Of a DNA stretch of 64,000 nt, positions 1 through 64,000 are shown in pieces. Below the pieces are notes generated by a model. It did not search any database. It was not told the DNA's origin and saw only the letters and a program-made list of their open reading frames with translations. The translations under genes were made by a program, and so were the position numbers. Where the stretch lies: NCBI GenBank assembly GCA_026874595.1, contig CM049309.1, positions 46,980,079 to 47,044,078 on the forward strand, read 5' to 3'. Origin of the DNA: Sipunculus nudus (taxonomy: Eukaryota > Annelida > Sipuncula > Golfingiida > Sipunculidae). Position 1 is the stretch's first letter; the number at the start of each line of letters is the position of its first letter.

Positions 1-245
1 CACATTTCAGGAGTGCATGTTCAGTGTACAGGCCCTGCATTTTGTATGTCCATAGATGTTGGGATCTTATTCATAGATGTTCGATATTTGGCCTAGTGTT
101 ATAATATTTGAATATTCATCTACATTCGAATTCATGGAGAAGTTTTTCTATTAACTCTCGTGTTAAGAAGAAAGGTTTAATAGTTTTCCTTTTTTATGAG
201 TACTTGTGTAAGCGGGCGCTTCAAAATATCTAAAATGATATATTT

Positions 246-780
246 AATAGTCTTTACTTTGTAAAAGGGATACATTTAATTTCCATTATCCCGGTCCCAG
301 TTTATATTTATCAAGCCTCAAATTCAATTGTACCATACCTTGGTCTTAAATAAAACAGCCTTCGCATTTGCCAGCTAATAAGTCATTGACAAAAATGTAG
401 TCCAACCGTTTAGCTGTTAAAGGTTGGGACTTCTTCCAAGTGAACATTTTTACCTCAGTATTAAATGTTCTCCATACAGCAGTTAAATTCAATGAATTAA
501 CAAAATTATTAAAACGATAAGTAATTCTTTTAGCATGTGGTTTTCCTGCGATAACATCTAACTCTTGGTCTATTACAGCATTCATATCACCGGCCACAAT
601 TACATTATACATAGAAACATCAATATTTCTCTTTATCGTTCTCTCCAATATTTTGAAAAAAGTACATTTATTATTTTCATCGTTAGGACAATAAACATTA
701 ACCAGAGCGAAATCTTCATCATCAATATTACATGTAATAATCTGTACTCGGCTATTCACGGTATCACTTAAAATCTTAAT
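246..780 (-). pseudogene. LINE endonuclease domain fragment (inverted 5' segment)
   Basis: This is the second half of an apurinic-like (EEP) endonuclease, which nicks target DNA for LINE insertion. Visible blocks in order are a strand ending LVNVYCPND, the metal-binding GDMNAVID block (the family's GDxN) and RLDYIFVND near the end. The open stretch stops at 346. In another frame the conserved tail continues (QLNLRLDKYKLGPG, then WKLN) down to about 246, with TAA codons where tyrosines are expected and DQG where the catalytic SDH should be. Homology also continues upstream of the first ATG (759) to about 780, so that ATG is not the true start. It is a broken LINE fragment, not a cellular gene. 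Confidence 0.85.
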
Positions 781-1640
781 ATAAAATTGACTTAATCAAT
801 GACGTGATTGAAGAAACTGAGGTAAAGTATAAAGATATTGTGGGGCACCAGGTACTAAGGGAGCTATGTAACGTAAATATAAAGTTTGCTGTAATTGAAT
901 ATAGTAAAGTTGCAGCACGGAAACGGAAGTCTGAACTATTGGAGTTAGAAAAATTGCTGAACATATATCAAAGTCAACTCGCAATTAATCCCACTGAATA
1001 TGCATTAGTTAAGCGATATGAGGAAACCAAAGTTAAATTTGAAACTTTAGAAACTTAAGAAACTGTTAAAGCTAAAGGCGCATTAGTGAGATCAAGAATG
1101 CGATGGATAGAAGGAGGAGAAAAGCATACTTCTTTTTTCTCTTTTAAGAAAAAAGTAGAGCCAGAATGAAGGTCATAAGTAAACTAAAACTAGATGATGG
1201 TACGGTTCTCCGATCAACAGAGGATATATTATCTGGAATATATAATCATTTTAATATGCTTTATTCAGGTGGAAATACCTGTGAAGATATACATAATTTT
1301 AATGATGGGATAACTATTCCCAAACTTGATTCTGACCAACAAAAGAAGTGTGAGGGTATGTTTGCTGAAGAAGGATGTTGGAAAATGGTGAAAGCAATGA
1401 AAGATAATACAAGTCCTGGATTGGACGGTCTATAAAATTTTATAAACTTTTCTGGGCCAGAATAAAACTCCTGGTTGTAAATTCTTTAAATGAAGCCTTT
1501 AGTAAGGGAAAGATAGCTAGTTCTCGGAGAAAGGCGTGATAAAATTAATACCAAAGAGTGTAGATAAACCTAGAGATAAACTGAATTCTTTTATAGGCCA
1601 ATATCACTCACGTGTTGTGACTATAAAATAGGTGCCGGTG
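781..1640 (+). pseudogene. LINE linker and N-terminal reverse transcriptase region
   Basis: The linker between endonuclease and RT starts with IDLINDVIEETEVKYKD and is rich in charged helical residues. It is followed by the conserved RMRWIEGGEKHTSFF block and KVISKLKLDDGT, which precede RT in L1-like elements. NTSPGLDGL at about 1410-1432 is the entry to the fingers domain. Further pieces (EAFSKGKI, then GVIKLIPKS at about 1535) occur in other frames. At least three interruptions are seen: a TAA after KFETLET (about 1058), a frame break near 1140 and a TAA at about 1433. The join to the inverted endonuclease lies at about 780. Confidence 0.82.
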
Positions 1641-2886
1641 TATTGGCTATGAGATTATAAAATGTTATTTCTGTTCTTGTAAATACCGATCAGACTGCTT
1701 ATATAAAAGGTAGGGTTATGCATTATAATGTACGACAGATTCAAGATATAATTTGGTTTGCGGAAAAAGAAAATATAGAAGCAGCTACCTTAGCAGTCGA
1801 TTATACTCGGGCCTTTGACTGTATTTCTTTAAATTTAATTCTTAAAGCTTTGGAAATGTTTAACTTTGGTCCACAGTTTTCTAGAAGGGTAGAGGTTTTT
1901 ATTACAGGGCGACAGAGTTGCTTTTCTAATGCAGGATGGCACACACAATTGTTTTCAATGGATCGTGGCATTCGGCAAGGGTGTCCACTAAGTGCTCTTC
2001 CGTTTGTTTTGGGGTCTGAAATATTGTAAAATTAGGCAAAGCAATCTAGTGAAGGGGATAAAGCTCCCGTATGGTAACTGTGAATTAAAAATATATCAGT
2101 ATGCTGATGGTATCAATATATTTGTACGCGATGAAGCATCATTACATAATTGTATGGATATTATAGATGAATTTGCAAAGACGTCAGGATTGTGTGTTAA
2201 TACACAGAAAACAATTGTTATGGGGATAGGAGCTTGGGTAGATATTAAAAGACTTGGGCCATACAAATGTGAAAAAAGTATGAAAATATTAGGGATAAAG
2301 TTTTCTAATAATGGCAATGTAGCAGATGTAAAGGACAATTGGATTGATAAGCTGCAAAAAGTTAGGTTGATCATAAATCAATGGAACCATCATTGTTTGA
2401 GCATGGCTGGCAAAATAATTGTATTAAAATCTCTGGTAATTTCACAGCTTACCCACTTATTTATGACTATGAAGGCCCCAGAAGATATGCTTCAACATTT
2501 GAATTCCATAATGTTCAAATTTATTTGGCAATATAAAAGTGAAGGTGTGGAAAAGGTGAAGAGAAAAATTGTAATACAAGATCAGAAAGATGGGTGCCTT
2601 AATATGATAGACGCTAATATTGTAAACCGTGCGTTAATTGCTTCCTGGTCTAAACGTTTGGAAGAGCTGAAAAATAATGAAATCCTTCCTAAATGGGCTA
2701 TATTGCCTATGTGGATGTTCAAAACTTTCGGACATGGGATGATCTTACAATTTAATTGTAAATATAAAGAAATTCATGAGCTATGTGCAGGAGAATAGAA
2801 AAAGCTGCCAGAATTTTATCAAGTTATGGTACAAACGTTATTAGATACAAAACAGCCTGAAAGTAATATATGTCATGATGATGTAA
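1641..2886 (+). pseudogene. LINE reverse transcriptase core and thumb, catalytic box mutated
   Basis: This is the palm and thumb of a LINE reverse transcriptase. Seen in order are TDQTAYIKGR (about 1687), motif A as AVDYTRAFD (about 1785-1811), RGIRQGCPLSALPFVL (about 1964-2010), a frameshift near 2005, motif C as QYADGINIF (about 2096-2122), then GLCVNTQKT and KILGIKFSNNG. After that come the thumb and connection blocks, WNHHCLSMAGKIIVLKSL and FKFIWQ. The second catalytic Asp of YADD is Gly, which abolishes polymerase chemistry in this family. The frame stops at 2798 (TAG), but homologous sequence continues to the Helitron border at 2886 (NICHDDV). Confidence 0.88.
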
Positions 2887-3866
2887 TCTTAATACTTATA
2901 AAAGGAATTCGGTTCACGTCTGTTCGCAGTGTTCTTTAAAACCGCGTTGTGTACAATATTGTGCCATACATCATTTGAAAGGTTATTATCCCCGGAGTGA
3001 CATAGGCGATATGAAAATAAATAATTTTTAATGTACATATAATTTTGAGTGATTTTTCCGTTTTTTTACCGAGCACAGCCGAACTGCCTTCGGCAATCAC
3101 CGGAATGCGTGCATCGGTGTCACTTAACTTCTAACACTAAGGATTATTGTTCTTATGAATAACGCTTGCTTTCAATGAGGGATGTGACCCACGTGCGTGG
3201 TCAGTAAAAGAGAAAAACACATGATTCTCGCTTTATGAAATGGATAGTTCAACCCAGGAGGATTAATGACAAAACCTAATTCAAGGTCCCGATTTCAGGA
3301 ACAGGGCTGGGGTGGGTTGGGGTTGAGTGGTGGCGGGTGTTTCAGGCCTCAAAAGTTGTCTGTTACGATGAAAGAAAGGTTGCGGTGGTTGAAAATGGGA
3401 TACGGACCCACTGCATGGAGTCCCGCTAGGTCCGCTTCTGCTACTTACGATGTATGCATATTTCTGTTTCCTTCTTCAGGAACAGTTTCCTTGCAACGTA
3501 CATTTAATTAATCTTTCATATGTTCCTCACATCAATTTATTCTTTACACGTCCAACGATAGAAACCAGTCAAATATCAACGAAACACTCTATGCCTCCGC
3601 GTCTCATTCCGGTTCGCAATGTAAACCATCACTGACCAGGTCTTCAAGGTAATCATACCGGGGTACGAGTTTTGCTACGAGCACAGCGCCACAAAATAAC
3701 ACTAAAAAAATATTTGTACATATTGTATTCCGAGAGTATCCCACTAAAAAATCTATATTTTCTTTTAACTTTTATAATAAATAATGAGCCAACATTCAAT
3801 ATCTCTGTAATTATATCTCCAAAACCCCAGTAAAAAGCAGCCCGGTATACCGGGTTTATCAGCTGG
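2887..3866 (+). mobile_element. Non-autonomous Helitron inserted in the LINE
   Basis: The element is 980 bp. It begins TCTTAATACTTATAAAAGG, the canonical 5' TC. It ends with the 14-nt palindrome CCCGGTATACCGGG (3841-3854), 8 nt, then CTGG (a CTRR end) at 3863-3866. It sits between A (2886) and T (3867), the Helitron target dinucleotide, without target duplication. Removing it rejoins the LINE codons in frame: GAT GAT GTA AT|A... on the left, and AAT AAT ATG AAT ATA ACA on the right. The interior has no Rep/helicase coding sequence. It contains a GCCGAA-CTGCC-TTCGGC hairpin (about 3077-3093) and two related GAGCACAGC motifs (about 3070 and 3677). Transposition would depend on proteins supplied elsewhere. 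Confidence 0.85.
3841..3866 (+). other. Helitron 3' terminal hairpin and CTGG end
   Basis: CCCGGTATACCGGG is a perfect palindrome, able to form a CCGGG stem with a TATA loop. It is followed by TTTATCAG and the terminal CTGG. In Helitrons a short hairpin just upstream of CTRR is the transposition terminator. The next base is T, as expected for the host side. Confidence 0.82.
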
Positions 3867-4645
3867 TATGAAATAATATGAATATAACATTTAAAGGAAA
3901 GCCTTTATATTTTAAGGGTTGGATAAGAAGAGGAATCGTTTATGTTGGTCAGATAGTTCATGATCTTAAGCTCTATACTTTACAAGAAATTTAAAGAATG
4001 ATAGGCATTTATGGCGCATTGGACTTTGAATACATGGCTCTTGATAATGCTCTCAGGAAAGTATGTATTACTAAACATATTAGAGATATTAGGTTCGCCT
4101 TTAACTCTAAGGAGGTTAAATATGTGTTGGTTAAACAGTTATATATTGTGCCTAGCTGTCAGCAGATATGGCAAGCAAAATTCCCATCTGTAGACTTTGA
4201 TTGGGAATTTATTTGGACTAAACACTGTCATGCAGTTAAGGAGGCAAGAGTTCAGACTTTAATATTGAAGATTCTTCATAACATTTTTCCAACGGCAAGT
4301 TTGTTTAAAAAAAAAATGAAAATTTATGACGATGATAGATGCAAATATTGTCAGGCGATAGATACTATGGAACACTTTTTTTTATAACTTGTAAGGTTGT
4401 TCAATGTTTGTGGAAGTTAAAAGAAGGAAGGTTTGGTGTGAAGCTCGCTACAGAAGAAATATTGTTTGGTTTAAATCTGGATGAACAGATACAAAAATAC
4501 ATATGCATAGCAAAGCTCTGTATAAGCAAATTTAAGTATGGGTCATACCCAAATTGATTGTTTCTGTTATCGACGGAATGTGGATATAGAAATATGTGTA
4601 ACTGAAAGATCTAACTGTATATAACTATGTTTATAAACTATTTAT
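3867..4645 (+). pseudogene. LINE C-terminal region with zinc-knuckle, plus 3'UTR
   Basis: The LINE protein continues after the Helitron with NNMNITFKGKPLYFKGW and a block reading RRGIVYVGQIVHDL. A TAA near 3993 separates this from the stretch 3998-4387 (KQLYIVPSCQQIWQAKFP, then FIWTKHCHAVKEARVQTLILKILHN). The cysteine-histidine knuckle CKYCQAIDTMEHFF-ITC (C-x2-C-x7-H-x4-C) is split by a frameshift at the T run at 4376-4383. The tail reads KLCISKFKYG and stops near 4557, followed by about 90 nt of 3'UTR and the A run. The knuckle is typical of L1-like C-termini and probably binds template RNA. Confidence 0.85.
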
Positions 4646-4667
4646 AAAAAAAAAAAAAAAAAAAAAA
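4646..4667 (+). other. LINE poly(A) tail
   Basis: An uninterrupted run of 22 A residues follows the LINE 3'UTR and marks its 3' border. It fixes the plus-strand orientation of the main segment. Confidence 0.9.
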
Positions 4668-4828
4668 CTCTAGGCCAATCTAATTCAACCTTTGCAATAG
4701 TTATGGATAATTATTTTTTTTATTTACGTTTTTACTAAAATCGTCTAACTGCAGAGAATTTTGTAACTGCTAGTATTTGAAGATTTTGATGGGGTTCTAC
4801 TTGTTTGTTTCGAAGTTTATGACTTCAT

Positions 4829-5621
4829 TGCTTGCCGGAAATCTTACATTTCGGCAAGCATGTAGGTCAGTTCCGTATGTTTGTGTACTCTCTACAAAAC
4901 GCAATTTTGCAGGCCTGGCTTTCAAACTAAAACCATAATCCCAAGCTGCCTTTTGTTTTGGTTAATATAGGTCAAGGTCATGGAAAAACGTCGAAATTTA
5001 TTTTCGTCACAACTTCGTCAATTTTAGTACTTTCTCAACAAACTTGGGCTGATTTTCTTCCTTTGGTTCTTCTTCAGAACCTAGTTTAGTCGTATGGTCT
5101 TAATTTTGTATCACTGTGTCAGTAGTCCTCAATTTCGGCAGTAATCCAAACACTTAAACATTAATTTTTTTTGCAAAATCTCCAAAACATAATCCTTACC
5201 TACGTAAGCTTTAGCTCATTTTGTTCCTCTTGACGTTCTCTATATGCTGATCTAGTCATCTGTTATCTCAGATGTGTCACTCTGTCAGTATGTCTGTCTG
5301 TTTGTCAGTAGTCCTCAATTTTGCGTTTTGCTGTCTTGCACTTAAATATCCATTCTAGAGGCCATATTTTTGCAAGGATCACTTTGTAACTTACACGTAT
5401 GGTATATGGAACGATTTTTGGAACTTGTCTGTGCATTTTATAGAAGTTGAAGTTCAAGGTCATCAAAACACGTTAAAGTTTTATTAACCTTGCCTTTATT
5501 TAACTTTGTCAATATTGCTATCTTTACAATCCATGGCTCATTTTCTTCCTCTTCTCCATTGCTCATTCATTTGACTATTTTTACGGCATTTCCGACAAGC
5601 GCTCGACCTCTGGTCGTCTAG
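4829..5621 (+). repeat. Probable degenerate Helitron-like or foldback repeat with hairpin ends
   Basis: There is a strong hairpin at 4829-4860: TGCTTGCCG pairs with CGGCAAGCA, with partly paired GAAAT/ATTT inside. The downstream end, at 5604-5621, has CGACC-TCT-GGTCG, then T and CTAG. Between them are two diverged copies of a sequence containing GGTCAAGGTCA or GTTCAAGGTCA followed by a TTTTCTTCCT tract (near 4971-5080 and 5451-5555), about 480 bp apart. No coding sequence is visible. The borders are inferred from the hairpins only. Confidence 0.4.
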
Positions 5622-8352
5622 TTTGTACTTGTACTCGATTCATAAAAAAGACAATGGGGCTTAAGCAGTATTCAGGGTGACAGGAGTGTATATCAGAATG
5701 CTTTTTATAATAAACATCAAATAATTTTTGTTTAGAAACACCAAGAAGAATACTTCATGGTAATCAAGATCAGTTATTTCCATTACAGCTCGGAAAACAT
5801 AATATCATTTCACCATTCCCTTATTTAGTTTTAAAGGATAGGTAACTGGGAGCTCCCTGAAGATCTTGTAAGCCGTCTATAGGTCAAATCGTAATGCTTG
5901 GGTCTGTCATAGAATTAATGCAACTTGTATAAAGAATAATGTTATAATATCAAATAAATACATATAACAGATCAGTCAAAAGAAACATTTATTAGAAAGA
6001 ATAAGAATCTTTTAGATAAAAAAAGTTGGGAAAACAAAACAAAATCTCTTTGACTCTAACCATCATTTAACAGTAACACTTCTGCATGATTACAGTTATA
6101 CACTTTGCATAGAATTTCTTTAACATACTCTGTTCCAGAGCTTGAATCACAATGGACACATGACACAAACCTTAGTGATGGTAATGGTGACTATGACAAT
6201 ATAACAGACAGATAAACAGTAGAGCTTTTGCAAAACCACAGCATCGGGTTGACCGGTCCCTCAACATTTTCCCGCTGTTTACAAGGGATCATAAAGATAT
6301 TTAAAAAAATTCAGTCATGTTTAGACGAATATCAGCTGAGATGGTATTTTAAACATATATATGAAATTGTCTACATTCTTGTGCATGCAAGAGTATTTAA
6401 TTAGTAACAGCTACAAGCTGGAAACAGTTGCATACTACCTAAAATACAAACATGAGACACCTTTGCAACATACATGAAGAACAAAGCACAGAACATACGG
6501 AAATCACAGCTGCACAAGGAAGCATATAAGGCGATCCATAGGTAAATCACAGACTCATGCGTAAGTAAGACATATACAAGGCATCACAATGTTAGTCCTG
6601 TTGGACCAGTTTTCTCACACTATTGAATATAGCTGTTTAATGTGTAAAGTGCACATTAACTTTCTTTTGCGTTAAGATTCTACAGACAGTCTCCTTTAAC
6701 AATTTTTTATCCTATTACACTTACTGTTGAATATTTGTGCTGTTGGGTGAATTTTAGCAAACTTGTGTGGATATACATTTGATTTCTTGTTGTCAGAGGC
6801 ACAATAAATCAACTGCTTGGGTGCAATAACATACATAGATATAAATGTTTTACCAGTGCATTATGGTGAATACTGTGCATAAGCCTGTATAGTGTAATGA
6901 CTCAAAGGAAGCTCCAATAAAACAAAAAACTTGATCAGTCACTACAGATTAGACAAACTGTCATCCTGTGATTATGGGCTTACTATCTGTCTGAGCTCAT
7001 GCAAAAATATTTTTCTTTTAGTCATGATAGCTTACAACTGGAAATCATGAAATTAACACAAACTTCAAATGTTCTTGACAAAACCTGATGAATTGAATAA
7101 TAACTAAATATAATGAATATTCTGATAACAAAACTCTTCATCTTTTATATCTGTCTGCTGCGTTATACAACTTTTTCCCCCTCCTCATTTGACAGCCTAA
7201 GGCAACTTCATTTCTTAAATGGACACTAGATGGCGTTGACAATCAACACTATTCATGTGTACTCCCATACCTCACCTAACTTACCAGAGTTACCCAATAC
7301 TGCATGGTCCTAATCAAAAGAACCTACCTTACATCCAAACATGCACAGAATATTTGTAATGATGAACCTATACTCAAACTGAAAGTTCTGATAAAATTTG
7401 TATCCACTGATAACAAGCACGGTTTTCAACAGCTGCATCACATGCTAGTTGTATTTGTAAGAATATCAATTGCACCTTTAACACGAGTTAGCCGCCTGCA
7501 GCGACGAACCGCCTTGCACCGTTAACAGACGACTGTTTCGTTGCCTCCCCATATAGAGAGATAAGTGGTATTTGAACATGATTTGATCGTATTTTCCGGA
7601 AAAGGCAGTTTTATTATCAGTTTCATGAATGGGGTGACACAAAAATTTCTTCACCATCTCAAAAGTATCTTATGTTAATACGACTGCAACATATTGGCAA
7701 CTGTAAATGAATTTTACCTTAGTTATTGTGTATTTTGGTCCATAAAAACACTGATCGTATTGCTCATAACCAACATGACAGAAGCAGTAAGAAAGTATAT
7801 ATAGCAGCGACCATGCTTTGTGTACTGGTCCTGTTTTATAAGGGCTATAGACATATTCAAGAAATTTATGCAATAAACTTATCTAACAGAATTTTGTCTT
7901 TAAAACATTAATTACCTGAGATAATGATGGGTTTTCTCCCTTTTATAGACACAGATCATACAGAGCTTAAGATTCCTACCCAAGTGCATACATGGAGTGG
8001 TGACTAAAATGTACTCTCAGATATATTAATCATTTTAGACACCCTTGGTGGCTACACACAAGTGTGAAATAAAGGTTGTTGATCAGCTGGTTAAAATAAC
8101 AATAACATGAAAAAAATAATGCAATGATAAACTCTGAATAAAAAGTCATACATCTGATCAAACAGCCCATGTTGCAAGCACCTAATCTTTTATTACTATA
8201 CCCTGTTACCACTGCTGTTTTCCCAAGCTATAACAATCCCAATAGTTTGTCATGGCTGCATTAGCACGCAACTAATCTCAATACATTCACCAACAAATAT
8301 CCAACAGCCTCTTATTTTACTTATTTCATCACAACAACAAGAAGACACTAGT
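5622..8352. other. Gene-free interval; probable 3'UTR and downstream flank of the minus-strand gene
   Basis: I see no convincing coding sequence, RNA gene or mobile element here. The part nearest 8352 should hold the 3'UTR of the minus-strand gene. A TTTATT at about 8189-8194 is AATAAA on the minus strand and is one possible polyadenylation signal. Several open stretches of 60-73 codons lack conserved motifs and splice context. Confidence 0.5.
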
Positions 8353-8847
8353 TTACTTTTTTGAGCCAAGGCAGTTGTTGTAAACTCCAGCCAATAAACA
8401 GCCCATGCTCAATCCAGCCACTGCACCACTTGTAGGATGACCGCCAGTGAAGTACATGGCACCCGCACCACTAATGGCACCTACGGTGGTCAAGCGGTCA
8501 GTATTTATTTGACCACGGTTGTAACGAAGGCGGTAGCAGCGATCCCATATGCTGTCTTGGGTGCAATCTGGACTCCGTACTTTAAGCCATGTCAGAAACG
8601 GTCCCATCACCAGGCCAAGTAATGCGCCACGGCGACCAAACTTAAGCATAGTGTCTTTGTAATTCTTGTTTCCCCTGAAGAATGCTGTCAAAGGGCCTGC
8701 CACCCCTATACCTAGAATGGAAAAAGCCTCCACTGTTTTGTAAGTGACATGGACGGTCAGTTCAACTGTTGGATGGGGTATGTCTCGCATCTGTTCCTCA
8801 GTCAGGGTGGCCCCTGCCAGATTCAGCACCCAGTAGCGGTTGACCAT
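8353..8847 (-). CDS. Small glycine-rich four-helix membrane protein, possibly DUF1757-like
   Basis: This 164-residue protein is encoded in one exon. The start is the ATG at 8847 (MVNRYWVLNL) because an intron acceptor (TTTTATTTATGTTTTCCAG) ends 11 nt upstream, so open sequence further 5' is intronic. Four hydrophobic segments lie at about residues 41-57, 72-88, 120-135 and 139-157. They are rich in small-residue helix-packing motifs (GIGVAG, GRRGALLGLVMG, GAISGAG, GAVAGLSMG). Between the second and third is a basic, Cys-containing loop with CYRLRYNRGQ and DRL. The layout recalls small organelle inner-membrane proteins of the Tim17/22/23 type. From memory the length and the RLRYNR loop fit the uncharacterised invertebrate DUF1757 family, but I could not test this. 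Codon use and intact length indicate a real gene; its function is unknown. Confidence 0.85.
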   Translation of the reverse strand: MVNRYWVLNLAGATLTEEQMRDIPHPTVELTVHVTYKTVEAFSILGIGVAGPLTAFFRGNKNYKDTMLKFGRRGALLGLVMGPFLTWLKVRSPDCTQDSIWDRCYRLRYNRGQINTDRLTTVGAISGAGAMYFTGGHPTSGAVAGLSMGCLLAGVYNNCLGSKK

Positions 8848-8858
8848 TTTGATTTTCT
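8848..8858 (-). other. 5'UTR end of the coding exon, with splice acceptor at 8859-8860
   Basis: On the minus strand, a pyrimidine-rich tract ending TTTTCCAG is followed by AGAAAATCAAA and the ATG. The AAAATGG context is a good eukaryotic initiation context. The acceptor implies at least one upstream non-coding exon. Confidence 0.75.
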
Positions 8859-9224
8859 CTGGAAAACATAAATAAAATAACAAAAAATGAAATAATGGAA
8901 TATACAAAAAAAAAACACATTTTTTTAAAGCCAGTGCTATGATCTGATTATTCTTACATGAAATGAAATCATAAAATAATACTTTCATGCCACAGGACAC
9001 TTGTTGGCAGGTTCAAACAAAAATAGAGCATATGATGAAACAAGGCCTATAGGCCTAATGTGACCCTGTGCAATGGTTTAAATACCAGGTATAATGCTTC
9101 AATGCTGGACCAATTCAATTACATATGTAACATATATATGAACAATGCAAGAACTACAAATTTTGTACAAGAACTAATTACAAAAACATCACTGCTGAAA
9201 TACTTGCATGGGTGCACTCAACAA

Positions 9225-9560
9225 AAAAATGAGTGTAGGTGGCGCCATCAGTCTTATATACGAGAAGCTATCCGAGATGTACACATATGCCCTATTTCAG
9301 GTTGATATATCAAACCTTTCCTGAGAAATAAGCAGGGACACACTATGTAAATATTATTGTAGGTGGCACCACCTTTGTTGTATACAACAAAGCTATCCAA
9401 TATGTATTAATATGCAAAATTTCAGGCTGATATATCAAATCCCTCCAGAGAAATACGCAGGCACATACACTGTGCAAAAGTCATTGTAAGTGGCGCCACC
9501 AATTTTGTGAACGAGAAAAACATCAAAGATGCATTGACAGGTCAAAATATCAGGCCAATA
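9225..9560. repeat. Tandem repeat, unit about 125 bp, with GGTGGCGCCA motif
   Basis: There are three diverged units. Each carries a version of (A/G)GTGGCGCCAC(C): AGGTGGCGCCATC near 9237, AGGTGGCACCACC near 9361 and AAGTGGCGCCACC near 9488. A TTTCAGGYTGATATATCAAA block lies at a fixed distance after each. The 3' flank (9660-9740) contains a short duplication of TGAACTCTTGACC-TACCTGGCTGCA. No coding sequence is present. Confidence 0.75.
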
Positions 9561-9740
9561 TATCAAACTTCTCTTGAGTTAGGTACACTGGGCTGACCAA
9601 GCTAATATGAGGAAGGCAGTTGCCCCAGGTTTAGAACGAATTGCTCCCTGCATCCCCTGCATTGAGTGAACTCTTGACCTCTACCTGGCTGCAGTGAGTG
9701 AACTCTTGACCAGTACCTGGCTGCACTGAATGAACTTTTA

Positions 9741-12109
9741 TACCTGTTGCATAATCTAATACAATTGGCACATGACAGTCTGCCAAAGCTAAAATAAATC
9801 AAGACTGACCTTAAGCCTTTTGCCAAATCTGAAATAGCTGGCAGTCTGCCATGCTATTTATAGATACAGACACAATCTTGGCCTTTTGGTAAATCTGTTT
9901 ACATATACTGAAAGACTTTGGATACAATGCCTTTTTTCAAGCTGACCTATCCATAAGATTGTTTTATCAAAATGAGGCCTTGGCCTCAAGACCAACTTAA
10001 GCTTTCTATGAAACTACCAAAAATAAATGAACCCAACCAATTCTATATAATTAAAAAAAACCCTATCCTAGAATATTGTGAAAAATTAAACAGTTCAGCT
10101 TGACAGTTTTATCATAAAATATTTTAAAGCTGGAAGAGGCTAAAAGTACAAGGTTTCTGACTGTAAAAAATAGGTCGGTGTAGCTTGCACCACAAAAACT
10201 GCAATTTCAAATACAAGTCATGTGAACAACATCTGCTCAAAACTTGGTGATGCTAGCTCTGGTTGATACTGAGATTGTTATGTCATGAAGCTGAAATAGC
10301 CAAATGATTAAGTTCATATTCCTGTAATTCCGCCATAATTCATCAAACAAAAACTATTTTAGCAAACTTGAGAGAGCTTTTCTCTGGAATTATTTAATAT
10401 TGAACAATTTGGTTGAATGATTTCAGATGAGAAGATTTTCAAATTTTTTTTTTTAGCTTTTTCCCTGTAAAATGTTAATTAATGCATGTGGCACCACAAA
10501 ATGTCAATCCCACAACATTTGATATGTGACAGATTTTTTCATACAATTTGGGGATGCTAGCTCTAGCTTTTTCTGAGAAATTAGGTGTCACCTGACACAC
10601 CATCACATAAGTTCACAGGTTCGATAAAAATCATCACTTTGTACAACCACTCACTGTATGTCTGAAATGATGCATTTTTTATTTGAGTATCAGGAAAACC
10701 AAAGCCATATGCATCTTAATGTATCAATAGTAAATGTAATATAGGTGAGTGCTTTCCTTTCATTTTTGTAAATAATAATTATTATAAACAATCATATTAA
10801 AAATGGAAGTATTTTGCACACTAGAGCATCAAAATTAAAATTTGAATTCTGTACTAAAGTTCTAGTTATCCAACACATATCACATTGCTGAAATTCCTCA
10901 TCCTTCCTCATCATTCAATCAATTTCTTTTTAACTTTTAATTTTTGTTTACTTATTTTCCCCTAAATATCAGGGAGCTGCTTAATGCAGCCCAGGCAGCT
11001 ATCTCCCCCAAAAGATAAACTTTTTAAATCAATGTCAAAAGAGTTATAGGTGGCTCCATCAATCATTCCCAGTTCACATGTGACCCAATAATTAGAGATT
11101 CAGAAAGATCTATTGAAGGTCCTCAGGGTAGTTCTCTGGAAACAAACATGGTAGCGTGGTTGTGGATCCTCAAGTGCCGTAATGATAAAACTAAGGGTAA
11201 ATGTTAGGTTTTACTGTACTGGCTGGCATACAATGTTTGACACCTGGCTGGGACATTATTGACCTGTGTGTCAGAATACTGGTCTGTACTTAAAGGCTTT
11301 CATTAATACTAAATTACAGCCCTGGCTGCACCAGCACTGGAGTGATCAGCTAATGTCTGTATTAAGTATATACTATAAACACAGCTACTGCCAATAAAAT
11401 ACATAGCATATGACCATAAATGGAATCACAGTTGTCACTGACAGATAACATTAAAGTTTTTTTTTATCAATTGTCTATCAAAGCTTAAAAGCCAACACCA
11501 TAACAAATTACTTTTGATTTTCCATGTAATTTTGTATTTCATAATCCTTTGATCAATATCAACATATTGTCTCATAAAGCTATACTAGACCAAAGTAAGC
11601 TGGTGCATTTTTATATTTGCATCAAATTTATGTTTTCACTGAGACTGCCATAAATGCAGTATGCATCTATTTATCCCAACTTACCTGTAAATACATATAT
11701 ATCTGTTACTATTATCAGAATGTATGCAGTTACCATATATGCAAATTGGCTGCATTATGAAGTATAGCTGATGGTATTTACATAAAACCCCTGATGAATT
11801 GATGAACAACATATGGTTTGGTGGGAGTAACTGGTCCTGAACTTTTATCTTCATGTCACTGTAATCTGAGCTGATCTACACTTTGTCTTATTTTAACATG
11901 AACCTAATAGTTATGAGCCATGTGCTAAATATTCATTATGCATATAACAAACAGTCAGATGATTGAGTAATAAAAGCTTTTCAGTTTTCACTTATTTTCA
12001 GTTTAAATTTAAGCAATCCTAATTAAAAATGGAAAATACTGAATCACTTTCTTCTGATGATATCCTCTGTAAATTTTGAATGCATCAGTGACAAATGCTA
12101 TTAGTTCTT
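9741..12109. other. Intronic or intergenic AT-rich interval with decayed repeat remnants
   Basis: Only scattered remnants are visible, such as GTGTAGCTTGCACCACAAAA (about 10178), ATGTGGCACCACAAAATGTC (about 10485) and ATAGGTGGCTCCATCAA (about 11047). These look like worn copies of the GGTGGCGCCACC repeat family. There is no gene. Confidence 0.5.
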
Positions 12110-12575
12110 CTACACAGAAGGTCTTCCTTATGACAGCTTTTAACTAGGCAATAGTGACGTCACAAAGGTTGATGACATAGACATGGCATTGACAGACATC
12201 ATCGACTGGAATCACTGGACTGATCAGTATTTTGCAGTAATTGTGAACCGTCTTGCAATATATATAAAACTCGGCGGACTGGACAGCGGACGAATGATGC
12301 CGTGTCATCGCATAAGCTCTTAGGTTCACTAAAAAAATAAATCCAGAAAAACATGCTAACAAGCATACTGGTACAGACTATGTGTTCTGTTTGGGAGAGG
12401 TCTCCCAAATTATGCAGATTATGTTATGGTCAGGTGTCTCACGGTTTACAGTAATACTGGTGACCTGATTGGCTGCATGGAACAGTTATTCTCATGATTA
12501 TTCATAAAATGAATATGCTATTAAGGTCACTTAAAGTTCATGATGTGGTCAATTGAATAACCTTCGTCTTGTAAT
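12110..12575 (+). repeat. Dispersed repeat family D, copy 1
   Basis: Matches the 37.31-37.74 kb copy in order and orientation. Shared blocks are ACAGAAGGTCTTCCTT, GGAATCACTG, a GCANTACTGGTACAGACTA-type block, CTCCCAAATTATGCA, GGTTTACAGTAAT and GGCTGCATGGA. A TGACGTCA palindrome (CRE-like) is present at about 12153. A foreign fragment (about 12270-12340) sits in the middle of this copy. Confidence 0.75.
12268..12345 (-). repeat. Terminal fragment of the AGCTTATGCGATG element family, inside copy 1 of repeat D
   Basis: On the minus strand it reads TTTTTTTAGTGAACCTAAGA then GCTTATGCGATGACACGGC. This parallels the plus-strand terminus at about 34046-34080 (AGCGAACCTGTGAGCTTATG then CGATGGTGCAGCG). 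It interrupts the dispersed repeat, suggesting nesting. Confidence 0.6.
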
Positions 12576-13831
12576 ATAACACAACTGTAGTTATAACTGT
12601 GTAAACATTATATGTAATTCTGCAATCTTGTCACTGTGCCAAATTCATCAGAGCAACTGCATCCTTGTTACAAGATCCTTTCAAAAAGGCACATTGGTTC
12701 ATTTCACTCTTTTATTTATCTATTTTGTCCATAAATTAAAGTTACAAACATCATCAAAGCATAAAATAAACATCGGTGAAACTTATAAAAAAATATGTAC
12801 CAGTGTCCCAAAATTCCTCACACTCACAGAAATTAAGCAGAAAAACACTGGTAATCAGTAAAATATTGGTATTTCCTCAAACGTTTATCTGTGATTTAAG
12901 TAGGATCAAACATATCTGGAGTTGGCCTGCTGTTTGTTGTACTACTGTAAATTTTGTTTGCCAACTTTTCAGTGTTTGCCCATGCCTTTGACTAAAATGA
13001 ATAGAGGTAGACTACCCAGGATGCAGTGAATGTTTGTCCAGGTTTTCTTTGATTAAGAATGACTGAATTGAACTCTAAGCTGACATTTCAGGTCAGTGCA
13101 CAGGGCTAAGTGTACATACCATTACCAGGACTCAGTCATACTGTGGTCTGGTTTTTGTTTTGCAAGTTTTTCAGAGTCACCAGTTTTGTGAAAAGGAGAT
13201 TATCACAAAAATAAAGCCTTTGTGATGCCTCAACTGCACAGATGGATATTCCTGTATACTGTACTGTAGCATCATTGCATGGCAGCTCATATCTATAATT
13301 ATAATGTCACAAGGCAAATGGTTGATATTATTAATATTAGCAGATATACACTGCTATCCATGACAGTCAGTCAAAGATTGTTATTATGAAAAATTAAGAT
13401 CTTTCACATCTAACTACATTTTTAAAGAAACATGAATTTCCACATGTGAGATGTTCCCTGGGTCCTTCTAAAATTGTAATGGTTTTTGTTATGTATGAAT
13501 ATTGAATAATTCGCAGAATTATGGATAAATAATGTGTATAATTTACACATTAAATCTAACCTCCCTACCCCAATACATAATTCAGGGACTCACATGGGTT
13601 AAAAAGAAAGAAGATTCATATACAATTTATCATATTTTATGAGGTAACATACCTCATGAGGTAACATGAGTGATCAGGGAATTGTACTTTGATCAACAGA
13701 CCTTTGGTAACTGAGATAAGGCCCAGTGCTGGTATTTACAAGAGATGCATGCAACATGTTAACATCTTAACACTAGTGAGGAGGTGAAGTCATAAACAAT
13801 ACCAACTGAACAATGTATACTATATATATAG

Positions 13832-15594
13832 TATGTCAAGGCCAAGATCCCGATCTGTACCAATTGGCGATTAGTCAAGACCAAATCCTGATCAAGATTC
13901 AGTCTAGCCTAAATCTGGACTGAATCCCGATTGGGATTTGGTCTGGACCAATCAGCGATTGGTCTGCACCAATTCCCAATTAGTCCAGACCAAAACCCGA
14001 ACTGGATTCTGACCAGTCTAAAGTCTTAACCCTGATAAGGATCTGGTCCAGCCCAAATCCTGACACAGATTGTGAGTTGACATAATAATATATAGCACCT
14101 TCAGCACATACTTCTGATTAAATATATGAAATTTCACCCAAGAATTGCCTACTTAAATCTAATTTCTTCATGATAAAATTTTATTTATGCCATGCCAAAC
14201 TTCAAATAAATGGAGTTAGTTGAACAAGTGAATATAAGTAGGGCTGATATGTGACATTAATTAAAATAAATGGACTAAAAGACTACTACTGACTTTTGTG
14301 GCACATCTTAACCTTTGTAAAAATTTGAAATATGTTAAACTTGATGGATAAAACTTTTTCTGGCTTGTATTACTTACCTGCATCAAGTATGTATGAATCA
14401 AAATAATCAAATTCTGTATCTAATTTAAACAAAAGCATTTGATAAATAAAAAATTTAAAAAGAGTCTTGCAGATGTGAAGTTAGCATGTAGATTCAGTTA
14501 TGAGCTGATCAGGGGTATGGGTAGTGTAGTCCGGGCCCTCATTTGTAGCCCTCTCTGTCTCTTTGGTTTAAAGGCATGAAGATGCAAACTGATGTAAAGA
14601 CATTTTTTGCCATTTGGTGTTGATCATCTACCTAGCTTGGCTGACTAGCTGCTGACTTCTGATCTGCGTAGCTGAGTCTATCTCTATGTATATGTATGTC
14701 TAAGTGTCTGGTCCAGCCACTGGTCACTAATTTAAATACAGTATGCAGACCTGAACAAAACAGGCATATCTATCTGTTGGGGACCAAAGATAACCATCCT
14801 TGACTAGATATCTGTATTTATTATTGAAAAATTAAATTCTAAATAAATTATAATGAACAGGCTAATCACTATCAAATTTACATAAAGTGTACACTGAAAA
14901 CAGCTTCAAACATCTGGTTAAATGTTTTATAACTCACTTTTAAACTATTGCAGATAACAAGACTTGAAGGTTGAAACAATATAATAATATCTCTGAATTC
15001 ATTTAATTAAATGTTTCTAATTTAAATTTAGAACATGCTAACCTATATCTAAATAGCTAGGCATATTCATTTATTCTTGATCTACATTTTCATATAAACT
15101 TTATTTGAATTGATCAGAGATTAAAAAGTGACGTGTAACTTAAACTACAGCCAACAAACACACCATTCTCATTATGTATACAATACAGCTTGTAGTCATT
15201 AGTAGCTCACAGCTGTCAAGCAGGTTTCCTGAACATCGCTTGCTTTGATGGAAACTAAGCTGAGACATATGGTGACTATAAGTATGACCTAGCAACTATA
15301 ATATTGATTACCTTATTCAATTTAGATGATTAAACTGATAATTAACAAAATAAAATAGCTCCTATTGATATAACTACACCACAACATCCCTGTTGCTCAC
15401 AGAAGCTTGGCCTCTTAACTTAATTAAACAAAATTAAAATAGCTCCTATTGATATAACTATATACTAAATTAGCCATAACCTTCAACTGATAACCCAGGA
15501 AGTCTTCTCTTTGTTATTAATTGAAGATCAGGATGTAGGCAGGACTAAATCCTGATCGCCGATTGGTCCAGATTTTGATCCGGGCCTTGACATA
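13832..15594. mobile_element. Foldback-type element with TATGTCAAGGCC termini
   Basis: The left end TATGTCAAGGCC (13832-13843) is inverted at the right end as GGCCTTGACATA (15583-15594). Inside, the left arm (to about 14070) is dense with alternating sense and antisense pieces such as CCAATTGGCGATTAGTC, GATTGGTCTGCACCAATT and CAAATCCTGATCAAGATT. The right arm (about 15533-15594) repeats the same theme over only 60 bp. The core is AT-rich and non-coding. No target duplication was found. Its termini resemble those of the 41.76-kb element (TATGTCAGAGACGAG). Confidence 0.65.
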
Positions 15595-16205
15595 AGCATA
15601 AAGATGGTAAGACACAGAGTAATAAACATATATCTGTTGCACAATTTTTAAGGGAAATTCATATCGTCAAGCAGAATTTATGAATAAGACAATAATGATA
15701 AAAGATTTAAAATGTGAAGGGATAGACCTGCTTTGTTCTCTGCTGACGGGCTCTGGTTCCATAAGAGAAACAGAATATGTTGGGGAAACCTTGGCATTTA
15801 TTCCCATTTCAAGAATACTACAGTCATTTTACTGTGGTGGCAAGAGGTGGTGATAATTATTATAACCCCATCATAACATTACATTAAGATCATCCCCTAG
15901 TGTATACTAATAGATGAAATATCATACATTTCTAGGTACAAAACCTGAAAAAAATGTATGATGTATCTCTACTCACAGGTGCAAATGGGTAGTTCTTAAT
16001 CAATGTATCTGAGCAGACTGAATTTGAATATGGTTTTTGTAAAGACCTGGGACTAAATAATTGAATTATTTGTTAGAGGTAATGTTTGTGTTTTTCTTGG
16101 TCTATTTGACCCTAAGTCTGAATTTTGTGTTGCTTACTGGTAAGCAATTCTGTCCATGTAGCAAATATAAATCGAAGTTAAAAATAATTAATTTAATAAG
16201 GTTTT

Positions 16206-16385
16206 ATTAACAAATAAGATCTTTCAAGAAGCCAAAGGTATTGGATCCCTTTTAACGCTATATTACACACAGCCAATCATTCTCTCTCTCTCATTATTAA
16301 CAAATAAGATCTTTCAAGAAGCCAAAGGTATTGGATCCCTTTTAACGCTATATTACACACTGCCAATCATTCTCTCTCTTCATTC
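16206..16385 (+). repeat. Tandem duplication of a 90-bp segment at the satellite edge
   Basis: A segment running from AACAAATAAGATCTTTCAAG through GGTATTGGATCCCTTTTAAC to CCAATCATTCTCTCTC occurs twice in a row, with TTTAACGCTA at 16251 and 16341 (90 bp apart). Divergence is very low, so the duplication is recent. It joins unique sequence to the satellite. Confidence 0.9.
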
Positions 16386-19300
16386 CACATGGTTCTCTAT
16401 CCTCCCTCTTTATTAATAAGTTCTTCCTCTCTCACTGCCAGAATGTTCATCATTCTGATTCTTCCTCTTTATTCCTCTACCCTTCCACATGGTTAATCAT
16501 TCTCCCTCTTCATTTATAAGTTCATTCTCTCTCACTGTTGGAATGTTCATCATTCTGATTCTCCCTCTTTATCACACACACTTTTTCATCCTTTTTCTAT
16601 TATCTCTTCACCATTTCATCATTTTCTTTCTGTGTTCATTATTCCTTCTCTTCATTCTCACTGTTCATCACCCTCCCTTCCCTTCTACAATTTTCATTGT
16701 TCCAGGGCTATTAACTTCTGAAATGTTAATCAATGTCATTCTTCCCTGCATTCTGCGCTGTTCACCATTTTACCTCTTTTCTTACATACTGTTAATTGTT
16801 CTCCTTCCTCCCTTCTGTATTGTTTCTTTTAACGCTATATTACACACTGCCAATCATTCTCTCTCTTCATTCCACATGGTTCTCTATCCTCCCTCTTTAT
16901 TAATAAGTTCTTCCTCTCTCACTGCCAGAATGTTCATCATTCTGATTCTTCCTCTTTATTCCTCTTCCCTTCCACATGGTTAATCATTCTCCCTCTTCAT
17001 TTATCAGTTCATCCTCTCTCACTGCCAGAATGTTCAGCATTCTGATTCTTCCTCTTTATCCCTCTTCCCTTCCACATGGTTAATCATTCTCCCTCTTCAT
17101 TTATAAGTTCATCCTCTCTCACTGCCAGAATGTTCATCATTCTGATTCTCCCTCTTTATTCCTCTTCCCTTCCACATGGTTAATCATTCTCCCTCTTCAT
17201 TTATAAGTTTATCCTCTCTCACTGCCAGAATGTTCAGCATTCTGATTCTTCCTCTTTATTCCTCTTCCCTTCCACATGGTTAATCATTCTCCCTCTTCAT
17301 TTATAAGTTTATCCTCTCTCACTGCCAGAATGTTCATCATTCTGATTCTCCCTCTTTATCACACACACTATTTCATCCTTTTTCTATTATCTCTTCACCA
17401 TTTCATCATTTTCTTTCAGTGTTCATTATTCCTTCTCTTCATTCTCACTGTTCATCACCCTCCCTTCCATTCTACAATTTTCATTGTTCCTGGGCTATTA
17501 ATTTCTGCAATGTTAATCAATGTCATTCTTCCCTGCATTCTACGCTGTTCACCATTTAACCTCTTTTCTTACATATTGTAAATTGTTCTCCTTCCTCCCT
17601 TCTGTATTGTTCCTTTTAACGCTGTATTACACACTGTCAATCATTCTCTCTCTTCATTCCACATGGTTCTCTATCCTCCCTCTTTATTTATAAGTTTATC
17701 CTCTCTCACTGCCAATATGTTCATCATTCTGATTCTTCCTCTTTATTCCTCTTCCCTTCCACATGGTTAATCATTCTCCCTCTTCATTTATAAGTTCATC
17801 CTCTCTCACTGCCAGAATGTTCATCATTCTGATTCTTCCTCTTTATACCTCTTCCCTTCCACATGGTTAATCATTCTCCCTATTCATTTATAAGTTCATC
17901 CTCTCTCACTGCCAGAATGTTCAGCATTCTGATTTTTCCTCTTTATTCCTCTTCCCTTCCACATGGTTATTCATTCTCCCTCTTCATTTATAAGTTCATT
18001 CTCGCTCACTGTCAGATTGTTCATCATTCTGATTCTCCCTCTTTATCACACACACTATTTCATCCTTTTTCTATTATCTTTTCACCAATTTTCATCATTT
18101 TCTTTCAGTGTTCATTATTCCTTCTCTTCATTCTCACTGTTCATCACCCTCCCTTCCCTTCTACAACTTTCATTGTTCCAGGGCTATTAATTTCTGAAAT
18201 GTTAATCAATGTCATTCTTCCCTGCATTCTGTGCTGTTCACCATTTTACCTCTTTTCTTACATACTGTTAATTGTTCTCCTTCCTCCCTTCTGTATTGTT
18301 CCTTTTAACGCTATATTACACACTGCCAATCATTCTCTCTCTTCATTCCACATGGTTCTCTATCCTCCCTCTTTATTAATAAGTTCTTCCTCTCTCACTG
18401 CCAGAATGTTCATCATTCTGATTCTTCCTCTTTATTCCTCTTCCCTTCCACATGGTTAATCATTCTCCCTCTTCATTTATCAGTTCATCCTCTCTCACTG
18501 CCAGAATGTTCAGCATTCTGATTCTTCCTGTTTATCCCTCTTCCCTTCCACATGGTTAATCATTCTCCCTCTTCATTTATAAGTTCATCCTCTCTCACTG
18601 CCAGAATGTTCATCATTCTGATTCTCCCTCTTTATTCCTCTTCCCTTCCACATGGTTAATCATTCTCCCTCTTCATTTATAAGTTTATCCTCTCTCACTG
18701 CCAGAATGTTCAGCATTCTGATTCTTCCTCTTTATTCCTCTTCCCTTCCACATGGTTATTCATTCTCCCTCTTCATTTATAAGTTCATTCTCTCTCACTG
18801 TCAGATTGTTCATCATTCTGATTCTCCCTCTTTATCACACACACTATTTCATCCTTTTTCTATTATCTTTTCACCAATTTTCATCATTTTCTTTCAGTGT
18901 TCATTATTCCTTCTCTTCATTCTCACTGTTCATCACCCTCCCTTCCCTTCTACAACTTTCATTGTTCCAGGGCTATTAATTTCTGCAGTGTTAATCAATG
19001 TCATTCTTCCCTGCATTCTACGCTGTTCATCATTCTACCTCTTTTCTTACATATTGTTAATTGTTCTCCTCCCTCCCTTCCGTATTGTTCCTTTTAACGC
19101 TATATTACACACTGTCAATCATTCTCTCTCTACACTCCACATGGTTCTCTATCCTCCCTCTTCATTCAACTATGTACATCATTCTCCCTCTTTTCATTCA
19201 ATACTTTTCATCATTTCTCCTTTTCTCTTCCCCAGGTCATCAGAAACTTTCTTTCCTTCTACACTGATTGTCTCTCTGTCTTCATCCCACAGTGTTCATC

Positions 19301-20745
19301 AATCTCCCTTTTGTTTAACACATTGTTAATCATTACCTTTTTACTACATTGTTAATTTTCTCCCTCTTCCCTTCAACCAAACCAGTCATTCACCATCCTC
19401 TTGCAAGTCATTTATCTTCCTCATGCTTCACTTTTCAGCATTCTCCCACTTCTTTTTGACATGTTCATCATTCTCCCTTGTTTTCCACACAGTTAATATT
19501 TAATACTCCTTCTTCCCCTCTACATTGTTAATTTTCTCCCTCTTCCCCAACCTTGTTAGTCATTCACCTTCCTCATGCTGCACTATTCATCATTTTCCTT
19601 ATTTTTGTTCCACACTGTTAATCATTTCCAATTCTACTACATCATTAAATTTCTCCCTCTTCTCATCAATCTTGCTAGATATTCACCTTCCCCTGCTGCA
19701 CTATTCATCTTTTTCGGACTTCTTTTCAAAATGTTTGTCATTCTCCCTGATGTTTTCCACACTGTTGATATCATCCTTTTTCCTTTCTACATTGTTAATT
19801 TTTTACCTCTTGCCTAACCCTAGTTTGTCATTCACCTTCCTCATGCTGCATTCTTCATCATTTTCCTTTCATTGTTCCATATTGTTCATCATTTCTCCTT
19901 CTACTGCACTGTGAATTTTCTCCCACATACCATCAAACTTGCTTGTCGTTCACCTTCTAATGCTGCACTATTCATTATTCTTTAACTTCATTTTCACATG
20001 TTCATCATTATCCCTGTTGATTTCCACACTATTGATAATTCCCCTTCTCCCTTCTATATTGTTCTTGTTCTCCCTCGTCCCAAACCAAGTCATTCACCTT
20101 CCTCTTGCTGCACTTGTAATCATTCTCCCTCTTTTTGTTACACATTGTTCATCATTTTCTCTTTTGTCTTCCAAAGGCCATCATTCATTTTTATCCCTTC
20201 CAAAATGTTCATCACATTCTCTAACTGTTTATCAACCTCCTCCTTCCCTTCCACACTAATCTTCACTCCATCTTCATCCCACATTGTTCAGCATTCCCCT
20301 CTTCTATTCTGGCCATTGTTAATTATTCCCTTTCTTCACTTCTACATTCATTTTTTCTGCCCGTCTCAATGGTTGAACATCATTCTTCCTATCAACACTG
20401 TTCATCATTTTCCTCCTTCTCTTCCATACTGTTCACCATTCTTTTCCATAATAAAGGAATCTTCATAATTTTCCTTTTCTTTTCACACAATGTTCATCAT
20501 CCTCCTTCCAAAATGTTCAACGTCAATCACCATTCTACATTTTTCTTTTCCACATTTCATCATCCCACACTGTTCATCATTCCTTATTTTTGCTTCCATT
20601 GTTCGTCATTCTCCTTTTTACACAGTTCATCACTTCCCTGCTCATTTCACTCTGTCTCCCATTTACATTTTTCTCATTCTCTCTTCTCCCTCCTACATTG
20701 TTTTAACAACATTTCCCCTCAACTATTCCTCATTTTATGTAAAGT
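16250..20745. repeat. Pyrimidine-strand satellite, 100-bp monomers with higher-order repeats
   Basis: About 4.5 kb of the plus strand is almost entirely C/T-rich with interspersed CAT and AAT. The monomer is 100 bp: TAATCATTCT recurs at 16981, 17081, 17181 and 17281, and at 17768 and 17868. A marker block, TTTAACGCT, recurs at 16341, 16828, 17615, 18304 and 19093 (spacing 487, 787, 689, 789). This is a higher-order unit varying by whole 100-bp monomers. From about 19,150 to 20,745 the monomers are strongly diverged but keep TTCATCATTCTCCCT-like words. Long open frames exist only because G is scarce and stop codons are rare; they are not genes. Confidence 0.92.
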
Positions 20746-21049
20746 GTGCTACTAAAAATGCTAAGTCATCGGGTCTTTTAACCAGATCCCTTAGTGAGAC
20801 CAAAACATGCAGAACTTTCATGAAGATTAATTTAGCTGTATGACAGAGATATTATTATCAGCATATCTATGAACATCATACGATTATATTAAGATAAGAT
20901 AACATTTTTTAGCCTTCAGTTCCAGGAATTTGTACTTTTGTAGTACTAGTTAAAACTACGCATTTTATTTTTATGTATTAAATCATTATGACATGTTAAT
21001 CTTAGTCATACACAAGCTTGTATGATTTAGAAAAGTAACACGAGATGTG

Positions 21050-21711
21050 ACCTGGTTGGGGAACGGTGTGGCCGAACGCGCTGTCACCCAGGTCACGGAG
21101 TTACTAAAACCGATCACAAACAGACTGTTACGTCAACGCTGTCCTGCCACGCTGAGCGTGGGAGCATGGTAAGCGCCAGAACCGGCTCAAGACCGGGTCA
21201 AGACCTACTTACAAACAAACACACTTGTTCGTACTTTTGCAATCAGATCTTACCTGCTAAATTTAGTGACAGTGCATACAAATCATAGAGAAAAGGCCAA
21301 TTTGGTTAACAATTCACAAATTTTACGACACTTTTTAAGCTGAGATGAATTAAAGACAACAAACCTGCACAGGCGAACGTGAACTAAACTGAACTATGGA
21401 GCTCTACCACTGTCGCTCTGATCTGTTAACCTCTGACCTGAGGCAGCACGCGTCGACTATAGTGACCTAATTATCAAGGCCAAGGTCACTTTTGTTTACA
21501 TTTGCTCCTCGCAGGCACTCAAGGGAAGAATCCATTCAAATAAGAGCACAAGAGACCCTTAATAAATCTTCCAAAACTTTAAATGCGATTTATTATCAAT
21601 AACTGATTGCATATGCTGTTAAATTCCATATATCGAACCAGTCCATATTAAAACCAGTATATTATCGATTGACAGCGTGTCACGTGGTTCCTGGCGTATT
21701 TCTTATTCAAC
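21050..21711. promoter_or_regulatory. Probable bidirectional promoter block between divergent genes
   Basis: This block is visibly richer in G+C and CpG than its surroundings (for example ACGCGTCGAC at about 21450 and CCGAACGCGCTG at about 21072). It lies between the plus-strand ATG at 21712 and candidate minus-strand donors at 21254 and 21365. An E-box in the context GTCACGTGGT (CACGTG 21681-21686) lies 26 bp before the ATG. Transcription start sites are not determined. Confidence 0.5.
21254..21440 (-). other. Predicted non-coding first exon of the minus-strand gene
   Basis: On the minus strand a strong donor, TTTAGCAG|GTAAGAT, ends at 21254 and an alternative, TGTGCAG|GTTTGT, at 21365. Sequence further upstream becomes CpG-rich near 21430-21460. 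This makes a plausible 5'UTR exon to pair with the acceptor at 8859. The link is inferred from orientation and splice signals only. Confidence 0.35.
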
Positions 21712-21799
21712 ATGGCTGTAACAGCTCTCCATGGCTGTCAAGACTTCGCAGAAATGACATCTGCCGGTGGTCAGTTACCGTCTATATATGGCCCCAAAT
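21712..21799 (+). CDS. First coding exon of an unrecognised plus-strand gene
   Basis: The ATG (AACATGGCT context) opens 29 codons plus one base before a near-perfect donor, T|GTAAGTGTT. It begins MAVTALHGCQDFAEM and ends GQLPSIYGPK, a soluble, low-complexity-free N-terminus without a signal peptide. The leftover T (intron phase 1) is compatible with the AC that opens the candidate exon at 51291, giving a Tyr codon. The upstream E-box and CpG-richer block support a 5' gene end here. I do not recognise the protein. A single short exon is weak evidence alone, but start, donor, promoter context and phase agree. Confidence 0.6.
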
Positions 21800-24700
21800 G
21801 TAAGTGTTAACATGACTTATATAAAGATATCCAATTTAAAACCATAAATTTTTATTAAATCTCTTTCTCCATGGTAGGCAGTTTTCCATGTCCTAGGCAG
21901 GACTGGTCCATGTAGCCTTAACAGTTTTATCAGGACAGCAAGTCGACACAGCAGCTGTCCCCAATAAATAGTCTATAGAATTATGTGTATCACCGGAATA
22001 TAACAATTTATTACCGAGGTATAATTTAATAGGGCATTCTACGCAGAGATTTTTAAAGTTTTTTTTGGGTCATGTTTTTTTATTATAACCAAAAAGGGGT
22101 TGTAGCCATAAATGGTAACAGACACAGACATAGGTCACACAAAGAGTGGACATTGCACAGTGTACTCAATTATTAATGTTCAGTACTTTAAAGGGAAAAT
22201 ATAATGATAGTGTCTTGTTTAAGTGAAGGACATTCATCAAAAATAAAAGATTTAAAATGATTTTCAGTTTTGTCCATTTAAATACCGGTAATTATGATCT
22301 ACTGTACTTCAGTTGAAGGTTATAAATAATTATGAACAATCTATTCTTCAGTTTTAGAAGTGATGATATTTTAAGAATAGGCTTTTGTACAAAGCTTTTG
22401 TCCTTGGGGGCATTTATTTGACATGACTTTATTTCTGTCACCCAGAGCATTATGGTTATAATGGTTGTCTGCTATATTTTTGTCTGCTATAATGGTATTT
22501 TATTAGATCTTATAAATTGCAGTCTTTTTTACATGGTGTTGATTTGTAAAAGAGAGAACAAAATATCAAGAAAGTGTCAAGAAATGTACATAGTATCTTG
22601 TTTTGGGGGTAATTTAATTGGCTTGGGTAATGTGATTAGACCATATCCTTATTTAAGTTCCATAAATGTTTCAAATGGCAAGAAAAGTGTAAAAAGTGTG
22701 AGTTCACCAGAAACAATGAGTAAATTCTTATATATAAAAACATATAAGAATGTAAAATATATATCTTTCTCCAAGATTCATGGATAATTCCTGCATCGTT
22801 TTATAGCAGTGTGAATGGTGTCTATCTATTCTAAGGCAACAATGAAAGACACTTAAAAAATTCTGAAACAAAAAAATTTTAAAGGTTATAAAATAAGTAT
22901 AAACATGCATGCATGTCGTTTTTAACCAATTTTTCAAAAATATACTTATTAGGCCTCAGCAAACAAATGCTCAATTTTAATACATGACAACTTTGTCAAA
23001 TTTCCAAATGAAAGTGTCTTCTATTGTTTCTAGGCTTAAATGGTAAGAAATAGGGATTTGACAAGAACTTTGGCATAAACTGCACATTGTAAATCTTTGG
23101 AAAGAAGTAATGTATGGATTGTACTCTGGATATTTAGAACTAAAACACATGTTGAAGTATTTAAAGCATTTAAATAGTTTTCTGTCGATCTTAAAGCTGT
23201 TTTTTTATTGCTCCTGAATGATTAAAGACTATCCCAAATTGTGGTGTTGGTTTCATTCAGAATAATAATCATTTTTGTGATTCTGCTTTTAACCTTTCTC
23301 TCTTTCTCATTCCTGATGGAATATGTTGCACTTTATTTGTGTATAATATTAGTGCTTTGTAGAGTCCCTTTTGTGGATTTATCAATTTTCATCAAGTATG
23401 AGCAACTCTCCATTAAGTAAAAGCTGTGTATTCTTTTATTTAAATATGCCAGTTTCATATTTTTTGGTAATCTATGTACCGATAACATATGTTTTATTTG
23501 GAGAAACAGGACCCTCAAATTCACAATATTTTACTTGGCCTGAAATAATTTGAGTTTTTATCAACTGTTCACAGATATTATACTAACATGAGCAAAATTA
23601 TTTTAGTGTCCATATCATTTTGGCATTTTAAATCCACTGGTATCATATGTATCAATTTCCTTTGCATCACTAAGACTGCTTGATAAAACACCATATACTA
23701 GAAAAACAAGGGTAACTGACATAGGTCTTTGAATTGTTCATAAACATAACTTATGACCTATCAGTTCCGGCCCTTCCTTTACTTAACCTAGCTGAAGAAG
23801 TAAATTTTCCAGTGGAAATTTCATTGCTGTCATGTATGTATCAACTAAGTCTAAGCATCACCACTATCATTTCGGTCATAAAATTAGTAGATGGAAATAC
23901 CAACACAGAAACACTTTCATAAAGTTGCAAGATAACTGCCCAATCTCTAAAAGAATTTCATTTTTGTATATTAGACCAAGATACAGTGTTACTGACAGCT
24001 AGTGGTAAGATTTTGTGATGGGTGTCAGTAACTTATGTATCAATCTGGGTACTTTGCAACTTGCAGGTCTACTGTACAAAGTAAAGAATATGAATTTTAT
24101 AACTTGAGTATTGGCATATGGTCATACATGTATGTTGTGTCCGTACATACAAAAAATACACTGGTCCTAACTTGTTATGACCATGGCAACTCCTGTTCAC
24201 CACAATTGTGCCTCATTAGTGATTTTGGTTGTGTAGCAAAGCAAAGTAATGTTCAGTGCCTTTGTTGAGCAAACTGTTTACTCAGGTGGTAGGTTTGTGG
24301 TTTCTAATTGTTTACTCAGTAAATTGTCAATGACCTTGTTAAAGGACCATGCATAATTCTTGTTAACATGATTATGCATGTATAGCAAACAATGTTAAAT
24401 CAATCAGTCCAGGGTTCCTTCATGATCCTGGTAGTTAGAGATATGTATTTAGAGATTTAGGATTGTTGTAACTAATTTCCCCCAGTAACATATACAGAAA
24501 TGATGAAAATATTCAGTCACTGCTTCAGTTGTGAAAATCTTGTTAATATGCATAAAGTATATGCATTTATATGCAAATATTTTTGAATAAAAACCAATCC
24601 TTTTTTTCTTTTCATTAACAGAACAATCTTTACACAAGATGTTGATCAAGACAGAATGGAACTGAAATTGAAACTAACACAAACAATACATTAATGACTA

Positions 24701-25009
24701 GATAATGGCAATCGGTGATTTGTCAGTTTAACCCTCACCTAGCTGAACTACAATATATAGTCATAATGCTTGCTAAACCATACCATTGAGTTGCACTGTT
24801 CACACTAGGTCTAGTAAAAGAATTTTTTACTATATAACATAAACTATTAACAAGTTATTAGATACACTTTTGTTTGCTTATGATAGTTTCTTTATTTACA
24901 GTCTATTCTAGTTTTCTTGTTCAGCTGTTTTTTTTTGGTGATAATGGTTGTAAAATGCACTAAAATTTGCTTTTAATGTAGCCCAGCAGCATAAGAGAAA
25001 AGTATGGTG

Positions 25010-26678
25010 CAGGGTTGGGGTAAATGTAATGTGTAATTGTAATTACCTGTAATTAATTACAATTTTTCAAGTAACTGAATGTAATTTGTAATTGAACAAA
25101 ATTCAATTACAAGTAATTCTAATGATTACACAGGTAAAATAGATGTAATTTCAATTATTTTTCAATTACTTTCCAAAATCATGACAGTGCACCATATGTT
25201 ATGCCACAATCCTTTGCACTGTTTATCAAAACACTCTTGAGTAAGGATTTTAAGCTATGATTATTGAATAAATAGTACTAAGTATATAATAAGCATGGTA
25301 TATAGTATGCCTTATAAGTTATACTCATTACTGGCCTGTTTTTATTTTGCAAATGCCTTCACTGCAATATAGATAAAGTAACAAGCTTCTATAATGTAAA
25401 CCTGTCCAGAGCTACACTTCAACAAGTGTGGGCTTGCTACATTTCACTGAAATGGAGGCTGGAACATAGTCAAACTGATCTGATTACATCAGTGTTTATC
25501 TACTAATTAGCTGAAACTGAGAGAGTCACAAGAACAAAAGAGGCTAATGTTATGGAAAGGCTGATATCAGAATTACCTCAAGTCAATGGCCCATGAGGTA
25601 AACAGAGATATAGGTATCAAGATAGCAGGGCTGTCTCAGTTGGCTGGCTATATATATGAAATTTGAACAGTCTCCACTGTTTCCTGTGCCCGGAGGAAAC
25701 TCAGGGCAGTGTATACTGGTTTTACTACCTGTCATATATAAAAAGCGAGCCATGGTGAATGCACTGGATTTTCATTACCTTTTCCTATAAATAATTTCAT
25801 TGCATCAAATTGTAATATATTATATATTCAACATGAATAAATTTATATTAATTATTTACATGAAATGTTTGCATCAATGAGTTTAGTGAAATCACTTTGT
25901 ATTTAAAATTCCAGTATTTGTGACATAACTTAAATCAGCACTGACAGTAAAGGATTTATGAGTTGAGGATTACTGTATAGGATTAAGGTTATCGCTAAAA
26001 AGGTTTTTCCATTATCACAGGTTTGAACCAACAATTATTTCCACATGTGCTCTAATTGGCACATGCCAGTGTTTTCAAGAAGCAAGAGATTTTATCTGAT
26101 AAAGTAAAATATGTGATAAAATAATATTAGATGACATTTTTTTGCACAATTGACATCAAGATAATATGTTTAAAATACAGTTTACCCATATATGCTTTCA
26201 CATATTACTATTTTGTGTCAAAACTCTAATTCAGCAAATGTTTCAATGCATGATACTTAAAATAAATAATACACACATTGTGTACATATATGATGATGAC
26301 AGCCAGTTTTGCCTTTCCATTGGAGAAAAGTGTTTATTTGAACATTCATTGTGTAATGATATATTAACATTAAGTTAGTATAGCTATTGTGCACTTTAAT
26401 ATATGACACCAGACTGGATATGTTTTGTTTGGAATTTTTCCTTTTGTAATTTTTTTTATCAGATAGCCTTTCTATCATGAATTATACTTAACATGAATCA
26501 TGCCTCTTTATATTATATTTTTTAATAAAGTAATTGAAAGTAATGAATTACTTTTCAAAAGTAGTTGTAATTTAATCATTACATTGTAAAATTTAAGTAA
26601 TTTGTAATTTTAATTGGAATTTTTCGAAGTAATTTTAATTATAAAGATTACTTTTTAGTGTAATTGGCCCCAACCCTG
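25010..26678. mobile_element. hAT-like element with CAGGGTTGGGG terminal inverted repeats
   Basis: CAGGGTTGGGG (25010-25020) is inverted as CCCCAACCCTG (26668-26678). Subterminal zones on both sides are packed with GTAATTAC-like words in both orientations (25025-25165 and 26530-26665), giving foldback character. CAGGG-type ends and dense subterminal motifs are typical of hAT elements. No transposase is visible in the AT-rich interior, and flanking 8-mers (GTATGGTG and GGGGTCAT) do not match, so no target duplication is preserved. Confidence 0.65.
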
Positions 26679-26879
26679 GGGGTCATAATAACCCTTTCTG
26701 CCTGTCTCAGACAGGCAAACACTTGCATGTAAAGGCATTTTTCATTTTCAGTTTCTGTACCAATCCATTGGAAGGGTGAACACCAAGATGTTTTCCACAA
26801 TAGTAACTGCAGTGCCCTATAGATGATCACCTTGTCAGTCTGTACTTCCATACTTCCTTCCATCTGTCATTCTGTCAAT

Positions 26880-27490
26880 GACACTTTCTTTCATGGGCAC
26901 TAACTCAACAACAACATACTTCAGTTTTCCCAAATTCACAGGAATGATTGGTCCATACAAGGGCTCCAGACCTATTGAATAACAGACCTGTCAGAATTCC
27001 AATATGGCCACCACAGCCAAATCGCTGATTTTCTTTCGTGTGCACAATAACTCAACAACAACATATTTCAGTTTTCCCTTATTCACAGAGATGATTAGTA
27101 GATACGAGGGCTCCAGACCTATTGAATTACAGACCTGTTGGAATTACAATATGGCTACCACAGCCCAATCGCTGATTTTCTATTGTGCACAATATCTCAA
27201 CAGCAACATACTTCAGCTTTCCAAAATTCACAGGGATGATTAGTCCATACAAGAGCTCCTGACCTATTGAATTTCAGACCTGTTAGAATTCCAATATGAC
27301 CACCAGAGCACAATCCTTGATTTTCTTTCGCACCCTGTATCTCAACAAGAACATGCTTTCTCAAACTCACAGGGATCATTGGTTCCCATATGGGGGCTTC
27401 TGACCTATTGGAATACAGATTTGCTCAAAATCAAATATGGGCAACAAAGTTCAATTAGGGATTTTCTATTGCACACATTATTTCAGACAT
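26880..27490 (+). repeat. Tandem repeat, unit about 146 bp, about 4 copies
   Basis: The anchor ACAACATACTTCAG and variants recur at 26911, 27058, 27202 and 27348. Shared blocks include TTCACAGGGATGATTGGT, GAGGGCTCCAGACCTATTGA and ATATGGCCACCACAGCC. Copies are diverged 10-20% by eye. Non-coding. Confidence 0.85.
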
Positions 27491-28608
27491 ATCTTCTTTA
27501 ATATTATTTGAACAAGTAGGATTTTTTCCCTCATGCATATGGATAAAAACCTATTTCTAATTGTCATATTTTTCAACTCTAACCTGAACTTTTCACCCAC
27601 ATGTAAACTAGTGAAGCAATACCAGAATGCGGGGCCCTCTGAGGAACAATGTCTGACCACATCTAGTTTCCTGTAATTTCCTATAAATGTGGTCTTTAAT
27701 GTCTGATACTTCCCAGTATTTAGGCCCTCATATCATATATTTTCCTGTTTCTTCATGGAAAATCATGTTTCTGATGTAACAGTGTTACTTTCAAAAACAT
27801 TCAATTCTTCTTGCATGTAAGAGTGCATGTAGGATGGTACGTAAGATGGCAGAAGCAGGTTTACCCTGAGCAAAGTGTTACTGAAAGTTTGAAATGATGG
27901 TAGGATGCATCTTTAGCAGAAAGGCATTTTTTCCACGGAAAGGTAAACTGCATTTCCATTGGAAAGGTGAAACTTTCAAAGTATTATGATCTCTGTTATC
28001 TGGGGGAAAGAGTTGATGATTTACCGGTATCATACTAGTGAGCCATTTATTTGACTTCACAAGCATTCACTGTGGTTGCCAACCTGCTGCTGAGTACTAC
28101 TACTAGACGTTATCAGATATTGACAGACACAAATTGATTGAGCTAGCCCAAATTAAACATTGGTGTCAATATTTTTGTAAAGTTTTCCATCAATTAAAAC
28201 AAGATACATGTTAAATACATAAAAAATATGGGATATCAGCATTGTTTTCTTGCTGATCTCTGTACATTTGTTTAGATTAATAAGACAACTTATCATAACA
28301 ATTTTTTTTTAGATAGTTGTAATTGTTCAGATTGTGGATAAATGATCAAATTCTTGGTTCTCAGTTTTCAATTTCGAATACACAACTTTTTGTATAAATG
28401 TGTTTGGATAAACTGTTCCTTACCTTACCTATATTTTTACTTCAGAGTAATAATCATGAGGGATATCAGAATACTAGTATTATGGTAATTTTCTTTATGA
28501 ACTGTCACTACCTATCTGTTTATTTGCATATTTCATGGATTGCATACTAAACAATGTGATTGTTCATAAATGCATAATTTCACTGTTTGTTTGTAATAAG
28601 AGATATTT

Positions 28609-29744
28609 TTAGGTGTTTAAATTTAGATATTTATTAATAGGATTGTACTAAAAGAATCATGATACTTGTTTTTTGGTGTTAAAATTTAGATATTAATAGG
28701 AGTATACTAAAAGAATCATGATACTTGTGTTTGGGTGTTAAAATTTAGATATTTATTAAAAGCTGTATACTAAAAGAAACATGATACTTGTTTTCTGGGT
28801 GTTAAAATTTAGATATTTATTTATAGGAGTATACTAAAAGAAACATGATACTTGTTTTTTGGGTGTTAAAATTTAGATATTTCTATATAGGAGTATACTA
28901 AAAGAAACATGATACTTGTTTTTTGGGTGTTAAAATTTAGATATTTATTAATAGGAGTATACTAAAAGAATCATTATACTTGTTTTTTTGGGTGTTAAAA
29001 TTTAGATATTTATTTATAGCTGTATCCTAAAAGAAACATGATACTTGTTTTTGGGTGTTAAAATTTAGATATTTATTAATAGGAGTATACTAAAAGAATC
29101 ATGATACTTGTTTATGGGTGTTAAAATTTAGATATTTATTAATAGGAGTATACTAAAAGAATCATTATACTTGTTTTCTGGGTGTTAAAATTTAGATATT
29201 TATTTATAGGAGTATACTAAAAGAAACATGATACTTGTTTTTGGGTGTTAAAATTTAGATATTTATTTATAGCTGTATCCTAAAAGAAACATGATACTTG
29301 TTTTTGGGTGTTAAAATTTAGATATTTATTAATAGGAGTATACTAAAAGAATCATGATACTTGTTTATGGGTGTTAAAATTTAGATATTTATTAATAGGA
29401 GTATACTAAAAGAATCATTATACTTGTTTTCTGGGTGTTAAAATTTAGATATTTATTTATAGGAGTATACTAAAAGAAACATGATACTTGTTTTTGGGTG
29501 TTAAAATTTAGATATTTATTTATAGCTGTATCCTAAAAGAAACATGATACTTGTTTTTGGGTGTTAAAATTTAGATATTTATTAATAGGAGTATACTAAA
29601 AGAATCATGATACTTGTTTTTGGGTGTTAAAATTTAGATAATATTTATAGGAGTATACTGAAAGAATCATGATACTTGTGTTTGGGTGTTAAAATTTAGA
29701 TATTTATTTATAGCTGTATCCTAAAAGAAACATGATACTTGTTA
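28609..29744 (+). repeat. Tandem array, about 63-bp monomer, about 18 copies
   Basis: The monomer contains GGGTGTTAAAATTTAGATAT, a TTATTAATAGGAGTATACT block and AAAAGAATCATGATACTTG. Monomers fall into types (AGGAGTATAC or AGCTGTATCC; AATCATGATAC or AATCATTATAC). A four-monomer unit of 253 bp is itself repeated: CTTGTTTATGGGTG occurs at 29107 and 29360 in near-identical surroundings. That is recent higher-order amplification. Confidence 0.93.
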
Positions 29745-30085
29745 CACCATTATGAAAACATCCTGTAAATATTTCATAGCCCAAAAATGGCCCAATATTG
29801 AAATATCATGAAACATATTTGAATATCTTATCAGAATCCATCGTACAGAGTTATATTTATTTTTTGAGGTATATGCACTCAACTCTACAGAGGACATAAG
29901 ACATTGAGCCATAGGTTTTTTTTTGGTTTAGTATAACCTTTTAATCCTATGTGATTGGTTGATAGAGTCCCTTTAAATCATGAATAGGAGCTGGTTATAT
30001 TATAGTGCATCTTAGTACATGATACCTTTGATATTTATATTGGTTGTATTCGACTGTTAAGTCTCACTTCAAAAAGTCTAAAAAA

Positions 30086-30127
30086 ACCCTAATCCTTACC
30101 CCTAACCTAACCCTAAACCCTAACCTA
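30086..30127 (-). repeat. Interstitial telomere-like tract
   Basis: Degenerate CCCTAA repeats (ACCCTAATCC, CCCCTAACCTAACCCTAAA, CCCTAACC) are the C-strand of TTAGGG telomeric DNA. Related words AAGTCTCACTTC flank it on both sides (about 30059 and 30150), so the tract sits inside a short direct repeat. It could be a repaired break or an old fusion point. Confidence 0.8.
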
Positions 30128-31617
30128 ATATTGGCTTTATGTGAGAGAGAAGTCTCACTTCCAATAGTTTCTGTGCTCGGATAAAGATGTGAGAAATTGA
30201 TATTTTAACAGCAATAAAATGTGGAAAGAAAAAAATACAATCAAAATTTCAATCAAAGTTATCATACCTAAGTATAATTAATTGCTTTTAAGAAACAGTC
30301 AATCAAGCTGAATTTTTGCGCATGTATTTTTATTGAATTATACTCTGTTTAGGTCTTTTGTATGGTGCGATCATGAAAATGGAACCCTTTGGAGACACTG
30401 AGAACATTTATTGCGAAAATTCTCACCCTTGAACATTAAGTCAACAACAGTAAATTAAAAAATTCTTTAAAGTGTCACTATCTCAGCCTGTACTCCCAAA
30501 GTCTCTTGGAAAATGTTGAAATTTTATTGTGGACTTGTTGATGAATTACCCCTAGCCTGGCTCATTACCAACACAGAAATGTGAGTTTAGGCCAGGTCTT
30601 CCATGAAGGAAATACCACCCATCTGTTACAGTGTACTGTGCACACAATGCTAATCTCTCACACAGCTAGAGACACTGATAACTAACAGGGGGTGGGCTCT
30701 GTAAAAATCTTCACATCTTGAGGGAGAGACAAGGTGTGATTTATGCGTAGCAACTGTGCAATGTTTGATAATTGTATTCAGTCAGGCAGGTTGTGGTCCA
30801 GCTGTTTTTTACTGAGCTAGGCTATAGCTATGACACTGCATTCTATGAGAAATGACAGGCACTGGAGGGTTGGCTGTAGTTCTGACAGCACCCTGAGACA
30901 GCTGCAGTTGTTCAGCTCTCTTTCAGTTAGTTATAAAATTAGGAACCAGATGGCAGCAGTCGCAAACAAGCAAGCCAGACAGATCCACCCAGCAGTGTGT
31001 GTTGGTGCTGGCTCCTTATAAGTATCACAGTATCCTAATATCTTGATTCAGAGGCACTAGATAGTGATTTATTTTTACCTTATGCCAGGGCATTGTAAAC
31101 TTATTTCATCAAGTTTTTGGTAAAAAATAAATCATACCATTATACCATACTATTAAGATCTTGCTGGAAGCACCCTCACATATACCGGTACTGATCCTAA
31201 CAATTTTTCTGGCTGACAAACAGTCAGCTTGAAAAATCTGTAGATTGGATTCCATCTTAACAACTTGAAACTGATATTCCTCCTGTCATGCTTCCATGTA
31301 CATAATAAATTATCTGATAGTGTTTTTACTGATCTCAGCTATGGTACTCATTTTATAAGCAGGTGTAAGAATAATTTATTCTGACAGAGTCATTTCTTAT
31401 CTATTTACATGAACGCAGGACCTGGGGCAAGTCTTCACAAAATTGGGTCCAGAAAAAAATATCATAAAGGCCATCCCCCCAAAATTATTGTTCTATGGAT
31501 TTGCTGTTCCTATTTTTCACCGATCTGTTTTTTTTTTTTGCACAGTTAAAGTTAAAATCTAAATTTGTACAATGAAAAGAAAACCATGAAAATCATTGGG
31601 CTTATCCTGATAGAACA

Positions 31618-31619
<2 letters not shown>

Positions 31620-31695
<76 letters not shown>
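31620..31695. repeat. (AT)n microsatellite
   Basis: About 76 bp of perfect AT dinucleotide repeat, able to extrude a cruciform. A shorter TA tract is at about 38926-38951. Confidence 0.97.
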
Positions 31696-31698
<3 letters not shown>

Positions 31699-32366
31699 TT
31701 TTCTTACAAACCAGCTAATGTATTATGAATTTTACTCTTAATGATCACATATGATGACATCTGTAGGCGCATTCTTGAACTATTTTACTCTACTTGGCTC
31801 TCGCCCTCCTATTTGATTTGTTGTCAAAATGTGTGATGTGGGAAAATGTCACAAGAAACCATAGTCATTATTTTGTCAAATAAAGTAAAAAGCATGTATT
31901 ATTAGAATATCTGAATAATGTCAATACAGTTTTGTAATTTGTTGTACTTCAAATTGAAAATACACATGTGCAATTATGCAAAATCATAAAAATGCTTTGG
32001 AAAATAAGAGGGTTTTCAGTAGATTTTAAAATATCCCAGCTGCCAAAGTCAGACATTTGTGTGCTTTTTAAAGAAAGTAAAGAAATATCAATTCCAGTCC
32101 ACATGTACAGGGAACATAAGCTCTGACCATTGTCCTAATCAGCACCTGCAATGTCCACTTGACCAATCAGCTGACAAAAGAATTGGTTTATTTCAGGTAA
32201 TCTTAACCTCTGATTGGGGTTCCAACACAGGTACATTTGTAATTGATTATTGATGAAAATTTGATTCATTCAGTATTTCTTGATTTGATGATATACATGC
32301 ATGTAGCATCAGCTTGAAATAATGTAATATACATTTTAGCTTATGATGTGAACTATTTACTTACAG

Positions 32367-32480
32367 GTAATAACCCCAGACAGACAGTCCTGTACCTGTA
32401 GGAGAGAACAAAGGAAATCACCCAAATAGAAGACCAGCAGGGCACCGTTCATGTGGTTTGGCCTGAAAGGGCTCTGTAAA
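32367..32480 (+). other. Candidate non-coding exon
   Basis: A good acceptor (CTATTTACTTACAG) and a consensus donor (AAA|GTAAGT) bound 114 bp that is richer in G+C than its flanks. All three forward frames contain stops. It could be an exon of a non-coding transcript or an alternative UTR, or a chance pair of sites. Confidence 0.25.
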
Positions 32481-34045
32481 GTAAGTCATCTGTCTTGTAG
32501 TTAAGGCCAGACTTTTTTTATTTTTAGGTTAATGAACAAATATTCTATCAAGGATGGGAAAATATTGAACTGTCAAACAGTTCTGTTATTTTCTAAATGC
32601 AATGCATTAAAAATAATAAATACAAACAGACATCAGTGGCAACTATGAATAAAGAGACCAATGAGTCTGAAAGCTCAGCTTAATTCACAAGCCAGCAATT
32701 GTAAAAACTATATCAGGAAAAAAAATTGCTTCAGGTCTGCAGATTTGTTACCTGCTTATATTAATTGCTAAGGGCAAAAATATACTTATATAATAAGGTG
32801 AGTGAAAATATTGATAAAACTTCATTTTTTCTTCAATTTAATGATATTTCAGGTACGAAGGTTTGTAAGCTAAAAAACTAAAAAAAAATATCTGGCCTAT
32901 GGTTTACCATGAAATATTACTCCTTTTAATTGTGGATATTGTTTAAAATTTACCTGTCCAGAATGTGAACACACCTGATGCAAAATAGTACTAAGCAGGT
33001 ATAGTAGTGATGTAGGACTTGAATCTTGCACTCAAGACAAACTTTCACTCAAGGATCCTGAAGGTCAAGAAATCGGATTGAGTCCGTGTTGAGTCCAATA
33101 AAAATTTGTCATGTATGGGCAAATGTTCAGACTGGAAAACATACCATAAAGACATATGTATGAACTATTTACAGGAATTTACAGATTTGTTACCAAAACA
33201 AATGAAGTGGCTTGGACCTGGACTTATACTCGGACTCAAAAAGTCTGGAATAGACTGCAAGACTGAGGTATACTACCACTGTATGAAAGCAGACAGTGTT
33301 CACACATCCCAGAACTCGTCAGTAACATTGTTGTAAAGGGATCTATTCACATACCAGATATAAGTTAAAATACATGAAATAAAGTGTTTCTTCCTTAAAA
33401 TATTATGACATCTGCCAGTATTTTAGTTGTAAAATTGTTTGTTTAATTACTTCTGTACACAGTTGGAAAGAAGCTTGAACTTGACACAGTCAGTTGCACC
33501 AAACAAACAGTGCTAACACCTACTAGCAGCTGTAAAGCACAACTTCAAATTGAGATATTTCAAGATTTAGCTAAAATGAACTAATAATATGAGTTAATAT
33601 ACATATAATTACAAATGTTTATAAAATTATAAATTTCAGAGAAATGTGTGAGCTGCCTCATATTGAATGCATATAGAGCTTAAATTTTCCAGAACATGGT
33701 AGTGGGACACACAATTCCACAACCATCCCCTATCTTAAACAGAGGATTAAAGACTTTCTGCATGCTAATACCAATATAACTTGTGCTCATTTGCTTTTTG
33801 ATTTGCACATCCCTGCAGATTTGCAATCCTGATTAAATCATGTAACCATCAGAATTAAGTGTTTACATAGTTACAAAATGTGGATTGAATCTGAACTCAG
33901 TAACACTTAATGCTTAATTCAGATTGATTCTATATTCAAGACAGATTGAAATTTGTCATATGAAAGAAATAAGTGAAAAGTTTACTTCGGATGTTATTGG
34001 TGACAGTCACAATCATGAACCTGTTTCTACCTGTTATAATGATGT

Positions 34046-34210
34046 TTTAAGCGAACCTGTGAGCTTATGCGATGGTGCAGCGTCGTCCGTCCGTAGTCAG
34101 CCGTCCGCCGTCCAGGGCTGGCTTTCTGCCGTCCATGGCTGTAAGTCAGAAACTGTCTGAGCTAGCAGCTCCAAATTACATGTAAGAATTAGTCACATGT
34201 GAAACTTGGC
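34046..34210 (+). repeat. AGCTTATGCGATG element terminus with CGTCCG/CCGTCC tract
   Basis: Starts AAGCGAACCTGTGAGCTTAT, then GCGATGGTGCAGCG, then a CpG-rich CGTCC-based tract (34080-34135). It matches the inverted copy at 12.27-12.34 kb. A GTCACATGTGAAACTTGGCG block at about 34192 recurs as GTCACATGTGAACTGCTGCG at about 34994. Confidence 0.6.
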
Positions 34211-34868
34211 GCCCTGGAGCTTATTATTGGGTATCTGCATTAATTTAGATTTAATAGAGAAAAAGCTTAAAAACCTTTAAAAATCTTCTTCTCTGAAACT
34301 GTCCAGCCAAAATGTCCATTATTTCACAGAAATGATCCCTGGAACAATCTCTCTCAAGTTTGTTCGAATGGTTCCAGTTTGGAGATTTTTGGCCGAGTTA
34401 CAGGAGGTTGAACTTAGTCATCTGTCCAAAAAAGCACACTAGAATTAAAATCTCAGAAACGGCTAGAGCTATAATCACCAAATTTTATACAAATGTTTGT
34501 CACATATATTTTATCTGATATTGAGGTATAGGTGGCGCCACCTACATTGATGTGTTTTTTACAAGCGAAAATGTAATTTTAAACTCTTCTAGCTTATTCA
34601 CTGATTTATGATGAAACTGTTAAGCTGATTGGTTTAAACTTTCCAAGAATTATTCAATGGTAGTCTTCTGCCAGTTTTATAAGAATAGATTGGGTAAGTA
34701 CAGTTAAAAAAAGCATTGTAGCCAATTGAAAAAGGCTTTCTGTATTTGAAAACAGATTTGACAACATGCTGAGTTGCATCAGCCGAGTCAAGATTTCACT
34801 CAGTACAAACATGTGGGTCCAGACATCACCATGGCAACTGACCTGGCTCTTGGGGGGTGTCTACACAA

Positions 34869-34911
34869 TGTGTTTAGATGTCTAGACACAGCGTCTAGAC
34901 ATCTAGACACA
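34869..34911. repeat. 19-bp-arm hairpin
   Basis: The left arm TGTGTTTAGATGTCTAGAC (34869-34887) and right arm GTCTAGACATCTAGACACA (34893-34911) pair with one mismatch around a 5-nt loop, ACAGC. TCTAGA sites repeat within each arm. It is not associated with an obvious gene. Confidence 0.85.
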
Positions 34912-35029
34912 ATGTTTAGATGCAGAATTCCCAGATTATTTGAACTATATCTTTCAACTGTTTACATTTTAAGTGAATCTGGTTTATCATCAGGTCACAT
35001 GTGAACTGCTGCGCCCTAATTTTTGGTTG

Positions 35030-36316
35030 ACCTCTGACCTTTCCTCGCTGCCCAGCGTCCATTTGTGCGTCTGTTTCCACTCATAAACCCGCATATCTCG
35101 GGAACCGTTTGACCAATCAGGCTAAAATTTTGCACAAATGTAGCCCTTTGATAGCTTTATAACATTCACTAAAAATGGTGGCGCCACCTGCAACCATTTT
35201 TGCACAGCGTCCATCTGATCATCTGCCTTGGGATAATATCACTCATATCTCAGCAGTGGTTTGACTTATCCACCTGAAACTTTGCAGGTTTATACATCCT
35301 GAACAGCTTAATCAATATTTTGACAGGTGGCGCCACCTTCATTCAGGTTTACTCTGCAGACATCCAAGCTCATATCTCGGGAACCATTTGACCGATTGGG
35401 CCAAAATTTTGCATGTGTATAGATCTCGCATAGCTCTTCATCTTAGGCAAAACTGGTGGCGCCACCTACAACCATTTTGCACAGCGTCCATCTGTTCATC
35501 TGCCTTGGGATAATATTACTCATATCTCAGCAGTGGTTTGACTATTCCACCTGAAATTTTGCAGGTTTATACATCCTGGAAAGCTTTTATGATTTTATGA
35601 CAGGTGGCGCCACCTACATTCAGGTTTACTCTGCTGACATCCAAGCTCATACCTCGGGAACCATTTGACTGATAGGGCCAAAATTTTGCATGTGTATAGA
35701 TCTCACATAGCTCTTCATCTTAGGCAAAACTGGTGGCGCCACCTACAACCATTTTGCACAGTGTCCATCTGTTCATCTGCCTTGGGATAATATTACTCAT
35801 ATCTCAGCAGTGGTTTGACTATTCCACCTGAAATTTTGCAGGTTTATACATCCTGGAAAGCTTTCATGATTTTATGACAGGTGGCGCCACCTACATTCAG
35901 GTTTACTCTGCAGACATCCAAGCTCATACCTCGGGAACTGTTTGACCGATTGGGCCAAAATTTTGCATGTGTATAGATCTCACATTGCTCTTCATCTTAG
36001 GCAAACTGGTGGCGCCAACTGCAACAATTTATGCACAGCGTCCATCTGTTCATCTGCCTTGGGATAAAATCACTCATATCTCAGCAGTGGTTTGACTTAA
36101 CCACCTGAAATTTTGCAGGTTTATATATCCTGGACAATTTTCTCAATTTATGACAGGTGGCACCACCCACATTCACATTTACGTTGCAGACATCCATGCT
36201 AATATGCAACACACCTCATTCTTTTCCCCTTGCCACTTAATCCATGCCTAACTTCACCCATCCCACCCTGATTTCTGCGGAAACACATAGTCGCTTGTCG
36301 ACTACCTATATTCTAG
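35030..36316 (+). mobile_element. Helitron-like tandem-core element, 277-bp units with GGTGGCGCCACC
   Basis: About four copies of a 277-bp dimeric unit. Each unit has two related halves, with GGTGGCGCCACC at 35177, 35326, 35455, 35603, 35732 and 35880, and variants at 36008 and 36156. Spacing between equivalent sites is 276-278 bp. The array is followed by a Helitron-type 3' end: hairpin AGTCG-CTTGT-CGACT (36289-36303), 9 nt, CTAG (36313-36316), then T. The 5' end is uncertain; TC candidates near 34.0 or 35.0 kb cannot be separated. No coding sequence. Confidence 0.7.
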
Positions 36317-36589
36317 TTTTAAAATGTCCTAGTCTGAAACTTGCAGGTCCGAAATGTCCATTTTGCTGAAATCATAATGACTAAGGTAGATATGCATGCA
36401 AGACTTAAAAGGATCAATATTAAATTTTAAAATAAACCTCCATTCATACTCCCAAACTTTGCACAGGTTCGCATTAGGCCTGTAGGCCTTGTTTTCATAT
36501 ATTGTGTGTACTTTAATATTAATCCCCATCCTGAAGTAATGAATCAGTCTGTGTCTCAGACTGACAAACTTTAATACAGTAATTCACAA

Positions 36590-37088
36590 ATTTTACAACA
36601 TAAAGGCCCAAACAGTGGTGTTGGGAGCGATGACTAATTATGATCAATGATTGGTTGCCTGATGCTAAAGATCCAATGATTGTTCTTGCAATACCATAAT
36701 CAATTACAAAGTTTTTCACAAATGTTTATTCTTTTGACGGAAGGTTTGCTTTCATAAAATTAATATGAACAAACTTCAAAACAATCTGTGTTACTAATAA
36801 ATTCACTCCTAAGATAACTATATATGGTTGTAGGCGTTAGAATTATTATATACAGCATTAGAAAATATTAGTTTTAGATAATGTTAAGCCTATATATCAA
36901 TTAAGAGGATGTACAGGTCTATATTTGATCAGATATTTAATGTTCCTGGAGGTCAACCATTTTTTACTGACAACTGGTCATGAAATTACCATACAACTGA
37001 TTCCCAACACTCTTCAAAAGCGACATATTATCAGTCATTGGTTGCTGACATGCTGTCAGTGATGGATTATGACCAAAGAAGCAACTCC
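36590..37088 (+). repeat. Dispersed repeat family E, copy 1
   Basis: Shares ordered blocks with 41.13-41.48 kb: GTTTTTCACAAA, CTATATATCAATT, AGAGGATGTA-AGGTCTATA, TTTGATCAGA, GATTCCCAACA and GGATTATGACC-AAGAAGCAACTCC. This copy has one AGTGGTGTTGGGAGCGATGA (36614-36633), the apparent ancestor of the 18-bp minisatellite in the other copy. Confidence 0.75.
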
Positions 37089-37308
37089 TTACACTGCCAA
37101 AGAGACAAATTAAATACATTAGCCCTTAAAATGATTCTGAGGTTATTTGCTTGACGACAGTTCAGGACAATCTCATTAATTCATACATTTATACATGCTC
37201 TTGTAGCTTGATGAAACTGGTACAACAAAACCAGTAAATTGACCTCACCACCAGAGCCCTTATACCTTACCCTTTTGACCAAATTATTATTATGAGCCCC
37301 CAAAATGC

Positions 37309-37745
37309 TCCTAAACAGAAGGTCTTCCTTGCTACGGCTATTTGCAGGACAATAATGACATCATCATCTGGAATCACTGCACTGATGTGTATAACGCAGT
37401 CATTGTTAACCATTTTGTGATATTTTGGATTATTTGTCTCATACGAATTACATGGCATGCAGGTAAGACATTAATAATCATGTGGTAGTCGAGGAATGGC
37501 TCCTTTTTTATACTGTCTCCTTTGTATAAAAAATTATCCTGGAAAACATGCCACACGGGCACTGGTACAGACTACACATTTTCTGTTTTGGAGAGCTCTC
37601 CCAAATTATGCAAATTATATTATGGTTAGGTGACTCACAGTTTACAGTAATATCGGCAACCTTATTGGCTGCATGGAGCAGTTATGCTCATTATTATTCA
37701 TTAAATAAATATGTAAAGTTCATGGTGAGGTCAATTAATGTAAAG
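37309..37745 (+). repeat. Dispersed repeat family D, copy 2
   Basis: Matches the 12.11-12.57 kb copy in the same orientation and order (ACAGAAGGTCTTCCTT, CTGGAATCACTG, GGGCACTGGTACAGACTA, CTCCCAAATTATGCAAATTA, GGTTAGGTGACTCACAGTTT, GGCTGCATGGAGCAGTTATG). It lacks the foreign fragment present in copy 1. Non-coding. Confidence 0.75.
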
Positions 37746-38560
37746 TTCACTTAGAATATTTTAAAATTTGAATCTTTATTAATTACAAATGTAAGACATC
37801 TTTGTGCATTAATACTTAAAACATCAATCAATCATACAGATATTTGAAAATTTATGATTTTTTTGTCAGCAGAATCATATTTTATATGACAGTGGCCAAA
37901 TGTAATACGGGAGTAGTACCTATATAGCCAACAGGTGACAGCACATTAGGCATATGTTCATGGATAAGATGAGCAAGCACACATTGAACTCCTCACTCAT
38001 TGTTTTCATATCTGGTGCCAACAATATGGTATCATTTACTCTGTGTCTGTAAACACTGTAGAACTAGTGTTTAGATTTATGTGTGTGGAGTCTTTTGTTA
38101 TACTGTTTGCATTTTATATATAAACATGTGAAATGAATATTTTTCAAAGATATATGTAGTTCTAATATAATTATTGTATTTGTGGGTGAATAACTCATTT
38201 ATGAACATAGATATGTTAGCAAAGGCAGATATGTTGCTTTTGCACATGGTCCAGAATAGCAAAAAAATCACATCATGAATAATTTTGCAAATGTGTGTAC
38301 TACCTTTTATGGTTTTATATTTAAATTCTAAAAGTCTTTAGCCAATAATCACTAAGGTTCAATTCAGCCAGAAAAATGTTATGTACAACCCACTTCACAG
38401 TTCACTTGCATTGTGCAATGTTAACCAATTGAAATGAATCTTACCTTGTAAGCTGTTTTGTAGTTTTTATTGCTGTCCAGAGGCCAGACAGTAAATGATC
38501 TCTGTGTATTGTAATTTAGTCTTAACCCACACATTGGGTGCTCTAATGTATTAGCCTCAT

Positions 38561-38829
38561 TGAGAAAAGACTGTTTCACTCATAAACAAGTGCACCTTGA
38601 AGGGGTTCCTAGGTAGTATGACCCAGGATTTGGGTTCATTACACACCCAGGACCTGCAGATGCAGTAGTCACCAGGCCTGGTTAACACCAGGAAGTAAAA
38701 ATAAAAGGAAGCATGTGATACTGCCTTGTCACTTAGTCCAAACCTTGAATGGAATTCTGCAGATGAACATACAGTTAGAGTTAAGCTAGCATTTAAAAAA
38801 ATGGAGGCTGTTACTGCCAACAAAAAAAA
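38561..38829 (+). mobile_element. 5'-truncated SINE copy
   Basis: Same sequence order as the body of the SINE at 63.18 kb: TTTCACTCATAAACAAGTGC, GGTATGACCCAG, CAGGACCTGCAGATGCAGTA, CCTGGTTAACACCAGGA, GGAAGCATGTGATACTGCC, GCATTTAAAAAAATGGAGGC. It starts within the body, so the tRNA head with its promoter is missing. It ends in an A run. Confidence 0.85.
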
Positions 38830-39370
38830 GACTCATTCAATGCAAGATAGTTATTAAGATCAAGTGAGTAAGAAAAACAATTAATGATAGGTATATTTAA
38901 ACACCTGAAATAAGCAGCATAGAATAAATATATATATATATATATATATATGTATCAACGTGTAAACCATTCTCCCTATCCTGGTAGTAGAATTATTGGT
39001 CATGTGCCCTTAAGTTTCACCTGCCAGCCATTGGGATCTCAATAAAATGTAGCTTTAATTGTTAGGAGTTCAGTAGGACCCTATATTTTGGAGGAAAATG
39101 TCAGAGACCCTGTGCATTGTTCATGGATGGTTTTAATAACTACATATGTATAGCCACTGCAGCCTTACAAAGATCCACAAAAATAAGAGGACTTTAACCT
39201 TTCCATGAATGTCCTAATTCAGTACAATGAATGCCCTAAAGGGGCTTATTCCAATATCTGATGTCTGTTAACTGAAGATAAATCCTTTAAACGTTTTATA
39301 AAAATATGCCAGAAAATACTGAGCGATGGAACACATTTTATTTTGTTTATATTCACATGTCTATAACCTT

Positions 39371-39389
39371 GGGGGGGGGGGGGGAGGGG
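39371..39389. repeat. Poly(G) tract
   Basis: Fourteen G, then A and four G. It is a possible G-quadruplex and a likely sequencing-length ambiguity. Confidence 0.9.
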
Positions 39390-40056
39390 CACCCAAAGTA
39401 ATCCAAAAACATTCAACAAGGACATCTGGCAGCAAGTCAGATGAACCATGGGTTTGCAAATGGGGTTTTGCTAGTGACCTTTCAGCTATGTACATATGCG
39501 ACCAACTGACTTTTAATCAGTTTTATCGTTTTTCTGTTAGCCACTGTTTTAACTAACTGTGTGTGGTTAAACAAGCTAATACACCCACACACAGGATGCA
39601 TAAGAAACATAGCAGGAATTATCTGCATTTGATTAAGATGTACCCAGAATAAGCCAGACATCACATTAATTCTACAGATAAATTTAAGAGGTATTTGAAT
39701 AGCTGGCGCTAAATCGATAAAGTTTTACCCATTTTTAATTACTATATATTTATCCAAAGCCAGAAATGCTGCAATACGCAACTGTGTTGATCAGGGCCAT
39801 ATATAAACCTGGCATATCCTCATTTTTGGCTTGCGTGCACCACAAACTCAGTAAAGGTGGCAATGTTCACTTTGGGTGTCAGTTTGCACTCATCTCAAAT
39901 GATGGACCAACTCTTTCACTTGATAATTTAAATGGCATAAAATATGTTACATTTTGGCTAAAGCCTTGCTTATTTTATTTGCCTGTAACCTCATATACTC
40001 TTAGGTGTTATAAACTATATCTTGTTTTACAGTACTTACATTATTTTTAGGTATTT

Positions 40057-40332
40057 AGGCAAAAAAAAATAAAAGGTATGGTTCTCAGGCACCGCCCGCG
40101 TCAATTTTAACCCCCCGCATTAAACATTTTTATTTTGATTTTTAAATTTCAAGAAAATAAATAATAAAATATATGTAGTGTTTAGCAAAAAATTTGTTAT
40201 TTTCATGCTTTACCCTGATTATATGACATTTTTATCAAAAATCCAAAAAAAGGTCAAAAATAAAATACCGCCCGCCCGCACTGATTTCTGAAAAAAAGTG
40301 CCTGAGAACCATACCTTATTTTTTTTTGGCCT
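40057..40332. mobile_element. MITE family M, copy 1
   Basis: A 276-bp element with long terminal inverted repeats. The left arm AAAAGGTATGGTTCTCAGGC matches the inverted right arm GCCTGAGAACCATACCTTAT, flanked by A and T runs and ending AGGC and GGCCT. CCGCCCGC words lie just inside both ends in an otherwise AT-rich body. A second copy is at 62.35 kb. No coding sequence; superfamily not determined. Confidence 0.8.
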
Positions 40333-40780
40333 TATATTAAAGTCATAAAAGCCAACATAAGTTTAACAAATAGAAAATATGTATAATTCACAGCCATATA
40401 GTTCAAATTACAGTTTAAGTCAGGGTTGCATCTATATTTATTAACAGTCATTTTATTTCCTTGATACAATGATACAGCCAGTAAAGCATATAGTTATCAT
40501 ATCCATGTGGCATAGTTATATCTATTGATATACTGGTATATCGATCCAGCCCAATATAGACTAAAGTATTTCACTATAAGTTAAAAAAAAATATAAAGTA
40601 TAATCAATACAATCTGATAATTTTAAAGTAGAAATTTAACTATTATTACAAGTGACTTTGCAAAAACAGTTAAGCATGTTGTTGATATTAATCTGGTAAC
40701 AGAAGATTTTTAATGATTTAGGAAAAGCTATATTATACCAATTGTTTATGACATCATCAATATTTTCAAGCCTTCTAGAG

Positions 40781-41118
40781 GGTAGTGTTGGGACTGAGGG
40801 TAGTGTTGGGACTGAGGGATGTGTTTACCAGGAACTGAGGGTAGTGTTGTGACTGAGGGTAGTGTTGGGACTGAGGGCAGTGTTGGGACTGAGGGCAGTG
40901 TTGGGACTGAGGGTAGTGTTGGGACTGAGGGTAGCGTTGGGACTGAGGGTAGCGTTGGGACTGAGGGTAGCGTTGGGACTGAGGGTAGTGTTGGGACTGA
41001 GGGTAGCTTTGGGACTGAGGGTAGTGTTGGGACTGAGGGTAGTGTTGGGACTGAGGGTAGTGTTGGGACTGAGGGTAGTGTTTGGAGTGAGGGTAGTGTT
41101 TGGAGTGAGAGTAGTGTT
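40781..41118 (+). repeat. 18-bp minisatellite
   Basis: About 18 copies of GGTAGTGTTGGGACTGAG, interrupted once at 40818-40840. The unit length is a multiple of three, so several frames stay open on both strands (a GTEGSV repeat on plus, PSVPTL on minus). No start context, splice signal or conserved flank supports translation. Confidence 0.92.
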
Positions 41119-41134
41119 GATGATTGGTCGACTG

Positions 41135-41478
41135 ATGCAGAGTTTTTCACAAAGCTTTTATAAATTTTAATTAACAACAATTGTTTGAACAATTTGTGTT
41201 TACTAATAGATTCACACCTATGTTTACTATATACACATGTAGGCTATACAGTTATTAGATGTATTAACCAGTGTGTAGGCCTATATATCAATTGAGAGGA
41301 TGTATAGGTCTATATTTGATCAGAAATTTCATACTCCTAGAGGTCAGTCAATTTTTACTGATGATTAATCATTAAATTACAAAGTTTGATTCCCAACATT
41401 TCTCAAAAAATGCCTAATAATTGATCATCATTTTATGATATACTGTTGATGATTGATTATGATCAAGGAAGCAACTCC
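41135..41478 (+). repeat. Dispersed repeat family E, copy 2
   Basis: Continues directly from the 18-bp minisatellite and matches 36.7-37.09 kb block by block (CCTATATATCAATTGAGAGG, AGGTCTATATTTGATCAGA, GATTCCCAACATT, GGAAGCAACTCC). The region corresponding to 36614-36633 is replaced by the minisatellite. Confidence 0.75.
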
Positions 41479-41758
41479 AAGTACTACTAGAGGGCTCAGG
41501 ATTGCTATGCACAGTCCCAGATTTAATCCAAAATCCTAACCTGTAGTTTAGGAAATTTACCAAATACTTAGGGTACTATTGGGATATCCCTGCTTAACAT
41601 CTGAGGAACTGACATTGATTGAACCAGAGACTTTCAGCTCCAACTTCCATTGCTTTTACTAGGGCTGTCTCAATTTGATCACCAGTGCATTGACACCTAA
41701 TACTAAGTCCAATAATGTATGGCTATTATCCGATGTCTCTGTATATTTATATATTGAC

Positions 41759-43928
41759 TATGTCAGAGACGAGATTGAAATCCAGGCGGATTTTAAATTC
41801 GCCTAGACGAGATTGCGATTGTGATCTCGCCTAGGTGAGATTGCAATTGTGATCTCGGCTAGACAGATTTTAAACTTGCCTAGACCAGATCACAATCGCA
41901 ATCTCGCCTAGGCGAGATTAAAATCCATGATGGAGAAGGCTAGGATTTTAATCTCGCCTAGGCGAGTTTAAAATCTGTCTGGTGTCATCCAGGCGAGTTT
42001 AAAATCTGTCTGATATTACTTAGGCGAGTTTAAAATCTGCCTGGGCGAGATTAAAATAGTGATCTGATCTAATTTCCTAATATATTAAGCATTGTAATTG
42101 ACATATGAAAGATGTTTTCAGTCGGATTTTCAATATTTTAACACTGAATGGTTATATATAGTTAAAAGGTTATATATTTATTAATATTTACAGAATATTA
42201 TAGTATTAATGTAATAATTAACTTTTTTACAGTAATGTAATAATTATTCATGTGATAATTAACATTTATTTTGGAAACAGAATGATGAAATAGATATTTG
42301 ATTATTATTTGAACCTTTGATGTGTTTCATGTGGTCTACAGCATCCCTATCATACCAATTATTTGCTAAACATTAATTAATCTTTATTTTTTTCTCCAGT
42401 TTTCTTTACAACCTTAGGATTGTAAATATCACTAATAATTTTTACAAAAAAATAATTTGTAATTGTATTTAAATATATGGCAATTAGAGAGTAACAAGAG
42501 GTATTTTGAAGCACACTTATGAGATATAATGAAGAGCAAATCTGGGGGAAAAAGTCATCCAGTTGCATACTGAATCAATCATAGATAGATAGATAGACAG
42601 ATAGATAGATTAGTTTAGATAGCTATTACTTCACTATTTAATGAGTATATTACACATTAACATAAACAATCATCCTATTTGATAATTCTTACAGGACAAA
42701 CAGAACAAATAAGTTGGTTGATCTAGTTCAAATGTTTCTTTTCACCCAGGTATTCAACACTCAACAGTCAAAACATGTACACTTATGGTACAAAATATGC
42801 AGGGTATCAGTATTTATGATGGACTTTGATACACCATCCTTTTTTCAGGTAATTTAACATCATATGAGAAAAGGTAAAAGTTGATACACAGATGTATGCA
42901 AGTGAATATTTCTTTGTCTTATTTAGTCTTTTCTTATAATGTATATAATATTCTTCTGATCTTTTTTTTTAATGTTTTGTGAGGCATTTTGTGAAGCTTC
43001 AATATTTATGTAGACTGTGTTACAATATAACTGCCTTTTTTTGGACAGTATTATATTGTATCAGAAAATATATCTAGATTCATAGAGTAATAGATCATTT
43101 ATGCATGTGAACATGCATTGAATTATATTGATAAAAAATAAATGAGCTATGTTCCTTTTGTCTTTTTAAAATACTACATTACTAATACCAGTTTCCCTTC
43201 AAATTAATATTGACAACAAAATTATTATGTAAATAATCAGCAGAAGCCCACATCATATATCATTTGAATATGCCATATACAATACCAATGTAAGTTTCTT
43301 ATTACACAGTTTATAAATAAATATATAAAATAAAAAAATTAATGTTAATTATTACATAAATATTATAATATTCTGTAAATAATATTAAATATATTTTACT
43401 TGTGAACTATACATAACCATATTAATAAAAAATATATAATATAAAATATTCCATTTCCAAAATTAATTTTAATTATTTAATTAATAATATAATCTGTAAA
43501 TATTAATAAATATATTACTTGTGAACTATACGTAACCATTCAGTGTTAAAATATTGAAAATCTGACTGAAAACATCTTTCATAAGTCAATTACAATGCAT
43601 AATTTATTGGGAAATTAGATCAGATCACTATTTTAATCTCGCCTAGGCAGATTTTAAACTCGCCCAAGTGATATCAGGCAGATTTTAAACTCGCCTGGAT
43701 GACACCAGACAGATTTTAAACTCGCCTAGGAGAGATTAAAATCCTGGCCTGCTACATGATGGATTTTAATCTCGCCTAGGCGAGATTGCGATTGTGATCT
43801 CGTCTAGGCAAGTTTAAAATCCGTCTAGCCGAGATCACAATTGCAATCTCGCCTAGGCAAGATCACAATCGCAATCTCGTCTAGGCGAATTTAAAATCCG
43901 CCTGGATTTCAATCTCGTCTCTGACATA
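41759..43928. mobile_element. Mutator-like foldback element with 9-bp target duplication
   Basis: A 2170-bp element flanked by a perfect 9-bp direct repeat, TATATTGAC (41750-41758 and 43929-43937). Terminal inverted repeats of about 440 bp start TATGTCAGAGACGAGATT and end AATCTCGTCTCTGACATA. The outer 300 bp of each arm are made of alternating CTCGCCTAGGCGAG-type palindromes joined by AATTT/AAATC spacers. Arms continue inward as AT-rich paired sequence to about 42.2 and 43.48 kb. Nine-bp duplication and long inverted repeats are the signature of Mutator-like elements. No transposase is visible in the core, which also holds a GATA microsatellite. Confidence 0.85.
42581..42610. repeat. GATA microsatellite
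   Basis: About seven ATAG/GATA units with one GACA interruption, inside the core of the foldback element. Confidence 0.9.
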
Positions 43929-44114
43929 TATATTGACAATATATGACAATGCAACATTTAACTAGCAACCTGCAGCATTTAGTAGTGTAATATTGCAGCA
44001 AGATCAAACCAGTTGAAGGAGCTGTTTCATTATTTATGATTCCTGAAACATTGAGCAAAGGAATGGCAAACTTGAAACATGATTTAACTTCAGAAGCAAA
44101 GAGGAACAATGTTT

Positions 44115-44275
44115 CTTATTCTACTTATATGTATCATATCATGTAACATGTCATGAAGTATGGTGATATGCATCATATCATATCTCATATTCAGAGTGAA
44201 GTATCATGATATATGTCATATCATATATTGTATTGTATCATATTGAAATTGAAGTATCATGATATTTATCCTATC
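44115..44275. repeat. Irregular CATATCAT-type repeats
   Basis: Recurring CATATCAT and GAAGTATCATGATAT words, with GAAGTAT recurring at roughly 45-60 bp spacing. A simple low-complexity repeat with no other signal. Confidence 0.6.
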
Positions 44276-45179
44276 GTGAGATTTTGTATCATAACTGCCA
44301 TAGTTTTAACCATTACGCTACTTCTACCTTACCTTAAATTTAAGTTTAAAAAATGTTTACAAAAAAAATATGAACAATTCTTGAACCAGGCTGCAGTTTA
44401 TTCTTTAATCACATACTGTTCCTGAAAAGACAGGAGATGATGTCAGGCAAGTTAAGTATTTACAGCAGACCCTCAGAACCCACGTTTCCTGTCTTAGATG
44501 AAGCCGATTAGGAGAAGGTGCCAGTGGGAGAAAGCAGACGGCAGTGATGTATTATTAATGGACTTACATATTGATAAGTTGGCATCCTCCATTCAGGTTA
44601 TTTTAGTCATAGATGCAGATGTTTTGGAGCTGGTAAATGCAGGATGGCATACCACTTGAGGCTGGGATTCTGTTTACATATTTAAAAAATTAGGAGCAGG
44701 TATAGAGCACTGGAGCAGTTGAAACAAGATCCATATTTCCCTGGGGTGTGCATTAGTTTCTGCCTCATGATGTAACTCATTACAGCTGAGAGAAAGTAAC
44801 TTGTTCTGGATAGCAGAAGGCTTAAAGATGATCCAGACGTGAGAAGTGTTTTATGCTGAACATGATCTTCTTCCAGACATGAGGAGGTTTCATACAAAAC
44901 ATATTCTTCATTTCCCAGTCTGTGTGTGGCTTACGTGGTGTATACTTGTTATTACAAAAATATACACATATGATATACACCCAAGACGTTTATATAAATG
45001 TACACAGCAGATAAACATCATTATAATTACAGTATACTAATAATAGATGTATGCAATCGATCGCCAAAGTTTTCCAGAAGTCTCATCCTGACACCAATAA
45101 CCAATCAATAATAGGGAATTAACAGTGGAGTGTACAACCTTGAACTATGAATAGTAACAACGTAATAAAAAGGAGAGAA

Positions 45180-45431
45180 ATAAGTGAAAAATATTAAATA
45201 AATAATCAAATAAAATAAAGAAAAAAAAAATTATAAAAAAGATACAAACAAGAAAAACAAAAACATACAAACAGAAAAAAAACCAAACTCAATAATTCGA
45301 AAAAAATACGGATACTTATATGCCTAAAAATTCATACAATGTATCACATATGGTATTCTGGTGGCTGAAATATTAAGTTAAAGTAGTATTACAAACATTA
45401 TAAGATACATAATACACAAAATGCTAATTGA
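45180..45431 (-). other. Possible 3'UTR of the second LINE fragment
   Basis: Lies downstream, on the minus strand, of the LINE C-terminal fragment. It is strongly T-rich on that strand, with no poly(A) tail, so the 3' border of the element is unknown. Confidence 0.35.
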
Positions 45432-46100
45432 TCAGTCTCCTACTGTTGATTTCCTTAAGCTGAAAGCATGATATACATAAGCAGCTAGTTTGGTTATTTC
45501 ACATGTATTTTCTGATTTCAATATCTTTTTAAAATTATATTCTGTTGACTCTTGAATATCTTTTTGAAAATATTTAAACCGTAATTCCTTATATAAAGGA
45601 CATTCCAACAGGAAGTGACTCATCTTCTATAATGTTATAACCATACCTCATACAATATTTACAGACTCTTTCTTCTCTATCCAAGCCATTCTGTCGTCCT
45701 GTTTCTATTTGTAACTTGTGATCTGAACATCTAAATTTAGCTAATGTGGTTTTGTGGTATTTATTAGATACACAACTAATATATTTTTCAACATTCAACA
45801 TGGATTTGAAAAGACTATAATACTGTAACTTATTACTTGACTTTACATCACTACTCCAGTTCTGTTGTGCCATATCTATCAATCTTTCTTTAAAACATCT
45901 TATAAACCAGTTACGATCACCGACTTCTTGAGCCATATAAAACCAAAACCAGTCTGAAAAAGTAAAAATTTCACTCCTGTTACCCATGTTGATTTACCAT
46001 TTTCATCAAGTTTCCTTAATAAAATATATAAACGTCTTGGATATTTTGCCTCTTCCATATGTTTTGTAAGACTAATATTTAATATGTACTTTAAGTTGCT
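45432..46100 (-). pseudogene. LINE C-terminal fragment with zinc-knuckle
   Basis: This is the 3' end of a non-LTR retrotransposon protein. In minus-strand order it shows EEAKYPRRLYILLRKL with DENGKSTWVTG, then RNWFIRCFKERLIDMAQQNW, then YISCVSNKYHKTTLAKFRCS, then the knuckle VCKYC...HFLLECPLYKELR. A frame change is needed near 45.93 kb, where the open frame ending at 45589 takes over, and another at about 45.61 kb, just before HFLLEC. Similarity begins abruptly near 46.1 kb, so the copy is 5' truncated and lacks RT and endonuclease. It differs from the LINE at the window start; the clade (RTE, Nimb or CR1-like) is unresolved. Confidence 0.78.
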
Positions 46101-46105
46101 TATTC

Positions 46106-48413
46106 AGGGAGAATTTCCTTTCCTTAATAGCCAATATTTGATGGGCTTGGGACGACAGCTGAATGGTCTGAATGGCTCATCCCTCCTGTTTTTTCAAAGA
46201 TATCTCTCAAAAATCCATGGGGTGCTCTCATTACGGTGGTGGCGCTCATTACGTTGATACAGTATATGCCTTAGTTCTCCATCCTCACATTTACCTATCT
46301 GTGTACTTGCACTTATTTGTCACACTTCCCTGATTCAGCTTACCTGTGCTGTATTACATTGATGGATCTGCCTTGCAGCATTCATCTGTCTGTTCCATGG
46401 GTGTAAGAGCCAGGCAGGTGTTAGGGGGAGGGGGCTAGGGGCTGGAGAGTAGCTGCCTTCCCAAGGTCTGGCAAAATTATCCTCAAAAGAAACAAAACTC
46501 TGACAGAAATGCAAAATGAATAACAAATGCCTATTGATAGCAAATTAAATACCAGCTAATTGTCAGCAAAATACCTTGATAACTAGGTGTGCTGACATTT
46601 CTGTTGGCAGTGTTGGCATAAAGGTAGACCAAATAATTAATATTATAGTTGATGAGATAGGCAGAAAACAAACAATGTTTCTATTTTAAATTGCATGTTG
46701 TGTGATATGTGTTTTGTATCATGGACTGATAATGAGTTTGATTACATTTTTGTGTTTATTGTGGGAGTTATCAGCCCCTTTGCCTCCCTCAAACCAAGAT
46801 TCCTCATACCGCTACATTCAGCACAGGATGTATAATGTCTACATATCCATATAAAAAATGTATAATCAGTTTCTTTCTAATCATTGAATTAAAATCCCTT
46901 TTAACATGGGTCAAGATGCTCAGCAATGTAAGCTATACTGGCCCATCTGACTAACTGCCAAGTGTTCAGAGCCTTTCCTTTTAGATAAAAAATTCATTTT
47001 GACTTCTGCTCTGAACTATTCTGAACGATTTTACATATATGGTATATCTTATTATAATGATATCCAAACTGTTATTGGTACAACACAACTGAAATGGCTG
47101 ATTTCCTTTAATTTATGCATAAAGCTGCACTTGGTGGAAGACTTAAATTATACTAAAGTGATCTGGTGTGACAGTCTGCATAGCAGCTTAATTATCTTAT
47201 TTTATGCATTCTCCTACATTTCACATAAAATAACCTTGTTTGGAGCTCTCAAGGTCAGTACTGGTCCATGTGTCATAGTAACCTAGTTAATTGGTTTGCT
47301 TGTTTGAACAAAAGATGTTTTTTAATGTATTTTTTAATATATATTATAGCTCATTTGTTATGCCAAATCACTTTAATATAGTAATGTTCCATCTGCACAC
47401 AAGTACTGAATTACTCTAAAAAACTGACAATTTACCTGTGAGTATGAGTTTTGACTACAGGGGATAGCTATTTATATGTCTTGATTCAAACTGTGTTTAA
47501 AAATATAAAACATATATTCCCATACATTATTAAATATACAGTTGTATAAACATTGGGTTCTACATTGTTTGCTTAAATTTGTTTCTAAGCCAGAAGTATT
47601 GAATCAGCTGTGTATTTATGGCTGCACATAGATTACAACACTGTCTAGTATAAATCAGGTAGACCATTTGGTGATAGTTATAGCCATAGCCTTGACCTCT
47701 CTCATATAAGATACAGTAGTGTGTCATCATGGTACCTTCAAGCATGTAGTTTTTAACTTGATGGAGTTAGTAAACCCATGTTTCATCTACTTCATGCCCC
47801 TGTGCAGGTCATTTTATTGCTAACATGTGTGCCTTTATGAATATGTTATTGAAATTAGGAAATATTGTACCAATGGCTGGCATTCCTTAGTACCATCTGT
47901 TCTGTTAGGATTATCTTTTTTCAACAGGCAAAGCTGATTTTTCCCACCCAGTGATCTATATATAATGCTATATCACCCAGTGATCTATATATAATGTTAT
48001 ATATAATATATGATGTCATATGTTAAACATGCAGTTCATTTGTTTGTAGAATACAAATTGTAGGATACAAAGTAATGAAAATGTTCAATTTGGCAATATA
48101 TAACAATCTCACCATATGTACTGAGTCAGGCTGTGCAGGTGAGACAGTCTAGTGTGATTAACCTCAAAGGTATGATATTCCACAAAAAAAATACCTTTGG
48201 ATATTCAGGTGTTCATATCTTGAGTTTCTGTTTTTAAATAGGTTTGTTTTTTAGCCTGATATTGCTAAGGATGTGTATTGTCAATCTCATCGGACTTTAC
48301 CCCTTTTCAGCCTGGTGTTTTGGGCTTGCTCTGTCATGTAGCTTTTCTCAGCTATCTGGGTAGCATTCACTCAGGCCCTACCCATATTAGGTATAGGTGC
48401 TAAAAAGTTATTA
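46106..48413. other. Gene-free AT-rich interval
   Basis: No supported gene. The only structure noted is a two-copy 29-bp duplication, CACCCAGTGATCTATATATA, at 47945 and 47974. An open stretch of 95 codons at 46999-47286 has no conserved motif. Confidence 0.5.
47945..48002 (+). repeat. 29-bp two-copy tandem duplication
   Basis: CACCCAGTGATCTATATATA occurs at 47945 and 47974, followed by TATA-rich sequence. Confidence 0.9.
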
Positions 48414-49115
48414 TGTCTCCCCTCCCATGGGGAGACAAGTAGTGTTTGGTCTGTCATTGTCATCAATTGTTGTGAACTTGATAATTCGAACCACTCAATA
48501 TTTTTTCATGAAATTTTAAATTTGAAATGTTTTCACAAATATCTCAAAAGAGTTTGAAAAACAGTGACCTTGACCTTCAAGGTCAAACAAGCTGAAATTA
48601 AATCTTTTGAATTATCACATATTTTTTCCTCAAACTTGATACTCAAATTGTTTCAAGCAAGTTCTTGGAAGAGTTAAAACTGGTGACCTTGACCTGGATC
48701 TTCAAGATCAAATCAGAGTCCTGAATTATTGCTCATTGTTACAACAATATCTTGTGAATGTGGTAACTCTTAAAGCACTGCATATTCTTTCCTCAAATTT
48801 GATACACTGGTTGTTTCAGCCAAGTCTCAAATAGGATGGAAAACTGGTGACCTTTACCTTCATCTTCAAGGTCAAATCAGCCAAAATAGAAATATTTTGT
48901 GAACACTGTTACTTAAATTTGAACCACTCAATATATTTTCATGAAATTTGATACATGAAATGTTTCTACCAAAACCTTGGATGTGTTCAGAAACCTCAGT
49001 GATCTTGACCTTCATCATCAAGGTCAAACTTCAGAAATCTGGAAATCAAACTTATGAAGTAGTCCATATTTTCCCCTGAAATTTGGGGATGGGAGGCCCA
49101 TAAGGAGGGGAGACA
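48414..49115. mobile_element. Tandem-core element with TGTCTCCCCTCC termini
   Basis: Perfect 12-bp inverted termini: TGTCTCCCCTCC (48414-48425) and GGAGGGGAGACA (49104-49115). The left end also folds on itself (TCTCCCC-TCCCAT-GGGGAGA). Inside are four diverged units of about 120-165 bp. Each carries a GTGACCTTGACCTTCA/AAGGTCAAA block (near 48561, 48682, 48847 and 49000) and a TTCATGAAATTTGATAC or TCAAACTTGATAC block. No coding sequence and no clear target duplication. Confidence 0.75.
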
Positions 49116-51290
49116 AATATATGCTTTTGCATCACAAAATACAAACTCATTCTAGTTCATTCTTCTTTTTGCCTGCCACCCATAACCAGCACCTGTTGAG
49201 TCATGGGTGAAGGGGGCATACCTGTGTGGTTAAGACCTAAGCCAGATGTCTTAGCATTGAGAATGGTCAGAACAGAATGTGAACCCACAGATTTAGCATT
49301 TTGCCATTACACTCCATATGGTGTATTTAACATCATTTGAGATTTTTAAATCTGCAAGATCTCTTACGTTCATCAGAAATGTCTGCAGTGATTGGCTTGG
49401 GAGCTTATAACCAGAGAGTAGTTTGTTTATCGAGTTTGGGAGGAAGACTTTTTCATTCTCAGTGGATGAGTTTAACTGCAGAGTTGATGACATACGGTAA
49501 TGGAGCACTAATGGATCCTCCATTGCCATGGAAACCTTTTGAAATTCATGAGTAGAATATCAAATTGAGGTGAAATAAGTGGATGTTCCCTGGTTCCCCA
49601 CATAAACCTGCCAGGGGAAATTGATGTCTCTGATATTTTTTTCTATACAAATAAACTTTGTCTTTTGACCTTTTTTCAGTAATTATCTATTTAGTTGTAA
49701 TTACCAAACTGTAAAAACATTAAAGTTATAAAACTCTGAAAACACTATCTGTGAAGTTTTTGTTCTGTACTTCCAATTGTATATAGAGATGGCTTCCTAT
49801 ATCCACCTACACATAAGATAATGTCAATTCAGATGTTGATTTGTATGACCTTTGACCTTTCCAGCAGTCATGAAACCTCAGTAGACCTATAGGCAGGCGG
49901 TAATTGGCTATACACCCAGAGGATATAGTGTTTGTTATTGAACATCCCACATGTGAGACTTCCTGCGTGGCTCATGGAAAGCTGGCACAGGGCTGGGGGT
50001 GTGCTATTTTCAGGGCTCACCTGCTTCAGGTAAATGCTGCAGTCTACAGCAGCATCCAGAAGACGAGCGGACTGCTACGGTCTGGAGAAGACAGTCTCCT
50101 CACTGCTAGCGCAAATGGCAGACACCTCCATCTGACCCCAACCAGCTGCGGGATGAAATCGCAAAATGGATGACTGCTGATCAATATGTTCACTATATGT
50201 ACTAGAATTTCAGAGAAATCAGTGTTAAAATGGGATTAAACGTGACTGATGGGATCACGTAACTAAAAGGTCAAAGGTCAATTTTTCAGCAAAATAATAT
50301 ACTGATGAATAATTACAGTATAGACTGGAATGAGAGCTAATATCTCAGACTTTCTGTGGTTTGGCTGTAATTTCTGAGGACTTTGGTGATACCAGCTCAC
50401 ATTTTCATACAAAGACACCCCCCATCAAATTTATTTATTGTGGCTGAGAGTTTTGTGAGGGATACACTATTTATGTGTATTGTTTGTACACCTATAACCA
50501 GCCTATGGTGTTTGATGGGGAATGGAAAGCAACAGGTCTGTGGATAGCGTTGATTACCCATCATACAAGTGAGCCATCACCACTGAATGTATTCTCATAG
50601 GACTTTTGGCTGCCAGGCATATTAACTATGGACAACAAGCTTTGATATATACCCACCATACAAAGGCCAAACTGGGTGGATTTGTGTCCCGGTGTGATGT
50701 TTATAACCCAAACTCAGTTGTGTGGTTTTTCACAGTGGGCCATTAGAAATAAATATGTCTGGTTTTCTCAAAACTATTGGATGAGAGCAGCGGCAAGTCT
50801 TTCACAAACAAGATTGGTTTGTATAAACGGCTGACTCCAGTAGTTGAGTCTGGAAATTTCATTTGGTAACATGAACTCTTCCCAGTGGGAGAAACCACAG
50901 GGACGGCAGATTGGTCAATACCAGTAAGAAACAGATCTCTGGCAGAAAAGACAAGCAGAGATGCGAAGAGCTGATCACAAGTGTTTTACTGGATTATCTT
51001 CTATCAGGATAATCTGTATTTGTTAGGATTTTCAGGGATACTTACGTTCATTGTGATTTCATTAGGAGTACCACTGAATTTACCAGAGGAGTTTAAATTT
51101 TAACATAGAAAGCATCTGTATGTTGAATAAGATAACCAGACAGTCTTGTTTGGTGAGATAACATTGTTTTCTTCAATGATAAACTCAGTGGTACTGAGAT
51201 AACCAGTCTAGTCTTGGATTACTCTGAAGTTTTTCAAGATATTTTACGAAAATATTTATTAAGAAGGACACTGTTTTTGTTCTTGTCCAG
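49116..51290. other. Interval upstream of the second coding exon
   Basis: Mostly unique AT-rich sequence. At 49904-50173 an open, relatively GC-rich stretch of 89 codons is seen, but with no conserved motif and no clear splice pair. At 49337-49555 another open stretch is equally unsupported. Confidence 0.4.
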
Positions 51291-51395
51291 ACATCAGCAA
51301 CAACATGTATCTCTTGAACGATTCTCTGGAGGATTCTCTGGAGAGGTCATGTGACATGTCATGTGACTCCAATGATTTGATCTGGCTCCACACAG
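51291..51395 (+). CDS. Candidate internal coding exon of the plus-strand gene
   Basis: A 105-bp segment between a strong acceptor (CTGTTTTTGTTCTTGTCCAG) and donor (CACACAG|GTAAGAAAT). Only one frame is open (two bases, then ISNNMYLLNDSLED... to DSNDLIWLHT, then one base). That frame needs an incoming phase-1 intron, which is what the exon at 21712 provides. It leaves phase 1 for the next exon. The encoded stretch is acidic, with a duplicated DSLE and two CDMS/CDSN-like cysteine motifs. I do not recognise the family. Splice signals, single open frame and phase fit make it better than chance, but the join to 21799 is unproven. Confidence 0.6.
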
Positions 51396-54300
51396 GTAAG
51401 AAATAATTCTTTCTCAGAAAGAATAATGGCTAAAGGTTCCTGCCGTCCCATTTAGTAATGCTAAAGGAAACCATATGGCAATAACTAATATGATATCGTG
51501 AAGGAATCTGGCATTCAGGAATTCTTCACTAGAGGCTTAGAATAATCCACAAGTCACCAGTTGTTTAGACATAAGAAAAAGTTTCTTTACCAGGTTAAAA
51601 ATCCTTTTTAATATTAGGCTCAGGGGTTGTGGAAAATTGGCAGGAGTTATAGTATTACCAGTAGTGATGCCCAAGAAAAATCACTAGTCCTCTCAGGAAA
51701 ACCAGTAGTCCTAAAATTTTGCTTTGGTATTTATATAAAAAGTTAAGGCACAATGAATTCATTATTTTATCGCCTCTGTTAAATCATGTGACGTTGATAA
51801 ATCATTTGAAATTATGATAATTTTTATTCCTGTGATTATTTAGAATATTTATGAAATTTCAGATTTAAGATTGGTTGAATTCATGAATCCTCAGTAAATA
51901 TGCAAAGTATGCAGAAATTAAATAAAGAAAATCCTTATTTTTTAGGTCTTAATATAAACATTTTTTTAGGGAAAAATACGCTATTAAAGTTCTTTAAATA
52001 CCAGTAATGCAAATGTGAAAACTGGGTTGTATTGTATACTGGCATGTTCTGATACATGCGCCTTCTCACCCACAGACATTATAATGAACCTCTTCTTATT
52101 TGTCTGAGGACCTGCCACTGCAGAAAATTGATTTGGATCTGTAATTTATTATTTCCTTTGACACAGTATCATGCTTCTCTAATCAGTAATGTAGAGAGAG
52201 TATTAATCCACCAAACTGTTTTGTATGTATAGGTCTTTGGATGGCACATTGTACCTTCAGTAAAGTAAATATCCTCTTTGTATTTGAAGGTTTAGACAAG
52301 AATAGAATTTGTCAGGTTTGTCCTCTGTTTTCTGTCTTGTCAGCTCACTTACAGTCTAGTTGAGCCATAATTCTCAGTAGCTGAATAATTCATTGTTAAA
52401 ACAGATAAACACAAAAATGAATACTTGGGAAATTTAAGTAATGTCACTTTGATCATTATCTTATGATGCAGGATACAAGCTGAACAGATGATCATCACCA
52501 TAGAAAATAAAAAACTAAACAGCAGAAAATACTTGTGACTTGCAAATTAGTTTCTTTATTAAAGTGTTGTTCAAATATCTCATTTCAGCGTTTAATCTAA
52601 ATTACACAAGATTTAATTACATCCAAAATGGCAAATGGAGCCCATTACTTATTCACCAGAAATTTCCTTTAATTCAGCTTTTCATAAATACTGAAATGTA
52701 TTTAATTTTGTAATCATGAACACAGACATCTATTTTAGGATTTGTACATTTTATATCAAACCTTTAATAACTTGAAATAGGCCAGATAGTGCTGGGGTAT
52801 GTCTGTATTGGGGTAATTAGCCTTTAGAACTTACAGGTTACACAAAATTCTATGGTTACAAGCATCATGATAGATTTTAAAGTTGTATTGTAAAAAGCTT
52901 AGGTTGGTGTCTCATATGTCTTTTTGGGAGTATTGAGGTTAGTAGGATACTGTGTCCCAGTTCACAAAAGGGATGATAGGAGATATATGAATCTAAGATC
53001 AAGATATTTTTCAACCACTGCCAACTATTTCCTTCACCAAATAGACTTTAACCTTCAGTTTGATCAATATGTTTGCTTAAAATTAAGTCATGTTTTGACA
53101 TTCATTAAAGTTAATAATCATGATTTCTTTTGATAAAAACCTCAGCATATTATTTCATTTAAAAAATTTATGTAGTCTTCTCAATGTTAATCTCAGTCAT
53201 ATAATGACTTGCTTTTTAAAAACTGCTACATCTTTACAATTGTTGCCTCTCTTGATTTACCTTTCACCAGGCTTTAAATACAGCTTAACCATAGCTGAAT
53301 ACTGCCATGAAAATGCTTAATTCCTGAATGTTTAAAAAAATAATTCCAGATATTAAGTAGATGTTGAATAGTCATTTGTTGAATGCACTGATGTTGTTAT
53401 TGAATTGTGAATTTGAACAAAGATACCTCTAGCTAATGCTGTTATAATGCAGCTGATTACTGTGGCTGCCTTTTTATATATGCAATATTCAGATTTGCAA
53501 TATTTTTTAAGAAAAAGAGATGACAGCGAAAATAAAATAAAACTGTCATGAATAAGAGGTCCCATTGTCAAGGGCAGGTCAAAAGGTCAAAAACTAATAT
53601 AATAAATACTAATATAGGCCTATCTTGAATATTACTAGTAGATCAAATATTGCTATTGTATTTTATATCAGATTATTTCCAATTACCTGCCAGTGATGGA
53701 AAATAATTTGCTCTCACTTGATGTCTTCTAGTTGTTAAGAGTTTGCACAATTTAACATTATTTAATTAACTCCTATAATAATGGATACACAATGGTTATT
53801 ATTTTGTGGTGATATCATGAAATGTAACCCTATGAAACACTGAAAAAGTGAAAACTGTGAAATTGTAACCCCACAAACATGAAGACAACCAGTATCATGA
53901 CTCATATGTCACTTTACTTGAGATTATAAATTGAATACGAAGTCATGGAGGAGCGATGTTTTTAACTTTTGGCTTGCTTATATTGGTCTGTTTACTTTTA
54001 TTTGTTATGCAAAAATGTCATGTTAATTAATGAAATATCTTGTCAGTGACCTTTTCCATTGAGTCACAGGCATGTCATGTTAAAGGGATACTGAACAAAA
54101 AGAAGAAGAATTCCATCTGTGTAGACTTATGGCTGTTTCTGGTAAATTTATGTGCAAGTATAATAAAAGATAATGGGTAATAACAGTTTCAGTGTAATTA
54201 TATAAGATTAATGGTATTGCTCACATTTTCCAATTACAGTCAATGAATGAATGAACAAAAATAAAACTTATTTTTAAGATTTGTTTTTATTGAAAAATAT

Positions 54301-55649
54301 AAACAGGTATTTATTTCTACTAATAAGTTATTCAAAATATATAAACCAAGACCTAAATTTATAATTATTTCATTGATATCAATACAGAATGTTTCTTTTA
54401 CATCCATTCAGATTCAAAGGAAAGTGTGAAATTTGAATTCTATGCTTCAAATAATACAGACTCCAGGATTTAAAAAATACAGCCAGTGTGATAAGAAAAA
54501 AATACACTTAACTGTTGTTGAGATTATGCTGCCCTGACTGTAGCTCCCATGCCTGTTGCTGTGACTTGATGGATGGTGTGCAGTCAGTTTTTATCAACAG
54601 GTTTTAAGGTTCTAGCTAGGTTAGGACGTGTTCCAAGTGGTTTTGAATTATTTTTTTTGCAAATCCACCTATTCTGCCAAGTGTCCTTGACATTGATACA
54701 TCAGTGTATACATGTAACACTAGACTGGCAACGTTTGGTTCTACTTTTTTTTTCACAGTGACATTTACATTGCTGCAGGCTGTTATACTCACATTGTCTT
54801 TGACATGCTAACCCTTTGTTCAAAGTGTACATGTCCTGTTTTTCGAGATTATGCAGGTTCAGGTTACTGTTTTGGTAATATATTAAAGTGTTAAATTGGG
54901 GATGAGTTCAGGAATACTTAATACATGGAGCAGGTGGGAGTGCTGTTGGGACTATTCTTCCATGCTGAGACACCTGGCCAAGGTTGTAATCACAAGGTCA
55001 AGCCCTCTTCACCCATGCCTGAATGGACATTGGACCTGGATAATGGATATTGATGGCAGGCACATGTAGGACAAATACTGTTTTAGCTCCTGCATTAGGT
55101 TTTTAGATTATATTTACCAGAGGGAGCTGAAAAAGGTACAGGAATGAACAAATGCAAAACTCCAGGACAGAATGTTTAAATTCAGATTAGACCAACAATT
55201 TTGGTGAAAGCAAACTAAATAAACATGGAATTTTACCATACCTCCACACATAAGGTTGTGATTTACTAAAAAAAACAACTTTTTTATATGTGTTGTATAT
55301 AAATGAAACCTGAGTAAATATATCCAAGTCCCATTTCATGTGGCATTAATGGGCATCAAATGTCCTATAGAAATAATTTAGCTGTAATTCTATGCATACA
55401 TGCCTGTCATTCCTAATGTAAAAATCCAGATATCTCATATGTTACTGAATATCTTGCAATAATGGTATAAGTATATTTTTTAAATACATTAAATTCTCTG
55501 CATTATTCTTAATTGATTTATTGTAAATAACATAAATATCACATCATAGTTAGCCAGAAATGTTCTTGCTTATATATATCATACAAGGTGCAATGTTTTT
55601 AAAGCAGTTCATAAATCATACCAAAGGCAGTAATTTCTGCTATTTTTTA
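51396..55649 (+). other. Intron part without recognised elements
   Basis: AT-rich sequence following the GTAAGAA donor. I see no exon with good signals and no defined repeat before the tandem-core element at 55.65 kb. Confidence 0.4.
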
Positions 55650-57500
55650 GCTCAGCTGACTTTCAGTCATGCTGAGCTATAGCGATCACTCTTTGTCCGT
55701 CTTCTGTCTGTCCGTTAACCTGGCACAAATCGTAACCGCTGGATTTACAATCTTGTAACTTGACATTCTGAGAGGTCGATGAAAAATCTCCTTGGAAACC
55801 AGAAATTAGTTCTCTGTTACGCATATCCTTTGAGCTATTGGGCCCCAAAGTACCCCCCAGAATAGTCAAAAATTTCATACAAAAACTTCAATATCTCATT
55901 AACTACATCACTGATGGTCATGATTTTTGGCATACATATTGATCATGAAATGTTCCATCAGTTCCTGCAGACTGGTGGCGCCACCTCTATTTTTTTATTT
56001 TTTACGAATTTTTCTCTCTATTTTTGAGACCTTAAAAAATGGGAATATCTGTTAACAGGGCACAAATCGTAAAGACTGGATCTAGAATCTTCATTCTTGA
56101 CACAGTGAGAGACCTATGAAAAGTCTCCATGAAAACCAGAAATTAGGTCTCCGTTACCGAAATCCTTCAAGCTATGGGGCCTCAAAGTACCCCCCCAGAA
56201 TTGTCAAAAATTTCATAAAACAACTTCAAAATCTTATTAACTACATCACTGATGGTCATGATTTTTGGCATACATATTGATCATGAGATGTTTCATCAGT
56301 TTCTGCAGACTGGTGGCGCCACCTGTATTTTTCGTTATTTTACGAATTGTTTTCTCTATTTTTAGACCTTTAAAAATGTGAACATCTGTTAACAGGGCAC
56401 AAATCGTAAAGACTGGACCAAGTATCTTCATTCTTGACACACAGGGAGACCTATGAAAAGTCTCCATGGAAAACTGAAATTAGGTCTCTGTTACCCATAT
56501 CCTTTAAGCTGTATGGCTCCAAAATACCCCTAAGAATAATGAAAAATTTGATACAAAAACTGCAGTTTCTCAATAACTACAACACTGATGGTCATGATTT
56601 TTGGCATACATATTGATCATGAGGTGTTCCATCAGTTTTCTGCAGACTGGGTGCGCCACCTCTATTTTTTCAAATTTTTATGAATTTTTTCCTCAATTTT
56701 TGAGACCTTTAAAGATGTGGTTATCTGTCAACAGGGTACAAATCATAACAACTGGACCTAGAATCTTCAAGTCATTCCTGTCATGCAAGGAGGCGCATGA
56801 AAAGTGTCTGTGGAAACCTGAAATTAGGTCTCTGTTTCATATATCCTTCAAGCTATAGGACTCCGAAGTATCCCTCAGAATAATGAACAATTTGATACAA
56901 AAGCTGAAGTATCTGAACAACTAATGCAGAGATCACCATGATTCTTTGGATAGATATTTTTTATGGAGTGTTTCATCAGTTTCTGCAGACTGGTGGTGCC
57001 ACCTATATTTTATTCAATTTTACAATTTTTTTTCTCTATTTTTGAGACCTTTAAGGATGCTGTCATCTGTTTACATGGCACAAATTTTAACAACTGGACC
57101 TAGAATATTCATTCTTGTCATGCAAGGAGGCCCATGAAAAGTGTCTGTGGAAACCTGAAATTAGGTCTCTGTTACCCATATCCTTCAAGCTAAAGGACTC
57201 TGAAGTATCCCTCAGAATAATGGAAAATTTGATACAAAAGCTGAAGTATCTGAACAACTAATGCAGAGACCACCATGATTCTTTGCATGCATATTGACCA
57301 TTAAGTCTTTTTATTAGTTTCTGCAGACTGGTGGAGCCACTTGTATTTTTTACGCATTTTTTCTCTATTTTTGAGATATATAAATACAGACACAATCTTG
57401 GCCTGTTGGTTAATCTGTTTGATGCTTCAGTTGAATGGGTATATACTACCATTCAGATGATAAAAGTTACTTTTGCGAATCTCTTCCCAGTCAGCTGAGC
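55650..57500. mobile_element. Tandem-core element, about 340-bp units, with 12-bp inverted termini
   Basis: GCTCAGCTGACT (55650-55661) is perfectly inverted as AGTCAGCTGAGC (57489-57500). The body is five copies of a 337-343-bp unit. The anchor ACTGGTGGCGCCACCT or variants occurs at 55974, 56312, 56649, 56992 and 57330. Shared blocks include TTAGGTCTCTGTTACCCATA, CATCACTGATGGTCATGATT and CATCAGTTTCTGCAGACTGG. Later units are more diverged at the palindrome. Non-coding. Confidence 0.85.
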
Positions 57501-58435
57501 GTCATGACCCAAGGGTCACTTGTCTGTTATATTTCTTGTATAATTATTCATGTATAATTATGCAAGAATTTTAAAAGCATTATATGTGAGTATGTATACT
57601 TGATATCATCACTGTGGAGGATTAATTGAGAAAATTCCAATGTAAAGGTTTCTCTTAGAGAATCACACAAATTTAATTATACAGGCAAATGACTGAAAGA
57701 AGCAATTATCTAAAATAGCATTTCAGGAGGATCTAGTAAACATGATCATCAAATATTCAAGGAACACCTGTGCTTAAGCGAAGTGATACAGGGAAATGAT
57801 GTTTGATAAAAGATGCAATACCATTCAACAGGAAGGACAGAATCTCCAGCCTGCTAGCATTCTGGAGATAAAACTGTCCATCCCTGTTAATTTGCTGAAA
57901 AAGAACAATTAATGTTGCATAGTTCATAAAAGGCTGGTTGCTGTGCTCTCAAACTGTGTGTTATATTAGTTCTAACTTCTATATTAAGCCGCCTCATGAT
58001 GGCCTACCATTCATGTAACTAGGTTGCTGGGAATAATTGCTTTGGAAATTATATCTATATGATGTGGTTACAGCCAGGAAGATTACCCCAATGCAATACA
58101 AATGTGTCTCCAGGGTTTCTTGCCTGAAAATTGCAAAACATATTTAAATAATAAATTCTAAGTCATATAGTCTTCAATATCATATATGAATCACTTATAT
58201 TTGCAATGGTGAAGATTTATTCCATATTAGCAAACCCTACGTTCTCATTATTCCATGAAATCTGAGTCATCCCTGCTGAGGTGGAGGCTGTTTAAGGAAG
58301 GGTCATGAATATTCATTGGAAGATTGTGAATATTCATTAGAAACCTTGTTCATTAACAGTGCATAAAGGCCACCTGGTTTGACATCCAGCCCTTGGTCAT
58401 CATTATTAGAAGTGTGACTTGTCTGTGTGACTGAG
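57501..58435 (+). other. Intron part, no recognised element
   Basis: AT-rich sequence ahead of the third candidate exon. Two TGAATATTCAT words occur at about 58305-58340. Nothing else is supported. Confidence 0.4.
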
Positions 58436-58543
58436 GCACGGGCCAGGGCTGGCTGGCTCAACCAGCGCTGCAACAGTCACTGTTACAGCCAGCTGATGAT
58501 GCTGTGCTTCAGCAGCAGAACCAACATCCAACATGGGATGCAG
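58436..58543 (+). CDS. Candidate third coding exon, glutamine-rich
   Basis: A 108-bp open segment in the frame expected from the 51.29-kb exon: two bases complete a Gly codon, then TGQGWLAQPALQQSLLQ..., QQQNQHPTWDA and a final G before GTATTGG. A stop lies just upstream in frame, so the ACTGAG acceptor is needed; its pyrimidine tract is poor. The exon is symmetric (phase 1 in and out), like the previous one, and clearly richer in G+C than its flanks. The Gln/Leu-rich composition suggests a disordered or helical linker. Less certain than the other two exons. Confidence 0.4.
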
Positions 58544-61500
58544 GTATTGGACTTGTTATTGAACTGGAACTAGCTGTCCCAGTCTATGCTATAATGGATT
58601 ACTCAGACAGGTTTGGATCTAATACAGCTGACTGAAGTTCAGCAAAATGCAGGATGCAGCACAGATAGTCAAAACACAACTACCAACCTCAGGAAAACAG
58701 AATTTATAATGACAGTTCACAGTGTGCAGGAGTAGAACTGGTGACATCAGTTATAGATAGCTTCATGTCCAGTTTGACTAAGGGAGCTATTACTCATAGA
58801 ACTGTCAATCAATTTTGTTGGTAAACAACTCTGCACTCCCATGCAGCCATGCTCTGTTGATTTATTGGTTATTTGGATCTGATGGTGCCTCAGACATGTT
58901 GTGTGGTGATGATTATATTTTTGATGAATTAGGCACATGAAGAGGATTTTATTGCTTGAAAAAATGTATTGGTTTGATTGTTGATTTTTTTCATTTTATT
59001 AACTTTGTCTGCTTTGAACATAGACTACATCATGAGTGAACATTGCTGGATTAAATAACATCATGTTTTAATTGTGTTGAGGTGACTACTTAGTCTCACT
59101 TCCAGAGAAATAGAATATTATTGATCAAAACTGCAGCTGATTTGTACATTTATTTTCATCCCTGAAGAAATAGTTGATGCTTTGGATACTTTTTAGAAAA
59201 AACAGAACAGAGTTTGACAAAATGGCAGCACTGCGAGCAGAGTTGTGGTCAAAGTTCATCTAATTCCACTCAGAGTTCAAAATGAAAATTCAAAATATGG
59301 AAGCATAGCCTTATGAAGGGTCAAATAAAGCAAACATATTTGTAAATTAATTTCTGGTGTATTTTATACATTTTATATGCTTTCCACAACAGCAGTTTAA
59401 TATGAAACTAGAAAGGTCATACTACAAGTTGACAATACATTTCAACTGAACCTGCCATCTTTCTGAATTTGCAGGTGCTTCCTCTGAAATGCAGGTGTAT
59501 CTCTTGAATTTGCAGGTGGATATATGTTTGTAAATATCTGCCATGTGTCTGTATCATGTCTTTTCCCTGAATTTCTGATGAGAGACATGTATTTTATCGC
59601 TGTGATGTGTCTAGGTGATGCCATGAACAGAGATTTACAAGGACCAGGTGTAAATGGCTACCGTGTGATTAAAGCCAAGAAACATAATTAAATAGTGCTG
59701 TCTTATCAATCAGCAAGTATCAATGACCAAAATCATCAGTAGAGCATTCTGTGGAGGTCTCTGGTTGTGTTATACAGACCTGTCACTTATGGAAAAATGT
59801 CAGATTATTAGGGACTGAAACATGGCATGGCACGCACGTCGCAGGCACGGGGAAGATATGATCGGGTAATGATGTCATGTAGCTCAGACAGAGGCTGAAA
59901 TATAATCAGCTGCTGGATTGTTATGTAGCGCACAGTCTGTCTATGTTGCATCTGTAGCTGTATTTTACAGCTTTGAATATTTGAGTTTGAATCATAAATT
60001 ATTTTCATTATCTGTCATTTCTGTGGAACCATGGAAGTTGATTTTATTTCCACAAGGATATTTACCACAGAAGCTGATTGTGTTTCTGTTTTTTCGAGGT
60101 GTTTATCAGGGATCATTCATGGCATTTACAGAAAAGGTATAAAAGCAAATGAGTTAGCCATTGTGATATCATGTCATCATTGAATGAGATGTAAGCACCC
60201 TGCTTTACCAGCATAGTTTGTAAAATATTGCCAATGGAGCTACTGGACTGTGGAAATCTGGCATACCAAAATATATAAACTACTTGGTGTTATTGCCTCA
60301 TGTCGGCAGTTTTAAACATTAGCAAGGACAGTAAAACAGCCAGACTGGACCAAAGCTGCTTTTATATGGATTATACGAGAATGGATATGAATGGGAACAT
60401 CTTACTAGGTAGCAAAAATAATCTGATAGCCTTCTTTGGTAAGTGAAGACATTTGACATTCTAATGAATATTCATAACATTCACTACAAGTCTTAATATC
60501 ATGAATTTAAATTGCCTTTGTATGAATATTCACAGAATTCCATTAAAAACTGTTACCTTTATTTATTTTACATGGATTGTACAACTAGTTATTATAACAA
60601 ATACAAGGCACTCTCCATGGTTTGGATGGTGGTTTTCGGTAGTCTTTAGAAGTCGAGGAAACCGGGCGACCTGGAGAAAACCACTGACCTTGGACAGATC
60701 ACTACAACCACTCTCATGACCACTCCGAGGAACAAACCCGGGTTGCCAGTGGAGAAAGCTGAGGGTTATACCCCTCCACTATCCAGGTCCCTTTCTTTCT
60801 TTACACTTAGATTCTTAGGTCACTTTCTAACGAATGAGTACATCATTCTGGGCACTAAATCCTCTGGAATATTTGTAGTATTAACCATCCAGACTTTAAA
60901 ATATAAAATCTGTCTTCTCATGAAATTCATATACTTTACTTCTTTTACCTTTAGGAAATCAAATATCCCTTCTAATGAATATATCATTGCATTCATTTTC
61001 CTGACCTTGGAAAATTAAAATTTGCCCTTCTCATGAATATTCATCATAATTATCTCCATAATTTTTTAACATTGATATCCTTTGTAATGATATTTTCCAT
61101 AATTTATTGTTTTTATCTTTAAAGTATGAATTTCATCCTCCATTTAATTGAAGAATCATGTCTATCTCAGACTTGGTCTTTGTAATTAGTATATTCATAT
61201 GAAGAATCATATTACTAGGTTCCCTTAAATAAAAAATATATTGTCATTTTCTAAACATACAAACCAGAACAAACATTTTTTCATCAACTTTAATTTTTTT
61301 GATAATTGTACATACCATCAATGAGTTAATATGATTCATTAGTAATTGTCTCTTGTCATAATCTTGCATTCTGTAACCACTTTCAGCAGTGGGGTGAAAT
61401 TTTATTCAGATGACCAGTTTTCTTCTCAGAAAGTTAATGCATGACTCACTCAACTTGACTCAAGCAATTTCTAGTGACTTTTTATGATTTATAAACAATT

Positions 61501-62353
61501 TTCAAGGTATCAAGGGAAACTTTAGGAAAAACCACTGAGTACAATATAACAGATCTGCTGCAACATATCATAGGAAATCATAGCAAAGCATAACAAATCA
61601 TAATGTAAAAAAATTCACAGAATTGTACAGTTTTGAAATTTTATCAATTTGTATATTTATGTATTCATTTCATATATATATTTCAGGAAAATAGGGTTGT
61701 AGCTGTTTTGCAGTTTGTTGAGGACAGTTACAGGAAATCTTGTTTGACAAGTGCTGGGATGTTCTGTGATTTTCTGTGATTGTTTACACCTGTCTCAGTA
61801 AGCGCAGAAAATTGTAGCATATAACAGCATAAGAAATTGTAAAAAATTACAAGGAAAGTTGCACCATTAGAGGCTTTCTTCCTCCTAACACGTGGCACAG
61901 AATAAGAAATGTTCGAAAATTGGGGGAATTAAAATGTGCTATGTTAGGCCTACTTTGCCACAATGCTTTATCTAAAAAGTCTGCACTGTTAGTGCAAGAA
62001 AGCAGGTGAGAGCTTTCAGTTGTCAGTCTGCATTTTAGCTGAACAGGAAGTTTTGGGGAAATGGACTTGTGGGTAGAAACTTTGCAGGAGATGTTTTAGT
62101 TATATGTAACCTTTGGTGAGAACATCCCTGGTTCCTCTTTACAACATTTTATAGTGTCCTTGTACACTTGAGCTACAGCTGCTAGGCTCATGTAAGTTTT
62201 GTTATGGGAACATCAACACCTGCTGATGGGCCATAACCTGGTGGTTGAACCAAATAGAGTCTGGAGCTAAAGTTTTTTTGTTCAAACTTGGATGATAATT
62301 CATTTGTTAGGATTTGTTTGTATTTTCATAGGTGCTATAGTTCCTCTGTAGTA
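58544..62353 (+). other. Downstream intron or intergenic interval
   Basis: No further exon could be supported. TGAATATTCA-like words recur (about 60465, 60523, 61035), and a known-style dispersed repeat lies at about 60.61-60.79 kb. The remainder is AT-rich unique sequence. Confidence 0.4.
60608..60790 (+). repeat. Fragment of a widespread GAGGAAACCGG...GGAGAAAACC repeat
   Basis: Contains GTCGAGGAAACCGGGCGACC, TGGAGAAAACCACTGACC and AACCCGGGTTGCCAGTGGAG. A GAGGAAACCGG-GTACCCGGAGAAAACC core is a familiar dispersed motif in many marine invertebrate and fish genomes; this recognition is from memory. The GC content is clearly above the flanks. It lies partly inside non-conserved open frames. Confidence 0.5.
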
Positions 62354-62652
62354 AGGCCAAAAAAATAAAAGGTATGGTTCTCAGGCACCGCCCGCTTCAA
62401 TTTTAACCCCCCGCATAAAAAAATTTTATTTTGATTTTCATCTTTCAAGAAGATAAAATAATGCAATTTTGATAAGATTTCCTTTGTTATGTAGTGCTTT
62501 TACCTGTGTAGCAAAAAATTCTGTTATTTTCATGCTTTTCCCTGATTATATGACATTTTTTTTAAACACACAAAAAAAGGTATAAATAAAATATCGCCAG
62601 GCTGCACTGATTTCTGAAAAAAAAGTTTGAGAACCCTACCTTCTTTTGCCTA
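62354..62652. mobile_element. MITE family M, copy 2
   Basis: Same layout as the 40.06-kb copy: AAGGTATGGTTCTCAGGCAC at the left, a decayed inverted end GTTTGAGAACCCTACCTTCT at the right, internal CCGCCCGC and CCCCCCGCAT, and GTTATTTTCATGCTTT followed by CCCTGATTATATGACATTTT in the middle. It has diverged more at its right end and in the CCGCCC tract. Confidence 0.8.
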
Positions 62653-62739
62653 ACAATGATGAAAAATAATTTTTTCACTCTTTCTGGTTTATTTCTGATC
62701 TCTTGTATAGCTATAGATATAGATATAAATATAGATATA

Positions 62740-63020
62740 AATACAGTTAAACCTCAATTTATCAAAGATACCAACAAAATTTCTACAATGTCTGAGTTTG
62801 AAACCCAAATTAATTTAGACTTGGTAAAAATTTCATTGAAATTTGCAATTATATAGCAGGTTGCTTAAAACAAAGTGAAGTGTCCAGCTGTAGACATAGC
62901 TAAAAATACAGTTAAATTTCAGTCTGTCAAAAGGGATCAACAAAATTACTACCATACTAGGATTTGAAACCAAAGTTTATTTACACTTGGTATTAATTTA
63001 TCTAAATTTTGAAATGAGGT
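62740..63020 (+). repeat. Two-copy tandem repeat, period about 166 bp
   Basis: ACAGTTAAACCTCAATTTAT (62742) and ACAGTTAAATTTCAGTCTGT (62908) begin two diverged units sharing ACCAACAAAATT-like, TTTGAAACC-AAA and AGACTTGGTA/ACACTTGGTA blocks. A GATATA microsatellite precedes it (62708-62740). Confidence 0.65.
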
Positions 63021-63116
63021 AGTACAGCACATAACTTCAACATAAGTGGAGAATTTCAACACCACATCGGTTTATTGATATTTATAGTTTCTTTCAATAA
63101 AATGATCCCTTATTAT

Positions 63117-63134
63117 CCCCCCCCCCCAAAAAAA
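63117..63134. repeat. Poly(C)-poly(A) tract
   Basis: Eleven C followed by seven A. A low-complexity tract just upstream of the SINE insertion. Confidence 0.9.
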
Positions 63135-63178
63135 TAAATTCTGTAAACACTTTTATTGAGACAAATTTGGTGCAGGGG

Positions 63179-63597
63179 ACCGGCTTCTGTGGCTCAGGGG
63201 TAGAGCGCAGGACTCAAAGCCGGGAGATCGCGAGTTCGAATCTCAGCCGAGGCGGTGAGATTTTTCACGGTCGGCCCCCACCCAGGGTGAGCGTTCTGCA
63301 GGCTTAATGGGAAGGTCGTGCCCAACAGCCGTGTTTCACTCACAAACGTGTGCACCTTTCGGGGGCTCCTCAGTGGTATGACCCAGCAATTGGGACGATT
63401 ATGCACCCAGGGCCCACAGGTGCAGTAGTCACTGGGCCTGGTTAACGCCAGGATATAAAATGAGAGGAAGCGTGTGATACTGCCCTGTCATGTAGTCCGA
63501 AACTGGAATGGAAATCTGCAAATGTACATATATGTAGTTAAGTTAGCATTTAAAAAATGGAGGCGGTTACCTCTACCAAAAAAAAAAAAAAAAAATA
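63179..63597 (+). mobile_element. Full-length tRNA-derived SINE with 11-bp target duplication
   Basis: The head (about 63182-63256) is tRNA-like: A box TGGCTCAGGGG (63190-63200) and B box GAGTTCGAATCTC (63232-63244), the internal RNA polymerase III promoter. The body follows (TTTCACTCACAAACGTGTGC, GGTATGACCCAGCAATTGGG, CACTGGGCCTGGTTAACGCC, GGAAGCGTGTGATACTGCC), ending in an A run at 63578-63595. TGGTGCAGGGG flanks it exactly on both sides (63168-63178 and 63598-63608). The anticodon stem does not pair properly, so it is not a working tRNA. Mobilisation would need a partner LINE. Confidence 0.9.
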
Positions 63598-63608
63598 TGG
63601 TGCAGGGG

Positions 63609-64000
63609 TTCTTTTTCTCCAGAAGTGCAGAATATTCTTGGGGAGGGAGGAGAGGAAGGTATGTTTTTCACATATTCCATGGTTCCTTTTGCTCTTTGAT
63701 ATTTCACGACCTTGTGCCATCATGGCTTGAGGTTCTTTCCTGATAGCCATGTTGGTAACATTTTCGTAGAATATTAGTGGATATTTTATCTTTTTGTTCA
63801 AACATCTGGGTCTATCAGGGCCAAAGTGGCTCCCCTTCAGTGTGGTCATTATTCTCATAGTGTCCATAGCCTATGTCTGTTCAGGCTCACGAGTACTACC
63901 AGTAAAGGCAGCAACTAGGTGATATTGATCCTTATCATTAGGAAAGTTTCCAATCTATTTCTGATAAAACATCTAGTAAAAAGTAGGCCTTTGATCTGAC
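63609..64000. other. Window end, no recognised feature
   Basis: Unique-looking sequence. An open stretch of 105 codons on the minus strand (63550-63867) runs into the SINE poly(A) tail, so it is not a gene. Confidence 0.5.

Follow-up and report, generated by a model that had tools for sequence, protein, structure and literature searches.

We believe that the foldback element described here is very probably a non-autonomous transposon of the Ginger2 group. It lies in a window of 64 kb (the whole stretch of DNA that was analysed, G000:C4:46980079-47044078) in a genome of 1.43 Gb. A Ginger2-type transposase, with an H2C2 zinc finger and a DDE core like that of retroviral integrases, would cut at TGTC/GACA, and insertion of the element at ATRTATAYAT sites and in TA runs would duplicate TATA. 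The published signature of Ginger2 consists of TGTNR ends, a 4-bp duplication and an RTATAY target (PMC2836005; the papers cited here are represented by excerpts). The assignment is made because the termini, the duplication (read at one insertion) and the target of this family all match that signature. Two related elements, L114 and L117, combine an H2C2 finger with a DDE core between ends of this kind; the window subfamily itself has no long frame.

The window element and its family

The element is 2.17 kb long, that is 2166 bp for the element proper and 2170 bp when the TA on each side is counted (41759-43928). Its parts are as follows.

41748..41758, plus strand: left copy of the direct repeat TATATATTGAC, of which 41750-41758 is the 9-bp part noted earlier
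41761..43926, no strand: element proper, TGTCAGAG...CTCTGACA, from 25 full-span matches and the empty site of another copy
41761..42060, plus strand: outer left arm, an array of palindrome modules starting 38, 66, 115, 143 and 193 bp from TGTC
42061..42283, plus strand: inner left arm, AT-rich, with an inverted, partly rearranged copy in the right arm
42284..43340, no strand: AT-rich interior, stop-to-stop frames of at most 65 aa
43341..43626, minus strand: inner right arm, AT-rich, part of it duplicated internally (43365-43420 / 43484-43539)
43627..43926, minus strand: outer right arm, an array of palindrome modules, from palindrome matches and self-folding
43927..43937, plus strand: right copy of the direct repeat TATATATTGAC, of which 43929-43937 is the 9-bp part noted earlier

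The inverted arms (41759-42215 and 43472-43928) are each 457 nt long and 93% complementary. Palindromes like CTCGCCTAGGCGAG, allowing up to 2 mismatches, occur at 9 places in the window, three of them exact, and all lie within the element; 0.01 would be expected from 100 shuffles. Folded on themselves as DNA, the single outer arms give z-scores of -14.9 (41761-42060) and -10.7 (43627-43926) against -0.45 for an interior control. This confirms a foldback structure in the descriptive sense of long, internally repetitive, self-folding arms. The preliminary description was right in seeing an inserted foldback element whose arms are built from repeated palindromes and can each fold on themselves, and right that TATATTGAC stands exactly on both sides (41750-41758 and 43929-43937). 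The "alternating orientation" it gave to the palindromes does not hold for sequences that have no orientation; the intervening linkers are all that it could describe. Four stop-to-stop frames of at least 50 aa overlap the element, and the longest has at most 68 aa.

Elsewhere in the window, positions 16204-20157 are pyrimidine-rich (the two bins of 2 kb that cover 16001-20000 have GC skews of -0.53 and -0.62) and contain tandem repeats whose periods mainly lie near 100 or 200 bp.

The family is a burst of similar copies. The end word TATGTCAGAGACGAG, with up to 1 mismatch, is found at 945 places in the genome against 122 for its reversed control, and many of the first 100 places pair up in +/- orientation at a spacing of 2.1-2.3 kb. 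A DNA search with the element returned 25 matches spanning base 1 to 2170, the window copy included, among the best 40 of 1114 candidates; because scoring was confined to the best candidates, genome counts of this kind are minimum values. Across 21 copies (the window copy and 20 other full-length ones) the mean pairwise identity is 97.2% with gaps ignored, and the two arms within each copy match at 90-97%. Two partial copies stand in tandem, slightly overlapping, at G000:C13:6603737-6607694.

Several candidate relatives were rejected. The longer end pairs L001-L009 are not autonomous copies; they belong to the same family with other inserts or rearrangements, and none of their frames, the longest being 134 aa, is transposase-like. 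The locus L079/L095 has the tip alone in common, and its 10 kb of sequence hold neither a second end nor a frame longer than 96 aa. A search for other families with the 12-bp tip gave 9 matches against 16 in the reversed control. At L081/L090 (G000:C2:30443346) a coding exon is directly preceded by a solo arm, about 385 bp long. That exon has no Pfam match and five other matches, four of which lie on C2 no more than 0.2 Mb away, and we read it as part of a host gene cluster; the later frames there resemble, by eye, what we take to be ARM repeats and a TIR domain.

Target site, duplication and the window junction

The target was read from 33 other paired copies (L001-L033), chosen rather than random: 13 came from paired 15-mers on C1 and C2 and 20 were the best full-length matches. 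Two of them, L008 and L019, have two candidate left ends each, of which one was taken. A TA lies directly outside the end word at 62 of the 66 ends, and on both sides in 29 of the 33 copies. Beyond this outer TA the 66 ends have A at 63, T at 65 and R at 65, and the full ATRTA stands at 57. The inner TA of the RTATAY target is part of the search word. At 30 further ends, mostly without a listed partner, the outer TA is present at 20 and ATRTA at 18; eight of the ten ends without TA are one base off ATRTA and two are more than one base off. Several copies of the family sit in TA runs, and in five such copies the TA repeats, of even length (10-14), are uninformative.

From the flanks alone, duplications of TA and of TATA look the same. 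The insertion L036, which lies within a high-copy repeat, can be compared with its paralogous empty sites. The occupied site reads GGATG-TATA-TGTC...GACA-TATA-CACATGC, and five of six empty loci read GGATG-TATA-CACATGC; the remaining one, L058, reads GAATG-AATA-CACATGC and differs at two bases. It follows that the duplication is TATA and that the element ends at TGTC/GACA. We conclude from this one insertion that the target duplication of the family is 4-bp TATA. The termini TGTCA...TGACA fit the TGTNR...YNACA of Ginger2. The flanks of element copies L035 and L036 match a high-copy repeat (L054-L059) whose units are about 280 bp long.

The junction of the window copy is atypical. Its 9-bp repeat extends to the 11-bp TATATATTGAC, and the junction reads TATATATTGAC-TA / TGTC on the left and GACA / TATATATTGAC on the right, without TATA on the left. 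A search with the joined window flanks, keeping one copy of the repeat, gave 35 matches. Besides the window locus, three paralogues span the junction (C5:83561686, C16:21987585 and C10:44045443); they are 78-80% alike, and in the alignments each is 2 bp shorter than the one-repeat join. A fourth match, at C9:78673200, just reaches the junction. Because the three paralogues run across the join and are each 2 bp shorter, a tandem repeat that existed at the window site before insertion is unlikely, and the direct repeat would then have arisen during or after insertion. It can be argued that it is a true long duplication and that the family makes duplications of both 4 bp and 9-11 bp, which would be compatible with the Ginger2 assignment. 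The paralogues just described argue for this by making a pre-existing repeat unlikely, and IS481EU offers a precedent with duplications of 4, 15 and 25 bp (PMC10045372, excerpt). We nevertheless think a long duplication unlikely. It is found in one of the 34 copies with both flanks read, templated repair after insertion would account for the repeat equally well, and the paralogues in its support are diverged and judged from alignment rather than letters. An atypical stagger, as in IS481EU, or templated repair may be the source of the window repeat.

Transposases and the class of the element

The transposase query was a composed Ginger2/KRBA2-like protein core, and the best 150 of 4169 candidates were scored. 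The first 24 matches have 52-67% identity; the lower ones fall to about 27-37%, and we take these for Gypsy integrases. Among 22 transposase neighbourhoods (L096-L117), L117 on C17 has the tip ATATA followed by TGTCACAGGCGAAATTAGAATCCAGGCGG as well as palindrome modules, and L114 on C6 has the modules. The elements found are these.

C6, 12960344-12965465: autonomous-type element of 5.1 kb, both ends, flanked by TATA and TATG
C17, 3546928-3551569: autonomous-type element of 4.6 kb, both ends, 5' tip TGTCGCAGG
C17, second copy: 3' end alone recovered

The recovered ends of all three have TGTC tips adjoining TATA or TATG, with palindrome arms. Splicing of a GT-AG intron in L117 keeps the frame, with the join after the first and before the second catalytic residue as placed by eye. 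The spliced product of 490 aa scores 38.8 bits for rve (cut-off 32.6) and 27.5 for Integrase_H2C2 (cut-off 25.5), and its first 258 aa find PFV integrase as their best solved-structure match (6.6e-12). For Integrase_H2C2 the cut-off is reached by exon pieces of both L114 and L117, and their unspliced exon 3 alone has no Pfam match; L098, from another family, scores 27.1 for rve, below the cut-off of 32.6. A search with the L117 exon (best 124 of 2825 candidates) found three places at 91-100%, L117 included, and the other 44 listed are at 67% or less. All three copies are damaged, L117 by a stop, L114 by frame changes and the third by a stop. One subfamily of the many Ginger2-like transposase genes, with three copies found, is carried by elements whose TGTC tips and palindrome arms are similar to those of the window family.

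Other Ginger2-like families have different TGT words beside TATA, L109 at both ends and L122 at one, where TGTCACAG adjoins TATA. Six further transposase neighbourhoods of 1.9 kb each, L122 among them, had no match to the L117 arm, and their arms may lie beyond these pieces. Two of the six match the window element weakly and briefly, L123 over 43 bp and L124 over 20 bp. Among the Ginger2-like genes and neighbourhoods examined, none of the transposases goes with the exact TGTCAGAGACGAG tip.

Aligned over 82-281 bases, the autonomous arms and those of the window element have 69-83% identity, so the C6 and C17 elements are a sister subfamily and not the window family's own source. Both window arms have palindromes at offsets 38, 66, 115 and 143 (up to 3 mismatches), as do two of the four autonomous arms, the C6 3' arm and the C17 5' arm; the next one is at 193 in the window arms and at 194 in the autonomous ones. 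The C6 5' and C17 3' arms have only 38 and 66 in common with the window, followed by 117. Within the window family the four offsets are matched in 18-20 of the 21 copies per arm. Between the subfamilies, the 14-bp palindrome cores are identical at 43-44 of 56 positions against 52-55 of 73 for the linkers; the values are 27-30 of 32 for the inner 8 bp and 30-31 of 37 for the tip. The cores are hardly better kept than the linkers and the inner 8 bp are better kept, which weakly suggests a function for the palindromes. The best 40 of 917 candidates in a search with the C6 arm include three +/- pairs on C2, 1.7-2.0 kb apart; these arm matches probably mark a second non-autonomous family.

The preliminary description took the element for a Mutator-like (MULE/Phantom) foldback with a 9-bp target duplication. 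The perfect 9-bp direct repeat of the window copy favors that view, the genome has at least 131 MULE transposase matches (best 150 of 252 candidates), and 9-bp duplications are known from Tm1, a MULE foldback (PMC3169594, excerpt). However, in the 33 other copies the flanks never match over 9 bp, the best agreement being 5 of 9 with TA-run repeats uninformative, the empty site of L036 gives TATA, and the transposase between arms of the same plan is integrase-type. The proposed search for further copies and a MULE transposase did find the copies, but by eye no MULE match on C1 or C2 lies inside a pair among the first 100 end places (C1, and C2 to 74.8 Mb). A different duplication in other copies had been named as the observation that would tell against Mutator, and TATA at L036 is such a case; we regard a Mutator origin as extremely improbable. 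A Tc1/mariner-type element that duplicates TA would suit the flanks alone equally well, and Tc6 is a known foldback with Tc1-like ends. This too is very improbable, since at L036 (one insertion) the empty site is TATA, which makes the gain at the occupied site four bases, the genome search for DDE_3 scored just 22 matches, six of them on small contigs, and again the transposase between similar arms is integrase-type. ISL2EU has an AT duplication and GG ends, unlike this family (PMC4482050, excerpt), and Ginger1, with CCGG or CCGT, does not fit (PMC2836005).

The Ginger2 assignment has difficulties of its own: the related arms are only 69-83% identical, the family's own source enzyme was not found, the three transposase copies are damaged, the mostly unpaired ends have the outer TA at 20 of 30, and the window junction is atypical. 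Ginger2 includes one family from the snail Littorina saxatilis (PMC2836005), and a Ginger2-like transposase accompanies insertion in (AT/TA)n in crab nimaviruses (PMC10871703, excerpt).

About 44 of the MULE matches lie in 607-aa open frames, mostly with the same score, and apparently form a separate young family. The small contigs G000:C106-C135 have the strongest DDE_3 and rve matches among those listed (for rve, the best 150 of 4779) and are perhaps bacterial contamination.

Mechanism and known systems

We infer that a Ginger2-type enzyme would move the window family in trans. The repeated palindromes are putative binding sites of a dimeric transposase, by analogy with Galileo, whose arm repeats hold several transposase (THAP) binding sites suggested to give specificity (PMC3688188, excerpt). 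A bolder idea, which we offer tentatively and with some doubt, is that Ginger2 arms became an ordered array of palindromic dimeric sites (38, 66, 115, 143) in which a short word gains specificity by repetition, and that the foldback form arose independently for the same reason as in Galileo. No foldback Ginger2 is reported in the paper listings searched, and an earlier description is possible. The words "foldback" and "palindrom" are both absent from the text of the Ginger paper as represented here (PMC2836005). The integrase-type group would join the transposons with foldback arms. It is important that a transposase subfamily, the non-coding window family and a probable second one have a common arm plan, which makes foldback arms testable as arrays of transposase binding sites. 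It is also important to realize that naming a superfamily from a single copy's duplication can mislead.

The closest likeness in termini and target is to Ginger2/TDD, which has TGTNR termini, a 4-bp duplication and an AT-rich RTATAY target in common with this family (PMC2836005). Its inverted repeats are about 50-180 bp (260 and 297 in TDD-4/5), whereas the arms here are 457 nt of palindrome modules; the related elements here encode the H2C2 finger and DDE core, and the window element itself is non-coding. Galileo, a foldback of the P superfamily, also has long, internally repetitive arms, but it belongs to another transposase superfamily and its repeats are not called palindromes in the abstract (PMC3688188). 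Tm1, a Mutator/Phantom foldback, resembles this family in its composite inverted repeats and in having both coding and MITE-like members, and differs in its MULE transposase and 9-bp duplication (PMC3169594). The sesarmid nimaviruses have a Ginger2-like enzyme and insert in (AT/TA)n as well, yet they are viral elements of 265-285 kb with 46-bp inverted repeats (PMC10871703).
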